A program made the translations under genes and the position numbers. From an uncultured Fimbriimonadales bacterium (GTDB lineage: Bacteria; Armatimonadota; Fimbriimonadia; Fimbriimonadales; GBS-DC), in NCBI GenBank assembly GCA_937992175.1, contig CALKLF010000012.1:30622-94621 (forward strand): a DNA stretch of 64,000 bases, written 5' to 3'. How positions within the stretch are numbered: position 1 is the first letter of the stretch; every line of letters begins with the position of its first letter. Of the stretch, positions 1 through 64,000 are shown in pieces. The notes beneath the pieces are model-generated. The model did not search any database. It was not told where the DNA came from and worked only from the letters and a program-made list of their open reading frames with translations.

Positions 1-69
1 GTGGGCTGTTTTCCTGACCTGTACGCCGCGCTGGCGGGCAACCCGCCTGACCAGGTGATTTCGCTCTGA
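1..69 (+). CDS. C-terminal end of a CDS truncated by the window edge (…VGCFPDLYAALAGNPPDQVISL*)
   Basis: Open frame 1 from base 1 to TGA at 67-69; product not identifiable. Confidence 0.4.
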   Translation: MGCFPDLYAALAGNPPDQVISL

Positions 70-71
70 TT

Positions 72-225
72 ATGGCTTGGGCGTCCTCGCCCAAGCATAT
101 AAACTGTGGCTTGGACATTCCTGTCCAAGCACAGACGCACGGACAGGAATGTCCGTGCTACAAAAGTGGCTGGGTCATTGCTGTCCGTACTCGTGGCAGG
201 GGCGTCGCGCCCCTGCAGAGTTATG
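72..225. repeat. Hairpin repeat cluster (cttggacattcctgtccaag / cacggacaggaatgtccgtg types)
   Basis: Perfect inverted repeats with ATTCCT/AGGAAT loop; same units recur near 6.5, 15.1, 59.5 and 63.1-63.5 kb. Confidence 0.85.
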
Positions 226-243
226 CAACTCATGTTGCCGCCT

Positions 244-352
244 ACTGGCTTTGAGTGGGCGAGATTCCTCGCTCCGCTCGGAATGACAAGACGGTTTTCG
301 CCAAAATGAACTTGTCATTCCGAGCCGAAGGCACGGAATCTCAACGCAGGGA
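244..352. repeat. Interspersed repeat of the 'cattccgagcggagcgaggaatct' type, two copies in opposite orientation
   Basis: gattcctcgctccgctcggaatgacaag and cttgtcattccgagccgaaggcacggaatctc; further copies near 3.1, 3.6 and 15.5 kb. Confidence 0.85.
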
Positions 353-401
353 CAAGCGGAGCAGGAGCGGATTGCATCCGCGATTACAGAGAGGTACAAC
401 C

Positions 402-1079
402 ATGCGAAGATCGGGCTTTACACTGATTGAACTATTGGTCGTCATCGCCATTATCGCTATCCTGGCGGCGATCCTGTTTCCTGTGTTCGCACAGGCGCGA
501 GAAAAGGCGCGGCAGACCCAGTGTCTGAGCAATATGCGTCAGATGGGGCTTGCCGTGCAGATGTATCTGCAGGACTACGAGGAGCGGTTCCCGCTCGACA
601 GCCACACGGGGTCGGGCGCGTACTGGACATGGCTGTTCACGCTGGAGCCGTACACCAAGACGCGCCTGCTGTACCGCTGTCCCAGCGACCCCAGTCGCAA
701 CTGGGAGCAACCCCTGCCGGGTCAGCGCACCCCGCGCCGCGTGTCCTACGGAACCAACTTCTGGATGCTGCCCAGACTCTGGGGCGAGCAGGACTGCCTT
801 GGCTATAACAGCCTCGCGTCCATCGTATCGCCCGCTAATACCATCTACATCGCGGAGGTGAAAGAGAACACCACCATCGACCACTACCATCCGGGCGCAT
901 GGCGCTTCCCGAACGAGTGCAGCAGCGTCTACTACATCGAACCGCAGCAGGAACTCGCGATGTTCTGGCACAGCGGCGGGACGAACTACACCTATGTCGA
1001 CGGACACACAAAATGGCATCGCTTCGAGCAGACCTGGACGCCTGACGGGAGCGTGGATCGGTATGACCCTCGACGATAA
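402..1079 (+). CDS. Prepilin-type N-terminal cleavage/methylation protein with H-x9-DG C-terminal motif (DUF1559-like)
   Basis: [62 protein letters not shown] at 402 is inside the longer ORF 255..1079. Confidence 0.9.
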
Positions 1080-1097
1080 CAGGTACACTTTTACTCA

Positions 1098-2801
1098 ATG
1101 TCCCGTTATCGATGGTGTGTTCGACCGACGGATAAAGCGAAAGCGGAGCGGCTGGCGCAGGAGCTGAACCTCAGCCAGACCACCGCGAGTTTACTGGTTG
1201 CGCGAGGGTATACGGAGCCTGAGGACGCCTATCGGTTCCTGAACCCGTCGTTGCGCGATTTAGCCGACCCAAGCTTGCTGCCCGATATCGAACCCGCTGT
1301 GCGGCGCTTGGCGCAAGCGGTGGAGCGCAAGGAGCCTGTGTTAGTCTACGGCGATTACGACGCCGACGGGGTGACCTCCACCGCGCTTTGGCTGACCACC
1401 CTGCGCAAACTGGGGGTTCCCGCCGAGCCGTATGTGCCTCATCGCGAACGGGAGGGCTACGACCTGCACCCGAACGCGATTGAAGCGGCGCAGGGGATAG
1501 GCGCGCGCCTCGTGCTAACCTGCGATTGCGGCGTGCGCGCTCACGACGCCGTGAACGCCCTCAACGCCGCGGGACTGGAAGTCGTGATTACCGACCACCA
1601 CGAGCCAGGCGACCGCCTGCCGAACGCGCTCGCCGTCGTGAACCCCAAACGCGCCGATTCGCAATACCCATTCCGCGAGCTGAGCGGCGTGGGCGTATCG
1701 TTCCGCGTGGCGGAGGCGTTATTACGCGAGCGCAACCTGCCCCGCAACGGCTTCTACGAAACGATGCTTGAACTCGTGGCGATTGGCACGGTCGCTGATG
1801 TGATGCCCATCGTCGGCGAAAATCGCGTGCTGGTCAGATACGGGCTGGAGCAACTCCATCAGACGAAGCGCGAGGGGCTGAAATCGCTCAAGCAGGTCGC
1901 ACAAATCAGGCGCAAGCCCACCCCCCGTGATGTCGGCTACGCGATTGGTCCTCGCCTGAACGCCGCGGGACGCCTCGAAGACGCCCGCCTCGCGTTGCAA
2001 CTCCTGCTGGAGGAAGACGCGCAGAAGGCGATGCGCATCGCAGAGACGCTGGACAGGCACAACCGCGAGCGACAGAAATATCAGGAAGACGCCGTCAGAG
2101 AGGCAATTGCGCAGGTGGAGAGCGAAGGGCAGACCCGCCACCGCGCGCTGGTGGTGTATTCCACGAACTGGCATCATGGGATTGTGGGGCTGGTGGCGGG
2201 TAAACTGATGAACCGCTATTATCGCCCTGTCGCCGCCGTGACGATTGAGCCAGAAGTGGGCATCGCACGCGGCTCGATGCGCAGCATCCCCGAACTGAAC
2301 CTCACGCAGCTGCTTGCCGTGATGAAGCCGATTTGCACCAAATGCGGTGGGCACGCCGCCGCAGGTGGGTTCGCAGTACCCCTGGAGCAGTTCGACGCCC
2401 TGCGCCAAACGATTGTCGAGTTCGCCAACCAGCGACTGACCGACGCAGACCTCATCCCGACGCTGGAGATCGACCAGACGCTGGAGGCGCACGCCGTCAC
2501 GATGCGCCTGATTCAGGAGCTGAACCTGATGGAGCCGTTCGGCAACGGCAACGAGCGTCCCCTGTTCCTGTGTCGGGGCGTGGAGGTGGTGGGCAGCCGA
2601 ACCAACAGGGATGGCAGGCATCTCTTTCTCAAGGTGCGCAGCGAGGGGAGCATCGTCCACGACGCCGTACTGTGGGACGGCGGCGACTACCCCATCGAAC
2701 CCGGCGCGATACTCGACCTCGTGTTTGACCCTGAGGAGGATACCTACACTGGCTACGGCGCTGTGCGCTGGGTCATCAAAGACTTCGAAGAGGTGAGTTA
2801 G
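1098..2801 (+). CDS. recJ: Single-stranded-DNA-specific exonuclease RecJ
   Basis: DHH/DHHA1 motifs: VYGDYDADGVTSTALW, ITDHHEPGD, GGHAAAGGF. Confidence 0.95.
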   Translation: MSRYRWCVRPTDKAKAERLAQELNLSQTTASLLVARGYTEPEDAYRFLNPSLRDLADPSLLPDIEPAVRRLAQAVERKEPVLVYGDYDADGVTSTALWLTTLRKLGVPAEPYVPHREREGYDLHPNAIEAAQGIGARLVLTCDCGVRAHDAVNALNAAGLEVVITDHHEPGDRLPNALAVVNPKRADSQYPFRELSGVGVSFRVAEALLRERNLPRNGFYETMLELVAIGTVADVMPIVGENRVLVRYGLEQLHQTKREGLKSLKQVAQIRRKPTPRDVGYAIGPRLNAAGRLEDARLALQLLLEEDAQKAMRIAETLDRHNRERQKYQEDAVREAIAQVESEGQTRHRALVVYSTNWHHGIVGLVAGKLMNRYYRPVAAVTIEPEVGIARGSMRSIPELNLTQLLAVMKPICTKCGGHAAAGGFAVPLEQFDALRQTIVEFANQRLTDADLIPTLEIDQTLEAHAVTMRLIQELNLMEPFGNGNERPLFLCRGVEVVGSRTNRDGRHLFLKVRSEGSIVHDAVLWDGGDYPIEPGAILDLVFDPEEDTYTGYGAVRWVIKDFEEVS

Positions 2802-2844
2802 CGCGGGCTGTGAGTTATATCAGTTATCGTCTCCTTTCCTGCTG

Positions 2845-3000
2845 TTCTTTCTCCCCCCCTCCCGACCTCCCCCACGAACGGGGGAGGCGTCGCGGCTGCC
2901 CGCCGTGTGCGCTCCCTCCTCGCTTGCGGGGAGGGCTGGGGTGGGGGGTGGCTTTGGCGCAGGCGTGGGGGCAAAAAGGGACGACTTAACATTTGAAGCA
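2845..3000. repeat. Composite GC-rich interspersed repeat (…cgcttgcggggag…ggcaaaaagggacgacttaac)
   Basis: Related copies at about 15290-15450 and 52076-52165. Confidence 0.7.
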
Positions 3001-3350
3001 CTTACCGATCAGGTTTTCAAGTCTCGTGTGTCGTCGGCGGAGACACCGACGAATTGCGACAACTGAAATCCCATTTGATATAACAAGTTGATTTTTGCGC
3101 AAGCCTCGCTATGATTCTGAGCGGAGCGAGGAATCTCGCCAGCCCAAGATCGATAGTCAGCAACTTCGGTTATTATAACGAGCAAATCCCTACCCGGTCT
3201 CTGCACGAAAGGATCGAGGCGCAACTTGCCCGAATTCGGGTCAAATTCGCCCCAAAATCCCTCGAAGTTTAGCAGGAATCCAGCATGGCGTCAGGTAAAT
3301 TAGGCACAACACAGGTGATGACCTGTGAATCCATCCATAGGAGGGAGGCT

Positions 3351-3542
3351 ATGCAATTCTACAGCGTGAAAGAGCGCAAGATGGTCGATGTACCTGACAA
3401 TCAGGTGAAGACCCAGAAGTATGAGCGCACCACCAAGTCGGGCAAGAAGCAGGTGCGCTACGCCCTGAAAGCCGAGTACAACGGACAGAAGCTCACGAAG
3501 TTCGTTGACGAGGCGACCTACAAGAAGTTCGGCGGGAAGTAA
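3351..3542 (+). CDS. Small basic protein, 63 aa
   Basis: ATG 3351 with aggaggga RBS; MQFYSVKERKMVDVPDNQVKTQKYERTTKSGKKQVRYALKAEYNGQKLTKFVDEATYKKFGGK. Confidence 0.75.
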   Translation: MQFYSVKERKMVDVPDNQVKTQKYERTTKSGKKQVRYALKAEYNGQKLTKFVDEATYKKFGGK

Positions 3543-3604
3543 GGGCGACTCTCTTCGGAGCCCCCCGCCCCCTCGCGTGGGCACGGGGGGCTTCCTGCTT
3601 TGTA

Positions 3605-3645
3605 GGGCGCGAGTTTCCTCGCTCCGCTCGGAATGACAAAAAGGA
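3605..3645. repeat. Copy of the cattccgagcggagcgaggaa repeat
   Basis: tttcctcgctccgctcggaatgacaaaaag. Confidence 0.8.
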
Positions 3646-3931
3646 GCGGCTGCCCGAAGGCAAGCCGCTCGCAGGGTTCATTCAGGGTACGCCCGACCTC
3701 GCCGTGGAAGTCATCTCGCCTTCCGAAAAAAACCAACGACATCATGGAGAAAATCGGCGAATACTGCGAGTCAGGGACGCAGGAAGTGTGGCTCCTCTTT
3801 CCTAGCGCAAGCAGGTGCACCAGTACACGGTGTACCTCGAAGTGCAGGTGCTGAACGAGAACGATATTCTGAAAGGTGAGTCGATCCTGCCTGGCTTTGA
3901 GGTACGCTTGGGCGACCTGTTTGCTGAGTAG
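3644..3931 (+). pseudogene. Decayed, 5'-truncated Uma2-family (DUF820) endonuclease
   Basis: RLPEGKPLAGFIQGTPDLAVEVISPSEKN | (N)DIMEKIGEYCESGTQEVWLLFPS | KQVHQYTVYLEVQVLNENDILKGESILPGFEVRLGDLFAE* spread over different frames. Confidence 0.75.
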
Positions 3932-4115
3932 ACGCGACGCCACTCTCGCCTCGCAGAGCTTCCGCACGAAAGAATTGCGCCCCTGCAGAAAACAGACGAT
4001 TACGCCTATAATATCAAGAGCGGAACTTCCCCGCGCGCGGACGCGCCTAAAGAGCAGGCGCATGGGATGGGGTACAATATCTTTACCTAACCTATAACCG
4101 CGCGGAGGATTATCG

Positions 4116-4520
4116 ATGAGGAAGATTCTGGTAGTGGACGACGAACGGCATATCGTGCGCCTGATTCAGGTGAATCTGGAGCGACAGGGCTACAATGTCG
4201 TCACGGCGCATGACGGCAAAGAGGCACTGGAGAAAGTCGCTTCCGAGAAGCCTGACTTGGTGGTACTCGATGTGATGATGCCCTATATGGACGGTTTCGA
4301 GGTGCTGCGCAACCTGCGCCGCAATCCGGAGACCGCGGAACTGCCCGTGATTATGCTCACGGCGAAAGCGCAGGATCAGGATGTGTTTCGCGGGTGGCAG
4401 GAAGGCGTCGATATGTACCTTACCAAGCCGTTTAACCCTCAGGAGCTAATTACCTTTGTGAAGCGTATCTTTCGCTCGCGCGAGTCGGGCGAAGACGGTG
4501 AAAGTCGCTATGAACTCTAA
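4116..4520 (+). CDS. CheY-like response regulator receiver protein
   Basis: MRKILVVDDERHIVRLIQ… VVLDVMMPYMDG … MLTAKAQ … YLTKPF; SD gcggagg. Confidence 0.95.
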   Translation: MRKILVVDDERHIVRLIQVNLERQGYNVVTAHDGKEALEKVASEKPDLVVLDVMMPYMDGFEVLRNLRRNPETAELPVIMLTAKAQDQDVFRGWQEGVDMYLTKPFNPQELITFVKRIFRSRESGEDGESRYEL

Positions 4521-4722
4521 CAACACGGCGCGATGTCATTACGGCTGGCTGATTGGCGCGGCGCTGGTCACTGCGACGGTGACGGCGGTCGCGATTATTC
4601 GCAAGCTGCAGGAGTGTCAGGCGCAGCCTGAGTTTCGTGCGGAGCGCGCCTATCAGCGCGGCGTCAAGCAGGTGCAGACCGTCGAGGAGCGCATCCCGCG
4701 CTGGCTGGCGGAACGCAGCTGA
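4510..4722 (+). CDS. Small hypothetical protein with one TM segment
   Basis: Overlaps the response regulator 3' end; hydrophobic GWLIGAALVTATVTAVAII. Confidence 0.65.
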   Translation: MNSNNTARCHYGWLIGAALVTATVTAVAIIRKLQECQAQPEFRAERAYQRGVKQVQTVEERIPRWLAERS

Positions 4723-4794
4723 ACCACTCGTTCTTAGGGCGACGTGATAACTGGGGCGCGCGTCGCTCTGCCCGTTTTCTACTCTGGAGGCGAA

Positions 4795-6066
4795 ATGGCG
4801 GTTTCGGTCGTGGTCGGCGCCCAGTGGGGCGATGAAGCGAAAGGGAAGATTGTCGACCTACTTGCGCAACGCGCCCGTTATGTCGTGCGCTATGCCGGCG
4901 GCAGCAACGCTGGACACACCGTCTGCGTCAACGGCGCAACTTACAAGTTCCACCTTATTCCCTCTGGCATTCTCCATTCCCATGTGACCGCCGTGATTGC
5001 CGACGGCGTTGTGATGGACTTGCGCTCGTTCAGCGTGGAAGCCGCCGCGCTGCGCGAACAGGGCGTCGACCTGTCGCGCCTGCGTATCGGGCTGGGCGTC
5101 CACCTGACCATGCCCTACCATCGCCTGCTGGACGAGCTGGAGGAGGCGCAGATCGAGGGACGCATCGGCACCACCAAGCGCGGAATCGGTCCCACCTACG
5201 CCGACAAGGCGTGGCGAATCGGCGTGCGCGTTGCCGATCTGCTGGAGCGCGACCGACTCGCGCAGCGCATCCAGCGCGTGCTGATGCGGCGCAACCCCAC
5301 AATTCAGCGCGTCTACGGCGCGAAACCCCTCAACGCCGACGAACTCATCGAGGAGTTCAGCCGCTATGCCGAACAGATTCGCCCCTATGTCTGTGATGTG
5401 CCCCACCTGCTGATGCGCGCTGTCGAGCAGGACGAGCCGATTCTGATGGAAGGCGCGCAGGGCACGCTGCTTGACCTGGACTATGGCACATACCCGTATG
5501 TGACCTCCTCGCACCCCACCGCGGCGGGCGCGTGTCTGGGCACAGGCGTCGCGCCGAACCGCCTGACCGAAATCTGGGGTGTGGCGAAAGCCTACACCAC
5601 GCGCGTCGGCGAGGGACCCTTCCCGACCGAGCTGGAAGACGAGACGGGCGAGCGCATCCGCAATCGCGGGCGGGAGTACGGCACGACCACAGGCAGGGCG
5701 CGGCGCGTCGGCTGGCTCGACCTGGTCGCCCTGCGCTACGCCGCGCGGGTCAACGGCTTCACCGCGCTTGCCGTGACGCTGCTCGATGTGCTGTCGGGCT
5801 TTCCCCGACTCAAAGTGTGCGTGGCGTACCGCGTTGGCGGTAGCGAGACGCGCGAGTTTATCGGCGACGCGCCCGCGCTCGCGCGCTGCGAGCCTGTCTA
5901 CGCCGAGTTGCCCGGCTGGCGCGAGGAAATCACCCACTGCCGCACCCCCGACGACCTCCCCGCCAACGCACTCGCCTACCTGAACTTCATCGAGGAGTAT
6001 GTGGGCGTCCCGATCCGACTGATTTCGGTCGGCCCAGGACGCGAGCAAACTATCGGCGCGGTGTAA
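4795..6066 (+). CDS. purA: Adenylosuccinate synthetase
   Basis: VVVGAQWGDEAKGKIVD, GGSNAGHTV, GTTKRGIGPTYADKAWR, EGAQGTLLDLDYGTYPYVTSSHPTAAG. Confidence 0.97.
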   Translation: MAVSVVVGAQWGDEAKGKIVDLLAQRARYVVRYAGGSNAGHTVCVNGATYKFHLIPSGILHSHVTAVIADGVVMDLRSFSVEAAALREQGVDLSRLRIGLGVHLTMPYHRLLDELEEAQIEGRIGTTKRGIGPTYADKAWRIGVRVADLLERDRLAQRIQRVLMRRNPTIQRVYGAKPLNADELIEEFSRYAEQIRPYVCDVPHLLMRAVEQDEPILMEGAQGTLLDLDYGTYPYVTSSHPTAAGACLGTGVAPNRLTEIWGVAKAYTTRVGEGPFPTELEDETGERIRNRGREYGTTTGRARRVGWLDLVALRYAARVNGFTALAVTLLDVLSGFPRLKVCVAYRVGGSETREFIGDAPALARCEPVYAELPGWREEITHCRTPDDLPANALAYLNFIEEYVGVPIRLISVGPGREQTIGAV

Positions 6067-6089
6067 CGGCAGAGGTATAATCCCTGCCG

Positions 6090-6880
6090 ATGCAACCCGC
6101 CCACGTGCTCAAACGCTACACGGACGCCCTGCGTGCCATCCAAAACCAAGCGCAGGCAACCGATGAACTCTCGTATCACCACGCGCTGCTCCAACTGCTG
6201 CGTGAGTTAGACCCCGACGCCGAGTTCGTCTACGAACCCAAGCGCGTGATCATCGGCAGACCGGACTTTATTTTGCTCAAACACGGCGCACCCGCAGGCT
6301 ATATTGAAGCTGAAGCGTTCGGCGCCGACTTAGACCGCCTCTATGGGCATGCCAAAGCCCAAACCGAAGCTTCGCCCAAAACCTGGACAACTTCCTGCTG
6401 ACCAACTTTATCGAGTTTCGACTCTACCGCGGGGGCGTGTGTGTGATGGAGGCGAAACTCCCTATTGGCGCGACGACATTCTTGTCGTCGCATACATCGA
6501 GTACGGCGACGCCAGAAATGGCTTCGCACCAAGCGCAGGCAACGACGAAGCCAAGAATGGCGTCGCAGCAGGTGATTGACTTGCTACTGCTCTTCCTCTC
6601 CGCCCTGCCGTTCCCCATCCGCACGCCCCACGAATTTGCCGTCCACCTTGCCCGCCGCACCCGCCAACTCAAGCATATCCTGCATGCCACGCTGGAGGCG
6701 CAACTCAAACAACCGCCCAACGCCCCGCTGGAACTGCACAGCCTCTACCGCGCGTTCCAGGAAACCTTGCTGCCCGACCTGCAGCTCGCCGAGTTCGCCG
6801 ATTTGGTTGCGCAAACGATTGCGTATGGGTTGTTTGCGGCGCGATGTCAGATGGTTAACCTCACCCCTCTCCGTAAACGG
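6090..6880 (+). pseudogene. Remnant of a Type IIG-like restriction-modification enzyme N-terminal region
   Basis: 6090..6401 DELSYHHALLQLLRELDPDAEFVYEPKRVIIGRPDFILLKHG plus frame-shifted 6437..6916 with FADLVAQTIAYGLFAARC; methylase core absent. Confidence 0.65.
6468..6565. repeat. Hairpin repeats inside the R-M remnant
   Basis: gcgacgacattcttgtcgtcgc; gacgccagaaatggcttcgcacc; acgaagccaagaatggcgtcgcagc. Confidence 0.65.
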
Positions 6881-6980
6881 AGAGGGGAGCGCACCCGCCG
6901 CATCGCACGCGCCTGACTCTCCCTCTCCGTTTTCCCCATTGAGGCGGAGCCGTGTACCTCCCAGAGAGGAGCGAGGGGGG

Positions 6981-8978
6981 CTATCTACTAAACAACGGCG
7001 CAAACACCAGTGCGACGATACTCATCAGCTTGATGAGGATGTTCATGCTGGGACCCGTGGTGTCTTTGAACGGGTCGCCGACGGTGTCGCCCACGACGGC
7101 GGCTTTATGGACATCACTGCCCTTGCCGCCCTCGTGTCCCTCTTCGATATACTTCTTGGCGTTGTCCCACGCGCCGCCCGCGTTCGCCATCATCAAGCCT
7201 GTGACGACGCCCATGCCGAGCGCGCCTGCAAGGAACCCGCCCAGCGCCTCTGCGCCGAGACCGAAGCCCACTGCCAGCGGCGCAATCACCGCAATTGCCC
7301 CGGGCAGAATCATCTCCCGCAGCGACGCGCTGGTCACGATGTCAATACAGCGGTTATAGTCGGGCTTGCCCTTGCCTTCGAGCAGCCCTAGCTCGCGGAA
7401 CTGGCGGCGCACCTCTTCCACCATCTGGTCGGAAGCGCGGCTGACCGCTTTGAGCGTGAGCGCGGCGAACAGGCTCGGCATCGCAATTCCGACGAGCAAG
7501 CCAATCAGCGTGAACGGGTTCACAAGGTTAATCGTCTGCAGTCCTGTCTGGCTCTGGTAGGCGGCGAAGAGCGCGAGGGCGGTCAGCGCCGCGCTGCCAA
7601 TCGCGAAGCCCTTGCCAATCGCAGCGGTGGTGTTGCCCAGCGAGTCGAGCTTGTCGGTGATTTTGCGCACACTCTCGCCGAAGCCCGCCACCTCCGCGAT
7701 TCCGCCTGCGTTGTCGGCTATCGGACCGTAGCTGTCGGTGCTCATCACGATTCCAATCGTCGCGAGCATCCCGACGCCCGCCAGCGCGATACCGTATAGC
7801 CCGTTCGTCTCGAAGGCAATCCAGATTGCCGCCGCGATGCCCAGCAAGGGCAACACGGTGCTGAGATAGCCGACGCCTATCCCTGACAGGATATTCGGCG
7901 CGACGCCAAAGCGCGACGATTTCGCAATCTCACGGATGGGCGGACCGCTGGTGTAGTACTGGCTCACCGCACCAATGAACACGCCCGCAAACAGCCCTGC
8001 CAGCACCGCCCAGTAGGGCGCGAGGCTGCCCACCAGCGCGTTCGTGATGAACGCTCCGCCCACCAAAAACAGCAAAATCGAGATGATGGTGGAGCCATTC
8101 AGCGCAAGCTGCGGATCCATGCTGCGAAACACGCGAATCGAGAACACGCCCAGCACCGACGCGATTAGTCCAAACGCAATAAGCGCGAGGGGCAGAATAA
8201 TATACGGCAGCGGGTTGTCACTATAAAAGGTCACGGCAATTACGGCGGCGGCAATCACCGAGCCGACATAGCTTTCAAAGAGATCCGCGCCCATGCCTGC
8301 CGTATCACCCACATTGTCGCCCACATTATCGGCAAGCACGGCGGGATTACGCGGATCGTCTTCGGGGATGCCCGCCTCTACCTTGCCCACGAGGTCCGCC
8401 CCGACATCGGCGGCTTTGGTGTAAATCCCGCCACCCACGCGGGCGAACAACGCGACGGACGACGCGCCCATCGAGTAGCCTGTGAGGTACTGCGCGAGCG
8501 TCGCCAAGTTCGCTTGCCCCAGTAAGATAATCAGCCCGACGCCGAGCAGACCGAGCGCGGCGACCGCCAGACCCATCACCGAGCCGCCCGTGAACGCCAC
8601 CACCAGCGCTTCGCCCATGCCGCCCGTGCGCGCTGCTTCCGTGGAGCGCACGCCGCTGCGCGTGGACGCCTTCATCCCGATAAAGCCCGCCAGCATCGAG
8701 CTGAACGCGCCGAACAGATACGCGCCGCCAATCCACGGCGCACTCTGATAAAACGCGAAGGTCAGCACCGCGAACAGCACAATCGCAAACAGCGTGATCG
8801 CGATATATTCTCGCTTGAGAAAGGTCATCGCGCCGTCATGAATCGCCTGCGCGTAGGTGCGCATCGTCTCGTTGCCGTCAGGTCGGCGCGTGACCATCCA
8901 GTAATTCAATCCTGCTAATAAAATGCCCGCCCCGCCAAGTACGGGAGCGGCGTAGGGAACAAGCTGTAAAACCTCCAT
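6981..8978 (-). CDS. hppA: Membrane-bound ion-translocating pyrophosphatase; GNTTAA motif suggests the K+-dependent type
   Basis: [57 protein letters not shown]; start ATG preceded by ggaggcgac. Confidence 0.96.
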
Positions 8979-9110
8979 AGTCGCCTCCTCCTTCGTTCTG
9001 TGCGCTTCCAAAACGCGCCGAAAGTATACCCTATGAGGAACCCTGAAGCGACGCAGAGCAAATACTTAACTGCGCGTTCCCCTAGACGGCACAGTAGCCC
9101 GTGAGGAGGC

Positions 9111-9701
9111 TTATGGACGCACAGCGGGCAGCAATCGCTCGACATACCGCGCCAGAATATCGGTCTCGAGGTTCACGCGCTCGCCGATTTGCCGATGCGC
9201 GAGGTTTGTGACGGCCCAGGTATGAGGGATAATCCACACGGTGAACCAGTCTGAACCGGCCTCAACGACAGTGAGGCTGATTCCATCAATCGCTATCGAG
9301 CCTTTTGGTACGATATAGCGCATATACGCGGCGTTTTCCAGCTGCAATTTCAACACGCGCGCGTTGCCCTCCTCGCGTATCTCGATTAGACGCGCCGTCG
9401 TGTCCACATGTCCCTGCACGAAGTGCCCCCCGATGCGGCTCTCGGCTGTGAGCGGGCGCTCGAGGTTCACGCAATCGCCCGCTTTCAGGTCGCCCAGATT
9501 CGTGCGGCGCAGGGTTTCGGACACGGCGTCAAAGTAAAGCAGGTCGCCTTCCGCTCGCTGCACGGTCAGGCATACGCCGTTCACGGCGAGGCTCTCGCCC
9601 ACCGCCATCGGGAACGCACGTACGGCTATCCGCGCGCCCCCGTCAGAGTGGATTTGAATCGATTCCACAGCGCCGACCGCTTCGATAATGCCTGTGAACA
9701 T
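9111..9701 (-). CDS. ribE: Riboflavin synthase (alpha chain type)
   Basis: MFTGIIEAVGAVESI…GESLAVNGVCLTV…GGHFVQGHVDTTA…DGISLTV. Confidence 0.95.
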   Translation of the reverse strand: MFTGIIEAVGAVESIQIHSDGGARIAVRAFPMAVGESLAVNGVCLTVQRAEGDLLYFDAVSETLRRTNLGDLKAGDCVNLERPLTAESRIGGHFVQGHVDTTARLIEIREEGNARVLKLQLENAAYMRYIVPKGSIAIDGISLTVVEAGSDWFTVWIIPHTWAVTNLAHRQIGERVNLETDILARYVERLLPAVRP

Positions 9702-9726
9702 AGTCTTGGGTACAGTACATATGGGG

Positions 9727-10722
9727 CTACAGCGCGGGCAACTCCATATCGCTACTGTGCCCTGGAAACATCTTCGCGTCGGGATCGATGACGCTTTTCG
9801 CATGATTAACCGCCGTGCAGACCTCCCCGACGCCCGTCGCGATGAGCTTCAGCTTGCCCGGATGCGTACATACATCCCCTGCCGCATAGACGCCTAGCAG
9901 GTTCGTCTGCATGTATTCATCCACCACAATCTGGTTGCCCTGCAGCTCGAGCCCCCAGTTCTTAATCGGTCCCAGCGTCGCCACGAAGCCGAGATTCAGA
10001 ATCACGGCGTCTACCTCGAGGGCGAGTTCCTCCTGCGTCTTGTTGTGGAAGATAATAGCCTGTTCCAGTTTGCCGTTGCCGCACACGCGGCGTACTTCAT
10101 AAGGGGTCAAAATCTTCACAGGCGACTCGCGTAGCTCCTGCACGCTCTGCTCGTGGGCGCGGAACTCGTCGCGGCGGTGAATCAGCGTGACTTCCTGCGC
10201 GACGGGATACAGGTTCAACGCCCAGTCGACCGCTGAGTCGCCGCCGCCGACAATCAGGAGACGCTTGCCGGCGAACATCGCCTTGTCGCGCACGCCGTAG
10301 TAGACGCCGTTGCCCTCGAACTCGGCGATTCCCTCGGCGTTCAGCTTGCGAGGGGAGAACGCGCCCGCTCCTGCGCAGATTACTATGGTACGCGTGCAGT
10401 GAAGTCCGCCTCTGTCGGTGAGAATCGTCCAGCCGTCGTCCATGCGTTGCAGGGTTTCGGCGCGTTCCTCGAGGCACACAGTCGGCTTGAAGCGCATTGC
10501 CTGCCGTATCATCTGCGCCGCGAGGTCTTTCGCCAGCACCTCAGGAAACCCCGGCATGTCGTACACATACTTTTCAGGATAGAGCGCGGCAAGCTGCCCC
10601 CCAAGTTCGGGCAGGCTGTCGATAATCTTGGTGCGCATGCCCCGCAAGCCCGCGTAGAACGCGCCGAACAACCCCACAGGACCGCCGCCGATAATCGTGA
10701 TGTCATACAACTCGGTGTGCAT
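9727..10722 (-). CDS. Thioredoxin reductase-like ferredoxin--NADP(+) reductase
   Basis: DITIIGGGPVGLFGAFYAGLRGMRTKIIDSLPELGGQLAALYPEKYVYDMPGFPEV; GGGDSAVDWALNL; YAAGDVCTHPGKLKLIATGVGE. Confidence 0.9.
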   Translation of the reverse strand: MHTELYDITIIGGGPVGLFGAFYAGLRGMRTKIIDSLPELGGQLAALYPEKYVYDMPGFPEVLAKDLAAQMIRQAMRFKPTVCLEERAETLQRMDDGWTILTDRGGLHCTRTIVICAGAGAFSPRKLNAEGIAEFEGNGVYYGVRDKAMFAGKRLLIVGGGDSAVDWALNLYPVAQEVTLIHRRDEFRAHEQSVQELRESPVKILTPYEVRRVCGNGKLEQAIIFHNKTQEELALEVDAVILNLGFVATLGPIKNWGLELQGNQIVVDEYMQTNLLGVYAAGDVCTHPGKLKLIATGVGEVCTAVNHAKSVIDPDAKMFPGHSSDMELPAL

Positions 10723-10756
10723 ATGACGAAATTCTACCTGAAAAACCCCCAAATTA

Positions 10757-10768
10757 GGACTAAAGTCC
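10757..10768. promoter_or_regulatory. Palindrome ggactaaagtcc resembling the DevR/DosR box core
   Basis: attaGGACTAAAGTCCctaa; 11/12 copy GGACTAAAGTTC at 10835-10846. Confidence 0.45.
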
Positions 10769-10805
10769 CTAACATCGGTGCGTCTGTTCGATGTATTATG
10801 AGTGG

Positions 10806-10988
10806 AGACAGGAGGGCACAGTGGGCGGCGTCAAGGACTAAAGTTCAGTGCTTCGTGAGTTTCCGCGCTGCCCGGAACCGTGCAGTTGCCTCGGTCAGGA
10901 CGCTTTTGTAGCACACAACTGGGCAAAGTCCCTGCCGTGCCTGCCAAAGCCCGAGGGGAGTCGACCAGCCTCCCCTCGGGTTTTTTTT
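10806..10988 (+). ncRNA. Candidate small RNA ending in an intrinsic terminator
   Basis: TATTAT -10-like box at about 10794-10799, no convincing ORF in this interval, strong terminator at 10950-10988. Confidence 0.4.
10950..10988 (+). terminator. Rho-independent terminator
   Basis: cccgaggggag tcgaccagc ctcccctcggg followed by T8. Confidence 0.85.
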
Positions 10989-12366
10989 ATATCATCTGAT
11001 ACTCGGCAGCGCTGAACACGATTTGCAGTGCGCCCTGCACGGTCTGGCGGTCGCGCTGGCGCAGGGCATTCGTTCCGCCGCGTTTCTCTAAATACTCCAG
11101 CAGGCTCTGGCGCGTACGAGGCTGCAGCGGCACATCCAGCGTGGTCTCTAAGCGTTGCACGAACTCGTGCAGCGTAGGCGGGGCAGGCAAGCCGACCAGC
11201 TCGTTCAGCGTCGCGAAGCCGACCCCGCGTCGGTCGGGCAGCATGAACTCCGCAAAGCGCATCCGCTCCAGCATCGTGGTGGAGCTAATCCAAGCCTTGC
11301 CCCACTCCCAGCCTGCGACATCGGGCGGATAGAGCAAGGACTGCCCCATACGACGCGTCCACTGCGTCGCTAGCCGCAGGTACGCTGCCAGCAGGCGTTG
11401 CCCTGCGCCGTCGCTCAGGTTCAACGCCCGCAGTCGCTCGCCAATGCCCACCTGGCGCAGTGTCCCCACCACAAACTCCACAGGGCTTTTCACCCGCTTA
11501 CGCCAGTTCAGGGGGCTCCAGAAGGCGGGTGTCAGCAGCAGGCGACGCATCAGCGCGCGTACACTGTAGCCCGACTCGCGAAAGACTTTCGCCAGCTCCT
11601 GTACCGTGCGCTCGTCAGGCGGCTCTACATCGTTGATAAAGTGCTGATAGAACTTACGTGCAAGGTGCAGTGCGGTTGCAGGATGCTCCACAGCCATCAC
11701 GATGATATCCTCACCGCCGAACCGTCCGCGCTTGCCGAACACCTCTTTCTCGCCATCGTCGTGCTGATTGCGATTGAACACGAAACTTGCTGTGACTCGG
11801 CTGAACGACCAGCCTGTGAACGCCCGCGCTGCCTCCTGGATGTCGCGCTCCGTGTAGTGACCGATGCCGAGCGTAAACAACTCGAACAGCTCGCGGGCGA
11901 AGTTCTCGTTCGGTTTGCCCTTCACATTGCGCACTCCGTCCAGCCATACCAGCATCGCAGGGTCTTTCGCGACCTCCAGCATGAGCGTCTTGAAGTTGTC
12001 CAGCCCCAGCCGCTGGAAGAGCTGAATCTGAATCAGCATCAGCCTGCCTGCCTGCACTTTAGAGGCGGATGTCGCGAAGTGGTTGTGCCAGAACAGCGCC
12101 ATCCGTTCCTGAACCGGCTGCTTCGAGACCAGCATACGATAGAGCCACCACGCACTCACTGCCTGCGGCTGCAGGTTGTTCATATCCCCTTGCAACAGGC
12201 GCAGCACAGCCTCATCATCGATCTCACTGTCGTAGGGGTTCCCCAGCACTTTATCGACCGCGCCCTCGATGCCCAACGGGATGAGCGATTCGATCTCGCT
12301 CGCTCGCGCACCGAAACCCGTGCGTCGGCGCAGGTGCGCCAAACGCTCTCTCAAACTCGATTGCAT
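10987..12366 (-). CDS. DUF1800 domain-containing protein
   Basis: LRRRTGFGARASEIE; ALFWHNHFATS; NENFARELFELFTLGIGHYTERDIQEAARAFTGW. Confidence 0.88.
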   Translation of the reverse strand: MQSSLRERLAHLRRRTGFGARASEIESLIPLGIEGAVDKVLGNPYDSEIDDEAVLRLLQGDMNNLQPQAVSAWWLYRMLVSKQPVQERMALFWHNHFATSASKVQAGRLMLIQIQLFQRLGLDNFKTLMLEVAKDPAMLVWLDGVRNVKGKPNENFARELFELFTLGIGHYTERDIQEAARAFTGWSFSRVTASFVFNRNQHDDGEKEVFGKRGRFGGEDIIVMAVEHPATALHLARKFYQHFINDVEPPDERTVQELAKVFRESGYSVRALMRRLLLTPAFWSPLNWRKRVKSPVEFVVGTLRQVGIGERLRALNLSDGAGQRLLAAYLRLATQWTRRMGQSLLYPPDVAGWEWGKAWISSTTMLERMRFAEFMLPDRRGVGFATLNELVGLPAPPTLHEFVQRLETTLDVPLQPRTRQSLLEYLEKRGGTNALRQRDRQTVQGALQIVFSAAEYQMI

Positions 12367-12528
12367 AGGACGATTGGTACCGATACTGACGATTCTGGGC
12401 AGGGAGTGGTTCACTTTCGACTGTCCTGTTTACACCCAGCGCGTTCGTCGGGTTTCGGAGCGGACGAGTATCGCGACGTGACTTGCCTCAAAGTGGGAGT
12501 TTCGTCAGGCGCGTCGAATGCCCTGCCT

Positions 12529-15087
12529 ATGTTTCGACCGTGGCTGACATCGATTGGCGTTGCGCTGGTGGGACTCTGGGCACAGGACGCGCCGCAGGGC
12601 GATTCGCGCCCCCTGCGTGACCCGCTGCGCCCGGTGATGGAAATCGGGCGTGATTATGTGGTGTTGCAATACCATACGAAAACGCCTACCGAGACGCGCG
12701 TGCAGATTCGCGCGGGCAACCTGCCGATGACGGCGTGGCGTCCGCCCGAGAAGCGCATCGACCTGTGGGCGAAGGCGCGGATTGTAAACGGCGAGACGGG
12801 CAAGCGCACTTATCATCGGATTCGAATTGCAGGGCTGAAACCCGGAACGCGCTACTACTATCGGATTTACGACCCCGACCATCAGCCGACGGGCGAGGAG
12901 CGTCGCTGGGGGGCAAGCCCGCCGTGGCGGCGTGAGTACGCCGTCGCCACGCTCGCCCCGCGCGGTTATAAGACCATCATCCGCCTGCCCGTGAAGGTGC
13001 TGCTGATGCCGAATGTAATCAATGTGGCGTCGGCGTACAAAGACCCTGCCAACCCCGCGCCGCCGCCCCTCAAAATGACCGACGCCGAGCTGCAGCGCAT
13101 CAAGGAGGAGTACGCTATCGCCGCGCGCTACTTCTGGGTGAACAGCGGGATGCGCTTCTGGGTGGACTTCCAGATTTTCGTTGACGACCGCTGGCAACGC
13201 TGGGGCGAGGAGCCTGCGGAGGCGTCAGGCTTCTACAAGGGTCTGCCTCCAAGCCGCGCATGGGCGGGCGTCGATTTCGCCGGACCGGGCGGCGGCGCGT
13301 TCACCATCGTCGACACGCGCGACATCACCCGCGCCGCCACCGAGCCGGTGTACGAGGAGCTGCCCTACGCGGGGCAGATCGAGCAGGCGTTCACCCGACG
13401 CTGGAACGCCGAGACGCGCCGCTGGGAGTATTACATCAGCGGCGGCGGCACGCTGGGCGTGGACGGCTTCCCCGACGGGGTTCCTGCACGGAGCCAGTAT
13501 CTGGGCGGGGGCGACACCGCATGGCTCGCCGCGCACGAGTTCCACCACCAGATGGAATCGTTCGGCGCGTTCTCGCTTGCGAATCGTGAGGACGAGCGCA
13601 TCGTATTCAATCACCCAGAGCCGCGCTACCGACGCAAGAACCCCGACGGCTCCGTCGCGATGAACCCGTGGAACACAGCAGGCAGGCACGGCGAACACTG
13701 GAATGTGATGGCGTTCTGGGATCGCCAGCTCAGCGACGCGCAGTGGCTACGGCTCTACTTTGGCGAGGCGATGATTGTGCGCGACGCCGACGGCGACGGC
13801 TTCCCCGACGACGACCCGCGCCTGCCCCTCGACGAGAAACGGTTCGGCTCCCACCCGCGCCGCGCTCAGACCGACGGACAGATGAACGACCTGCACAAGG
13901 CGATGTTCAGCACCTGGGCGCCTGCGCCCCTGCAAAACACCTTCGTCAAACCCGCGTGGCAGTCGCGCGTTCCCGACCCGCGCAAAACCGACCAGGACGG
14001 CGACGGCTTGTCCGATTCGGTAGACCCCTACCCGCTTTACCCATGGCAACCGTTCGTGTGGTACGCCCGCGCGACCGTCGACGGCGACGCCAGCGAGTGG
14101 CGCGACATCCCACCTGCAGGCGTGCTGGAGCAGGACGGGCTGAAAACGACGCTCAAACACTGCCACGATGAGGATTACTACTACGCGCTGTTCGAAATCA
14201 CGGGCGATTGGGACAGGCTCTACTCGGGCTTCGACGGCGAGGGACTGGGCGTTTTTTCGTCTGAGGCGGTCATCTGGTTCGAGGCGCGCAATCGGGGCGA
14301 GGTGGAGGCGCGCACGCTCTGGCGCGACGCGCCCGGCTTGCAGTGGAAGGCGTCCCGACGGCGCGACCGCACGACCGTGATCGAACTCAGCATCCCGAAC
14401 GGGGGCGAAAGCCGCTGGTTTTGGCGCGGCGGCGGACGCGAAATCGGCGTCTACGCCGACATTTTCAAGGCGAACGGAACGGGCTACTCCATCTATGAAC
14501 CCTACGATGTGTTCTACTGCATCATGAAAGAGCCGTCGGGGACGCTGCCGATGCCTGCGGGCGCGCCTGCCGAGCTGACGCGCGAAGCGGCGACGCGCGT
14601 GGTCACCCCCGCCCGCGCCGAGGGAGTGCAAATCGGCGCAGGCTGGACAGTTCGAGACGGCGCGTGGGCATACGACGGACACGAGGAGTCGCACATCCGC
14701 CTCACAGGGCTGAACGCAACCGAGTTCGACCTCTGGATCGAGCTGGAAGCCGTTCAGGACGGGATACTGGCGGCGTTCCTGCCCACCACCCAAGAGAGCG
14801 AGATGAGCGCAGGGCGCGACTATGTGCTGTTCGTGGGTGGCTACCTGAACACGCGCACGCGGTTTCGGATTTTCGGCGCAGAGACGGGCGAAAGCGCGCA
14901 GATGATCACGCCCGGACGCCACACCCTGCAACTCTCGCGCCGCGCGGGCAAACTCTGGGCGCTGTTCGACGGCAAGCCCATCCTCTCCGCCCGCGACCCG
15001 AACCCCACTCAGCCGATTGGGACGCTGGCGATTATCGGCGGCTACAGCGGGAAACAGCGCGTGTACGAAATCAGGGCGCGCTGGTAA
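12529..15087 (+). CDS. Secreted multidomain protein with possible zincin motif (AAHEFHHQ) and C-terminal CBM9-like region
   Basis: ATG 12529 inside ORF 11398..15087; LAAHEFHHQMESFG; VDGDASEWRDIP…YYYALFEITGDWD; DQDGDGLSDSVDPYPLYP. Confidence 0.7.
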   Translation: MFRPWLTSIGVALVGLWAQDAPQGDSRPLRDPLRPVMEIGRDYVVLQYHTKTPTETRVQIRAGNLPMTAWRPPEKRIDLWAKARIVNGETGKRTYHRIRIAGLKPGTRYYYRIYDPDHQPTGEERRWGASPPWRREYAVATLAPRGYKTIIRLPVKVLLMPNVINVASAYKDPANPAPPPLKMTDAELQRIKEEYAIAARYFWVNSGMRFWVDFQIFVDDRWQRWGEEPAEASGFYKGLPPSRAWAGVDFAGPGGGAFTIVDTRDITRAATEPVYEELPYAGQIEQAFTRRWNAETRRWEYYISGGGTLGVDGFPDGVPARSQYLGGGDTAWLAAHEFHHQMESFGAFSLANREDERIVFNHPEPRYRRKNPDGSVAMNPWNTAGRHGEHWNVMAFWDRQLSDAQWLRLYFGEAMIVRDADGDGFPDDDPRLPLDEKRFGSHPRRAQTDGQMNDLHKAMFSTWAPAPLQNTFVKPAWQSRVPDPRKTDQDGDGLSDSVDPYPLYPWQPFVWYARATVDGDASEWRDIPPAGVLEQDGLKTTLKHCHDEDYYYALFEITGDWDRLYSGFDGEGLGVFSSEAVIWFEARNRGEVEARTLWRDAPGLQWKASRRRDRTTVIELSIPNGGESRWFWRGGGREIGVYADIFKANGTGYSIYEPYDVFYCIMKEPSGTLPMPAGAPAELTREAATRVVTPARAEGVQIGAGWTVRDGAWAYDGHEESHIRLTGLNATEFDLWIELEAVQDGILAAFLPTTQESEMSAGRDYVLFVGGYLNTRTRFRIFGAETGESAQMITPGRHTLQLSRRAGKLWALFDGKPILSARDPNPTQPIGTLAIIGGYSGKQRVYEIRARW

Positions 15088-15124
15088 GTCCCTCAAGGGT
15101 TAAAGCGTCCCCAAACATGCAAAG

Positions 15125-15205
15125 CGCGCATGGTGCGACGGCATTCCTGCCGTCGCGCCGCCTGTGAACATTCCCCAAGTGACGGCAGGAATGCCGTCGC
15201 ACCAG
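15125..15205. repeat. Hairpin repeat pair (cgacggcattcctgccgtcg / cgacggcaggaatgccgtcg type)
   Basis: gtgcgacggcattcctgccgtcgc … gacggcaggaatgccgtcgcaccagag. Confidence 0.8.
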
Positions 15206-15289
15206 AGCGAGACGATTTCACCTGGCAGTGACTTGTACCAATCGGGGTTTCAAATGAGACAAAAGCAGACAGAGCGAAAGAGGAATGCG

Positions 15290-15450
15290 CTGGTTTTCCC
15301 TCACCCTCTCTCCCGTGACGCAGGAGAGAGGGAACCAGTAGCACTGTGCACGCGCGCGCTCCCCGCTTGCGGGGAGGGTGAGGGTGGGGGCGGCGGCTTT
15401 GGCAGGCATCAAGGCAAAAAGGGACGCTTTAATCTTTGTGGGGCTTAAGT
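15290..15450. repeat. Composite interspersed repeat (ctccccgcttgcggggag … ggcaggcatcaaggcaaaaagggacgctttaatctttg)
   Basis: Near-identical module in reverse orientation at 52076-52165. Confidence 0.8.
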
Positions 15451-15486
15451 GCCTCACGGGGTAAATCCTCCCTAAATAGAGCCGCT

Positions 15487-15600
15487 TTGAGATTCCTCGC
15501 CTTCGGCTCGGAATGACAAGTTCATCTTCGCGCAAACAGCCCTGTCATTCCGAGCGGAGCGAGGAATCTCGCCCGCTCAAAATCAATAGGTAGCAACTTG
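15487..15600. repeat. Two copies of the cattccgagcggagcgaggaatct repeat
   Basis: gattcctcgccttcggctcggaatgacaag and tgtcattccgagcggagcgaggaatctcgcccgctcaaaatcaataggtagcaacttg. Confidence 0.85.
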
Positions 15601-15618
15601 GGCTATAATATAACCGCT

Positions 15619-18195
15619 ATGCGCTACTTCTGGCTCGCAGGTCTACTGGTATGTTTATCAATCGGGTTCGCTCAAGAGATTAAGACGGAGCCTCAGAAAC
15701 AGGAAGCAGTCGTCGAAGCCGTCGCAACGGAACCTCCATACTATTCACTGAAGCAGCTCAAGCAGTGGATTGAGCAGGAGAAAAAACGCGCGAAAGAGCG
15801 CGTCAAGCAGATTGAGCAGTCAGGCGTTTCGTTAGACCCTAAACAACGGCACAAACTGGAGGAGGGACCCGAATATCTGGAGGCGCTCTGGGACTATCTG
15901 TATGTACGCGCCTATCCGAACGATTCGGTGGACTGGCTGGCATACCTTCGCGCCGCTGAGCAGCGCGACCTGATGGCAGGCGCATTTTTCCCTGCATCAG
16001 ACTCCCGGTGGGAGTTCATCGGCCCACGCAATACGACCCCACCCTACCGCACCTATTTCGGCACGGCGGCAGTTTCGGGGCGCGTGAACGCGGTCGCGTA
16101 TGACCCCGTGAACGAGAATGTGTATTACTTGGGCGCGCCGCAGGGAGGCGTGTGGAAAACGACCGACGGCGGCGCGACCTGGCAGCCCCTCACGGACGAC
16201 TGGCAGTTCCTGCAGGTCGCCTGTATCGCGATTCACCCGACGAACCCGAACATTATTTATGTGGGTACGGGCGATTTTCAGGGCTGGATGCGCCCCTTCT
16301 CGCAGGGCGTGATGCGCTCCACCGACGGCGGGCAAACATGGCAGAGCCTCGGCGCAGCGCAGTTCGGCAATCGCTGCGTGTCGGACATTCTCATCGACCC
16401 CGAAAACCCGAACCGTATTACGGTCTGTACGGGCTGGGGACCCTATCAAGGTGTGGCAGGCCACCTCTGGCGCAGCACGGACGGCGGGAACACATGGACG
16501 CAGGTCAGCTCGGTCAGCGCCATCTGGAGCGACCTGGCGATGAGCGCGCGCAACCCCACAACCGGCGTGCGCTATTACTACGCGGTGGGGCACGGCAATC
16601 CGGGACGCCTGCTGCGCTCCAGCGATCGCGGGCAGACCTGGACGATGCTCACGCCCCCCTTCAGCGCCCAGTATCAGTCCTCCCTTCGCGTGGCGACCTC
16701 GCCGAATAACCCGAACCGCGTGTATCTGCTCTCAGGCGTGGATCAGCAGGTCTGGGTCAGCAACGACGCGGGCAACACCTGGACGCCGATGAACCCCACT
16801 GTGGACGGCGGCTTCTATCAGGCATGGTACGACGCCACGATGCATGTCTCCACCGACGGTGCGAGCAACGATGTGCTGTATCTGGGACTGGTCGACCTTG
16901 TGCAGTGGACGCAGGCGCGCGGCTGGCGCTCGATCGGGTATGGCTTCACTAATCAGGCGATTATCCATGTGGACATCCACAGCATGGCAATCAACCCGCG
17001 CAACCCGAACCAGCTGCTGATTGGCACCGACGGCGGCGTCTATCGGCTCACTTACACGCCCAGCACAGGGGCAGTGAACATCGCCGGGCTGAACGCGACA
17101 CTGGGCATCACGCAGCTCTACTGGGCGGCGTTCCATCCGACCGACCCCAACCGCGTGATGGGCGGCGCGCAGGACAACGCCACCCCGCGCGCGAACGGCA
17201 ACCTGAACAGCTGGCGCTGCATCGTCGGCGGCGATGGCGGCTACTGCGCCTATAACCCCAACAATCCGAACATCCAGTACGCCAGCTCGCAGTATCTCAA
17301 TATCGACCGCACCACCAACAACTGGAGCAGCAGCGAGTATATCGGCCCCAACTACGGCTCCGACCGTGTGGCGTTCATCGCGCCGCTCACGGTTCATCCT
17401 GCTCAGCCGAACTGGATGCTGGCAGGCACGAACTTCCTCTACCGCTGGGACGAGGTTACCCGCAGCTGGACGAGCCGACTGGGCAATCAGTCGCTTACGA
17501 ACGGCAGTCTCCGCGCGATTGCGGGCGCGCCCAGCAACGCGAATGTCATCTACACGGGCGGCGACGACGGGCAACTCTGGATGACCACCAACGGGGGCAA
17601 CACCTGGCGGCAGATTAACGCAGGGCTGCCTAACCGTTCGATTAGCGACATCGCCGTGCATCCCACGAACCCCTACAAAATCTATGTCGTGTTGGGCGGG
17701 ACGGGCACGCCCCATGTGTACCGCTGCGACAACACGCTCGCAACCACCCCGCAGTGGATAAACATCAGCGGCTCAGGCATTACGGGGATTCCCGATGTGC
17801 ATGCGAACTCGATTGCGCTGGATCCCGCCGCGCCCGACGCGATTATCTATGTGGGCAACGATGTGGGCTTCTTCTACACGCTCAACGGCGGGGCGGCCTG
17901 GCGCAACGGCACGCAACCACTCGGACTGCCCAATGTGCAGGTAAACACCGTGCGCGTTGTGCCCGCCACAGGCTACCTGATGGCGGCGACCTATGGGCGC
18001 GGGATGTGGCGCATCCGCCCGCCGCTCGCGCCTGCAGGCGATGTGAACGGCGACGGCTGCGTGGACGACAGCGACCTGCTGATTGTGCTGTTCAACTTCG
18101 GCTCGAATCATATGCAAGCCGACCTGAACCGCGACGGCATCGTGGACGACGCGGACCTGCTGATTGTACTGTTCAACTTCGGCGGGGGATGTTAA
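15619..18195 (+). CDS. Secreted sortilin/BNR-type beta-propeller protein with C-terminal dockerin-like tag
   Basis: Repeated GGVWKTTDGGATWQ / MRSTDGGQTWQS / WRSTDGGNTWTQ; C-term GDVNGDGCVDDSDLLIVLFNFG…GIVDDADLLIVLFNFGGGC. Confidence 0.9.
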   Translation: MRYFWLAGLLVCLSIGFAQEIKTEPQKQEAVVEAVATEPPYYSLKQLKQWIEQEKKRAKERVKQIEQSGVSLDPKQRHKLEEGPEYLEALWDYLYVRAYPNDSVDWLAYLRAAEQRDLMAGAFFPASDSRWEFIGPRNTTPPYRTYFGTAAVSGRVNAVAYDPVNENVYYLGAPQGGVWKTTDGGATWQPLTDDWQFLQVACIAIHPTNPNIIYVGTGDFQGWMRPFSQGVMRSTDGGQTWQSLGAAQFGNRCVSDILIDPENPNRITVCTGWGPYQGVAGHLWRSTDGGNTWTQVSSVSAIWSDLAMSARNPTTGVRYYYAVGHGNPGRLLRSSDRGQTWTMLTPPFSAQYQSSLRVATSPNNPNRVYLLSGVDQQVWVSNDAGNTWTPMNPTVDGGFYQAWYDATMHVSTDGASNDVLYLGLVDLVQWTQARGWRSIGYGFTNQAIIHVDIHSMAINPRNPNQLLIGTDGGVYRLTYTPSTGAVNIAGLNATLGITQLYWAAFHPTDPNRVMGGAQDNATPRANGNLNSWRCIVGGDGGYCAYNPNNPNIQYASSQYLNIDRTTNNWSSSEYIGPNYGSDRVAFIAPLTVHPAQPNWMLAGTNFLYRWDEVTRSWTSRLGNQSLTNGSLRAIAGAPSNANVIYTGGDDGQLWMTTNGGNTWRQINAGLPNRSISDIAVHPTNPYKIYVVLGGTGTPHVYRCDNTLATTPQWINISGSGITGIPDVHANSIALDPAAPDAIIYVGNDVGFFYTLNGGAAWRNGTQPLGLPNVQVNTVRVVPATGYLMAATYGRGMWRIRPPLAPAGDVNGDGCVDDSDLLIVLFNFGSNHMQADLNRDGIVDDADLLIVLFNFGGGC

Positions 18196-18271
18196 TGCGC
18201 CACGACAGCACGATTGTTCGGTGCTGAAGGCGAGAAATCACCTTCAGCACCGTTTACTACGGGGGCGACTA

Positions 18272-20293
18272 TTAACGCAGGCGCGCTCCCGCATTTGAAA
18301 CATCGAACGGCTTGAATCCGAGCGCAAGCGCGGGTGAGTTGGGCTTGAGGCGAAAGTCACCCGCGCCAGGATTCTCAAACAGCGGGTCGGCGAGGCGCGA
18401 GTGAGTGTCCTGTCCTTTTGCCTGCCACGCCGCGAAATCGTCCCCGCCGAAGCGCAGCTCGCCCCCATCCTCACGCCAGTAGAGGTTGTAGTCGAAGCGC
18501 ATGTTCGCGTCGATTCCGCCCGCAAGCCACTGCGCCCCTTTACCCAGCACGATATTACGCTCGAAAGTGAAGCGCAGGTGGTTTTCGGGGCGCGACGCCT
18601 GAATCTGATGGTCGCGGGCGTAGGCGAAGATATTGTTGCGTACGATGTTCTCGTGTCCGTAGTGCTGGTGGAAGCCTCCATGCGTCGTGCGGTACACGAG
18701 GTTGTTCTCCGCCACAATCCCCGAGCTGCCTTCGTCAAAGTAAATTCCCCAGCCGCCGTAGCGATAGCCCGCGATGTCGTGCCAGCGGTTATGGCGGATA
18801 ACCGTGCCATGCTGGATCCCCAGCGTGTAAATCCCACCCAAGTCGCTCAACACGGGTCCATCGCCGTCGGAGCGCACGCCGATATGATGCACAAGGTTGA
18901 ACTCCACAAGGTTGCCCCCTGCAAGCGATTGACTGTAGCCCCAAGTCCAGCCGATGGAGATGCCCGTGTAGTAGAAGTCGCTAAGGGTGTTGTGGACGAG
19001 GCGGTTGCTGTAGCTTTGCCCAATCCATACGCCGATTGCGCTTGCGAACAGTTTGCCGCCGTCTTGAATAACGCAGTCCTGCACAGTGTTCCCGAAGGTC
19101 TGCTCGGCCGGGTTTTCGCGAATGGTCGGCTCGCCGATTTTGACGCCGCCCGCCCCCAAGTTGCGCAGGATGCATCGTTCGACGCGATTATACTGGCAGC
19201 CGCGCCCCAGCTCAATCCCGTAGGTTCCGACCTGTTCGATGACGCAGTCGACAAACTCGCAGCGGCGCGCACCTTCCGCGTAAAGCGCGGCGGGTACACC
19301 GAACGCCGCCTGCACAAAGCCCCCAGTCTCCATCTCCGTAGGCAGCGACCATTCCGTATGGCGGAACACGATACCCTGAAAGCGCACGCCCTCTACATAG
19401 CGCCCCTGTTCCGCCGCACCTATGAGCCGCACGAGCTGGGGTAGCGCAGGGGCAATTGTCTCTATGGTCTCGATCCGCTCGCCCGCCTGCGGCAGGTAAT
19501 AGAGCCTCCCCTCACGACGGCTCAGATACCATTCGCCAGGCGTATCCAGCGCTTCCGGCAGATTCTCCAGATAGTAAAGGTCGCCCTCTTGCAGTGCGAA
19601 GGTGCTGCGCTTGCCAAAGCTCAGGATGCGTGCCTGCGGTTCGATGGCTTTCAGAGGCAGACGGCTCTCTACCCACCGATTGAACACCAGCACCTCGCCA
19701 TCCTCGATCGTACCGAATTGAGGGACATCCCCCTCGCGATAACGGAATCGCGTGTGTCCCTGAAACCAGTCGGGCGTACTATCCAGCAGCGATTCGACCT
19801 TTAGATAGCCATCGTTGGGATGGCGCGCGCGGACAGCGCGTCTGCCGTTCACGAACAGTTGACGAAAGTACCACCTGCCCTCGCGCACCGCCGGGATGTC
19901 GGCGACCCAGACGGTTTTCCCATTCCACGCCTCTGGTTTCCAGCCGATAATGCGCTGTCCGCCGCTCAGGATGGGAGTTTCGCCTTCGTAAGCCGAGAGA
20001 GTAAGTCTGCCCTGCGCCCTCGTGGTGTGTTCGGGCGTGATGACAATCGGCTCGGGCAGCAAGTAGACGCCCCCACGCAAGCGTATCTCAGTCGGCGCAG
20101 GTTCGCCCTGAAGCAGGAGTTGCAGCGCGCGCCGAGGAGTGCGCAGGGGTCCATCGCTGCGCGAGCGATTCGGCGTGGCGTGTTTGCCCGACCAGGTGTC
20201 ATCGCCTTCGGGCGCAACATAGAACACGCGTGTCTGCGCCATCGCTTGCACCAGTAATGCTCCTGTCAGCCAAAGTAAGACCAACCGCTTCAT
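18272..20293 (-). CDS. Right-handed parallel beta-helix (pectate-lyase-like) secreted protein
   Basis: FYVAPEGDDTWSGKHATPNRSRSDGPLRTPRRALQ; NRVERCILRNLGAGGVKIGEP; NIVRNNIFAYA. Confidence 0.85.
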   Translation of the reverse strand: MKRLVLLWLTGALLVQAMAQTRVFYVAPEGDDTWSGKHATPNRSRSDGPLRTPRRALQLLLQGEPAPTEIRLRGGVYLLPEPIVITPEHTTRAQGRLTLSAYEGETPILSGGQRIIGWKPEAWNGKTVWVADIPAVREGRWYFRQLFVNGRRAVRARHPNDGYLKVESLLDSTPDWFQGHTRFRYREGDVPQFGTIEDGEVLVFNRWVESRLPLKAIEPQARILSFGKRSTFALQEGDLYYLENLPEALDTPGEWYLSRREGRLYYLPQAGERIETIETIAPALPQLVRLIGAAEQGRYVEGVRFQGIVFRHTEWSLPTEMETGGFVQAAFGVPAALYAEGARRCEFVDCVIEQVGTYGIELGRGCQYNRVERCILRNLGAGGVKIGEPTIRENPAEQTFGNTVQDCVIQDGGKLFASAIGVWIGQSYSNRLVHNTLSDFYYTGISIGWTWGYSQSLAGGNLVEFNLVHHIGVRSDGDGPVLSDLGGIYTLGIQHGTVIRHNRWHDIAGYRYGGWGIYFDEGSSGIVAENNLVYRTTHGGFHQHYGHENIVRNNIFAYARDHQIQASRPENHLRFTFERNIVLGKGAQWLAGGIDANMRFDYNLYWREDGGELRFGGDDFAAWQAKGQDTHSRLADPLFENPGAGDFRLKPNSPALALGFKPFDVSNAGARLR

Positions 20294-20316
20294 CCAATAA
20301 AGGATTCACGCTCCGG

Positions 20317-21576
20317 CTAACGGTTCCTGCGAGCGAGGGGTGTGTGGCGCGCGCCGTCTTCGGTGAGGATAAGCCAGCTGAGCAGCGCGCCAAGACTGAG
20401 CATCAGGGCGCACCCGATGAACGGCGTGCGATGGGCAGGGATTTGCACTTCAGCCAGCGTAATCGGCACATGTTCGTACAGGAATCCACCCAGCAGTGCG
20501 CCCAGGATACTGCCGATACCCTGCGCTGTGCCCGCTGCACCCAGAATTACCCCGCGCCGCGTGGGGTCTAACTCGCTCAGCTCCGCCATCCACGCGGCGA
20601 AGGTCAACACGAAGCAGGTTGCGCCCAGCCCCGCAGCGACCACCACCCACGCGATTGGCGGCTTGGACGGCGCGACCACGCTCCACAACACGCACGCCGC
20701 AAGGGTCAGACCCCAGCGAATACTGCGCGTGCGCCCTAAACGGTCTGCTAGACGCCCCAAAGGCAGGCTCAGTGAAGCGATCGCCAGCGCAGGAACCACC
20801 AGCCCGACCCCAAACAGCGTCTCGCTCACACCGAACTCGTCCATCGCATAGAGCTTGACGAGCAGCATAATCAGCCCTATGCCGAAAAACACCACGAACG
20901 CCAGTGCCAAATGCCCTGGCGCGACGCGTAGCGCGTCCAGCAGCGTGCGCAGGGAGAGTTTCTCGGCGTCGGGATTCGAACCGTCGTGGCGGGCACGTCC
21001 GTCCCTCGGGTAGAATCGCCAGGCGATGAAGGTCGCACAGGCAAACAGTACCGCCGTCAGGTAAAACGACGCCTGTTTCGCGCCCGTGAGGTCGTTCGCC
21101 AGACCGCCTGCCAGCGGACCCAGCGCGATGCCCGACATGTAGGTCATGTTCAAAAAGCTCATCGCCCAGGCGCGTTTCTGGGGAGGGACGGCGTCGCCAA
21201 TCGCGGCGTAGACCGAGGGCCAGAGCATCGCCGCGCCCAGCCCGTCAATCGCGCGCAGCGCGATAAAGTGGAGCGGATGATGCGCGACCAGCGTCGCCAC
21301 GGAGGTAAGCATCGTCAGCAGCGGTCCCAGCACAATCAGGCGACGCCGACCGAACTGGTCGCTCAGCATGCCCATCGGCGCACGGAAAATCGCCTCCGTG
21401 AGCAGGAACACCGAGCCGACCACGGTAATCGTCGACTCGCCCAATCCAATCACCTCTCGTAAATAGACGGGCATCGCCGAGATGTTAAGCGTCACATAGC
21501 CCAACTCGGCGAAGCCCGCCATCACGACCAACGCCCAGAACGCCGCGAGCGATCTCACAACGGTCAGGTGGGGCAA
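20317..21576 (-). CDS. MFS transporter
   Basis: 12-TM pattern; FRAPMGMLSDQFGRRRLIVLG; SLPLGRLADRLGRTRSIRWG. Confidence 0.9.
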   Translation of the reverse strand: MPHLTVVRSLAAFWALVVMAGFAELGYVTLNISAMPVYLREVIGLGESTITVVGSVFLLTEAIFRAPMGMLSDQFGRRRLIVLGPLLTMLTSVATLVAHHPLHFIALRAIDGLGAAMLWPSVYAAIGDAVPPQKRAWAMSFLNMTYMSGIALGPLAGGLANDLTGAKQASFYLTAVLFACATFIAWRFYPRDGRARHDGSNPDAEKLSLRTLLDALRVAPGHLALAFVVFFGIGLIMLLVKLYAMDEFGVSETLFGVGLVVPALAIASLSLPLGRLADRLGRTRSIRWGLTLAACVLWSVVAPSKPPIAWVVVAAGLGATCFVLTFAAWMAELSELDPTRRGVILGAAGTAQGIGSILGALLGGFLYEHVPITLAEVQIPAHRTPFIGCALMLSLGALLSWLILTEDGARHTPLARRNR

Positions 21577-21591
21577 AGAACCCTACAGCAA

Positions 21592-22665
21592 TTAGTCTAA
21601 CGAAGTATCAATACGCACTTCATGCCCCGTCTCGGATGATTCGTAGATTGCGTCCATAATTGCGTTCAGGTAGAAGCCGTGTTCGCCTGGGATGGGCGCG
21701 GGCTTGTTGTGGATTACGGCGTCCACGAACGCTTCAACATTCGCCTGATAGGAGTTCACATTCGCCAAGTTCGCCGGCTCCACATTGTAGAGCGTGCGGT
21801 TCTGCTCAGTGGCGATGCGCACGGGGCGATCGCTCAGCGGGTCGGCGAACACACCGCCCTTGTCGCCCAATAACAGCGTGTTGAACTCGTCGCGCTCGAT
21901 GTTGGCGCAGAAGCTGGACTCCAGCGTGACTGTCGCGCCGTTCTCAAGACGAATCAGCCCTACGGCGAAGTCCTCGACGGTGAACTTTGTGTAGTCCCAC
22001 TGCCCCATTAGTCCAACCACATCGGGGCGATTGCCAAACTTGACATAGGTCGCGCCGAACGCCGCTACAGGCTTGGGATAGCCCATCAGCCAGAGCGTGG
22101 TGTCCAGAATATGCACGCCGATATCGATGAGGGGACCGCCGCCCTGTTTTTCTTTGTCGATGAACACGCCCCAGCCCGGAATCCCGCGCCGTCGCAGCGC
22201 GTGGGCGCGCGCGTAATACACCTCGCCTAAGTTGCCTTCCTGAACGATATATTTGTGGAGAAACTGCGCTACGCCCGAGAACCGCCACTGCAACGACACA
22301 TGGAGCAGTCTGCCCGCGTGTCGGGCGGCGCGCACCATCTCGCGCGCCTCGTGGGCGTTGCGCGCCAGCGGCTTCTCACAATGCACATGTTTGCCCGCTT
22401 CCAGCGCGGCGATGGTCGCATCCTTGTGTAGAAAATTGGGCGTCGCGACCACCACAATCTGGATGTCATCGCGCTGCAACATCTCGTGGTAGTCGGTGTA
22501 AATATGCGGAATATTGAACCGCTCGGCGGCGGCGCGCGCGCCCGCCTCGTTCACATCCGCAACCGCGATTAGCTCCACCCGATCGGAAAGTTTCGCGTAG
22601 CTGGGCATGTGTTGCCCCTGTGCGATACCGCCTGCTCCGATAAATCCAATGCCTATCTTACTCAA
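21592..22665 (-). CDS. Gfo/Idh/MocA family oxidoreductase
   Basis: GIGFIGAGGIAQGQHMPSY; VVVATPNFLHKDATIAALEAGKHVHCEKPLA. Confidence 0.93.
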   Translation of the reverse strand: MSKIGIGFIGAGGIAQGQHMPSYAKLSDRVELIAVADVNEAGARAAAERFNIPHIYTDYHEMLQRDDIQIVVVATPNFLHKDATIAALEAGKHVHCEKPLARNAHEAREMVRAARHAGRLLHVSLQWRFSGVAQFLHKYIVQEGNLGEVYYARAHALRRRGIPGWGVFIDKEKQGGGPLIDIGVHILDTTLWLMGYPKPVAAFGATYVKFGNRPDVVGLMGQWDYTKFTVEDFAVGLIRLENGATVTLESSFCANIERDEFNTLLLGDKGGVFADPLSDRPVRIATEQNRTLYNVEPANLANVNSYQANVEAFVDAVIHNKPAPIPGEHGFYLNAIMDAIYESSETGHEVRIDTSLD

Positions 22666-22824
22666 GTTCGTCGCTCCTCCTTAGGTTCTACACTGCTGCG
22701 GTCAGGTCAACCGCGCTACCTCATAACCATAAAGGAGTATACCTGACGCCAACGCAGGCACACCGCGATAGCCGTTGCTGACTCATAGCAGGAATACTTG
22801 CTAAGAACAGAGAAGGATTAATCT

Positions 22825-24519
22825 ATGCGCACGGGTGTAATACTGGTGTTGGTCGTGTCCGCAGCGGTAGCGCCGTTAGGGGCACAGCGCGTGAGCGCGT
22901 CGGGCGTGCGCGCCGACGAGGGGTTCGTGTGGCAAAACGGCGTGGGTCCGACGCAGTGGCTGCGTCTGTGCGCGACAAACCTCAGCCTGCCGCCACGCAC
23001 CGTACGCTACGGTTGGGCGTCTACGGTACAGGTCGTTGAAGCGGGTCTGTTTGGGCGCGTCGCACTGCTGTGGAGCGGCTGGGAAGGCAATGGCGGCGAC
23101 CGCGCAGAATACTGGCTGAAGTGCGCTTACAAGTCGCCCCCCATTTATGAGGCGGCGCATCTGTACGACACGCTTACCGTGTGCGGCGACCGAGCTTTTC
23201 GGGCGCGCCTGTGGAACGAGCAATACTTCAGCTGGCAGCCGCGCTCGGTGGAGGTCAGCCTATTCGTCGCGAACGCGCCGCTCCCCTCGCCTGCCACCTT
23301 CCAGCAGCCGAGCTGGACGAACCTGAGCGATCTGGATCGGCTTCCGTCGCGTCCCGGAATACAGGTAGACCCGTTGCTGGACACGGAGGCGACATTAGAG
23401 TATTTCACAGGCGCGATAACGCTCCGTCGCCCGCTGATTGAAGGGCTGCAGCGCGCAGTGGGCGCGAACGCCTATCTGAGCGAGGCGCGCCCATCGCCGT
23501 TTCGCGACCGCGCGACGCTGGACGCCCTCGCCACGCTCAAGGTCGACAGCGACGCGCCCCAGACGCTCTGGAGTCGCGCCTACGGTGCCGAATGGGCGCC
23601 GCTGGACGCTACGCTCGACCAACGGCTGGGCAACGATCGACTCCACTACACACTCGATCTCGCAAACTATCCCGTTGGTGCGACGCTAACTCTGACCTAT
23701 CAGGTGAGCGTATATCGAGTGCCCTTCGACAAGTTCGGTCAGCCGATGGCCCCCCCTGCGCGTCAACCCATCGACGACCTGCGCGATGGGCAGAACCTTA
23801 ACTTCGACCTGAGGGGACTAACCTACACCTACAGTGGGGCGGTTGGCGGCGACGGAAGGGTGTCGGACGAGGAGGCACAGCCCGTGTGTCTGCCCAAAGA
23901 GGCTGGCTCGCTGAACCTCACGCTCAACCTGCGCGAGTTCATCCCCGACCTGCCGATTGACCTCGTCGTTACGCTCACGGGCGCACGCATCGACGCCGAC
24001 ACGGTACGCTGGAGTTTCGATATCTCTCCCAACCGATGTGTGAACATCGACGGCGTGAACGCGCTGGTCAAGCGCATCTGGGGACAGCTGACAGCGGCTC
24101 TGGAGGTTGTGCCCGTCTTTCTGGATGACGAGTGCCGACGCTACTACACACTGCGTCTGACGCCCGAAGGCGGCGACTCGGGCAACTGGATGAACGCCGA
24201 ACTATACGCACTGTGCTTCGAGAACCCCGCCACGCGGGTCAATGTCGCCGTGCGCAACATCGACTATGTCGCTTACGGCGGCGGGGTGTTCCTGCAGGAC
24301 GACCCGCGCCGGGTCTACTACGGCGTTGAATCGCAACTAATCGAGCTGATACGATTCGGTGATGTGAACGGCGACGGCTGTGTGGACGACCGAGACCTCA
24401 TCGGGGTTCTCTTCCACTTCGGCGCGTCCGGGATTCACCCCGCTGACCTGAACGGCGATGGGGTGGTCAACGACGCAGATTTGTTAATCACGCTGCTCGC
24501 GTTCGGGAACGGGTGCTAA
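22825..24519 (+). CDS. Secreted protein with C-terminal dockerin-like tag
   Basis: N-terminal signal; GDVNGDGCVDDRDLIGVLFHFG…GDGVVNDADLLITLLAFGNGC. Confidence 0.85.
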   Translation: MRTGVILVLVVSAAVAPLGAQRVSASGVRADEGFVWQNGVGPTQWLRLCATNLSLPPRTVRYGWASTVQVVEAGLFGRVALLWSGWEGNGGDRAEYWLKCAYKSPPIYEAAHLYDTLTVCGDRAFRARLWNEQYFSWQPRSVEVSLFVANAPLPSPATFQQPSWTNLSDLDRLPSRPGIQVDPLLDTEATLEYFTGAITLRRPLIEGLQRAVGANAYLSEARPSPFRDRATLDALATLKVDSDAPQTLWSRAYGAEWAPLDATLDQRLGNDRLHYTLDLANYPVGATLTLTYQVSVYRVPFDKFGQPMAPPARQPIDDLRDGQNLNFDLRGLTYTYSGAVGGDGRVSDEEAQPVCLPKEAGSLNLTLNLREFIPDLPIDLVVTLTGARIDADTVRWSFDISPNRCVNIDGVNALVKRIWGQLTAALEVVPVFLDDECRRYYTLRLTPEGGDSGNWMNAELYALCFENPATRVNVAVRNIDYVAYGGGVFLQDDPRRVYYGVESQLIELIRFGDVNGDGCVDDRDLIGVLFHFGASGIHPADLNGDGVVNDADLLITLLAFGNGC

Positions 24520-24529
24520 GCGCGGTGGG

Positions 24530-25618
24530 TTAAATCCGTTCGAGGCCGCACCATTCGCGCAGCACCCAATCTGCGCCGCGCTCGCGAATCATCTGTTGCA
24601 GCTGCTGCGATTCGGGGTCGCCGGGGTCGTTGTACGCCAGCGCGGCAAGGATTGCCTTACGAAACGGCGTTGGATCCTCGCCCTGTTCGACGAGTAGTCT
24701 GTACGCGCCCACCAGTCGATCGTCAGGGCGGATTTTACGCAGCGGCTCGCGCGCCACACGGGCAATCGGGTCGTCCAAATGGGGATCCTGTATCCGCGCG
24801 AGGATGTCCTGCACCGTTGAAAAGTGTTCATCGATATCGAACGGGTGCTTCTTGAGAAACGCCCTCGAGAGCGCATTTGCACCCTGCACGAACAGCGCGT
24901 AGATTTCTGGGTCTTGCAGAGCTTGCTGGATGGTCTGATAGCCTCGCTGCGCGCCTAAGTAGGCAATCAGTGCGTGCAAGCCGTTATGCAGATAGAGTTT
25001 GCGCTGCATGTAAATCTCGAACGGGCGCACGGGTTGCAGTCCGATAATCGGCGGCGGCTCGCCGAGTAGTGCGTCGGCGTCGACGGGGAGTTTACTGTAG
25101 CGATCGACGCGCACGCCGGGTGGAGCGCCGGGCAGCTCGGCGACGGCTTGACGCCCGATGATACAGCGCACCAACCCCAGTGAGTTGAGCAGGGGATGCT
25201 CATCAGGGGAGAGATGATGCAGCAGCGCGTCGCGCAGGACGGCGTCAGCGTTCACAGCGTTCTCGCCCAGCAGCAGAGGGAGCGGCTTGGGGTTCTCGGC
25301 GGCGCGACGGCGCAGCCCAGTGGCAATTAAAGGCGCAAGGCTCGGCACTATGTTCAGCCCAACGGCGGTGGAGGCGACCGCCGCGCGGGCGAAAGCGTCC
25401 GCCACAGCGTCTATGTTGGAAGCGTCAATCGCTGAGACAGGCGCAATCGTCTCGCGCCCGCCGTCTATCCATTCTATCCAGCAGAAGCGATGACGGTTAA
25501 GGCTCTCAACAACCTCAGGACGCGCTTCGACAAACACCGTTTCGAAGCCGGAGCGGGCGTATAGCTGAGCAAGGAAACCTCGCCCAATCTTGCCCGCTCC
25601 GAATTGCAGCGCCAGCAA
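24530..25618 (-). CDS. Mannitol-1-phosphate 5-dehydrogenase-like protein (TTG start proposed)
   Basis: LLALQFGAGKIGRGFLAQLYARSGFETVFVE; ENAVNADAVLRDALL; HNGLHALIAYLG. The longer ORF start (25672) would overlap the neighbouring dockerin gene. Confidence 0.8.
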   Translation of the reverse strand: MLALQFGAGKIGRGFLAQLYARSGFETVFVEARPEVVESLNRHRFCWIEWIDGGRETIAPVSAIDASNIDAVADAFARAAVASTAVGLNIVPSLAPLIATGLRRRAAENPKPLPLLLGENAVNADAVLRDALLHHLSPDEHPLLNSLGLVRCIIGRQAVAELPGAPPGVRVDRYSKLPVDADALLGEPPPIIGLQPVRPFEIYMQRKLYLHNGLHALIAYLGAQRGYQTIQQALQDPEIYALFVQGANALSRAFLKKHPFDIDEHFSTVQDILARIQDPHLDDPIARVAREPLRKIRPDDRLVGAYRLLVEQGEDPTPFRKAILAALAYNDPGDPESQQLQQMIRERGADWVLREWCGLERI

Positions 25619-25634
25619 CGCAACACCCCGTTGC

Positions 25635-26972
25635 TCAGTTGTCGCCCACCGCGCCGAAGTTGAACAGCACAATCAACAGGTCGGCATCGTCCACCAACCC
25701 GTCGCCGGTCAAGTCGACTTCGGGGTTGTTCGCGCCGAAGTTGAACAGCACTGTGAGCAAATCGGCGTCGTCGATCACATTGTCGCGGTTGAGGTCGCCA
25801 TTAACGAGGTTGAACACCAACCCCGACACATCGCTATTGAGCGAGACGCCACGCAGGATACGCCTCAGGCTGGTGGGCGCGCGCACCGCGATGTCGACCG
25901 TGCCGCCCATAATTGAGGTGTAGGTAGTGAAGTTCCCCGCGTTGTTCGTGTTGAAGGTGCGCTGGTACTGCAGATTCTGTGTGTTCGCCTGAAAGATTTG
26001 CATTTCAAACGGCACGAGCGAGAGGTTCTGGCGGTCGAAGTTCACGCGCCCTGAGATGAGGCGTCGCACTGGCGAGTAGTCGGTAATCAGCACATCGTAC
26101 CAACCGCCTGCGCGCCCGCCTTGGTAGTTGAACCCCTCTACGCGAATATAGTAGATGCCCGCTGGCAGATTGTAAAGCGCGACGCGCGAGGTGTAGGGGT
26201 TGAACGGGTCGTGCGAATCGTCGTCGTTGCTTGCCAGCGGGTTGAAATTGGCGTCGTAAACGGTCAAGATAGTGTCGGTTGCGCCGAAGGTTCGAACCGT
26301 TAGGTTGCCCTCGCCAATCTCGATGCGGTAGTGGTCAAGGTCGGTCTGTCGGTAGCGCAGGAAGGCATTAGGGATTAGCGTGAAGTCATCGGCGAGGTTG
26401 CCCACCTCCGTCGCCGTAGCGAAGGTTTCGTTCGTACCGTCCACCTCGTAAGGGTCAAAATCGCGCGCCGTGCTGCCGTCGAACACGCGCAGGGTGTATC
26501 GGAAGCGCGCCAACACGCCCGACTCGGCAATCGAGCGCACACGCAGGTAATACACGCCCGCATTCAGCGCGATAGTGATGCCCGAATCGGCATTCGTGAA
26601 CGAGGTGTCGCGGTTGCCGCGGTTGTTGTTGCCCAGCTCGTCGTCATCGTTCTCGGCAATGAGCGTCCCGCTCGCGTTGTAAAGCGTCAGCACCGAGTCG
26701 AGTGTGCAATCCACGCGAAACGAATAGGTTCCTGTCTGCGCCAGCTCCACGCGGAACCAGTCGTTGTCGCCGTCAGGGTTAATCAAACCTCGCACAACCT
26801 TCATGCGGCGCGTGTTCGTGTTGTCGACCCCCACCACGCCCAGGTCCTGAGCGGTTGCTAAAGTGTTATTTGCTTCGGTATCGATAGAAAAGTCGATGAC
26901 TAATGGTTGCGCCCTACAGAGCGCGAGCGTCAAGCCGATGCACCCGAACAGACTCGTTATCTTCCTCATCAT
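25635..26972 (-). CDS. Secreted protein with two pre-peptidase C-terminal (PPC)-like domains and a dockerin-like tag
   Basis: RVELAQTGTYSFRVDCTLDSVLTLYNASGTLIAENDDD; LTVYDANFNPLASNDDDS; GDLNRDNVIDDADLLTVLFNFG…VDDADLLIVLFNFGAVGDN. Confidence 0.85.
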   Translation of the reverse strand: MMRKITSLFGCIGLTLALCRAQPLVIDFSIDTEANNTLATAQDLGVVGVDNTNTRRMKVVRGLINPDGDNDWFRVELAQTGTYSFRVDCTLDSVLTLYNASGTLIAENDDDELGNNNRGNRDTSFTNADSGITIALNAGVYYLRVRSIAESGVLARFRYTLRVFDGSTARDFDPYEVDGTNETFATATEVGNLADDFTLIPNAFLRYRQTDLDHYRIEIGEGNLTVRTFGATDTILTVYDANFNPLASNDDDSHDPFNPYTSRVALYNLPAGIYYIRVEGFNYQGGRAGGWYDVLITDYSPVRRLISGRVNFDRQNLSLVPFEMQIFQANTQNLQYQRTFNTNNAGNFTTYTSIMGGTVDIAVRAPTSLRRILRGVSLNSDVSGLVFNLVNGDLNRDNVIDDADLLTVLFNFGANNPEVDLTGDGLVDDADLLIVLFNFGAVGDN

Positions 26973-27016
26973 CACAGGCTCCTTTCCCGCGCCCCTATTA
27001 TAGCACACTTTCGCGT

Positions 27017-27709
27017 CTAAAAGTAGCCCTTTTCGCGCAAACTGGTATAGTTTCCGTCGCCGATGATGAGGTGGTCGAGCAGTTCCACGCCGAGCAGTTC
27101 GCCCGCTTCTTTGAGTCGTCGGGTGACGGCGATATCTTCGGGGCTGGGGGTCGGGTCGCCGCTGGGGTGGTTATGTACGGCAATCCAGCACGCCGCGCCC
27201 TCGCGAATGACCACGCGGTATACCTCGCGGGGATGCACAAGGCTGCTGTCCAGCGTGCCGATGGAGATGGTCTCGGTGCGCAGCACGCGATTTTTCGTGT
27301 CGAGCATTACGGCGAGGAAGTGTTCACGCCGCTCGCCGAGTAGCTGCATGTGCATCAGTTGATACACATCTTCGGGCGAGCGGATCTGGGGGCGTTCGTG
27401 GAACTGACTCAGCGCAACGCGCCGGCCGAGTTCCATCGCCGCAGCGATTTGCGTCGCCTTCGCCAGTCCCATGCCCTTGATGTCGGCTAACTCCTGCACA
27501 CTGGCGTGCATCACGCCGCGCACGCCGCCGAACTTTTGTAACAGGTGTTGCGCCAGTTGCAGGGCAGACATCTGCGCCGTACCCGTGCGGAGCAGAATCG
27601 CGAGCAGTTCGTACTCGCGCAGGCTGGACGCCCCCCAGTGCGCCAGCTTCTCGCGGGGGCGCTCTTGGGGGGGCAGCTCGCGAATCGTCGTATAGCGCGT
27701 CGGCTCCAT
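27017..27709 (-). CDS. radC: RadC family protein (JAMM/MPN motif)
   Basis: MEPTRYTTIRELPPQERPREKL…VAVHNHPSGDPTPSPEDIAVTRRL; start at 27709, not the ORF start 28117. Confidence 0.95.
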   Translation of the reverse strand: MEPTRYTTIRELPPQERPREKLAHWGASSLREYELLAILLRTGTAQMSALQLAQHLLQKFGGVRGVMHASVQELADIKGMGLAKATQIAAAMELGRRVALSQFHERPQIRSPEDVYQLMHMQLLGERREHFLAVMLDTKNRVLRTETISIGTLDSSLVHPREVYRVVIREGAACWIAVHNHPSGDPTPSPEDIAVTRRLKEAGELLGVELLDHLIIGDGNYTSLREKGYF

Positions 27710-28218
27710 CAGAACCACCGTTTGAGGCGAGTATGCGCGAAATCGAGCAGCGAATGCACTGCGCCACCCGCTACCAACCCAATTAGCAGCGCCCACACCT
27801 CGCGCTGATAAGTAAACACCCAGTCGGTCGCGTGCAGCAGCCAGCTGTGGGGATCCACCTGCAACGCCAGCCCGACTCGCGCCAGAACCCAGTTCAGCCC
27901 GAAGATAAGCAGTAGCAGAACCCCAACGAGATATACCACGCGCAGGATGGGTCCCACGCCCAGACCATGCGAAATCCAGCTGCGGTGCGGTACGAGTTTC
28001 TGATAGGGATACCAGAGGACGCGCAGGGGACCCCACCGGCGATAGGCGCTGGAGTCGACATCGAGGTCGCTGGAGAGCCAGATTCCCGAAAAGGCGTAGC
28101 TGGCGATAGCGAGCCACGCCAGCGGGCGCGTTTCTGGGGGCAGGTACATCCCTGTCAGCGGGATTGCCCCCAGCGCCGTGCCGATGGTCACCCAGTCATG
28201 CACTTTGCCCGACGGCAT
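27709..28218 (-). CDS. DUF2227-type putative metal-binding membrane protein
   Basis: MPSGKVHDWVTIGTALGAIP…SSDLDVDS…VPHRSWISHGLGVGP. Confidence 0.8.
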   Translation of the reverse strand: MPSGKVHDWVTIGTALGAIPLTGMYLPPETRPLAWLAIASYAFSGIWLSSDLDVDSSAYRRWGPLRVLWYPYQKLVPHRSWISHGLGVGPILRVVYLVGVLLLLIFGLNWVLARVGLALQVDPHSWLLHATDWVFTYQREVWALLIGLVAGGAVHSLLDFAHTRLKRWF

Positions 28219-28219
28219 C

Positions 28220-29254
28220 TCAGGCGCGCACCGCCTCCTGCATCTTCTGGATCGCGCGCGATTCGAGCTGGCGCACGCGCTCTTTGCTCAGTCCCAGCCG
28301 CTTGCCAATCTCTTCTAAGGTGAGCGGTGGCTCGCCGCTCAGTCCATAGCGCAGGCGAATGACCGCCCGTTCGCGCTCGTTCAGACGCGCCATTAGGCTC
28401 TCCCAGTCGATGGCTTGTTCCCACTCGGCTTCCGTTTCGTCGGCGATAAGGTCGCCCAATACGGAGCCGTCGCTGTCATTGATAGGCATTTCCAGCGAGA
28501 TAGGTTTCGCGACCGCGTGCATCAGCTCGCGCACCTGTTCGGGGTTTAGTTTCGCGCGTTGCGCCACTTCGTGTACGGTCGGTTCGCGTCCCAGTTCCTG
28601 CTGGAGCAGTGCAGCGGTCTGGCGCACCTGCTGCAGCACGCGCGACATGTGCTGCGGCACGCGAATCATCGACGCCTGCTCCTGCAGGGCGCGGGAGATG
28701 GCTTGCCGGATCCACCAGGTAGCGTAGGTACTGAATCGGCTGCCACGCTTCGGGTCAAACTGCGCCACGGCGCGCATCAGCCCCAAGTTGCCTTCCTGAA
28801 TCAGGTCTATCATCGACAGCCCGCGTCCTGTGTAGTGCTTCGCCACCGAGATAACAAGTCGCAGGTTCGCCTGCACCAGCAGTTCACGGGCGCGTTCGTC
28901 GCCCTCAGCGGCGCGGACTGCCAGTTCCCGTTCCTGCTCCGCCGAGAGCAATGGCGCACGCGCCGCCTGCTGTGTCCACCACTGTACCGCGTCTTCCAGA
29001 ACTTCCTGCTCAACTTCCGCGATGAACCGTTCCGCACGCTCGGCTACGTGGCGCAGTTCGCGCTCCGACGCCTCCGACTCGTTTAGTACTCGCACCCCGT
29101 GCGACTCGATATGCTCCAGCACGCTGTCGATGGCGTCAGGGTTCAGCTCGATTTCAGGCAGGATAGTAAGCAACGCTTCGATGGCAACATAACCCGATTG
29201 TCGTCCGCTCTCGATTAAAGCTCGCAACTCATCCGACTCTAGCCAATGCTCCAT
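28220..29254 (-). CDS. rpoD: RNA polymerase primary sigma factor (SigA/RpoD-like)
   Basis: [80 protein letters not shown]. Confidence 0.95.
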
Positions 29255-29269
29255 AGGCAAGACCTCCGT

Positions 29270-31081
29270 TTAGTCTATAGATTCGACGCGGATACGCCAG
29301 TATTCCTGCAATTTTTCGGCGTTTTGGAGGTCGGCTTCATGGTGCGGAGTCGGCTGCGTAATTTCCGCGGCAAGTCGCATGCGTTTGCGTCGTAGGGCGT
29401 ACTCTTTGAGACGCAGGATGCACCCCTGCGCCCATTCGGGCGTCATCGGGGGTGATTCCTGCATCAGTAGCGCGGTCAGCAGGTCTTTGAGTGGCTCCTC
29501 CTGAATTTGCTCCAGCAGTTCTGACGGCGCGTAGTGGCTGGGCGGTTTGGGCAGGGTGCGCAGTTGATCGGCTAATAGTGCGTGCAGCGGGATTTGCCAC
29601 TCGATTTCGGGCAGATGTTCCAGCGCGACGGCGGCGGAGTCGGGGTAGAGCGCGGCGCGGAGTGTCTCGCTCTCCGCCTGAAAAATCGCTTTGGGAATGC
29701 TCAGACGCGCAGTTGGGTTCGTTTCAGGTTCGGGCGACGGCGCGGCAGGTCGATTTCGGCGCGTGCGTTGCTGGCGCTGATGCTGGCGCAACTCCTGCTG
29801 CAGCGCGTGCAACGCCGCCTGCGGGCTGGTCAGGTATGCAGGCGTCAGGGGCGTAAGCCGCTCCAGACACGCCAAACGGTCTAACTCACTCGGCAGACTC
29901 GCCGCCCAGCGCAGTCCGCGCTCTACGATTTGCGCCTTCACCGTAGGCTCCAGCTCTAGCAGATTGCGCTCGCCTGCCACATCACGAAAAATCTGCTCAA
30001 TCCCGAACAGGGCAATTGGCGTCGCAGCGTCGAGGGCGCGCTGCAGCGCGTCCGCACCCTGCGTGCGCAACAGGCTATCGGGGTCTTGCCCCCGCGGCAG
30101 GCTGACCACCAGCGCAGGGACGCCTGCTTGAAGCAACGCCTCGCCTGCCTTAAGCGCGGCGCGGACGCCCGCCGCATCGGAGTCGTACATCAGGTACACG
30201 CGATCCACGAGGCGTTTGAGGCGCGCAGTATGGTCCTCGGTAAACGCCGTGCCGAGCGTCGCCAGGCTATGTGCAAAGCCGTACTGGTGGAGCATAATCA
30301 GATCCAGATAGCCCTCCACGATAATCGCCGCGCGCTGTTTGAGTATCTCGCCGCGCGCCCTGTGCCAACCGTAGAAGGTGTTGCGCTTCTCAAAAAGGGG
30401 CGTTTCAGGGCTGTTGAGATACTTCGGTTCGTCATTGCCCATCGTGCGCGCCCCAAACGCGACTACGCGCCCCGCCGCGTCGTGAATGGGGAAAGTGATG
30501 CGGTTGCGGAAACGATCGTAGTAGCCCTCGCCGTCCTCACGCGCCTTGAGCAGTCCCGCTGTCTCCGCCTCCTGAAGGTTGAAATTGTGTTTCTGCAGGA
30601 ACTTGAGTAGATAGTCCCAGCCGTCGGGCGCGTAGCCAAGTTCGAACGCCTCGACGGTTTCGGGGGTCAAGCCGCGCTGGGCGAGGTACTGCTGCGCTGC
30701 GGGCGTGCGCTTGAGGCACTGGCGGTAGAAGAAATTCGCAGCGTAGACCAGTTTGCGCAGGCGGTCGCGCTCATCGGGCGACTCCTGGGGCAACGATTCG
30801 GCGCGCAGCTCGACTCCGGCGCGCTCGGCAAGTCGACGCATCGCTTCGCGGAACGACAGCCCCTCGATGCGCATCAGGAACGCGAAAGCGTCGCCCGACG
30901 CGCCGCAGCCGAAGCAGTGGAAACGGTTCAGCGCAGGGCTGACATGGAACGAGGGCGTCTTCTCGGAGTGGAATGGGCAGAGTCCCTTGAAGTTTTTCCC
31001 TGCCCGTTCCAGTTGCACATAGTGCGAGACCAGTTCCACCAGGTCAATTCGGTCTCGGATTTCCTCGCGCAGGTCGCGCAA
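29270..31081 (-). CDS. dnaG: DNA primase
   Basis: CPFHSEKTPSFHVSPALNRFHCFGCGASGDAFAFLM; YDSDAAGVRAALK. Confidence 0.96.
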   Translation of the reverse strand: MRDLREEIRDRIDLVELVSHYVQLERAGKNFKGLCPFHSEKTPSFHVSPALNRFHCFGCGASGDAFAFLMRIEGLSFREAMRRLAERAGVELRAESLPQESPDERDRLRKLVYAANFFYRQCLKRTPAAQQYLAQRGLTPETVEAFELGYAPDGWDYLLKFLQKHNFNLQEAETAGLLKAREDGEGYYDRFRNRITFPIHDAAGRVVAFGARTMGNDEPKYLNSPETPLFEKRNTFYGWHRARGEILKQRAAIIVEGYLDLIMLHQYGFAHSLATLGTAFTEDHTARLKRLVDRVYLMYDSDAAGVRAALKAGEALLQAGVPALVVSLPRGQDPDSLLRTQGADALQRALDAATPIALFGIEQIFRDVAGERNLLELEPTVKAQIVERGLRWAASLPSELDRLACLERLTPLTPAYLTSPQAALHALQQELRQHQRQQRTRRNRPAAPSPEPETNPTARLSIPKAIFQAESETLRAALYPDSAAVALEHLPEIEWQIPLHALLADQLRTLPKPPSHYAPSELLEQIQEEPLKDLLTALLMQESPPMTPEWAQGCILRLKEYALRRKRMRLAAEITQPTPHHEADLQNAEKLQEYWRIRVESID

Positions 31082-31095
31082 AGGGGGTCGCCTCC

Positions 31096-31857
31096 TTAGT
31101 ATGCGACGGAAGGTGCGCCGCCGCCTCGTCCGGGCGGGCCGGAGAGTTGACCGCCGCCACCCATGCCAGGCGATTGCGGTCCACCGCCGCTGCTACTCTG
31201 ACCGCCCAGCCCTGTAAATCCCGCGCCGAGTGTCGGGATCCCCGCCGCCACGAAGATACCCGTTACACGGTTCGTGCGTGCATCTAGCTGAAACGCCACG
31301 CCCAGCTTGTTGTAGCGGATGGCGTACACATCCCCGCTGAACGCATGCTCGTCGGGGTGTCCGTATGCGGAGATGACCTTGCTATAAGGGTCGCCCAGTC
31401 CGATGCCGCGGCTGGTGCGCACGCGCGGGTCGGGACGGCGTCCGTAGGCGCTGATTTGCACCACGCGCCCATCCTTATTGAACTGGAACAGGTAGGTCGA
31501 GCCGCCCTTCACGCGGTAGACATAGACGATTTCGTTCTCGATACGGCTCTGTCCCTGTCCACCGCCGAAATCGCCGCCGCGCGGGGGACCCCATGACGGC
31601 GCGCCCGTGTCTCCCTGCTCGCCGCCTGTAACGAAGCCGCCCGATTGCTGTCCCTGACCCTGAATCTCCGTGATCGTGATTTGCGTGTTCGTAATCATCG
31701 TCGGGTTGCCAAACCGTTTGACCACCTGTGTGGTGGGTGTAAGGACGCGCACGCCCAGCAGTGCTACTTCATGGCGTGGACGCGCTTGCGCCATCAGCCC
31801 AACCATCAGCGCTGCCGCGCCGACCGCTGCAATACCGAAACGCCAGGTTTTCTCCAT
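31096..31857 (-). CDS. Secreted Gly/Ser/Pro-rich hypothetical protein
   Basis: MEKTWRFGIAAVGAAALMVGLMAQARPRHEV; low-complexity GGGQSRIEN and GGPQSPGMGGGGQLSGPPGRGGG. Confidence 0.7.
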   Translation of the reverse strand: MEKTWRFGIAAVGAAALMVGLMAQARPRHEVALLGVRVLTPTTQVVKRFGNPTMITNTQITITEIQGQGQQSGGFVTGGEQGDTGAPSWGPPRGGDFGGGQGQSRIENEIVYVYRVKGGSTYLFQFNKDGRVVQISAYGRRPDPRVRTSRGIGLGDPYSKVISAYGHPDEHAFSGDVYAIRYNKLGVAFQLDARTNRVTGIFVAAGIPTLGAGFTGLGGQSSSGGGPQSPGMGGGGQLSGPPGRGGGAPSVAY

Positions 31858-31951
31858 CGCAATTGTCGCCTCCTCAATACGGTATACTATTTCGGCGCGG
31901 GCGCGAGGACTCCTGCAGACTCCCGCGCACATAACCCCTATATTATAGACG

Positions 31952-32092
31952 ATGGGCAACCCGAAAAGTTTCTGGGCGAAGGCGTTGCGGACGCTGGCGC
32001 TGCTGCTTGCGCTGGCGCTGGTTCTCTACTGGTTTTGGTATCTGCCCTTGCAGCAGCCTGTGCCCGCTCAGCAAATCGAGTTCACGCCATGA
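31952..32092 (+). CDS. Small membrane protein, 46 aa, overlapping the next gene by ATGA
   Basis: MGNPKSFWAKALRTLALLLALALVLYWFWYLPLQQPVPAQQIEFTP*; below the ORF-track length cut-off. Confidence 0.6.
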   Translation: MGNPKSFWAKALRTLALLLALALVLYWFWYLPLQQPVPAQQIEFTP

Positions 32093-33147
32093 AAGTCGCA
32101 TTCCTTGGATTTCCGTTAAGCGGGCGCACCACGCTGTTTGAGGCGTTGTCGGGCGGGCACGCGCGTGATGGCGTGGCGAGTATTCCCATTCCCGACCCGC
32201 GTTTAGAAGCCTTGGCGAAACAGGCAGGCGCGAAAAAGGTTGTTCACGCCGCGTTCGAGTGGCGCGACGACCTGCCCGACTTTGACCCTGAAAAGCCGGA
32301 AACCGTGCGCCAGCCGCTCAGCCTCGCCCGCCAGAGCGACGCGCTCGTGTGCGTGCTGCGCCTGTTCGACAGCCCCTACGCGCCTTATCACGCGCCTCTC
32401 GACCCCGTGCGCGACCTCCAGTTCTGGCTCGATGAGTTCACGCTCTTCGACCTGCAGGTGATTGAGAATCGCTTAGAACGGTTAACGAAGCTGTTCCAAT
32501 CGCACAAGGAGAGCGCTGCTGATCGAGTGGAGTACGCCCTGCTGGAGCGGATGCACCGCGCCGTGAGCGAGGGCGAGTCGCTGCAGGCGTTCGAAGTCCC
32601 TCCCGATCTGGAGCCGCGCCTGCGCGGGTTCGGGTTCCTCGCCCGCAAGCCAATGGTGGTGGTCGCCAATATCGGTGAGAGTCTGCTGGGCAACGAGGCG
32701 AGTTCGGAACCGCTACAGCGTCTGCAACTCCGCTGCGACGCGCGCGGGCTACCCCTCCTCCCGCTCTGCGCGACTTTTGAGCGCGACCTGCGTCAGCTGC
32801 CCGAAGCCGAGCAAGCCGAGTTCCTACAGATGATGGGCGTTGCGGAACCGGCGCTGCCCCGCCTTGTGCGCGCGGTCTACGAATCGTTGCATCTGCAGGT
32901 GTTCTACACCATCGGCGACGACTCGCGGGCGTGGCTGCTGCCGAAGGGAGGAACCGCCCTAGACGCCGCCGCGACGATTCACTCCGACCTGGCGCGCGGC
33001 TTCATTCGCGCTGAGGTGTGCCATGCCGATGAGGTGCTGGCGGCGGGTGGCTGGAAAGCCGCACAGAAAGCCAACAAGGTTCAGCTGGTGGGCAAAGACT
33101 ATGTGATGCGCGATGGCGAAGTGGTTCATGTCCGATTCAATGTATGA
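32089..33147 (+). CDS. Divergent YchF/Obg-like GTPase with C-terminal YchF-type TGS domain
   Basis: MKVAFLGFPLSGRTTLFEALSGG…FYTIGDDSRAWLLPKGGTALDAAATIHSDLARGFIRAEVCHADEVLAAGG…KDYVMRDGEVVHVRFNV. Confidence 0.85.
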   Translation: MKVAFLGFPLSGRTTLFEALSGGHARDGVASIPIPDPRLEALAKQAGAKKVVHAAFEWRDDLPDFDPEKPETVRQPLSLARQSDALVCVLRLFDSPYAPYHAPLDPVRDLQFWLDEFTLFDLQVIENRLERLTKLFQSHKESAADRVEYALLERMHRAVSEGESLQAFEVPPDLEPRLRGFGFLARKPMVVVANIGESLLGNEASSEPLQRLQLRCDARGLPLLPLCATFERDLRQLPEAEQAEFLQMMGVAEPALPRLVRAVYESLHLQVFYTIGDDSRAWLLPKGGTALDAAATIHSDLARGFIRAEVCHADEVLAAGGWKAAQKANKVQLVGKDYVMRDGEVVHVRFNV

Positions 33148-33163
33148 GGGAGCGTAATCCCGT

Positions 33164-34006
33164 ATGAAACCTACACTTGCCCGAATCGCTCAGGGGTTGG
33201 TATGGCTGAACCTGTTGGTTGCGTTGGCGACCGTAATTGGCAGCGGGTTGCTGCTCAGGGGGGTGCAGAACCTGCCACTGCTGGACTACAATCGCCTGTC
33301 TACGCTGATGGGGATGCTCTGCGTGCTGTTCGGGATTGGCGCGTCGCTGTTGCATATGGCGTACACGCAGGGGTGGCGTGCGACGCTCTGGCTGCTGGGG
33401 CTTTGCACGGTGCTGGCGGGCGGCGTGGAGCTGATTGGTACGCTTACAGGGTTGCCGTTCGGACCTTACGAATACACTGACCGCCTCGGTCCGAAGTTTC
33501 TGGGACATGTGCCGTATGTGATCCCGCCTTCGTGGTTTATGATGCTCTACCCTGCGCTGCATCTGAGTTTCATGCTGGGGGTTCCACGCAGACTGATCCC
33601 CGTTGCGGCGTCCGCGCTGCTGACATGGTGGGATGTGGCAATGGATGCTGCGGTCTCTACCTCACGCGTCAATCCCGGGGCGGCAGCATTCGTCTACTGG
33701 TTCTGGGATGTGGACGGCGCGTTCTATGGAATGCCGCTGCAAAACTGGCTGGGCTGGTTCGCCACGGGATGGTTGCTCAGCTGGATTTACCTCAAACTTG
33801 TGCCCGAATGGCGCGAGTCGCGCGCGTTGACGCCCCTGGCTATCTGGCTTATCCAAGGCGGCGTGATGGCAGGGCTGGCGTTCTGGGTACAGCGTCCCAT
33901 TGCGACCTTCTTATGGCTGGCAGGGGCGGTTATCGTAAGCGTACTCGCCTATCGCACCGCCGCGCGTTCGCGTCCTGTATCGGTGAAAAGTGTACCTGAC
34001 ACATGA
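33164..34006 (+). CDS. Carotenoid biosynthesis protein (CruF/DUF422-like)
   Basis: PFGPYEYTDRLGPKFLGHVPYVIPPSWFMMLYPALHLS; WWDVAMDAAVSTSRVNPGAAAFVYWFWDVDGAFYGMPLQNWLGWF. Confidence 0.85.
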   Translation: MKPTLARIAQGLVWLNLLVALATVIGSGLLLRGVQNLPLLDYNRLSTLMGMLCVLFGIGASLLHMAYTQGWRATLWLLGLCTVLAGGVELIGTLTGLPFGPYEYTDRLGPKFLGHVPYVIPPSWFMMLYPALHLSFMLGVPRRLIPVAASALLTWWDVAMDAAVSTSRVNPGAAAFVYWFWDVDGAFYGMPLQNWLGWFATGWLLSWIYLKLVPEWRESRALTPLAIWLIQGGVMAGLAFWVQRPIATFLWLAGAVIVSVLAYRTAARSRPVSVKSVPDT

Positions 34007-34051
34007 ATAATAAGAAGGTAGGTATACTTTGAGCATTGAGGGGGACGAACG

Positions 34052-34387
34052 ATGCAACAGTCGACGAACAGCGCGGCGATCGCGAGCCTGGTGCTGGGGA
34101 TTGTGGCGATACTCACGCTGCTTTCATCGGGCATGTTCTTGGGATGTTTGCCAATCCCGCTAATCTGTGGGATTCTCGCATGGATTTTCGGCAAGAACGC
34201 CATGAGCCAGATTGACGCGGGGCTGGGCAACCCGAACGATCGGGGCATCGCGACGGCGGGCTATGTGATGGGGCTGATTACCGTCATCCTGTCCGTGCTG
34301 GGGCTGTGCTGTTTGATTGGCGCGCTGGCGGGGATTATCGGCGTTGGAATGTTTCCAGTATGGGAGAGCATGCGGTTCAATCTTTAG
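34052..34387 (+). CDS. DUF4190-like membrane protein
   Basis: TNSAAIASLVLGIVAILTLLSSGM…AWIFGKNAMSQIDAGLGNPNDRGIATAGYVMGLI. Confidence 0.8.
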   Translation: MQQSTNSAAIASLVLGIVAILTLLSSGMFLGCLPIPLICGILAWIFGKNAMSQIDAGLGNPNDRGIATAGYVMGLITVILSVLGLCCLIGALAGIIGVGMFPVWESMRFNL

Positions 34388-36924
34388 TCCACCCGATGCG
34401 CCGTCGCCCACACATAGCGGTAGGCGTCTAAGTTGCGCGGCTGCTTGCGTCCCTGTATAATGTCCAAATACAGCGTGGCGATTTCATAGGGGCGTACGGC
34501 GATGCGAATGCGGCTGAAAGGCATGCCGTCGGTATCGTGTTCCACAGCAAGCGTCTCGATTGGCTCGCCGAGCAGGTTTGTGCGAAACGCCGTCGCGATC
34601 TCGCCGCGCACGCACACCGTCGCCTCACACGCCGCGCCGTCCCACTCTACTAAACGCAACACAAAGGGAAACTCCATGCCCCGCCCTGCGTAGGAATCTA
34701 AGTGCATCCCTGCGAACCGCTCCGACTCGCGATAGAAGGCGGTAATGGCGACATTGGGGGCGTCGCACCAGACGGTGCGCCACTCGCTGGGCAAGTCGCC
34801 TGCTGAGTCGTCGCTGAGAGCCATAAGCGGAGGGCGTAGGAACTCCTGCGCCCGTCGCCATCGCTCGGCGTGGGAGAGTGTGCCGTGTGGAATCAGGCGC
34901 GTGCGCACTTCCAGCGTGTCCACGAAATAATCCTCATCCCAAGGGTCGTACATCGTGAGGATGTTGAGCAGGCGCGCGCCGTCCTTCAGGAACGCCTGAC
35001 TGCCGTTGTGGAGGTAGAGCAGTCCGCGTTCGCCGTCCGTGCAATCCAGCAGGCTCAGCGCTGTGAAGGGGTTGTGAACTTCCTCGAAGACTTGGGGGGA
35101 AGTCATCCAGTCGCCCGTGGGATACTTGCGCAGGTAAGTTCCTTTGGGTTGGATTTCGCTCACGCCGTAGGGGTGGTCGTGGGTGAGCGTGTAGCTGGGC
35201 AGGTTCGGCGCGAGGACGGTCTTGAGCGCGCCTGCAACGCTGCCGTCGGGACGCGCCAGCCCTGTTGCGCGATAGGAAATATCAACGGCGTCGCATTCGG
35301 GGGCAAGGGCGATGGTGAGTTCAATAACGCTTCCGTCGTGAGTGGCGCGGCGGAGAAGGATACCCTCACCCCCGTCCCCTCTCCCACGGCGTGGGAGAGG
35401 GGAGATGCGCGTTCCCCCCTCTCCCACGCCGTGGGAGAGGGGACAGGGGTGAGGGCGCACAATCTCCACCACTTGCTCAAACCGCTCCGTTAGCCCGCCA
35501 ATGCGCATCTCCAGCTGCCCTAGCGGTTCGGCTAACGCGCCCTCGGGAAACTCGGGGCTGTAAATCTGGTGGATGAGACCGCGCCGTTTGTCGATCTCCA
35601 CGCGCAGGTCGCCTCGCGCAAGGGTAAGCGCATCGTCGGTTTCGTGAAGACTGCATTCAGACGCAGGCGGCAGGGCGTCCCAATCGGAGTAAGTATGATA
35701 GCCCAGCGGCGGCAGGTTCTGGGCGAGCCGCGTGGTTCCGTCGGGGGCTTGCACTGCGCCGTCGCGAGTCCAGCCGAGCGGGTTGTAAATAAGAATCTGC
35801 CCTTGCGCACGCTTGGCGAAGTGGCGCAGCGTCCGCTCCACCACATGCCCACTGAGCGCGAGGCTGCGCTGATAGGAAGCCGCGCCCACGTGCCCGCAGA
35901 GTCCCTCGCACTCGTCGTTGTCGTGGTGCTGCGCGGCGAGCAGCTCGCGCCACGCCTCGTCCAGCTCCCACGCGGGGTACACATCCCAGTGCGGATAAGG
36001 TCGCCTGAACAGCCCCGCCGTTGCGGAGAGGCTCTCAGCGGTCAGTAGCTGCCGCTCGGCGGTGTGGCTATAGCGGCGGAACAGGTCGCCGTTCTTGCCC
36101 AGGCTCACGCCGTGAAACACCTCGCTGAGCGTGTAGCGGCGCGGCTGCGCCTGGTCGCGCGCCGCCTCCAGAAACTCCGAAAGCGTCGCGAAGCGCAGCT
36201 CAAACTCTGGGCGCGCCTTGAGCTGCCGTAGCGGCGGAATCATCAACTCGGCGCGGCACATCCAGTCGGGCGAGGGCATCAACTCCAGCCACTGCACGAT
36301 ACAGGGCGTCTCCATCGCGCGTAGGTCAGGGCTTTCCAGCAGCAGCATAAAGTCTTCGGGCCACTGGTGCAGGTTCAGCTTGTGGCGCGGCGCGGTCAGC
36401 AGGCGCGAGCCGTCCTGACCTTCCCACCAGACGGCGGGCGCGTCCTCAACAGGCATATGGGGTGTGTGCCATGTCCACTGATAGAACAAGCAGGCGTACT
36501 CGTAGCCTACGCCGCGCAACATCTGCGGCAGCTGCGGAAAGAAGTCGAACTCCTCCTCCCAGAAGGTGTGCGGGCGCACCCCCAGCAGGCGTATCACCGC
36601 ACGCACGCCGTACACACGTTGCCGAATGTTCGACTCGCCCCCATGAAATAAGCCGTAGGGCTGCCCGTAAGACGCGCCCACGATTTCAATCTGCCCCGCG
36701 CGAAGCGCATGCTTGAGCTCTTCCAGTACTTCAGGGGCTTCAGCAGCGAGGCGTTCGTAGCCTACCCCGTCGAAGTTCAGGTTGCCCTTTGCGCCCGTCT
36801 CACGGCAGAAGTGCAACATATCCCGCGCCGAGTCGGGCAGCACGCTGTAGCCCCACAGCCACTCCATATCGACCCAGTGCATGTGGTTGCCGAAGGTGTA
36901 GTAGAGTGGTTGTCGGGGTTCCAT
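34384..36924 (-). CDS. Glycoside hydrolase family 38 alpha-mannosidase-like protein
   Basis: YYTFGNHMHWVDMEWLWGY; FWEEEFDFFPQLPQML; AAQHHDNDECEG. Contains an in-frame repeat insertion. Confidence 0.85.
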   Translation of the reverse strand: MEPRQPLYYTFGNHMHWVDMEWLWGYSVLPDSARDMLHFCRETGAKGNLNFDGVGYERLAAEAPEVLEELKHALRAGQIEIVGASYGQPYGLFHGGESNIRQRVYGVRAVIRLLGVRPHTFWEEEFDFFPQLPQMLRGVGYEYACLFYQWTWHTPHMPVEDAPAVWWEGQDGSRLLTAPRHKLNLHQWPEDFMLLLESPDLRAMETPCIVQWLELMPSPDWMCRAELMIPPLRQLKARPEFELRFATLSEFLEAARDQAQPRRYTLSEVFHGVSLGKNGDLFRRYSHTAERQLLTAESLSATAGLFRRPYPHWDVYPAWELDEAWRELLAAQHHDNDECEGLCGHVGAASYQRSLALSGHVVERTLRHFAKRAQGQILIYNPLGWTRDGAVQAPDGTTRLAQNLPPLGYHTYSDWDALPPASECSLHETDDALTLARGDLRVEIDKRRGLIHQIYSPEFPEGALAEPLGQLEMRIGGLTERFEQVVEIVRPHPCPLSHGVGEGGTRISPLPRRGRGDGGEGILLRRATHDGSVIELTIALAPECDAVDISYRATGLARPDGSVAGALKTVLAPNLPSYTLTHDHPYGVSEIQPKGTYLRKYPTGDWMTSPQVFEEVHNPFTALSLLDCTDGERGLLYLHNGSQAFLKDGARLLNILTMYDPWDEDYFVDTLEVRTRLIPHGTLSHAERWRRAQEFLRPPLMALSDDSAGDLPSEWRTVWCDAPNVAITAFYRESERFAGMHLDSYAGRGMEFPFVLRLVEWDGAACEATVCVRGEIATAFRTNLLGEPIETLAVEHDTDGMPFSRIRIAVRPYEIATLYLDIIQGRKQPRNLDAYRYVWATAHRVD
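35363..35455. repeat. GC-rich hairpin repeat (ctctcccacggcgtgggagag) inside the GH38 gene
   Basis: ccctcacccccgtcccctctcccacggcgtgggagaggg…ctctcccacgccgtgggagaggggacaggggtgaggg; encodes HPCPLSHGVGEGGTRISPLPRRGRGDGGEG. Confidence 0.9.
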
Positions 36925-36927
36925 CGT

Positions 36928-38208
36928 TTAAGGATAAATCCCTCGTATCGTGGTTGCTTCCGCAACACGCTTGACGCCGATGATGTACGCACCCATGCGC
37001 AGGTTCACTTTGTTCTGCTCGGCGGTCTGCACGACATGCTCGTAGCTGCGGCGCATTGCCTTCTCCAGCTTGCGATTCACTTCCTCTTCTTCCCAGAAGA
37101 AGGCTTGCAGGTCTTGCACCCACTCGAAGTAGGAGACTATTACGCCGCCTGCGTTGGCGAGGATGTCGGGCACGACCAGCACCCCTTTGTCGTCGAGAAT
37201 CTCGTCGGCGTCGGGGGTCACGGGTCCGTTCGCAGCTTCCACAATCACGCGGGCTTTGACGCGCTCGGCGTTGTGCCCCGTAATCACGCCGTGTAACGCG
37301 GCGGGAACCAGCACATCACACGGAAGTTCGAGCAGCTCCTCATTCGTGATAAGCTCGGCGTCGCGATAGGCTTGGATGCAGCCGTCGCGCCCCGCGCAGT
37401 GCAGCAGGGCAGGGATATTCAGTCCGTTCGGGTTATAGATGCCGCCACGCACATCGGAGATGGCGACCACCTGCGCGCCCGCCTGGTGCATCAGCTTCGC
37501 TGTCGCTGAGCCGACATTGCCGAAGCCCTGAATCACGACGGTTGCGCCCTCGAGCTGGCTGCCGAGCTGCTTCAGCGCCTCGTGCGCCATCACCATCACG
37601 CCGCGCCCTGTCGCTTCCAGTCGTCCTTCCGAGCCGCCAATCGCAATCGGCTTGCCCGTTACGACCGCTGGCACGGTGTAGCCCTTGTGCATGGAGTAAG
37701 TGTCCATAATCCACGCCATCACCTGCGGGTTCGTGCCGACATCGGGCGCGGGGATGTCCGATTCGGGACCAATCATCATCGAAATTTCCGTGATATAGCG
37801 TCGGGTGAGGTTCTCCAGTTCGTGAATCGAGAGGCGTTTGGGGTCGCACACCACGCCGCCCTTCGCGCCGCTGTAGGGGATGTTGACGACGGCGCATTTC
37901 CAGGTCATCCACATCGCCAGCGCGCGGGTTTCATCTAAGGTGACCTCAGGATGATAGCGGATACCGCCCTTGGCGGGACCGCGCGCAGGGTTGTGATGCA
38001 CGCGATAGCCCGTAAAAACGCGGATGGAGCCGTCATCCATCTTCACGGGGAAGTTCACAATCAGCTCGCGCCGAGGGTGTTTCAGCACCTCCAGCAGGCT
38101 CCGATCCAGATTCAAATAATGCGCCGCTGTTTCCAGCTGGCGAATCGCAATCGCATACGCGCTGCTCTCTTCGGTGTGGCGTTCTCGTTCGATTATCGTC
38201 TGCGCCAT
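36928..38208 (-). CDS. gdhA: Glu/Leu/Phe/Val family dehydrogenase
   Basis: [78 protein letters not shown]. Confidence 0.96.
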
Positions 38209-38248
38209 TGCAGTGATGCCTCCTGTATCTTAGTACCATACATCGTCG

Positions 38249-38809
38249 TCAGTTGTTCCATAAAATCGGTTCATCGTCCAGTTCGGGCGGTACGATTCGC
38301 TGGACAAGCCAGTAGGCGGGTATCGCTAAACCTATATTATACACCATGCTCCCCAGAGTTCCCTGCCAGAACGCGCCGCCTGAGACCGTTGGCGCGGCGA
38401 GGTAGAGCAGTCCCTGCGCAAGTAGGGTCAGCAAGATCACGGCGGGAACGACGCTGAGCCAGTGGCGTTTGGAGAGGAGCATCGGCAGGTAGGCGACGGC
38501 GGTCGCCGCGAGCGTGCGGCTAATCACCAGACTCCCTACTGTCTGTTCGAGCATGCTTGCGTGCAGCAGCCCTGTGAGAAAGCCTGCCCATGCTGCGGTG
38601 TTTGGGTTGGTCAGCAGCGCGATACACGCTAAGAGGAGCAGCGGGAAATCAGGCGTCACCGCTCCGATTCGCAGGCGATGCGCCCACACGCCCTGCGCCA
38701 CCGCCGCCGCCACAATCAGTAGCAGCCAGCGTAAAGCGCGCGCCCAGCCGCCCGACATCACAAACCGCGTGAGCCACGGGGGCTGCACACGCTCATAATC
38801 ATAGTGCAA
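38249..38809 (-). CDS. mreD: MreD-like rod shape-determining membrane protein
   Basis: Five/six-TM protein in the correct order and orientation downstream of mreB-mreC; AWAGFLTGLLHASMLEQTVGSLVISRTLAATAVAYL. Confidence 0.65.
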   Translation of the reverse strand: MHYDYERVQPPWLTRFVMSGGWARALRWLLLIVAAAVAQGVWAHRLRIGAVTPDFPLLLLACIALLTNPNTAAWAGFLTGLLHASMLEQTVGSLVISRTLAATAVAYLPMLLSKRHWLSVVPAVILLTLLAQGLLYLAAPTVSGGAFWQGTLGSMVYNIGLAIPAYWLVQRIVPPELDDEPILWNN

Positions 38810-38865
38810 TCTGGGGATAGCGAACCTCCCTCCAGTTGATTATACTCCATAGAAGATTACTACGG

Positions 38866-38871
38866 TATAAT
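38866..38871 (+). promoter_or_regulatory. -10 box (TATAAT) 7 nt upstream of ATG 38879
   Basis: ggTATAATtgggcatATG. Confidence 0.6.
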
Positions 38872-38878
38872 TGGGCAT

Positions 38879-39706
38879 ATGCCAATCATCGAGACCGTTG
38901 AGCAACTCGTGGATTTTCTGGAGCAGAACGCCGAGTGGCGACACAGGCTGTTCGCCATTCTCGCGCCGCGCGCATTACGAAGGCTGCCCGAAGACTTCGA
39001 GGCATTTCGCGAAGAGACGAACCAACGGTTCAACCGCTTAGAGCGAAAGGTCGACGAAGGCTTTGAGCGCGTGGATCGTGAAATGCGCGAGGGCTTTGAG
39101 CGTGTGGATCGTGAGCTTGAAAATATGCGGGGTGAAACGCGCGCGGGCTTTGAGCGTGTGGATCGTGAGCTTGAAAATATGCGGGGTGAAATGCGCGAGG
39201 GCTTTGAGCGCGTGGATCGTGAAATGCGCGCGGGCTTTGAGCGTCAGGGCGCACAAATCAAACGCAACACCGACGACATCGCCCAACTCAAGGGACTCTC
39301 CTTAGAACACAAGTACCGCGAGCAAGCCCGCTCGTGGTTTAGCAAGTACCTCCGAAAGATACAGGTCGTCAGCTTAGCGGATTTAGAGGAGCGTCTGCCT
39401 GACGGGGTGGCGTTCTCCGACGAGGCGCGGGACGAGTTGAGCAACGCCGACCTGTTGCTGATTGGCACGGACAAGCGCACGGGGCGTGAGTGTGTGTATG
39501 TGATGGAGGTGTCGTGGGTGGTGGACGCGAGCGATGTGGAGCGTGCGGTGCGTCGGGCGCGTTGGTTGGCGGAGTATGGGTTTTGTGTGGCGGCGGTGGC
39601 GGCGGGATACGAGTTGGCGTCGGGCGCGGACGCTTTGGCGCAGCAGTTGGGGTGTGGGTTGCATATTGACGGTCGGTTCGTGAGTGAACCGAGGGTGCTG
39701 GAGTAG
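38879..39706 (+). CDS. Coiled-coil repeat protein with C-terminal PD-(D/E)XK-like domain (DUF3782-like)
   Basis: Tandem MREGFERVDRE / LENMRGETRAGFERVDRE repeats; ADLLLIGTDKRTGRECVYVMEVSWVVDASDVERAVRRARWL. Confidence 0.7.
   Translation: MPIIETVEQLVDFLEQNAEWRHRLFAILAPRALRRLPEDFEAFREETNQRFNRLERKVDEGFERVDREMREGFERVDRELENMRGETRAGFERVDRELENMRGEMREGFERVDREMRAGFERQGAQIKRNTDDIAQLKGLSLEHKYREQARSWFSKYLRKIQVVSLADLEERLPDGVAFSDEARDELSNADLLLIGTDKRTGRECVYVMEVSWVVDASDVERAVRRARWLAEYGFCVAAVAAGYELASGADALAQQLGCGLHIDGRFVSEPRVLE
39050..39245. repeat. In-gene tandem repeats (33-bp and 54-bp units)
   Basis: Near-identical gggctttgagcgtgtggatcgtgagcttgaaaatatgcggggtgaaa units. Confidence 0.85.
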
Positions 39707-39775
39707 TTGATTGTGGCTCCTGAAACTTAGTGCAGGTTCGAGGTACAATCAGTTCACTGCTTGGGGAGGCAGCCG

Positions 39776-40483
39776 ATGGCAAAGATACCTGAGGAGTGGT
39801 TGCAGCGCCTCACGCGCCTGTGCTTGGGTGCATGCGTGGCGCACGACGACGCCGAAACTTGCGCCTGCGATATTCTGCTGCGCTACCACCACCGACGCGG
39901 CGTATACCCGTGGGACGAGCCGACGCCTGATGAAAAGCTCCTGCGCCTGCTCGCACGCGATGTCATCGCGGAACACCTGCGCACGCTCGCCCGACGCCGC
40001 CGCTTGGAAGCCGAGTACTGCGCCTGCCTACAACACGCCCACGCCTGCGCCCCCACCCCAATGCAAATGGCGATTGAGAACGCCGACGCCGAGCGGTTCT
40101 ATGCCACGCTGCCGCCGTATCTGCGTCGGACTTTGGAGCTGCTGGACGGGGTATACACCCCTGCCGAGATTGCCGAGCATTTGGGAGTGAGTGTAAACAC
40201 AGTGTACGCCTATCAACAGGAGTTGCGCGTGCATTTCGTAAAATACTTCGACTATGACCCTAGAAATCGGGGGGGTCGTGTCGGTAATTATAGTGGAAGT
40301 GCCTCACAGGGGCTTCCGAGACCAACACAGGAGGTAACCGATGATGAGACGACGGCAGACGATACTGGGTATGATGGCGTTGTCGTTAGCGATAGCGAAC
40401 CTTGTGGCGATGCCCCACACGCTGGCGGCGTTGAGCGAGTTCAGCGGGGGGGGGGGGACAAGTCTGTCTCCCGTGACGAGTAG
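39776..40483 (+). CDS. Sigma-70-like/HTH regulator with unusual C-terminal extension
   Basis: MAKIPEEWLQRLTRLCLGACVAHDDAETCACDILLRY…LRRTLELLDGVYTPAEIAEHLGVSVNTVYAYQQELRVHF. Confidence 0.6.
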   Translation: MAKIPEEWLQRLTRLCLGACVAHDDAETCACDILLRYHHRRGVYPWDEPTPDEKLLRLLARDVIAEHLRTLARRRRLEAEYCACLQHAHACAPTPMQMAIENADAERFYATLPPYLRRTLELLDGVYTPAEIAEHLGVSVNTVYAYQQELRVHFVKYFDYDPRNRGGRVGNYSGSASQGLPRPTQEVTDDETTADDTGYDGVVVSDSEPCGDAPHAGGVERVQRGGGDKSVSRDE

Positions 40484-40949
40484 CAACGGCGGTTGCGGAT
40501 GCAGCCAGCCGAAGATGGAAGTGTCGCCTGAAAGGGTGAAGGAAGTGCTGAACTCGCACAGTGACTACGAGCCTGCTCAAAGAAGAAGACGACCTCCAGT
40601 TATTATATTCCCTCCGCGATTGCCAATACCGTGGCCACCAGGAGGTGGCGGGGGCGGCGGAGGAGGTGGGCAGCCTCCGTGCTTCTTGCCAGGATGCGTG
40701 CCAGATCCGAACAACCCCCACGACAAATTCCGCTGTAATACTTTCAACCTTCTTTGCCCCGGAACAGGGTTCAAGGACATCCAAAAGCGGCAAAAGTGGA
40801 TATACAATTGTCAGGGATTCCAGCTTGTCCACTGCAATGAATGGCAACATACTGGAATCTGCTGCCATCCCGCGTCCGATAGTCCTTGTGATGCAGGCGG
40901 ACCGAACCAGATACTGTGCGAGAGAGCTGGAGTTCCCTCAGCTCCGTGA
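40341..40949 (+). CDS. Secreted Cys-rich, Gly/Pro-tract protein
   Basis: aggaggtaaccg RBS; MMRRRQTILGMMALSLAIANLVAMPHTLAALSEFSGGGG…NGGCGCSQP…PPGGGGGGGGGGQPPCFLPGC…. Confidence 0.65.
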   Translation: MMRRRQTILGMMALSLAIANLVAMPHTLAALSEFSGGGGTSLSPVTSSNGGCGCSQPKMEVSPERVKEVLNSHSDYEPAQRRRRPPVIIFPPRLPIPWPPGGGGGGGGGGQPPCFLPGCVPDPNNPHDKFRCNTFNLLCPGTGFKDIQKRQKWIYNCQGFQLVHCNEWQHTGICCHPASDSPCDAGGPNQILCERAGVPSAP

Positions 40950-40962
40950 CTTTGGGACTCTT

Positions 40963-40990
40963 GTGGGGGAAAGCATCCTACTTCCCCCAC
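40963..40990. promoter_or_regulatory. 9-bp-stem hairpin between the Cys-rich gene and the prepilin gene
   Basis: gtgggggaa agcatcctac ttcccccac. Confidence 0.6.
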
Positions 40991-41011
40991 CCCCCAATCG
41001 GAGGTATAGCC

Positions 41012-41461
41012 ATGCGAAAGACTGCAGGTTTAACTTTGTTGGAGTTGCTGACGGTATTGGTAATCGTTGCCTTGCTGTCCGCTTTACTGCTGGCGGTGGT
41101 TTCCGAAGCGCGGAAGCGTTCTTACCGAACCGTGTGTACCAGCAACCTGCGTCAGCTGGTGGCGGCGGTGGTGATGTACCGCGAGGATTATGGGGAACTG
41201 CCGCACGCTCAGGTCTTAGCAGTTCCGTATGTAAAAGAGCACAACCTCTATGCCTGCCCTGCAGACCCCTTCCACACAGGCAGTGGCGCATCGGGGCTGG
41301 GACGGTACTGGGCGTGGGTCTACGGCTACCAGGTGGCAGTGAGTTACGAATACATCCGCGAGAACACTGAAGATAGTGAATACCTCCGCTTGGTCAAGGC
41401 AGATAGCAATTATGGCGTCTTTGTATGCCCGCTCCATGACAAATGCGACTGCAGGGGATAA
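41012..41461 (+). CDS. Prepilin-type N-terminal domain protein
   Basis: ggaggtatagcc RBS; MRKTAGLTLLELLTVLVIVALLSALLLAVVSEARKRSYRTVCTSNLRQLVAAVVMYREDYGELP. Confidence 0.8.
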   Translation: MRKTAGLTLLELLTVLVIVALLSALLLAVVSEARKRSYRTVCTSNLRQLVAAVVMYREDYGELPHAQVLAVPYVKEHNLYACPADPFHTGSGASGLGRYWAWVYGYQVAVSYEYIRENTEDSEYLRLVKADSNYGVFVCPLHDKCDCRG

Positions 41462-41664
41462 CGCCCGAATACGCTGCAGGGAAAGTTCACTGCTTAGATA
41501 GGGTTTTGCGCGCACGGATTGACGGAAGCGTGCAGTGGGTGAGAGTGCCGATGCGCTTTTTTATTTGCCGAGACGACGGCGCACCGACGGGCGCACGCGA
41601 TGGATGGCGTTTATTTACCGATGTACCCTGTCCACCTGATATCTGCGACGACACTGATTGTTGA
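41443..41664 (+). CDS. Overlapping ORF, possibly the frame-shifted C-terminus of the preceding prepilin-like protein
   Basis: GKVHCLDRVLRARIDGSVQWVRVPMRFF…CPPDICDDTDC; overlaps 41012..41461 by 19 nt. Confidence 0.5.
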   Translation: MRLQGITPEYAAGKVHCLDRVLRARIDGSVQWVRVPMRFFICRDDGAPTGARDGWRLFTDVPCPPDICDDTDC

Positions 41665-41672
41665 GGATAGCT

Positions 41673-42191
41673 ATGAAACAGCAGCTCTCCAGCGCACTGA
41701 CAGCGCATTTCGTAGGGTTCCTGCTGTCGCTTTTCGTACTTGCCCAAATCTTCGTCTTGGGGATGGGTGTGTTAGCCACGATTCTGTATTGGGGGAACTT
41801 CGAGGGGATGCGAGAAAATGTGTCGCTTAGCGAAATCTGGGCGCAAGTCGTCTCCCCCACGAGTGGACTGACATTCGTCGGAAAGACATATCCTTGGGGG
41901 CTGCTCATCTGGCTCGCAGGTGGCTTGTTGGTAGGCGGGCTATGCGCAGTGATTCCCAGTGAAAAGACCCAGAGGCGAGTGCGCTTTGCCGTGAGCGTTT
42001 TCACAGGATTTGGAGTGAGTCTCGCCATGAATGGCATGTCATCCAATAATTCGGGTGTCGTGGTCGCGAACCTTTTAGGAACCGCATTGACTGTGGCTGC
42101 GTTTTACTTAGCGGTTGTCCTATCGCGCTGGCTGCCCAAGTTTTATGAGTGGCTTCGGGATACGGAGGTGAGCGCGCTCTTCCGTCGCTAA
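41673..42191 (+). CDS. Hypothetical integral membrane protein
   Basis: MKQQLSSALTAHFVGFLLSLFVLAQIFVLGMGVLATILYW… several TM segments. Confidence 0.7.
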   Translation: MKQQLSSALTAHFVGFLLSLFVLAQIFVLGMGVLATILYWGNFEGMRENVSLSEIWAQVVSPTSGLTFVGKTYPWGLLIWLAGGLLVGGLCAVIPSEKTQRRVRFAVSVFTGFGVSLAMNGMSSNNSGVVVANLLGTALTVAAFYLAVVLSRWLPKFYEWLRDTEVSALFRR

Positions 42192-42208
42192 CTCGATGGT
42201 AGTTCAAG

Positions 42209-42340
42209 ATGGAAGTGCGTAACAGCTCTGCCGAGATTGCTGAGCGTTTGGGAGTTGGCGTGAACACGGTGTATATTTACTCCAGAGACGGCAACGCAGC
42301 AATCTTTGTGGGAGAGTGCGAGTACCTTCCCAGTGCGCTA
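42209..42340 (+). pseudogene. Remnant of a second sigma-like HTH gene
   Basis: SSAEIAERLGVGVNTVYIYSRD resembles PAEIAEHLGVSVNTVYAYQQE of 39776..40483, also at the DNA level. Confidence 0.65.
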
Positions 42341-42399
42341 CCCCACCGAGAGGCTCCCAATGCAAAGCGTCCTGATGACAATATGAGCAAGGATATGGT

Positions 42400-43209
42400 T
42401 CACCGTCCGCGTTTGACCAGCGCGACGCTGAGCTGCTCGAAATCGACGGCGGGGCGCACCCACGCCTTTTTCACGGAGTATTGCCGGTCGAGCCAGACGC
42501 GCTCCACGACGCCTACAGGCAGGTTCTGGGGATACTTGCCGCCCAGCCCTGCGGTGACAACCCTGTCGCCGGGCTGGAGGGGGGCTTCGGGCGGGATGAA
42601 GTTGAGCAGGAGCAGGCTCTCGCCGCGCCCTTCGCACACGCCCGTGCTGGCTTTCTGCGCGTTTAGCACCTTCACGCTGACCGCCATGCGCGGCGCAACG
42701 AGCATACGCACAACCGCCGCGTTCGGGTCGGCATGTTCCACAACGCCAATCAGTCCTTCACCAGCCACCACAGGCGCACCCGCCAGCACCCCATCCCGCG
42801 CACCGCGATCGATAATCAGCGTCTGCTGCCCCGGTTGCGGATAACTCGCTATCACCCGACAACCGATCCATTCGTGGGGCAGGTGCGGGCGCAGGCTGAG
42901 CAGCTGGCGCAACGACTCGTTCTCGGTCTCCACGAGGCGCAAGCGTTCCAACTCCTGCTTCAGGTAGGCGTTCTCGATCGCTAACTGGTCGTGCTCGCGC
43001 AACACTGCGCGAGCGTGCGTCAGCGTCGTGAAAAACTGTTCTGTCGTCGCAGTCGCCGCGTACACGCCACGCTGCATGGAGAGGATTATCCCCCGAATCA
43101 AGGCGGTGATGGGGTTCACCTCGCCGTAATGCACACGCTGATTATGATAGACGCCCAGCGCTAGCCCCAGCGCCGCCAGAATCAGCCATGTCCAGCGACG
43201 GCGTTTCAT
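42400..43209 (-). CDS. mreC: Rod shape-determining protein MreC
   Basis: VYHNQRVHYGEVNPITALIRGIILSMQRG…VIASYPQPGQQTLIIDRGARDGVLAGAPVVAGEGLIGVVEH. Confidence 0.9.
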   Translation of the reverse strand: MKRRRWTWLILAALGLALGVYHNQRVHYGEVNPITALIRGIILSMQRGVYAATATTEQFFTTLTHARAVLREHDQLAIENAYLKQELERLRLVETENESLRQLLSLRPHLPHEWIGCRVIASYPQPGQQTLIIDRGARDGVLAGAPVVAGEGLIGVVEHADPNAAVVRMLVAPRMAVSVKVLNAQKASTGVCEGRGESLLLLNFIPPEAPLQPGDRVVTAGLGGKYPQNLPVGVVERVWLDRQYSVKKAWVRPAVDFEQLSVALVKRGR

Positions 43210-43214
43210 GGGCG

Positions 43215-44270
43215 TCACCTCTTGCGCGGCGACTGCGCCGTCTGCAGCACCTTGCGCAGCATCGGGTTGCTGTCCAGTTCCTCCAGCACCTTGCCTGTGC
43301 CCAGCACTACCGCCGAGGTCGGGTCGCTGGCGACATAGACGGGCATCTGCGTTTCGTGCTGGAGCAGTTTATCCAGCCCGCGCAGCAACCCGCCGCCGCC
43401 GCACAGCACGATGCCATAGTTCATGATGTCCGCCGCGAGTTCGGGCGGCGTAATCTCCAGCGTCTGCTTCACGGCTTCCACAATCGCGTTCACTGGCTCC
43501 GAGATAGCCTGACGAATCTCTTCGGAGGTAATCCGCACGCTGCGGGGCAATCCGCTAATCAGGTCGCGCCCCTTGACCTCCAGCTCCAGCTCCTCTTCCA
43601 GCGGGAACGCCGAGCCGATTTCGATCTTCACCTGCTCGGCGGTACGCTCACCAATGAACAGGTTGTAGGTACGGCGCACATAGTTGGCGATGGCTTCATC
43701 GATTTCGTCGCCGGCGATGCGTATCGAGCGGCTGGCGACGATGCCCGCCAGCGAGATGACCGCCACTTCCGTCGTGCCGCCGCCGATGTCCACGACCATC
43801 GACCCCGTCGGCTCCACGACGGGCAGCCCGACGCCAATCGCCGCCGCCATCGGCTCTTCGATCACATAGGCTTCGCGTGCGCCCGCGCGCATCGCCGCCT
43901 GCAGCACGGCGCGCCGCTCCACCTCCGTCACCCCGCTGGGGATGCCCACCACCATGCGCGGCGGGATCCAGCGATGGCGCGAGACCTTGCTGGCGTAGTA
44001 TTGCAGCATCTTCTCGGTCTGCTCGAAGTCGGCAATCACGCCGTCCTTGAGCGGGCGCACGGCGATAATATTGGCGGGCGTGCGCCCCAGCATCCGCTTC
44101 GCCTCCTCACCTACCGCCAGCACCTTGCGCGTGTCCTGGTCGATTGCGATCACCGACGGCTCGCGCAACATAATCCCCTTGCCGCGCACATGTACCAGGG
44201 TCGTCGCCGTGCCGAGATCAATTCCCAGATCGCGCCCAAACCTTCCGAACAGTTTTGAAACGAAAAACAC
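43215..44270 (-). CDS. mreB: Rod shape-determining protein MreB
   Basis: [67 protein letters not shown]. Confidence 0.97.
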
Positions 44271-44314
44271 GCCCCGTTCGCCTCCGGGGTTAAGTGTACC
44301 CGTTGGGGGCGCGA

Positions 44315-47300
44315 TTAACTGCGCTCCGTTTCGGCGTGCGGTTCTTCCATCTGCACAACGGCGTAGCCCTCGGCTGGGGCAGGCTCAGGAGCAGTGACGA
44401 CCGCCTCACGCGCCCCCATGCGTTTGGCGATAAGCAGCACCGTAAAGCTGAGCGCGATGTAGACCCCAACGAGAATCGCGCCGTTCATGCGCAGGGCAGC
44501 GTCAGGAACACTCCAGTAGAGCGCAGCGTCCGCAAGGAGCAAGCCCCCGAACAGCGTCCAGCCCCACATTATCAGGTTGCCCTGCAGCAAGCGTCCCAGC
44601 CCGAAGCAGAGTGGCACGCCAATCAGCCAGACCAGCGCGTAGGTCTGCAGGTGCTCACGCAGGTTCAGCCACGACTCCGCGCCAATTGCTGCAGCGGGCG
44701 CGAACAACAACGCGAGCAGCCCCAGTCGCCAGAGCGAGCGCACATAGCGTCGGTAAGTTCCCACCGCCGCGAGTGCCAGTGCGCCGATAATCAGCGTCGC
44801 CACTCCTGCGATGCTCAGCGACTGCAGCCAGGGCAGGGCGCTCTCCGCAGGCGGCAGGCGGTCGCTGTACCAGAACTCCAGCAGTCCCAGCGCAAGGCAA
44901 AGCAGCGTCGCCACGCGCCATCCCTCGCGCGCGGCGGCAGGATGCGCCAGAGGCGAGTCGGGCGGCGCTTCACGCCAGCGCGACGGCGCAAGCCACACAC
45001 TCAGCGGAACCAGATGTCCCAGCCGCGTGCGCCAGTAGTTCGGCTCCAGCCCCATATACAGCAGCGCGACCAGTGCGCCGCCTACCAAGATTGCCGTCCC
45101 TGCGCCGACCAGCGCCAGCATCTGCTGCAGTCGGGGCGGGTCGGCAGGGTCGTAGCCGCTCCAGAGCAGTCGCTCGCCCTGACTGAGCGACAGCGCACTC
45201 AAGCAAACGACGCCTGCCAGCAGCGCGCGCCATGCCAGCGCCCTCGAGACCGACGCTGCGTTGCCCTCGCGCCACTCCCAAAACAGCAGATACCCCAGCG
45301 CCCCCAGCGCCAGCAGCGCAACCCAGCCGAGCGCGAACACGCCCCACGCCTGAAACCGCCGCCGCTCGAAAAACCATCGCTCAGGCAGCTCCCACCACTC
45401 CTGCACATCCTGCGCCAGCGCGCCCTGCACCTGCACAGTGAGCCGACGCTTCGCCTCGCCCACGCGCTGCGTTCGATGTTCATAAGTGAAGGCGTAATCG
45501 TACCGACTCGGACGCTCCGTGCGGTTGGTCTCGATCAGTCGCCATGCGGCGAGGTCATAGCCCTGAGTCTGCGTCAGGTAGCGTTCAGCGCGCTGGCGCG
45601 CCTTCGCCTCGCTAAGCATCAGGCGCGCTTTGCCCCGCTCCTCGGGCAGGTCGCCTACCGCCTCTTCGGGCAACACACGCGCGTGATCAAGTACCGCGCC
45701 AGCCACATCCACATACACGAACCACTGCGTGCGCTCCTGCGGACGGAAGAACCAGACCTGCCAGTAGTCGCCGCGGGGCAGCTCTTTGGCGATTTGCTCG
45801 TAGGCTTCCTTTTGCCCGATGGACTCGGCGTAGGCTTCTGCGTCAGGGTCGCCCTCGTCTTCTATCATGAACGCCAGTGTGCGGTAGCCTGCAATCGGCG
45901 CGCCGAGCCGTTGCAGGTAGTCGCGGGCAATCTGTATCGCCTCAGTGCGGTTGGTTTGTAGCGCTTGACGGCGTTCCCGCGACGCGGCATCCGCGTGGTA
46001 GGCGTTCCAGCCCCAGATTCCCAGCAAGGACGCCGCCAGCAACGCCCAGTGCCGCGCCGTGAGCGGACGATAGGGCGCAAAGCGCGGCTCGGCGGGCGCA
46101 GGGGGCGGCGGAATGTCCATCGCGGGCGTGTCCACCTCCTCCAGCGAGCGCAGTCGTCTCCGCCGTAGGACAGTCGCGAGCGCAGGCGTCAGAAACAGTA
46201 GCGCGCCGAGCGCCGTGAGGAGCGCGGAGACGCGCAGGTAGGGCGCGTCCATGTTCAGATAGGTCGTTGCGGTAAGCAGCGCATTATAGGTATAATGCGC
46301 CGCCATCGGGGCAAGCAAGCCGTAGCGCGCCGCCAGCCAGCAAAAGCCCAGCCCCACGGGCAGCAGCTCCAGCCCGCGCAGGTACGCTGGCTCCGTCGGG
46401 TAGCCCACATGCAAAAACGCCCACACCAGACTGCTCAGGAACGCTGCCAGCCAGAACCGTTTCAGGATGCGCCAGAGCAGCCACAGTGCAATCCCGCGAA
46501 ACATCAGCTCCTCCTGCACAGCGGGCAACAGTCCAGCAAGCAGCGGCTCGACAAAAGGCAACGGCGTCGCCACACCGTTCGTGTATGGCACATTCAACGG
46601 CGTCCACGCGCCGAGTCGGAAGCTGAGCTGATACACCGCACACACATACGCCATGTGCAGCCCTGCAAAGCCGACGCCGACCAGCAAGGCACGCACGGCA
46701 GCCTCCGTCGTCCAGAAGCGCGCCATGGTCAGCTTCGCCAGCGGCATATCTCCCAGCGGGCGCTCGCGTCCCAGCCACTCCGCCGTGAGCGCAAAAATGA
46801 ACCACAACAGCCCTGTGTGAAAGAGCGTTCCCAGCAACAGGGTTAGCAGTCGTCCGCCCAGAAAGGTCGGCTCGGGGCGCGCGGGGTCGTAGTCCAGCCA
46901 CCACAGGGGCGCAAAGTTCAACGCTGCAAGCAACGACACCCCGACTAACACCAGCGCCAGTCGCAGGGCGAACCGCCAGCCCAGTGGCTGACGCCGTATC
47001 AGCATCCAGACCGCCACACCGATAGCCGCAATTTGTAAACCCATATACGCGACGCCGAACCCCGTGTTGAGCGCAGTGCGCTGGCTCTCTCGCTGACGCT
47101 GCTCGAACGCCCACTTTTCGGGCGTGTGAAGCCTGTTCAGGGAGTAGTAAAGCACGCGGTCGCCCGCGACATTGACGCGCAGGCGCACGGTCGCAGGCGT
47201 GGGCGAGTCGGCAGGGTATTTGCGCGTTCGATGCTCGTAGACAAAGGCGTAGTCGCGTCGGTTCGGGCGCTGCTGCTCGTAGGCGTTCACGAGCCGCCAT

Positions 47301-47785
47301 TCGCGCAGGTTCACTCTTAGCGTCTTGTGCAAAAAGGCTTCGGCAATCGCACGCGCTTTTTCGGATGGCAACGACGCGCCCTGCGCCTCTTCGGGCAGAG
47401 TGTAGCCCGCCACGACGACATCGCCCGACGGCGCAACCTGCGCCCAGTAGATGGCGCGCTCCCCCTCGCGCGCCCAGCGACAGTGGAAGTACCAGACGCT
47501 AACCTCGTTGCGCATCACGGCGTTCGCCCGCTCCAGTCCCAGCGTCTTTTCCAGATACCGCTTGGCGTCGTCGTGCCAGTGGAACGCAACGGCACCGCGC
47601 CATCCTGTCAGGTCTAAGTCAGGCTGCAAGGCGCGCAGGCTCTGCAATGCTCGCTGCTGCGCCTCGCGCGGCGTGATGCGCAGGTCGATGCTCGCCTCTG
47701 GGAACACCCGTGGGTACGCCTGCCAGAAGTACCATGCGCCGACCAACCCTGCGAGGAGCCACCCCACAACCGCCGTGTGTCGCAT
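44315..47785 (-). CDS. Very large CPBP-family intramembrane protease-like protein with duplicated halves
   Basis: [29 protein letters not shown]; two PepSY-like segments with [14 protein letters not shown] / [14 protein letters not shown]. Confidence 0.85.
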
Positions 47786-47824
47786 AGCGACCTTAAAGTA
47801 TGCGCAGCACTTGCTGAATCCTGC

Positions 47825-48253
47825 CTATCCGCGAAACAATCTTGTTGCCCCCAAGAAGCCGAACACCAGCAACCCCAGAATCGCCGCCATCACGACCCAG
47901 CCCAGCAGGCGCGCCCAGCGCGACGACGCCCGACGCTCCAGCGCAATCGCCTCGTCCCGCCGGCGCGTGTCCCTGCCGAACAGAAACACGAAGTAGTAGC
48001 GCGTCCACAAAAAAGGAATCACCCCCCGCACATCCAGCAGGTGCCGCCGATGATAGCTGTAAAGCGACTCCTTGAGCAACTGATACTGTTCAGGCGAGAG
48101 CGATTCGAGCAACGCGGGAGGCAGGGCGCGCAGCAGGTGCAGAATATACACATCGCGCGGCTGCTCGGCAGGTTCGTCGCCTTCGAACGCCTCCTGAATA
48201 ATCCACAGCGGCGGCTTCTCGTTCGGCTCAGGCTGATGCGCAGGATACGCCAT
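47825..48253 (-). CDS. Hypothetical protein with C-terminal TM segment
   Basis: MAYPAHQPEPNEKPPLWIIQEAFEG…ARLLGWVVMAAILGLLVFGFLG. Confidence 0.65.
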   Translation of the reverse strand: MAYPAHQPEPNEKPPLWIIQEAFEGDEPAEQPRDVYILHLLRALPPALLESLSPEQYQLLKESLYSYHRRHLLDVRGVIPFLWTRYYFVFLFGRDTRRRDEAIALERRASSRWARLLGWVVMAAILGLLVFGFLGATRLFRG

Positions 48254-48297
48254 ACGCTCAATTATCGGCAATTGTGTGTTCAGGTATAATCCCCGCC

Positions 48298-48720
48298 GTG
48301 CCGTTGCCGATTGAAACGGTGGAGCGCTGTCTGCAGTTGATGACGCGCTATCAGCTGCAGGAGCTGGAGATTGCGACGGAGGGTGTGCGCATCCATATCG
48401 AGATTGCGGAGACGCCCGCCCCGCCTGCCGTCGCTGCCGTGCAGCCGCCTGAACCGGCTCCCGCCGACACGTCGAACTGGATCCCCATCGAATCGCCGAT
48501 GACAGGCATGTTCTATCGCGGTCCCTCGCCCAGCGAGCCGCCCTATGTAGAGGAAGGCGACCTTGTATACGAGGGGCAGACCATCGGCTTGGTGGAGGCG
48601 ATGAAGGTTTTCAACGAGATACCCGCGCCGACGACGGGCATGGTACGGCGCATCGTGGCGCAGAACGCGACCCTGGTGCAACAGGGCGAAGTACTGATGC
48701 TGCTGGAGCCGCCTGAATGA
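48298..48720 (+). CDS. accB: Biotin carboxyl carrier protein of acetyl-CoA carboxylase (GTG start)
   Basis: IESPMTGMFYRGPSPSEPPYVEEGDLVYEGQTIGLVEAMKVFNEIPAPTTG. Confidence 0.92.
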   Translation: MPLPIETVERCLQLMTRYQLQELEIATEGVRIHIEIAETPAPPAVAAVQPPEPAPADTSNWIPIESPMTGMFYRGPSPSEPPYVEEGDLVYEGQTIGLVEAMKVFNEIPAPTTGMVRRIVAQNATLVQQGEVLMLLEPPE

Positions 48721-49997
48721 GGAAGGTTGTACGCTTATCGATTCTCGGCGCGGGCACGGTTGGTGGGGGCGTGCTGACCCTGCTGCGCGAGAACGCCGAC
48801 TTGCTGGAAGCGCAAACGGGCAAACGATTCGAAGTGCGCCATGTGCTGGTGCGCGACCTGAGCAAGCCTCGCGCCGTCGCCATTCCCCCCAAACTGCTGA
48901 CCACTGACCCGCAACGCGCCCTCTGCGACCCCAAGGTCGATGTCGTGCTGGAGCTAATGGGCGGGCTGGAGCCGGCGCGTTCGCTCATTCGCGACGCTCT
49001 GCAAGCGGGCAAGCATGTGATTACCGCGAACAAGCTCGTGATGGCGGTTTCGGGCGACGAGCTGATTCGTCTGGCGCAGCAGCGGGGCGTGCGGTTGCTG
49101 TACGAGGCGAGCGTGGCGGGCAGTCTCCCGATACTGAACGCGCTGCAAGGCTCGCTTGCGGGCAACCGCATCAGTCGCGTGGTGGGCATCGTGAACAGCA
49201 CGACGAACTTCGTCCTGCGCGAGATGGAGCGCGCCGTCGACGCAGGCGAACCCGCCGAGACCGCCTACGACGCCGCGCTGCGCAAGGCGCAGGAACTCGG
49301 CTACGCCGAAGCCGATCCCAGCAGCGATGTGGAGGGCTACGACGCACAATACAAAACTGCCATTCTGGCGCGGCTGGCGTTTCTGCAGTATGTGCCGCTG
49401 GAGAGCATCTATCGCGAGGGGATTACGCATCTCAGCGGGCGCGACTTGCTGTGGGCGAAACGACTGAACATGGGGCTGAAACTGCTGAGCATTTCCGAAC
49501 GACTGCCCGACGGCAGGCTGTGCGCTCGCGTACATCCGACGCTGATTCCGCGCGATTGCCCACTCTATGTGGTGCGCGGGGCGTTTAGCGGCGTGTGGCT
49601 GCAGGGCAACGGCTTTCAGGAGATGTCGTTTCATGGCTTTGGAGCGGGGGCGCGCGGCACCGCCAGCGCGGTCGTTGGCGACCTGATTGAAATCGCCCGC
49701 CATCCCAGGTCGTTGCGCATCGAAGACCCCTCGCTGCGCCCTGGCGAGACCGCGCCGATGGAAACCCTCACGATGCGCTACTTTGTGCGTCTCGTCACGC
49801 CCGACGAGAACGCCCTGCGCGCCCTACGCGAGCCGTTGCAGTTGCTCGGCGCGGAGTTCCAACCTTCGGAAACGCTGGACAACGGCGTGGAACAGGTCGT
49901 CCTCATGCCCCCCCTGAACGAAGGCGAGTTTCGGGCGCGTCTAACGGCGTTGCGAGAACAGACAGGCGTTGCCATGCAGGTCATTCGCCTGCTCTGA
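48717..49997 (+). CDS. hom: Homoserine dehydrogenase
   Basis: LSILGAGTVGGGVLTLL; EASVAGSLPILNAL; GIVNSTTNFVLREME; ATG overlaps the accB stop (ATGA). Confidence 0.95.
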   Translation: MRKVVRLSILGAGTVGGGVLTLLRENADLLEAQTGKRFEVRHVLVRDLSKPRAVAIPPKLLTTDPQRALCDPKVDVVLELMGGLEPARSLIRDALQAGKHVITANKLVMAVSGDELIRLAQQRGVRLLYEASVAGSLPILNALQGSLAGNRISRVVGIVNSTTNFVLREMERAVDAGEPAETAYDAALRKAQELGYAEADPSSDVEGYDAQYKTAILARLAFLQYVPLESIYREGITHLSGRDLLWAKRLNMGLKLLSISERLPDGRLCARVHPTLIPRDCPLYVVRGAFSGVWLQGNGFQEMSFHGFGAGARGTASAVVGDLIEIARHPRSLRIEDPSLRPGETAPMETLTMRYFVRLVTPDENALRALREPLQLLGAEFQPSETLDNGVEQVVLMPPLNEGEFRARLTALREQTGVAMQVIRLL

Positions 49998-50031
49998 ACA
50001 GAAGTGGTATACTTCCTGCAGGGGGTAATGA

Positions 50032-50343
50032 ATGCGAGCGGATGACTGGATGGCGTTGCAGTATATGCTGGATACAGGCGTCAATCCCGACGCGGTGTGT
50101 CCGTTTGAGCATTTCCTCTACTTTGACGACGAGCGTCTTGCGGGTTTTGCTGCGCTGGCGCTGCAAGACGCGGGTTATCAGACCGAGGCGGGTGCCTCCT
50201 CCCGAGGCGACTGGGTCGTGGTCGTGTACGCCTATCATCGTCCCGACGCGGCGGAGCTGGAGCGGCGCATCGAGTTTCTGGAGAGCGTGGCGGCGGCGTT
50301 CGGCGGAGAGTACGACGGCTGGGGCGTGCCCGTGAAGCGATAA
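50032..50343 (+). CDS. RraB-like (ribonuclease E inhibitor B family) protein
   Basis: FEHFLYFDDERLAGFAALALQDAGYQTE…FLESVAAAFGGEYDGWGVPV. Confidence 0.7.
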   Translation: MRADDWMALQYMLDTGVNPDAVCPFEHFLYFDDERLAGFAALALQDAGYQTEAGASSRGDWVVVVYAYHRPDAAELERRIEFLESVAAAFGGEYDGWGVPVKR

Positions 50344-50355
50344 GCCCACCTTCGG

Positions 50356-50361
50356 TATAAT
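50356..50361 (+). promoter_or_regulatory. -10 box (TATAAT) 9 nt upstream of argS ATG
   Basis: cggTATAATtggcgttccATG. Confidence 0.6.
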
Positions 50362-50370
50362 TGGCGTTCC

Positions 50371-52065
50371 ATGATACGCCAGCAGTTAGCCGAGTGGGTC
50401 GGGCAGGCGGCGCGCGCCGCGCGGGAGGCAGGCGCGCTGGAGTTTGAGACGCTGCCGGAGTTCGATATCGAGACGCCGCGCAATCCGCAGTTTGGCGACT
50501 TCGCCGCGAACCTCGCGATGCTGCTCGCACGGCAGGCGCGGCGCAACCCGCGCGAGGTCGCCGAAGCGATTTGCCAACATCTGCCTGCGGAATCGAACGC
50601 CTGGGTGGAGCGCGTGGAAGTCGCGGGCGCAGGGTTCCTGAACTTCTACCTCAAACCGAACTGGGCAGGCGAGGTCGTGCGCCACATTCTGGAGCAGGGC
50701 GCACGCTACGGCAGCCTCACGCTGGGCGCGGGCAAGCGCGTACTGATCGAGTTCGTGAGCGCGAACCCCACGGGACCGCTCACGCTCGGACACGGGCGCA
50801 ACGCCGCCGTCGGCGACACGCTCGCCCGACTCTACGAGGCCGCAGGCTACACCGTCGAACGCGAGTTCTACATCAACGACGGCGAGAACTCCACGCAGAT
50901 TCGGAACTTTGCGCTCTCAGTACTGACCCGCTATCGGCAGCTGCTGGGCGAACCCGCCGAAATGCCCGAAGACGGCTATCACGGCGAGTATGTGAAGGAG
51001 ATTGCGCAGAGTATTCGCGAGCAGCACGGCGACGACTTTGCGCAGGGCGACCCCGAAACCGTGCTGAAACGCTTCGAGCAAATCGCCAAACAGCAGATGC
51101 TGCAGGAACAGGCGCGCGACCTGGAAGATTTCGGGGTGCGGTTCGACCGCTGGCTCTCCGAGCAGAGCCTGTACGACGCGAGCAAGGTACAAAAGACCCT
51201 GAACGCCTTGCGCGAGCGCGGCTACGCCTACGAACACGAGGGCGCGCTGTGGCTGAAATCGATCGCTTTCGGCGACGAGAAAGACCGCGTGCTGGTACGC
51301 GCGAACGGGATGCCGACCTACTTAGCCGCCGATGTCGCCTACCACCGCGACAAGTACGAACGCGGCTACGACCTAATAATTGACCTCTGGGGCGCCGACC
51401 ATCACGGCTATGTGGCGCGGATGAAGGCGGCGATGGCAGCGCTCGGCTATGACCCGAACCGCCTGCACATCCTGATTTATCAGCTGGTGAACCTGTTTCG
51501 CGGGGCGGAGCCAGTGCGCATGTCCAAACGCGCAGGCGAGTTCATCACACTGCGCGAGGTAATGGACGAAATCGGCGTGGACGCGCTGCGCTTTTTCTAC
51601 CTGCTGCGCTCGCACGACAGTACGCTGGACATCGATATCGAACTCGCAAAGGAGCAGTCGGAGAAGAACCCCGTGTTCTATGTGCAGTATGCGCACGCGC
51701 GGATCTGCAGCATCGAGCGCACGGCGGCGGAGCGCGGCGTGGCGATGCCTGACCCTGCTGCGACCGACCTGAGCGTGCTGACCCACGAGGCGGAAATCGC
51801 GCTGGTGAAAAAGCTCGCCGACCTGCCCGACGAGATTGCGCTGGCGGTGCAACACGATGCGCCGCATCGCCTCACTGCCTATGCGCTGGATGTGGCGCGG
51901 GCGTTTCACGGCTTTTATACCGAGTGTCGCGTGCTGGGCGCGGAGCCTGCGTTGCAAGCGGCGCGCCTGCTGCTCACTCAGGCGACGCGCCTCACCCTCG
52001 CCCGCGCGTTGAGTTTGCTGGGCGTCAGCGCGCCCCAACGGATGGAGCGGGAAGAGACAGTCTGA
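50371..52065 (+). CDS. argS: Arginyl-tRNA synthetase
   Basis: IEFVSANPTGPLTLGHGRNAAVGDTLARLYEAAGYTVEREFYINDG; RMSKRAGEFITLREVMDEIGVDALRFF. Confidence 0.97.
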   Translation: MIRQQLAEWVGQAARAAREAGALEFETLPEFDIETPRNPQFGDFAANLAMLLARQARRNPREVAEAICQHLPAESNAWVERVEVAGAGFLNFYLKPNWAGEVVRHILEQGARYGSLTLGAGKRVLIEFVSANPTGPLTLGHGRNAAVGDTLARLYEAAGYTVEREFYINDGENSTQIRNFALSVLTRYRQLLGEPAEMPEDGYHGEYVKEIAQSIREQHGDDFAQGDPETVLKRFEQIAKQQMLQEQARDLEDFGVRFDRWLSEQSLYDASKVQKTLNALRERGYAYEHEGALWLKSIAFGDEKDRVLVRANGMPTYLAADVAYHRDKYERGYDLIIDLWGADHHGYVARMKAAMAALGYDPNRLHILIYQLVNLFRGAEPVRMSKRAGEFITLREVMDEIGVDALRFFYLLRSHDSTLDIDIELAKEQSEKNPVFYVQYAHARICSIERTAAERGVAMPDPAATDLSVLTHEAEIALVKKLADLPDEIALAVQHDAPHRLTAYALDVARAFHGFYTECRVLGAEPALQAARLLLTQATRLTLARALSLLGVSAPQRMEREETV

Positions 52066-52075
52066 AGGGCTTATA

Positions 52076-52165
52076 AGTCCCTCAAAGATTAAAGTATCCC
52101 TTTTTGCCTTGATGCCTGCCGAAGTCGCTGCCCCCACCTCGCTCCTCCCCGCAAGCGGGGAGGAT
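52076..52165. repeat. Composite interspersed repeat (reverse orientation)
   Basis: gtccctcaaagattaaagtatccctttttgccttgatgcctgccgaagtcgctgcccccacc…ctccccgcaagcggggag. Confidence 0.8.
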
Positions 52166-52172
52166 ACGCTCC

Positions 52173-52349
52173 TCAGACACGGAGACCGCGTAGGGCGTTT
52201 GCATCCCACAGATCCACGAAATCGCGATCCGAGTCGGCGCGTGCCGTGCCCCGAGCATGAGAGCCGTACAGGTATACCTGCGCAGCGAAATTCAAGCTCT
52301 CCAACGCTTCCTCGAGGCGCGGTACCCATTGAGCGACGGCGACCTTCAT
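52173..52349 (-). pseudogene. Truncated MNT-type nucleotidyltransferase remnant
   Basis: 58 aa: MKVAVAQWVPRLEEALESLNFAAQVYLYGSHARGTARADSDRDFVDLWDANALRGLRV*; GS-x(n)-DSDRD motif; missed by the ORF track. Confidence 0.75.
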
Positions 52350-52364
52350 CAGAAAGATGATACC

Positions 52365-53507
52365 TCAAACCCTTCTTAGCCCCTGCTCCAGATCCTCCAT
52401 CAAATCTTCCACATGCTCGATCCCAATGGAGAGGCGCACGAGGTTGTCGGTAATCCCGCGTTCGGCGCGCTCTTCAGGGGTCAGGCCCTCGTGCGACATC
52501 GTGGCGGGGTAGCCCACCAGCGACTCGACGCCCCCAAGACTGCTGGCGAGGTTGAACAGGCGCAGGCTCCGACAGAAGCGATCCACGCCCGCGCGGTCTG
52601 TCTTGAGGTACACGGCAATCATGCCGCCGAAGCCACGCATCTGTTGTTTCGCCAGCGTATGCTGCGGGTGGTCAGGCAGACCTGGGTACAACACCCGCTC
52701 CACCTTCGGATGCTCCGCGAGGTACTGTGCAATTGCCATCGCGTTCTCGCAGTGGGCGCGCATGCGCACAGCGAGCGTTTTCATCCCGCGCAGCAGCAGC
52801 CAGCTCTCAAACGGCGACAGCACTGCCCCGCCAATCGCCTGTTGATCCCAGAGCGGCTCGTACAAATCGTCGCGATTGAACACCAGCGCGCCCCCTAAGA
52901 TGTCGCTGTGCCCGCCCAGATACTTCGTGACGCTATGCACTACAATATCCACGCCCATGTCGAGGGGGTTCTGCAGGTAGGGCGTAGCGAAGGTGTTGTC
53001 TATCACGGTAAGCAGCCCGCGCCGCCGCCCGAGTTCAGCAAGGACGCGAACATCCAGCACATAGGTCAGCGGGTTGGTGGGCGTCTCGAGCCAGAGCATG
53101 CGCGTATTGGGCTGAATTGCGCCCTCGACAGCGTTCAGGTCGCGCAAGTCGGCGTAGCTGACGCTAATCCCGCGCTGCGGGGCGAGGTGTTTCCACATCG
53201 AAATCGTGCCGCCGTACACATCGCGCGTGCAGACCACATGGTCGCCCAGGCGCAACAGCCCCAGCAACGCGACTTCCGCCGCCATGCCCGACGCAAACAG
53301 CAAGCCATACTTCCCGTTTTCCAGCGATGCGAGGCACTGCTCCGCCGCCGCGCGTGTGGGGTTCGATACGCGCGAGTAGGCGTAGCCGTCTCGCTGGTCA
53401 ATTGACTGGCGCTGGAAGTTCGTCGTGGCGTAAATCGGCGTGATAATCGCCCCGTTGGTGGGGTCTGGCTCTTGTCCGGCTCGGATGGCGCGCGTTTCGA
53501 AATGCAT
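52365..53507 (-). CDS. metB: Cystathionine gamma-synthase/lyase-type PLP enzyme
   Basis: FETRAIRAGQEPDPTNGAIITPIYATTNFQ; YAYSRVSNPTRAAAEQCLASLENGKYGLLFASGMAA; VHSVTKYLGGHSDILGG. Confidence 0.92.
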   Translation of the reverse strand: MHFETRAIRAGQEPDPTNGAIITPIYATTNFQRQSIDQRDGYAYSRVSNPTRAAAEQCLASLENGKYGLLFASGMAAEVALLGLLRLGDHVVCTRDVYGGTISMWKHLAPQRGISVSYADLRDLNAVEGAIQPNTRMLWLETPTNPLTYVLDVRVLAELGRRRGLLTVIDNTFATPYLQNPLDMGVDIVVHSVTKYLGGHSDILGGALVFNRDDLYEPLWDQQAIGGAVLSPFESWLLLRGMKTLAVRMRAHCENAMAIAQYLAEHPKVERVLYPGLPDHPQHTLAKQQMRGFGGMIAVYLKTDRAGVDRFCRSLRLFNLASSLGGVESLVGYPATMSHEGLTPEERAERGITDNLVRLSIGIEHVEDLMEDLEQGLRRV

Positions 53508-53594
53508 ACTTCCCCTCGCTCCTGCGGGGGGAAGTATACCATGCTCACGACATCCCCCTTTCCCAGAATGTGGGAGAGGGTTCAGGGGTGAGGG

Positions 53595-55037
53595 CTAACA
53601 GCCGTTGCCAAAGTTGAACAGCACCACCAACAGATCCGCGTCGTCCACCACGCCATCGCCGGTGGCGTCCTCAGGCAGGTTGTTGCCCGTGTTGCCGAAG
53701 GCGAACAGCACTGCCAGCAGGTCAGCGTCGTCCACGCAGCCGTCGAGGTTAATATCGCCGCAGGACAGCGTAATCGTCTGCCCGCGCGATGGGGTCTGCA
53801 GCGTCACCACCGCAGGCACGAACGGGCGACCACGCAGTGTGAAGCGAAACTTGTAGGTTCCTTCATGCGAGTAGCCCACGGGCAGCAGGTTAGGGATGCC
53901 AATCAGCCCTGTGTAGTCCTCCGTCCCGTCCACATTGTTGTAGGTCGGGTCTTTCACAGGCAGGCGGCGCTCCAGCGTAACCAGCAGGTTGTCGTTCTGG
54001 TCGAAGATTTCGATATCCACAATCCAGCCTTCCACGTCGGCGTAGCCGTTGCTGTCGGTGCGCCAGCATTCGGGCAGAACGCGCCCCACAAACAGCGCCT
54101 CGCTGAAGGCTTTGGGCACGCCGACGCCCACCGCCACATTATCGAAGTAGATGTTGCGCACATTGTTCGGGCGCGTATCCGAGAACTGGCGGAAGGTAGG
54201 GGTGGTCATGGTGCGGTTCGGGTTCGGCGCGGTGCGCGTGATGCCGTCGATAACATAGGTGAACCGACGCGGATTTTCGGGCGTACCATCCCCTGTGAGC
54301 CAGATAGCGGCATGATGCCAGCCGCGCGAGCGCGCTGCTTGTCGGAAGTCCGCCCAGCCGCGCGGGTTCATATCCGCCGTAAAAGTGGGCGCGCCGCCAA
54401 TCGCATCAGCGCGGATATTGTAGCGACGGTTGCTCAGTGAGCGGTTGCCCGGTGGCACGCCGCTGTCCGCATCGTAAGGACCAATCGACGGAATCGACTG
54501 CAGCGTTGTGGCGGGGATGCCCGCGTCCAGGTTCGCATACGCGCGGAACTCAGCCATCGCACGCGACGGCCTGCCGTAGCTATCCTCGTCGAAGAACCAG
54601 AACTCGAAGTAGCCCCCGTCGCCGATACGCTGGTCGAGGTTCACATAGTTCGTGCGTGCGGCGTTGGCAAACGACCAGAGCATCTGCACACCGCTGCGCG
54701 CCGCGGGAATGGGATCAGGCTGAGGCAGGAACGGGTCCTGCGCTAGACACGCTAGCGGAATGAAAAACGGATCGGGGTGCGGGTAGGGAATCGCCGTGTT
54801 CACCAGCTGCATATTGGGCCACGCAGGGATACCGTGCCACACATTGAACACGCGGTATAGCGGACTGTTGCCGTCGCACAGGTCGTTATACAGGTCAAAG
54901 GGGTTCGTGTTATTCGGGTCGTTATTGGGGAGCTGTCCCGTGTATGCCTCAAAGTCGTCGGAGAAAATCACTTGCGCATGCAGGACGGCGACCGCCGCCA
55001 GCGCAAACGCGAGAACGCTACTTAGGACGCGTCGCAT
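53595..55037 (-). CDS. Secreted protein with C-terminal dockerin-like tag
   Basis: Signal MRRVLSSVLAFALAAVAVLHAQVIFSDDFEAY; GDINLDGCVDDADLLAVLFAFG…DGVVDDADLLVVLFNFGNGC. Confidence 0.87.
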   Translation of the reverse strand: MRRVLSSVLAFALAAVAVLHAQVIFSDDFEAYTGQLPNNDPNNTNPFDLYNDLCDGNSPLYRVFNVWHGIPAWPNMQLVNTAIPYPHPDPFFIPLACLAQDPFLPQPDPIPAARSGVQMLWSFANAARTNYVNLDQRIGDGGYFEFWFFDEDSYGRPSRAMAEFRAYANLDAGIPATTLQSIPSIGPYDADSGVPPGNRSLSNRRYNIRADAIGGAPTFTADMNPRGWADFRQAARSRGWHHAAIWLTGDGTPENPRRFTYVIDGITRTAPNPNRTMTTPTFRQFSDTRPNNVRNIYFDNVAVGVGVPKAFSEALFVGRVLPECWRTDSNGYADVEGWIVDIEIFDQNDNLLVTLERRLPVKDPTYNNVDGTEDYTGLIGIPNLLPVGYSHEGTYKFRFTLRGRPFVPAVVTLQTPSRGQTITLSCGDINLDGCVDDADLLAVLFAFGNTGNNLPEDATGDGVVDDADLLVVLFNFGNGC

Positions 55038-55222
55038 AGCCTACCTCCTTCGCAGGCGTTTTTACCTGCATTTTTAGTATACATCGAATTTGGGCGTCTG
55101 GGCGGGGAAGTTAAAGAAACTTAATCGGGTCTCGATGGGAGAGAACCCAGCACTCCCAAAACCCCAGCAAAGTAGTGTATAATAGAAATGCGGGGTGAAA
55201 GACCCTGCGAAAGGAGGCAACG

Positions 55223-56131
55223 ATGATGAGACGCTATATGCTTGCATTGAGCGCGCTCCTGAGCGTGAGCAGCGCGCTGGCGCAGTGCCTGATTACCGAC
55301 TTCGAGGGCTTCACTCTCGGACTCAACGGCGCAGTCTTGTTCCGCCAACCCAGCTTTTCGGGTTCGACCAGTACCTTTCTCAACGCGCCTGGAAGTTGTG
55401 ATATACCGAACGGACTTTATAACTGTTCCGTGATTTCTGACGAACAGGCGTTTAGCGGAACCCAATCGCTGAAAGTGGCGTGGCTATTCCGCTTGAACCC
55501 GGACACCAATCAACCCTACCCCAACGCCTGGCTCCGCCTGACCACTTTCAACATCCCGAACATCCCCAACCCCGCGATCAGCTTTGACCACAAAGTGCGC
55601 GTGCGCTTGTATGTGCCTTCCGACACGCCCGACTTTTACCTAACGCTGGGCGTGCGCGAGACGGGCACTAACGCAAGTTGCGGCGGCAACGGCGGCACTA
55701 CTGGGGGAATCGAATGGATTGGCGCGACGAGCTCGCAAGGTAATAACGCGCCTGTTGGCAAGCTCATCAACCAGAAAGAACAGTGGCTAACGGTGACTTT
55801 CAACATTCGCTGTGAACCCGTCCGAGCGTTTGCAGGTTCTACAGCGAACGGCACGCTCGATGGCAGCACAGGCGCGCTGGAACAACTCGCGTTCACTCCC
55901 GTTGACCCTGCCAACTTGGGTCCCTATATCGTCTATATCGATGATGTGGAGACGATTGCGGTACAGCCCGGCGATGTGGACGACAACGGTTGCGTGGACG
56001 ACGCCGACCTGCTGCAGGTGCTGTTCGCGTTCGGTTCGGAGGGTTCCAACCCTGCCGATGTGAACTGCGACGGAGTCGTAGATGATGCTGACCTGCTGAT
56101 TGTGCTGTTCAACTTCGGCACTGGGTGCTGA
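55223..56131 (+). CDS. Secreted protein with C-terminal dockerin-like tag
   Basis: MMRRYMLALSALLSVSSALAQCLITDFEGF; GDVDDNGCVDDADLLQVLFAFG…DGVVDDADLLIVLFNFGTGC. Confidence 0.87.
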   Translation: MMRRYMLALSALLSVSSALAQCLITDFEGFTLGLNGAVLFRQPSFSGSTSTFLNAPGSCDIPNGLYNCSVISDEQAFSGTQSLKVAWLFRLNPDTNQPYPNAWLRLTTFNIPNIPNPAISFDHKVRVRLYVPSDTPDFYLTLGVRETGTNASCGGNGGTTGGIEWIGATSSQGNNAPVGKLINQKEQWLTVTFNIRCEPVRAFAGSTANGTLDGSTGALEQLAFTPVDPANLGPYIVYIDDVETIAVQPGDVDDNGCVDDADLLQVLFAFGSEGSNPADVNCDGVVDDADLLIVLFNFGTGC

Positions 56132-56265
56132 AGAGGGTACACTGGGTGCGAAGGCAGGAATCGCATCGCACCCAGTGTGTCGCGTTGGTGCGCCCCCTAA
56201 GCCTCCCAACGGTGTTTATAGTGGGTATAATCATAGGCGACCATACTCCGAAAGGTTCACCCTGC

Positions 56266-56341
56266 GCCCCCGTAGCTCAATGGACAGAGCAGCGGCCTTC
56301 TAAGCCGTTGGTTGTGGGTTCGAGTCCCGCCGGGGGCGCCA
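56266..56341 (+). tRNA. tRNA-Arg (anticodon TCT), CCA encoded
   Basis: GCCCCCGTAGCTCAATGGACAGAGCAGCGGCCTTCTAAGCCGTTGGTTGTGGGTTCGAGTCCCGCCGGGGGCGCCA folds as a cloverleaf. Confidence 0.95.
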
Positions 56342-56345
56342 AGTC

Positions 56346-58202
56346 TTACACTGCAGGCATCCACACGCGCATTGGGCACGGACGGCGATGGTCCCACGCA
56401 TAGTACGGGATTGCGCGGAACGGTTTGAGCGGTCGCTCACGCAGGGGGCGGTAGAGCATGTTGCCCCACGCCGTATCGTCTTCCAGCAACTCTGCCATGC
56501 CCTCAACCACCACGACGCCGTTCAAGAGTTCAGGCTCCCATAGGCTATGGAGTGGATGGTCGCGTCGAATCGCCAGATGCGTGAGCGGCGCGGGCTGGTC
56601 TTGCTCTTCAAGGCAGTAGACGATGGGGCCGCGCTGAATCGCGACTTGCCAGCGATCCGCTTCCACGCGCGGGTGCGCCTCCATCAGCACGGGGGTCATC
56701 GGCAGGCGCAGATCGACAGCGTCGCCCGCTTTCCACTCGCGCTCAATAACAGCGTAGCCGTCCTCGCGCCGAACAGCGACAGGCTCTCCGTTCAAGCGCA
56801 GTTCAGGCGCGTCGCACCACGCAGGGAGCCGCAGCATGAGCTTGAACCGCCCCGCGGCGCTCTCGACGACGCGCAGGGCGACCGATTCTTGCCACGGATA
56901 GCCCGTGCGCACTTCCAGCCTTAGAGGTTTGCCGTTCAGCGTTGCCCGCACGCGCCCGCCGATGTAGAGATTCACATAAAACGCTTGGTCGCCTTGCGCG
57001 TAGATGTAATCGCCCAGCGAGGCGAGCAAGCGAGCAATGTTCGGCGGACAGCAGGCACAGCCATACCACGCCTTGCGATGGTGCGTCCCGTCGCTCTCCA
57101 ACGGGTTCACATAGAAAAAGCGTTTGCCATCCAGCGAGATCCCTGCCAGTGCGCCGTTATACAGGGCGCGTTCCAGCGCGTCATAAAAGCGCGCCTCACC
57201 CAGCAGCAGTCCCAGCCGATGCGCCCACAAAATCAACGCCACCGACGCGCAGGTCTCCTGATACGCCGTGCGGTTCGGCAGTTCATAGTCGGCGGTGAAC
57301 CCCTCGTGTTTGGGTTCGTTGCCGATGCCGCCCGTGATGTAGCTGCGCCTGTTAATCGTGTTGTCCCACACGCGCAGCAGCATCTGAATCAGACGCTCGC
57401 GCAGCGTGGCGTCGTCCGTATACGCCGCGAGGTCGGTCGCCCCAGCGAACAGGTACGCCGCGCGCACCGCGTGCCCCACTATCTCCCGATGCTCCAACAG
57501 GGGCAGGTTGTCTTGCCAGATGGAGCCGTCGTACTGCTCCAGCGGGATGTTGTGTTCCTGAGCAAAGATTTTTTTGCCCCGATTCAACAAGAAGAATTCG
57601 GCGAGTTTGGCATAGCGCGCCTCCCCTGTCGCGTGATACAGCCGAAACAGCGCAAGTTCAATCTCTGGATGACCGCAATACCCCAATCGCTTGCCCTCGC
57701 CAAATACCGAATCGATGTAATCGGCGAAGCGTCGGGCGATGTTCAGCAAGCGTTCGCTGCCTGTCGCGTGATAGTGCGCGACTGCAGCCTCAATCAAGTG
57801 TCCTGCGCAATAGAGTTCGTGCCAGTCGCGGAGGTTGCTCCAGCGTTTATCGGGGGCAACCACCTGAAAATAGCTGTTCAGGTAGCCATCGGGCTGCTGC
57901 GCCCGCTCCAGAATATCGATGACCTCGTCCACCTTGGCGCGAATGGGGTCGTCGGGGTGCTGTTTTAGCACATAGGCGGCGGCTTCGAGGGCTTTGTAGA
58001 GGTCAGAGTCCATATACACAGGTCCCTGATACCCTTCGCATTTGCCATCGGCAGCGAGGCGCAGGTTCGGGATGTTGCCCGCCCGTTCCAACTCCTCAAA
58101 TAAATGGGGGAGCGTCGCGGCGCGGTTCACCTGCTGCCGCTTCGCCCAGAAAGCGTCGTCGATTTCAACCTGTGCGAATGAGATGGAGCGTAGCCGTTTC
58201 AT
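56346..58202 (-). CDS. Glycoside hydrolase family 127/DUF1680 (beta-L-arabinofuranosidase-like)
   Basis: DDAFWAKRQQVNRAATLPHLFEELE; YCGHPEIELALFRLYHATGE; CACCPPNIARLLASLGDYIYA; start MKRLRSISFAQVEID at 58202. Confidence 0.9.
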   Translation of the reverse strand: MKRLRSISFAQVEIDDAFWAKRQQVNRAATLPHLFEELERAGNIPNLRLAADGKCEGYQGPVYMDSDLYKALEAAAYVLKQHPDDPIRAKVDEVIDILERAQQPDGYLNSYFQVVAPDKRWSNLRDWHELYCAGHLIEAAVAHYHATGSERLLNIARRFADYIDSVFGEGKRLGYCGHPEIELALFRLYHATGEARYAKLAEFFLLNRGKKIFAQEHNIPLEQYDGSIWQDNLPLLEHREIVGHAVRAAYLFAGATDLAAYTDDATLRERLIQMLLRVWDNTINRRSYITGGIGNEPKHEGFTADYELPNRTAYQETCASVALILWAHRLGLLLGEARFYDALERALYNGALAGISLDGKRFFYVNPLESDGTHHRKAWYGCACCPPNIARLLASLGDYIYAQGDQAFYVNLYIGGRVRATLNGKPLRLEVRTGYPWQESVALRVVESAAGRFKLMLRLPAWCDAPELRLNGEPVAVRREDGYAVIEREWKAGDAVDLRLPMTPVLMEAHPRVEADRWQVAIQRGPIVYCLEEQDQPAPLTHLAIRRDHPLHSLWEPELLNGVVVVEGMAELLEDDTAWGNMLYRPLRERPLKPFRAIPYYAWDHRRPCPMRVWMPAV

Positions 58203-58293
58203 CGGCGATAGGATACCCGCTCTTAACCACCTCTTAAAAATAGACAAGGTATACTCCAAATCGGCTCGACGCACGAGCCGAAAGGAGGCTACT

Positions 58294-59430
58294 ATGGTAA
58301 GAACTACGATTGCTTTGGGCTTAGCGAGTGTGCTTGTAGCGACGACCTGCGCCCAAGTGGTGCTGGGCGATAACAAGGGTAAAGTGCGTAAGACGAATGC
58401 GCTGGCGGATGTTAGTACCGCCGAGCAACCCCTGCAGTGGAGCCGCCGCGACTTCCAGGATAGCACGAACCTTGAAGTCTTTGGCTTCTACCCTGCGTAC
58501 ACAATCCAAGTAGACGCAGCATTATTCGACGCCGACGGGAATAATGTAGGCGTTGGCGGCGATGCGACACCTGTGCCCATCACTACAGTGGACTCGCTGG
58601 TGAACAACTTGGGCTGGCCCAGCTCTTTCACTGTGCCTCGCTTCCTGTTCCGTCAGGGCGGCGCGTACACCAACGAGAACGGTTTTCGGGGCGATCGCCG
58701 ACTGTACGGACCCGTGTGGATTAAGTACGAGTTGGACGACAGCAACCCGAACGGCTGGAATGTGGTCAAGGTGCAGGTGTTCGCGTGGGATGTGCGCGAC
58801 CTGCTGCACAAATCCAGCTCTACCAAGACTCGCCCCTTCTCTGATACGGGCGCGCCCTACCGCATCGATGTCTATGTGGCGCAGAACGACCCGAACCCTG
58901 CCAGCGACCCCGCTTCCGATTCCAACTGGACATTCGTCGGCACGCTGAGCAAGGCGGACGGCACGCTGCCCAATGTGTGCCAGTGGGATCCCAGCACGGG
59001 CAACACCTTCGGCGAGTGCCCCCAAGCGACCATCGACTACCTCAACGGCAACAACCCGCGGAACCTGAAGTTCTACGAAGACCCGACGAACGAGATTTGG
59101 TACTCCACCCTGCGCGTGCGCGGTCAGAGCGGCATCAAATATGTCGCGCTGGTAATCCCGCAGGGCAATCAGTATAACAACGACCCCGACCTCGTTGCTT
59201 CTGACCGTGTGGCGAACTCCCTGCGCTACACCAACTTCACCGATGTGCGCGTGATTGCAGGCGTGGAGGGCGATGTGGACGGCAACGGGTGCGTGGATGA
59301 CGCCGACCTGTTGCAGGTGCTGTTCAACTTCGGCGCGACGGGCGCGAACGACGCCGATGTGAACGGCGACAACATCGTCGACGACGCGGATCTGTTGATT
59401 GTGCTGTTCAACTTCGGTACAGGCTGCTAA
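58294..59430 (+). CDS. Secreted protein with C-terminal dockerin-like tag
   Basis: aaaggaggctact RBS; MVRTTIALGLASVLVATTCAQ; GDVDGNGCVDDADLLQVLFNFG…DNIVDDADLLIVLFNFGTGC. Confidence 0.88.
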   Translation: MVRTTIALGLASVLVATTCAQVVLGDNKGKVRKTNALADVSTAEQPLQWSRRDFQDSTNLEVFGFYPAYTIQVDAALFDADGNNVGVGGDATPVPITTVDSLVNNLGWPSSFTVPRFLFRQGGAYTNENGFRGDRRLYGPVWIKYELDDSNPNGWNVVKVQVFAWDVRDLLHKSSSTKTRPFSDTGAPYRIDVYVAQNDPNPASDPASDSNWTFVGTLSKADGTLPNVCQWDPSTGNTFGECPQATIDYLNGNNPRNLKFYEDPTNEIWYSTLRVRGQSGIKYVALVIPQGNQYNNDPDLVASDRVANSLRYTNFTDVRVIAGVEGDVDGNGCVDDADLLQVLFNFGATGANDADVNGDNIVDDADLLIVLFNFGTGC

Positions 59431-59487
59431 ACGAAGCACTGTCTGCCCTCTCTGCGGTTCCCCCTACGCAGTAGGGGGAACCCCATC

Positions 59488-59705
59488 CCTGTGGCTTGGA
59501 CAGTCTTGTCCAAGCGTTCCCCGTCGGCGGGGACGCCGACGGTACGAGGTGGGGTATGCGTTTCGTAGCGTCAGCGTCTCGCTGACGAAAAATGCCGACG
59601 GTACGGATTTGAGTTTTGTTAGCGGGGGCGTTGCGACGCCAGGAATGGCGTCGCACCAGAGTTGGTCGTCGGCGGGGACGCCGACGCTACGCTTGGATGC
59701 GTCAA
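59488..59705. repeat. Hairpin repeat cluster
   Basis: gtggcttggacagtcttgtccaagc; gtcggcggggacgccgac; gcgacgccaggaatggcgtcgc. Confidence 0.8.
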
Positions 59706-59759
59706 CGCAACCAGAAGATTCCGCAGCGCACGCACTGCCTTCCAATCTGTAAAGTGTCA

Positions 59760-61148
59760 TCAACCCGCGCGGGCTATCGGCTCGAAGTGGCAGCTGAAGT
59801 GGCGTAGGAACGGCGTCTGCCAAGTGATTCGGTACCCTTTTAGCTGCTCGCGGCGGCGGTGCGCTTTTAGTATCACCTCCACCACATAGTCCACATGGCT
59901 TTGCGTGTAGACGCGGCGGGGGATGGCAAGGCGCACCAGTTCGCGCGGGGCGGGCGTCTCCGCGCCTGTGTCGGAGTCGCGCGCGGCGAACATCACCGAG
60001 CCGATTTCGCAGCTGCGCACGCCCCCCAAACGATACAACTCCACCGCCAGCGACTGCCCTGGAAACTGCAGCGGCGGGATGTGGGGGAGCATGCGCCCAG
60101 CGTCGATATAGATTGCGTGTCCGCCTGGCGGCTGCACAATCGGCACGCCCTCGCGGGCGATATGCTCGCCCAAGTAGCGCGTGGAGGCGAGGCGATACTC
60201 CAAGTAATGCTCATCCAACACCTCGCGCAGTCCAATCGCAATCGCCTCCAAATCGCGCCCTGCCAAGCCGCCGTAGGTGGGGAAACCCTCCGTGAGGATG
60301 AGCAGCTCCTTCTCCTGCTGGGCGAGCTGGTCGTCGTTGGTGCATAAGAAGCCCCCGATGTTCGCTAAGCCATCCTTTTTGGCGGACATCGTGCAGCCGT
60401 CGGCGTAGGAGAAGATTTCACGGGCAATCTCCAGTGGAGTTTTGTGAGCGTAGCCCGGCTCGCGCAGCTTGATGAAGTAGGCGTTCTCGGCGAAGCGGCA
60501 GGCGTCGATGTAGAAGGGGATGTTATGTTGCCGACAGAGCGCGCTGACCGCGCGGATGTTCGCCATCGAGGCGGGCTGACCGCCGCCTGAGTTGTTGGTG
60601 AGCGTCATCATCACCAGAGGTATGTTCGCCGCGCCCACCTCCGCAATCAGCCGCTCCAGCCCCTCCACATCCATGTTGCCCTTGAACGGGTGCGGAGCGG
60701 CGGTGTCGGCAAGCTCCGCGCACGGCAAGTCGACCGCGCGTCCGCCGCGATACTCGATATTGGCGCGGGTGGTGTCAAAGTGCGTATTGTTCGGGATAAC
60801 GCTGCCAGGCTTGCACAGCAGGGCGAACAAGATGCGCTCCGCCGCGCGACCCTGATGCACGGGAATCACATGCTTGAAGCCGAAGATGTCGCGCACGGTC
60901 TCCTCAAACAGATAGAAGCTGCGGCTCCCTGCATACGACTCGTCGCCGCGCATCACGCCTGCCCACTGCGCGCTGCTCATCGCCGATGTGCCCGAATCGG
61001 TGAGCAAGTCGATCATCACATCCTCGGCGGGGATAAGAAAGAGGTTATAGTGTGCGCGTTCCAAGATTGCCTCGCGCTCGGCGAGCGTCGTGAGGCGTAT
61101 CGGCTCCACTGCCTTGATTCTGAACGGCTCGATGATGGTGCGAAACAT
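59760..61148 (-). CDS. tnaA: Tryptophanase/tyrosine phenol-lyase family (beta-eliminating lyase)
   Basis: DLLTDSGTSAMSSAQWAGVMRGDESYAGSRSFYLFEETVRDIFGFKHVIPVHQGRAAE; TMSAKKDGLANIGGFLC. Confidence 0.93.
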   Translation of the reverse strand: MFRTIIEPFRIKAVEPIRLTTLAEREAILERAHYNLFLIPAEDVMIDLLTDSGTSAMSSAQWAGVMRGDESYAGSRSFYLFEETVRDIFGFKHVIPVHQGRAAERILFALLCKPGSVIPNNTHFDTTRANIEYRGGRAVDLPCAELADTAAPHPFKGNMDVEGLERLIAEVGAANIPLVMMTLTNNSGGGQPASMANIRAVSALCRQHNIPFYIDACRFAENAYFIKLREPGYAHKTPLEIAREIFSYADGCTMSAKKDGLANIGGFLCTNDDQLAQQEKELLILTEGFPTYGGLAGRDLEAIAIGLREVLDEHYLEYRLASTRYLGEHIAREGVPIVQPPGGHAIYIDAGRMLPHIPPLQFPGQSLAVELYRLGGVRSCEIGSVMFAARDSDTGAETPAPRELVRLAIPRRVYTQSHVDYVVEVILKAHRRREQLKGYRITWQTPFLRHFSCHFEPIARAG

Positions 61149-61241
61149 CCCTCATGTGCAGTGTACCCCAAACGCCATGCGGATTTTACTTGCTTGGGGC
61201 GTCGGCGCGTGTGGAAAGTACCTGCGGGGAGGATGCGACCT

Positions 61242-62999
61242 ATGAATCGAGTGTGGGGATTGTTGTGCGCAACCTTGAGCATATGGGGAGTTAGTATCGC
61301 TGATGTGCCCGATAACGCAGTTCGCACGCCGAACGGCATGCTGTTGGCAGGCACGACCTTTCAGTTGCAAGCGACGGCGAGCATCGGCAATCGGCTTGCT
61401 GCGATTTCTGACGGGGCGCAAGTGCGCGTGGGACAGGTAGTGCGCTGGAAGTGGCAGGTGGAGTCGCCCGTGGGTCAGTCGGTGGTATCGGGCGTCAACT
61501 CTGAAGCAATTTTTCGCGTGCGCATCACCAACGACGGCAACGGCTGGGATAGGCTGCGTTTGAACCTCGCGTCGGTGGAAACTGTGGAGCCGCCCACTTG
61601 GACAGTGGAGCTACGCGAGAGCGCGACAGGCGTCTGGCAGAGCAGCAGCGCGCTGCCCAACGGACTGGGCAGCCCCATCGATCCAGGCGGCGACATCTTC
61701 TACCTGATGCGCATGCGTCCGCCAGGGAGCTCCACCCCAACCGATGGCGCGTGGGCGCAGATGCGAGCAACCACCAGCGACAACAGTTTCGAGGCGGTTC
61801 TGGGCGAGTTTGTGGCGGGCGCGGTGCGCGGCGCAAATGTTGCGGCGCGTGCATCGTGCTGGAGCCAACATACGCAGTTCGTCGCGCCGATACTCTACGA
61901 TGGGCGACTCCTCTGGATGGGAACCGACCCGAACACGAACAACACCGTCGTTTTCTACACACGCGACGCACTCCGCGCGACCACAGGCGGCGGATTAGGA
62001 AACGAGCGACTGACGGGGCGCACGCTACGCAACTTCCGCCCGACCGGCTTCAGCGTCGCGCTGGGGAACAGCTGGTTCGTGGGGAGTGGGAACCAACTCG
62101 TGCGTTTGGCTATTACCGAAGCGCAGAACGCCACGGCAACAACGCCTGTGGTGTTTCCTGTGGAGTTTCCGTCGGGCGTTGCGCCGCGCTTAGATGTTGA
62201 GCCTGTGGTGTTCAATCGGCGTCTGTATGTGGCAGGCAGCGACGGACGGCTCCATGCGTTCCGTGAAGACGGACAATGGCTGGGCTATAGCGCCGCGATA
62301 CCCGCCCGCTATGGCGCCATCAGCACGAACATCGCGCACATAGGACGCATGTTCTATGTGGGGACTCAGAACGGCTGGCTGGTGCAGATCGACGCGCTGA
62401 CGGGTAGCTTGCGCACAGCGCGACGGCTCTCTCCCGTGCAGCCCGTTCATAGCCTCGCGCCGACCGCACTGGGACGCGCCCTCGTCGTGCGCGTGGGCAA
62501 CCGTACCGTGCTGGGCGTCAACCCTAACCAGTTGAGCGTGCTGTGGCAGCGCACAGTGAACGAGGATATCGTCTCGCCTGTGAGCGCATCGCCCCATCAG
62601 GAGGTCGCCGCGTTCCTGACACAATCAGGTGTGCTACACGCGATACATACGCGCATGGGCGTCAGTCTGGGGCACTATCCGCAAAGCATCTTTGGCGATC
62701 AGGCGATACGCCGCGCGACAATCGGCTTCGCTCGCCGTGAAGACCGCAAGACAACCTATGTCTATGTGTTGGCTCAGCGCGACACAGGCGACGAGAACCA
62801 GCACCAAGCGCTGTTCCGCGCCGTGACGCTGGAGAACCCCTACAACCGCCTGGAGTTCGGCGAGCAGACGCTCCATATCGGCTCGGAGTATCTGCCCGTG
62901 GTGGGGTTCACGGGCAGCACCGTTAGAGATTACTGCCTGATTGCCTCGCGTCGCGCTGACGCGAACGGGGGCACTGTCGCTGCGATTCCGCTGCGATAG
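61242..62999 (+). CDS. Secreted PQQ-like beta-propeller protein
   Basis: MNRVWGLLCATLSIWGVSIADVPDN; RRLYVAGSDGRLHAFREDGQWLGYSA; GRMFYVGTQNGWLVQIDALTGSL; ATG inside ORF 60690..62999. Confidence 0.75.
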   Translation: MNRVWGLLCATLSIWGVSIADVPDNAVRTPNGMLLAGTTFQLQATASIGNRLAAISDGAQVRVGQVVRWKWQVESPVGQSVVSGVNSEAIFRVRITNDGNGWDRLRLNLASVETVEPPTWTVELRESATGVWQSSSALPNGLGSPIDPGGDIFYLMRMRPPGSSTPTDGAWAQMRATTSDNSFEAVLGEFVAGAVRGANVAARASCWSQHTQFVAPILYDGRLLWMGTDPNTNNTVVFYTRDALRATTGGGLGNERLTGRTLRNFRPTGFSVALGNSWFVGSGNQLVRLAITEAQNATATTPVVFPVEFPSGVAPRLDVEPVVFNRRLYVAGSDGRLHAFREDGQWLGYSAAIPARYGAISTNIAHIGRMFYVGTQNGWLVQIDALTGSLRTARRLSPVQPVHSLAPTALGRALVVRVGNRTVLGVNPNQLSVLWQRTVNEDIVSPVSASPHQEVAAFLTQSGVLHAIHTRMGVSLGHYPQSIFGDQAIRRATIGFARREDRKTTYVYVLAQRDTGDENQHQALFRAVTLENPYNRLEFGEQTLHIGSEYLPVVGFTGSTVRDYCLIASRRADANGGTVAAIPLR

Positions 63000-63096
63000 G
63001 TAGAATTTGGCGGACAGCAATCTGCGTGCAGGGGGAACCGTGAAGCATTCTCGGTTCCCCCTTGCTTGCAGGGGGAACCTGAAGGATGGGGGCAGT

Positions 63097-63520
63097 GTGG
63101 CTTGGACATTCCTGTCCAAGCAATCCCAGGCGCGACGACATTCCTGTCGTCGCAAAGTTCACCCACTGACGCCACAAAAGGCAACGCATCTGCGCCTTGC
63201 GCACGGACAGGAATGTCCGTGCTACAGTGGCTTGGACATTCTTGTCCAAGCACACACGCTTTGCACGGACAGGAATGTCCGTGCTACAGTGGCTTGGACA
63301 TTCTTGTCCAAGCGTTGTTTGTTGGCGGGGACGCCGACGCTACGCTTTGCACGGACAGGAATGTCCGTGCTACAGTGGCTTGGACAGTCGTATCCAAGCG
63401 TAGTCTGTCGGCGAGACGCCGACGCTACGGTTTGCACGGACAGGAGTGTCCGTGCTCCAGTGGTTGGGACACTCTTGTCCAAGCGCAGTTCGTCGGCGTG
63501 GACGCGAGGGTACGCAGGTA
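63097..63520. repeat. Dense array of hairpin repeats
   Basis: Four to five gtggcttggacattcttgtccaagc units alternating with gcacggacaggaatgtccgtgctac units, plus gtcggcggggacgccgacgctacg and gcgacgacattcctgtcgtcgc. Confidence 0.9.
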
Positions 63521-63564
63521 GCCCGCACAGGTATACTCGAAAGCGACTCGCTGACCCTAATATC

Positions 63565-64000
63565 GTGGCTGTTGTTGTAATTCACGGAATTGGCGTTCGT
63601 GAGGAGGACTTTACGTGGCTGACGCGACGCTGTGAGCCAATCCTGCGCCGCTACCTGCTGCAGCCGCTGGGGCTTGGCGATATCGAGACGCGCTGGGTCT
63701 ACTGGGGCAAGCACGGCGCGTCGTTCGCGTGGGATCTGGGCAGCCTGCCGAGCAGGCGCAATCTGGAACCTCTGGGCGAGACGATGCTCACCGATGCGCA
63801 AGCCGTTCTCTACACCGCGTTAGTCGAACTCGCAGGTGAGAGGAATGATACGCCCCAGAAGAACCTGCTCTTGCGCGCCGCGCAGCGCGACCTACCCGCC
63901 TTAGCGAACCTGCTCGTGATGTTCGCAATCGCCAACGAGGATACCCACCCAGAAACTCTGATAGCGTTGTACGAAGCGGCGTGTTCGCCCGACACGCAGC
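63565..64000 (+). CDS. N-terminal part of an alpha/beta-hydrolase-like protein (GTG start), truncated by the window edge
   Basis: VAVVVIHGIGVREEDFTWLTRRCEPILRRYLLQPLGLGDIETRWVYWGKHG…; no stop to window end. Confidence 0.6.
   Translation, partial: MAVVVIHGIGVREEDFTWLTRRCEPILRRYLLQPLGLGDIETRWVYWGKHGASFAWDLGSLPSRRNLEPLGETMLTDAQAVLYTALVELAGERNDTPQKNLLLRAAQRDLPALANLLVMFAIANEDTHPETLIALYEAACSPDTQ

Follow-up and report, generated by a model that had tools for sequence, protein, structure and literature searches.

The block of plus-strand genes between mreC and mreD in the genome of an uncultured Fimbriimonadales bacterium is probably one copy of a recurrent cassette in which a slipped-strand poly-G contingency switch sets the expression of a secreted protein by choosing between two overlapping upstream open reading frames. 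The block lies within the 64,000-nucleotide stretch of DNA that was analysed, here called the window, to which all coordinates refer. The recurrence of the cassette, the overlap of the frames, the position of the tract, its variation in length and the frame joined at each length were all read from the sequences of the window and related loci, and we infer that populations switch between tract lengths.

The layout is centred on an ORF (frame A; 39776-40483, plus strand) that resembles an ECF-type sigma factor. The sigma domains occupy about 39776-40270, and the remaining tail crosses a signal-peptide region and enters a pure tract of 12 guanines (G12; 40446-40457, plus strand), stopping, at this length, seven codons past it. 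Within the sigma reading frame there is a ribosome-binding site, AGGAGGT (40329-40335, plus strand), followed by an ATG and a signal-peptide ORF encoding MMRRRQTILGMMALSLAIANLVAMPHTLAALSEFS (40341-40445, plus strand). This ORF is in frame B, the sigma frame minus one, and the same relative frame was found in 12 of 13 loci, most of 12 having a Shine-Dalgarno-like site ahead of the frame-B start. Beyond the tract, frame C encodes a mature Cys-rich, Gly/Pro-rich secreted domain (40458-40949, plus strand) which at G12 is joined to the signal peptide. The original prediction had recognised the sigma-like gene and, at 40341-40949, the Cys-rich protein with its signal peptide and strong ribosome-binding site, and both genes exist; what it overlooked is the central feature, namely that the two ORFs share 143 bases in different frames and that the G12 tract lies inside this overlap, where the sigma and signal-peptide frames both meet the mature Cys-rich frame.

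No Pfam or NCBIfam family matched the mature domain above threshold, its predicted structure (pLDDT 45) was too poor to use, and a search of this genome with the leader DNA produced no additional copy at useful scores. Within the sigma tail, the motif TATAGT precedes a short hairpin, GGAAG...CTTCC (40289-40317, plus strand), for which alignment and RNAalifold analysis of nine loci gave a weak signal of six pairs, one two-sided compensatory change and -2.4 kcal/mol; together they may serve the secreted gene as promoter and 5' stem-loop.

The assignment of the sigma-like ORF is based on the profile of its family, A1, which matches Mtb SigE (E=2e-14) over residues 6-162 and covers both sigma regions, so that regions 2 and 4 occur together in one short protein. 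Sigma70_r4_2 was detected in 13 of 15 family members. The window protein alone scores below the curated thresholds for TIGR02937 and Sigma70_r4_2, and it is thus a divergent ECF member. Its structure model is helical (pLDDT 90.5, pTM 0.54), and the best Foldseek matches to it are ECF sigma factors with probability 1.00 and E-values of 1.7e-3 at best, none being below 0.001. We consider the protein, on these sequence grounds, to be an ECF-like sigma factor and, as had been proposed for it, a putative regulator. It may direct transcription of the cassette to which it belongs, in which no sigma-dependent promoter was found. A phage origin was rejected after no relative of the protein was found in viral contigs.

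The sigma gene runs without a stop codon into the poly-G tract, its tail enclosing the ribosome-binding site, start codon and signal peptide one frame step back. Both the sigma and the signal-peptide frames enter the tract, and beyond it a single frame continues as the mature secreted domain, so that in the proposed switch slippage by one G would select among three products. At the length present in the window the product would be the secreted Cys-rich protein, with the sigma factor ending in a short tail. At another length the sigma factor would carry the Cys-rich domain as a C-terminal extension, leaving the signal peptide as a dead-end peptide, and in the third register neither upstream frame would be joined.

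Several properties of the tract are those expected of a simple-sequence contingency locus. It is a homopolymer in coding sequence that exceeds chance length, G12 appearing in none of 100 dinucleotide shuffles of the window, and its position is conserved in relatives while its length ranges from G9 to G15 at the same junction. Among all G runs of the 2.83 Mb draft genome it is also the longest, and none of the seven others of at least G9 is at a sigma or secreted-gene junction.

The layout was kept in 12 of 13 sigma/tract loci, which span several genera and carry unrelated payloads. In these 12 loci the sigma frame is open to the tract, the signal-peptide or leader frame is the sigma frame minus one, and the third frame meets a stop within 1-10 codons; the single exception is L048, in which sigma and signal peptide share one frame. 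All three registers are represented: the leader is joined in the window (G12), L033 (G15), L127 (G10) and L131 (G12), the sigma frame in L037 (G11), L043 (G10), L050 (G10), L052 (G13), L130 (G11) and L132 (G12), and neither in L033 (G10), L035 (G9), L036 (G12), L042 (G9), L048 (G9) and L123 (G11). L123 and L127 have 400+400 identical flanking bases and differ only in tract length (G11 against G10), which places them in different registers. Among the first 296 kb of sampled loci, each of the 12 runs of at least G9 is found where a sigma-like or leader frame ends. Sigma-like frames ran into a sense-strand tract 14 times and into an antisense-strand tract never. In the single-contig genome G010, the four runs of at least G10 are all in or beside sigma or secreted-protein genes. 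These counts come from loci that are related, and hence not independent, and from an initial set picked for carrying sigma relatives; long G runs can, moreover, be miscounted in short-read assemblies. The idea that the family is unusually rich in G tracts was rejected, as numbers of G10+ tracts are similar in other families of the order, and the argument therefore rests on position and not on number. Tractless copies also exist (L005, L038 and the first sigma of L033), and the switch is thus not essential to the family.

The same layout and tract would be expected if transcriptional or ribosomal slippage at the G run generated all three products at once from one DNA sequence, with no genetic switching, and the occurrence of three registers among close loci would be tolerable if such slippage supplied the product anyway. 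We judge this explanation unlikely given that loci with identical flanks differ in tract length, as DNA slippage predicts, and that in L040 an interrupted tract is accompanied by a joined leader frame, as if it were held in one register. A neutral alternative, in which the tract is a glycine linker of drifting length between signal peptide and mature domain, the sigma overlap is incidental and the out-of-register copies are pseudogenes, draws on the several copies that are out of register, on the frameshift in the window prepilin and on cassette decay, visible in a cys remnant at L005 and in the remnant of a second sigma gene, an HTH fragment (42209-42290, plus strand) with 53% identity to sigma residues 130-162 (E=4e-4). 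Against it, the tract consists of GGG codons only whereas the other Gly run, in the mature domain, has mixed codons, the layout is the same with unrelated payloads, tracts are found before as well as after signal peptides, and the third frame is shut beside the tract in every locus with the layout; we consider it distinctly unlikely.

It is very improbable that the G runs of these metagenome-assembled genomes are false. Some tracts at contig ends do look artefactual (G012:C34, G008:C116), but the tract occurs at the same internal position in independently assembled genomes from different projects, comparable tracts are present in a single-contig genome, and conserved coding sequence lies on both sides.

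The genes flanking the block were identified by profile searches as mreB (43215-44270, minus strand; MreB_Mbl, E=5e-147), mreC (42400-43218, minus strand; PF04085 (MreC), E=1.7e-36) and, on the other side, mreD (38249-38809, minus strand; TIGR03426, 35.0 bits with a cut-off of 34.85). The last assignment is reinforced by synteny, the gene occurring in relatives with mreC and gdh: it adjoins gdh, and in six relatives it is contiguous with mreC without the block, the spacing between mreC and mreD being variable. The original prediction of the mre genes, and of plus-strand genes between mreC and mreD, is borne out by these results, and it fared less well for the first gene of the block (38879-39706, plus strand), a coiled-coil protein which had been counted as a member of the set and labelled PD-(D/E)XK-like. 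No PD-(D/E)XK family passed threshold in a family profile search, and the gene is missing between mreD and sigma in G011, G009 and G003 (loci L037, L039 and L041). It belongs to a dispersed multi-copy family, a 93% match being found on a different contig of G011; it was rejected as a cassette member and is a separate insertion.

The remaining genes, encoding the sigma-like, Cys-rich secreted, small membrane and prepilin proteins, are found together again at unrelated loci within the same family (order Fimbriimonadales). Complete sets were found at L033 (two in tandem), L035, L040 and L048, and L005 carries sigma and prepilin genes, a leader remnant being all that is left of its cys gene. Co-occurring as they do at unrelated sites of related genomes, the genes are not singletons brought together at random, in agreement with the grouping first proposed. 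The prepilin-like (pseudopilin) gene (N-terminal 149 codons; 41012-41461, plus strand) carries an N-terminal cleavage/methylation motif above the cut-offs of PF07963 (21.9 bits, cut-off 21.2) and TIGR02532 (18.3, cut-off 16.3), which upholds its earlier identification, but the reading frame assumed for it is not intact: it breaks near 41453-41456, the C-terminal part continuing in another frame to about 41664 (this assembly; L106). Intact homologues are present at L005, L033, L035 and L040, and the cassette copy in the window may be partly decayed. The small multi-TM protein (41658-42191, plus strand; ATG at 41673) gave no family match above threshold and is weakly conserved, with a 34% match in L048; it is assigned to the cassette by position, and a membrane protein of similar size recurs in the set.

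The block does not encode a complete secretion system, contrary to the suggestion of a self-contained surface or secretion system. For its prepilins, type IV pilus or type II secretion machinery encoded elsewhere would be needed, and three long T2SSE ATPase matches were found in this genome. The cassette products may be components or decorations of a pilus-like surface structure that such general machinery would assemble.

A more far-reaching proposal, which we advance tentatively and consider doubtful, is that the tract acts as a three-way selector, letting a population alternate between secreting the surface domain and fusing it to the ECF-like sigma factor, so that one slippage event would alter both cell surface and regulator. 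The sigma factor could, for example, be tethered or fused to a sensor in one state and free in the other.

Poly-G phase variation is best known in host-associated bacteria. If the proposed switch is real, it would extend contingency loci to the little-studied uncultured Fimbriimonadales and add a mode beyond on/off control, namely the choice of the upstream gene to which a surface domain is attached. It predicts mixed tract lengths in existing reads, with one stated product for each length.

The poly-G contingency loci of Campylobacter, Helicobacter and Neisseria likewise consist of pure G runs of about 9-15 in coding sequences of surface or secreted proteins, with length determining frame. 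They usually turn one gene on or off, whereas here two overlapping upstream ORFs, one of them sigma-like, would be in competition for the frame beyond the tract. ECF sigma factors with C-terminal extensions are also a known class, and the sigma-joined register, as judged from sequence, would yield an ECF-like sigma factor whose C-terminal domain in some cases crosses the membrane (L130, L132, L052); in contrast to extended ECF sigma factors as generally understood, tract length would here decide whether the extension is present. A search of a collection of papers for Armatimonad* together with phase variation found none. The genome of Fimbriimonas ginsengisoli, a member of the same class, Fimbriimonadia, is reported to carry multiple pseudopilin and RpoE-type sigma genes, with 79 PulG-like and 30 rpoE genes, and neither homopolymers nor phase variation turned up when the text of the paper was searched (PMC4072686). 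A close parallel is in Helicobacter canadensis, where a 3' poly-G tract determines whether two neighbouring proteins, HCAN_0660 and HCAN_0661, are made separately or as one, a C-terminal switching that its authors called perhaps unprecedented (PMC2823697). That case involves two hypothetical proteins at one locus, whereas the present layout occurs at a dozen loci with a sigma-like factor and, unlike HCAN_0660/HCAN_0661, includes within its upstream gene a further start that leads a signal peptide and would compete with the first.

The main finding is a poly-G tract and its associated frame logic, located where the gene for a sigma-like regulator (39776-40483) overlaps that of a Cys-rich secreted protein (40341-40949). 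The window carries one G12 run, at 40446-40457, which was never produced by dinucleotide shuffles and is the longest G run in the draft genome (2.83 Mb, 133 contigs); seven further runs of nine or more are found there in intergenic repeats or at unrelated places. For each sigma/tract locus, the three frames into the tract and the three frames out of it were read. The sigma frame was open up to the tract in 12/12 loci, as was the frame one step back, where a start codon usually follows GGAGG and which codes for a signal peptide in loci of the Cys-rich type, while the third frame closed 1-10 codons from the tract in all 12. Downstream lies a single long frame, encoding the mature domain, and tract length modulo three sets which frame is joined to it. 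In the window, G12 joins the signal peptide frame such that the secreted protein is in frame. Over 16 loci, the leader frame was joined in four, the sigma frame in six and neither in six, counts that are descriptive because the loci share ancestry. An exception beyond the 12 loci, L048, carries signal peptide and sigma in one frame.

Tract length differs between otherwise matching loci. L123 (G11) and L127 (G10) come from two genomes and match at all 400 bases of either flank; tract length, and with it the register, is their sole difference. The near-identical pairs L124/L135 and L129/L138 also have unequal tracts. From such sequence comparisons we infer that tract length may switch within a population, with the G12 tract as a putative slipped-strand frame selector. 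Moreover, L130 and L132 (G004:C3, about 320-336 kb) share 400/400 upstream bases, which are sigma-like, and carry unrelated payloads after the tract (Big_1-like and PKD-like), suggesting that recombination, or exchange of payloads, may also occur at the tract. At L040 the tract is interrupted and the signal peptide is joined.

Within 296 kb of loci, mostly chosen for carrying sigma relatives, 12/12 runs of nine or more occur at the same kind of junction. A scan of 18 genomes for runs of ten or more, free of this selection, yielded about a hundred, some of them at contig ends and clearly artefactual. For 82 distinct runs, a set that takes in the loci selected for sigma relatives, a sigma-like frame reaches the run on the same strand in 14 cases and on the opposite strand in none. 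Other runs are situated inside or just ahead of large secreted proteins (RHS-like with DUF6531, Big_1/invasin-like, PKD, kelch/glyoxal-oxidase-like), or just upstream of sigma-70-family-like genes (L094, L096, L103, L143, L146, L147, L157 and L158), that of L143 passing TIGR02937. A short leader with ARRATMP or similar precedes most of the latter tracts. Genome G010 is a single contig, and each of its four runs of ten or more lies in or next to a sigma or secreted-protein gene. At L184 (G010:C1:507638, G11) and L186 (G014:C4:313, G9), in genomes of different genera, a tract separates region 2 of a sigma gene from region 4, so that phase variation may act on sigma itself. Runs per genome were no more numerous than in the rest of the order.

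Co-occurrence of the block genes elsewhere, which the original note proposed to check, was borne out by tblastn of window proteins on related loci, which recovered the sigma gene, then the Cys-rich gene and prepilins. ORF listings of these loci placed a membrane protein of 160-198 residues within the set. L033 carries tandem cassettes, the first with cys at 9593, membrane at 10208 and prepilin at 10761, and the second with sigma at 11830, cys at 12516, membrane at 13103 and prepilin at 13618; by the same listings, L035 has all four members, L040 has the order cys, prepilin, membrane gene, prepilin, and L048 resembles the other cassettes and is partly broken. The cassette is thus real and recurrent. 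Its membrane member (41658-42191 in the window) is conserved more in position than in sequence, since identity to the window protein is only 14-26%. The sigma gene also occurs in metagenome-assembled Fimbriimonadales (KatS3mg016, SKW266, R1_Bin isolates), in MAG_7 and in HRbin16, and the Fimbriimonas genome is reported to carry many pseudopilins and RpoE-type sigma genes (PMC4072686).

Profile comparison placed the sigma-like regulator as a divergent ECF-type factor; the structure model agrees with this identity, although it is not decisive alone. A candidate promoter and short hairpin at 40289-40317 are partly conserved, with weak covariation. The window prepilin (41012-41461) is out of frame past codon 149, and positions 42209-42290 carry the remnant of a sigma gene; therefore, the window copy shows decay or assembly error. 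The prepilin break coincides with a GGGG run at 41453-41456 and may reflect either a genuine mutation or a mistake in the assembly. The same genome carries a paralogue, L005 (contig C61), in which the prepilin is intact and is accompanied by sigma and the remnant of a leader. Elsewhere in the window, the 846-residue ORF at 34384-36924 (minus strand) carries an in-frame stretch, PHPCPLSHGVGEGGTRISPLPRRGRGDGGEG, at about 35200-35500, resembling intergenic repeats found elsewhere in the genome, for example at L005.

The flanking mreB and mreC (42400-43218) were both clear, and the minus-strand gene at 38249-38809, earlier taken as MreD-like, scored above the cut-off of the curated MreD model. Contiguity of mreC and mreD varied among 18 genomes of the family: the mreC-mreD gap is about 15-150 bases in six (G004, G006, G013, G014, G015 and G017) and about 0.4-1 kb in G007, G002, G010 and G016, while in G008, G009, G011, G012, G001 and G005 the genes share no common stretch among the sequences compared; in G003, mreC was not found. 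Because spacing differs in this way, the junction is labile and not simply interrupted once. The gap in L166 (G010) and L169 (G007) holds an ORF of 109-112 residues, and that of L166 additionally a 212-residue ORF, nucleotidyltransferase-like in appearance, and the same junction is therefore used by other inserts. On the opposite strand beside mreC, L164 (G001) and L165 (G005) carry genes resembling type IV pilus ATPases, PilC and prepilin peptidase, named by sequence appearance alone. About 95 bases separate sigma from mreD in G011, G009 and G003, and the sigma-mreD linkage is therefore common to four genomes. The coiled-coil gene (38879-39706) is absent between them in these three, and represents either an insertion in the window genome or a loss in the others; members of its family are scattered, and G011 has a 93% match on a different contig.

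A full-text literature search combining Armatimonad* with phase variation retrieved no paper, a result that does not prove absence given incomplete coverage and varying wording. Poly-G contingency loci are well known from host-associated bacteria. The nearest precedent for the window tract comes from Helicobacter canadensis: a 3' tract there may join HCAN_0660 to HCAN_0661 (PMC2823697).
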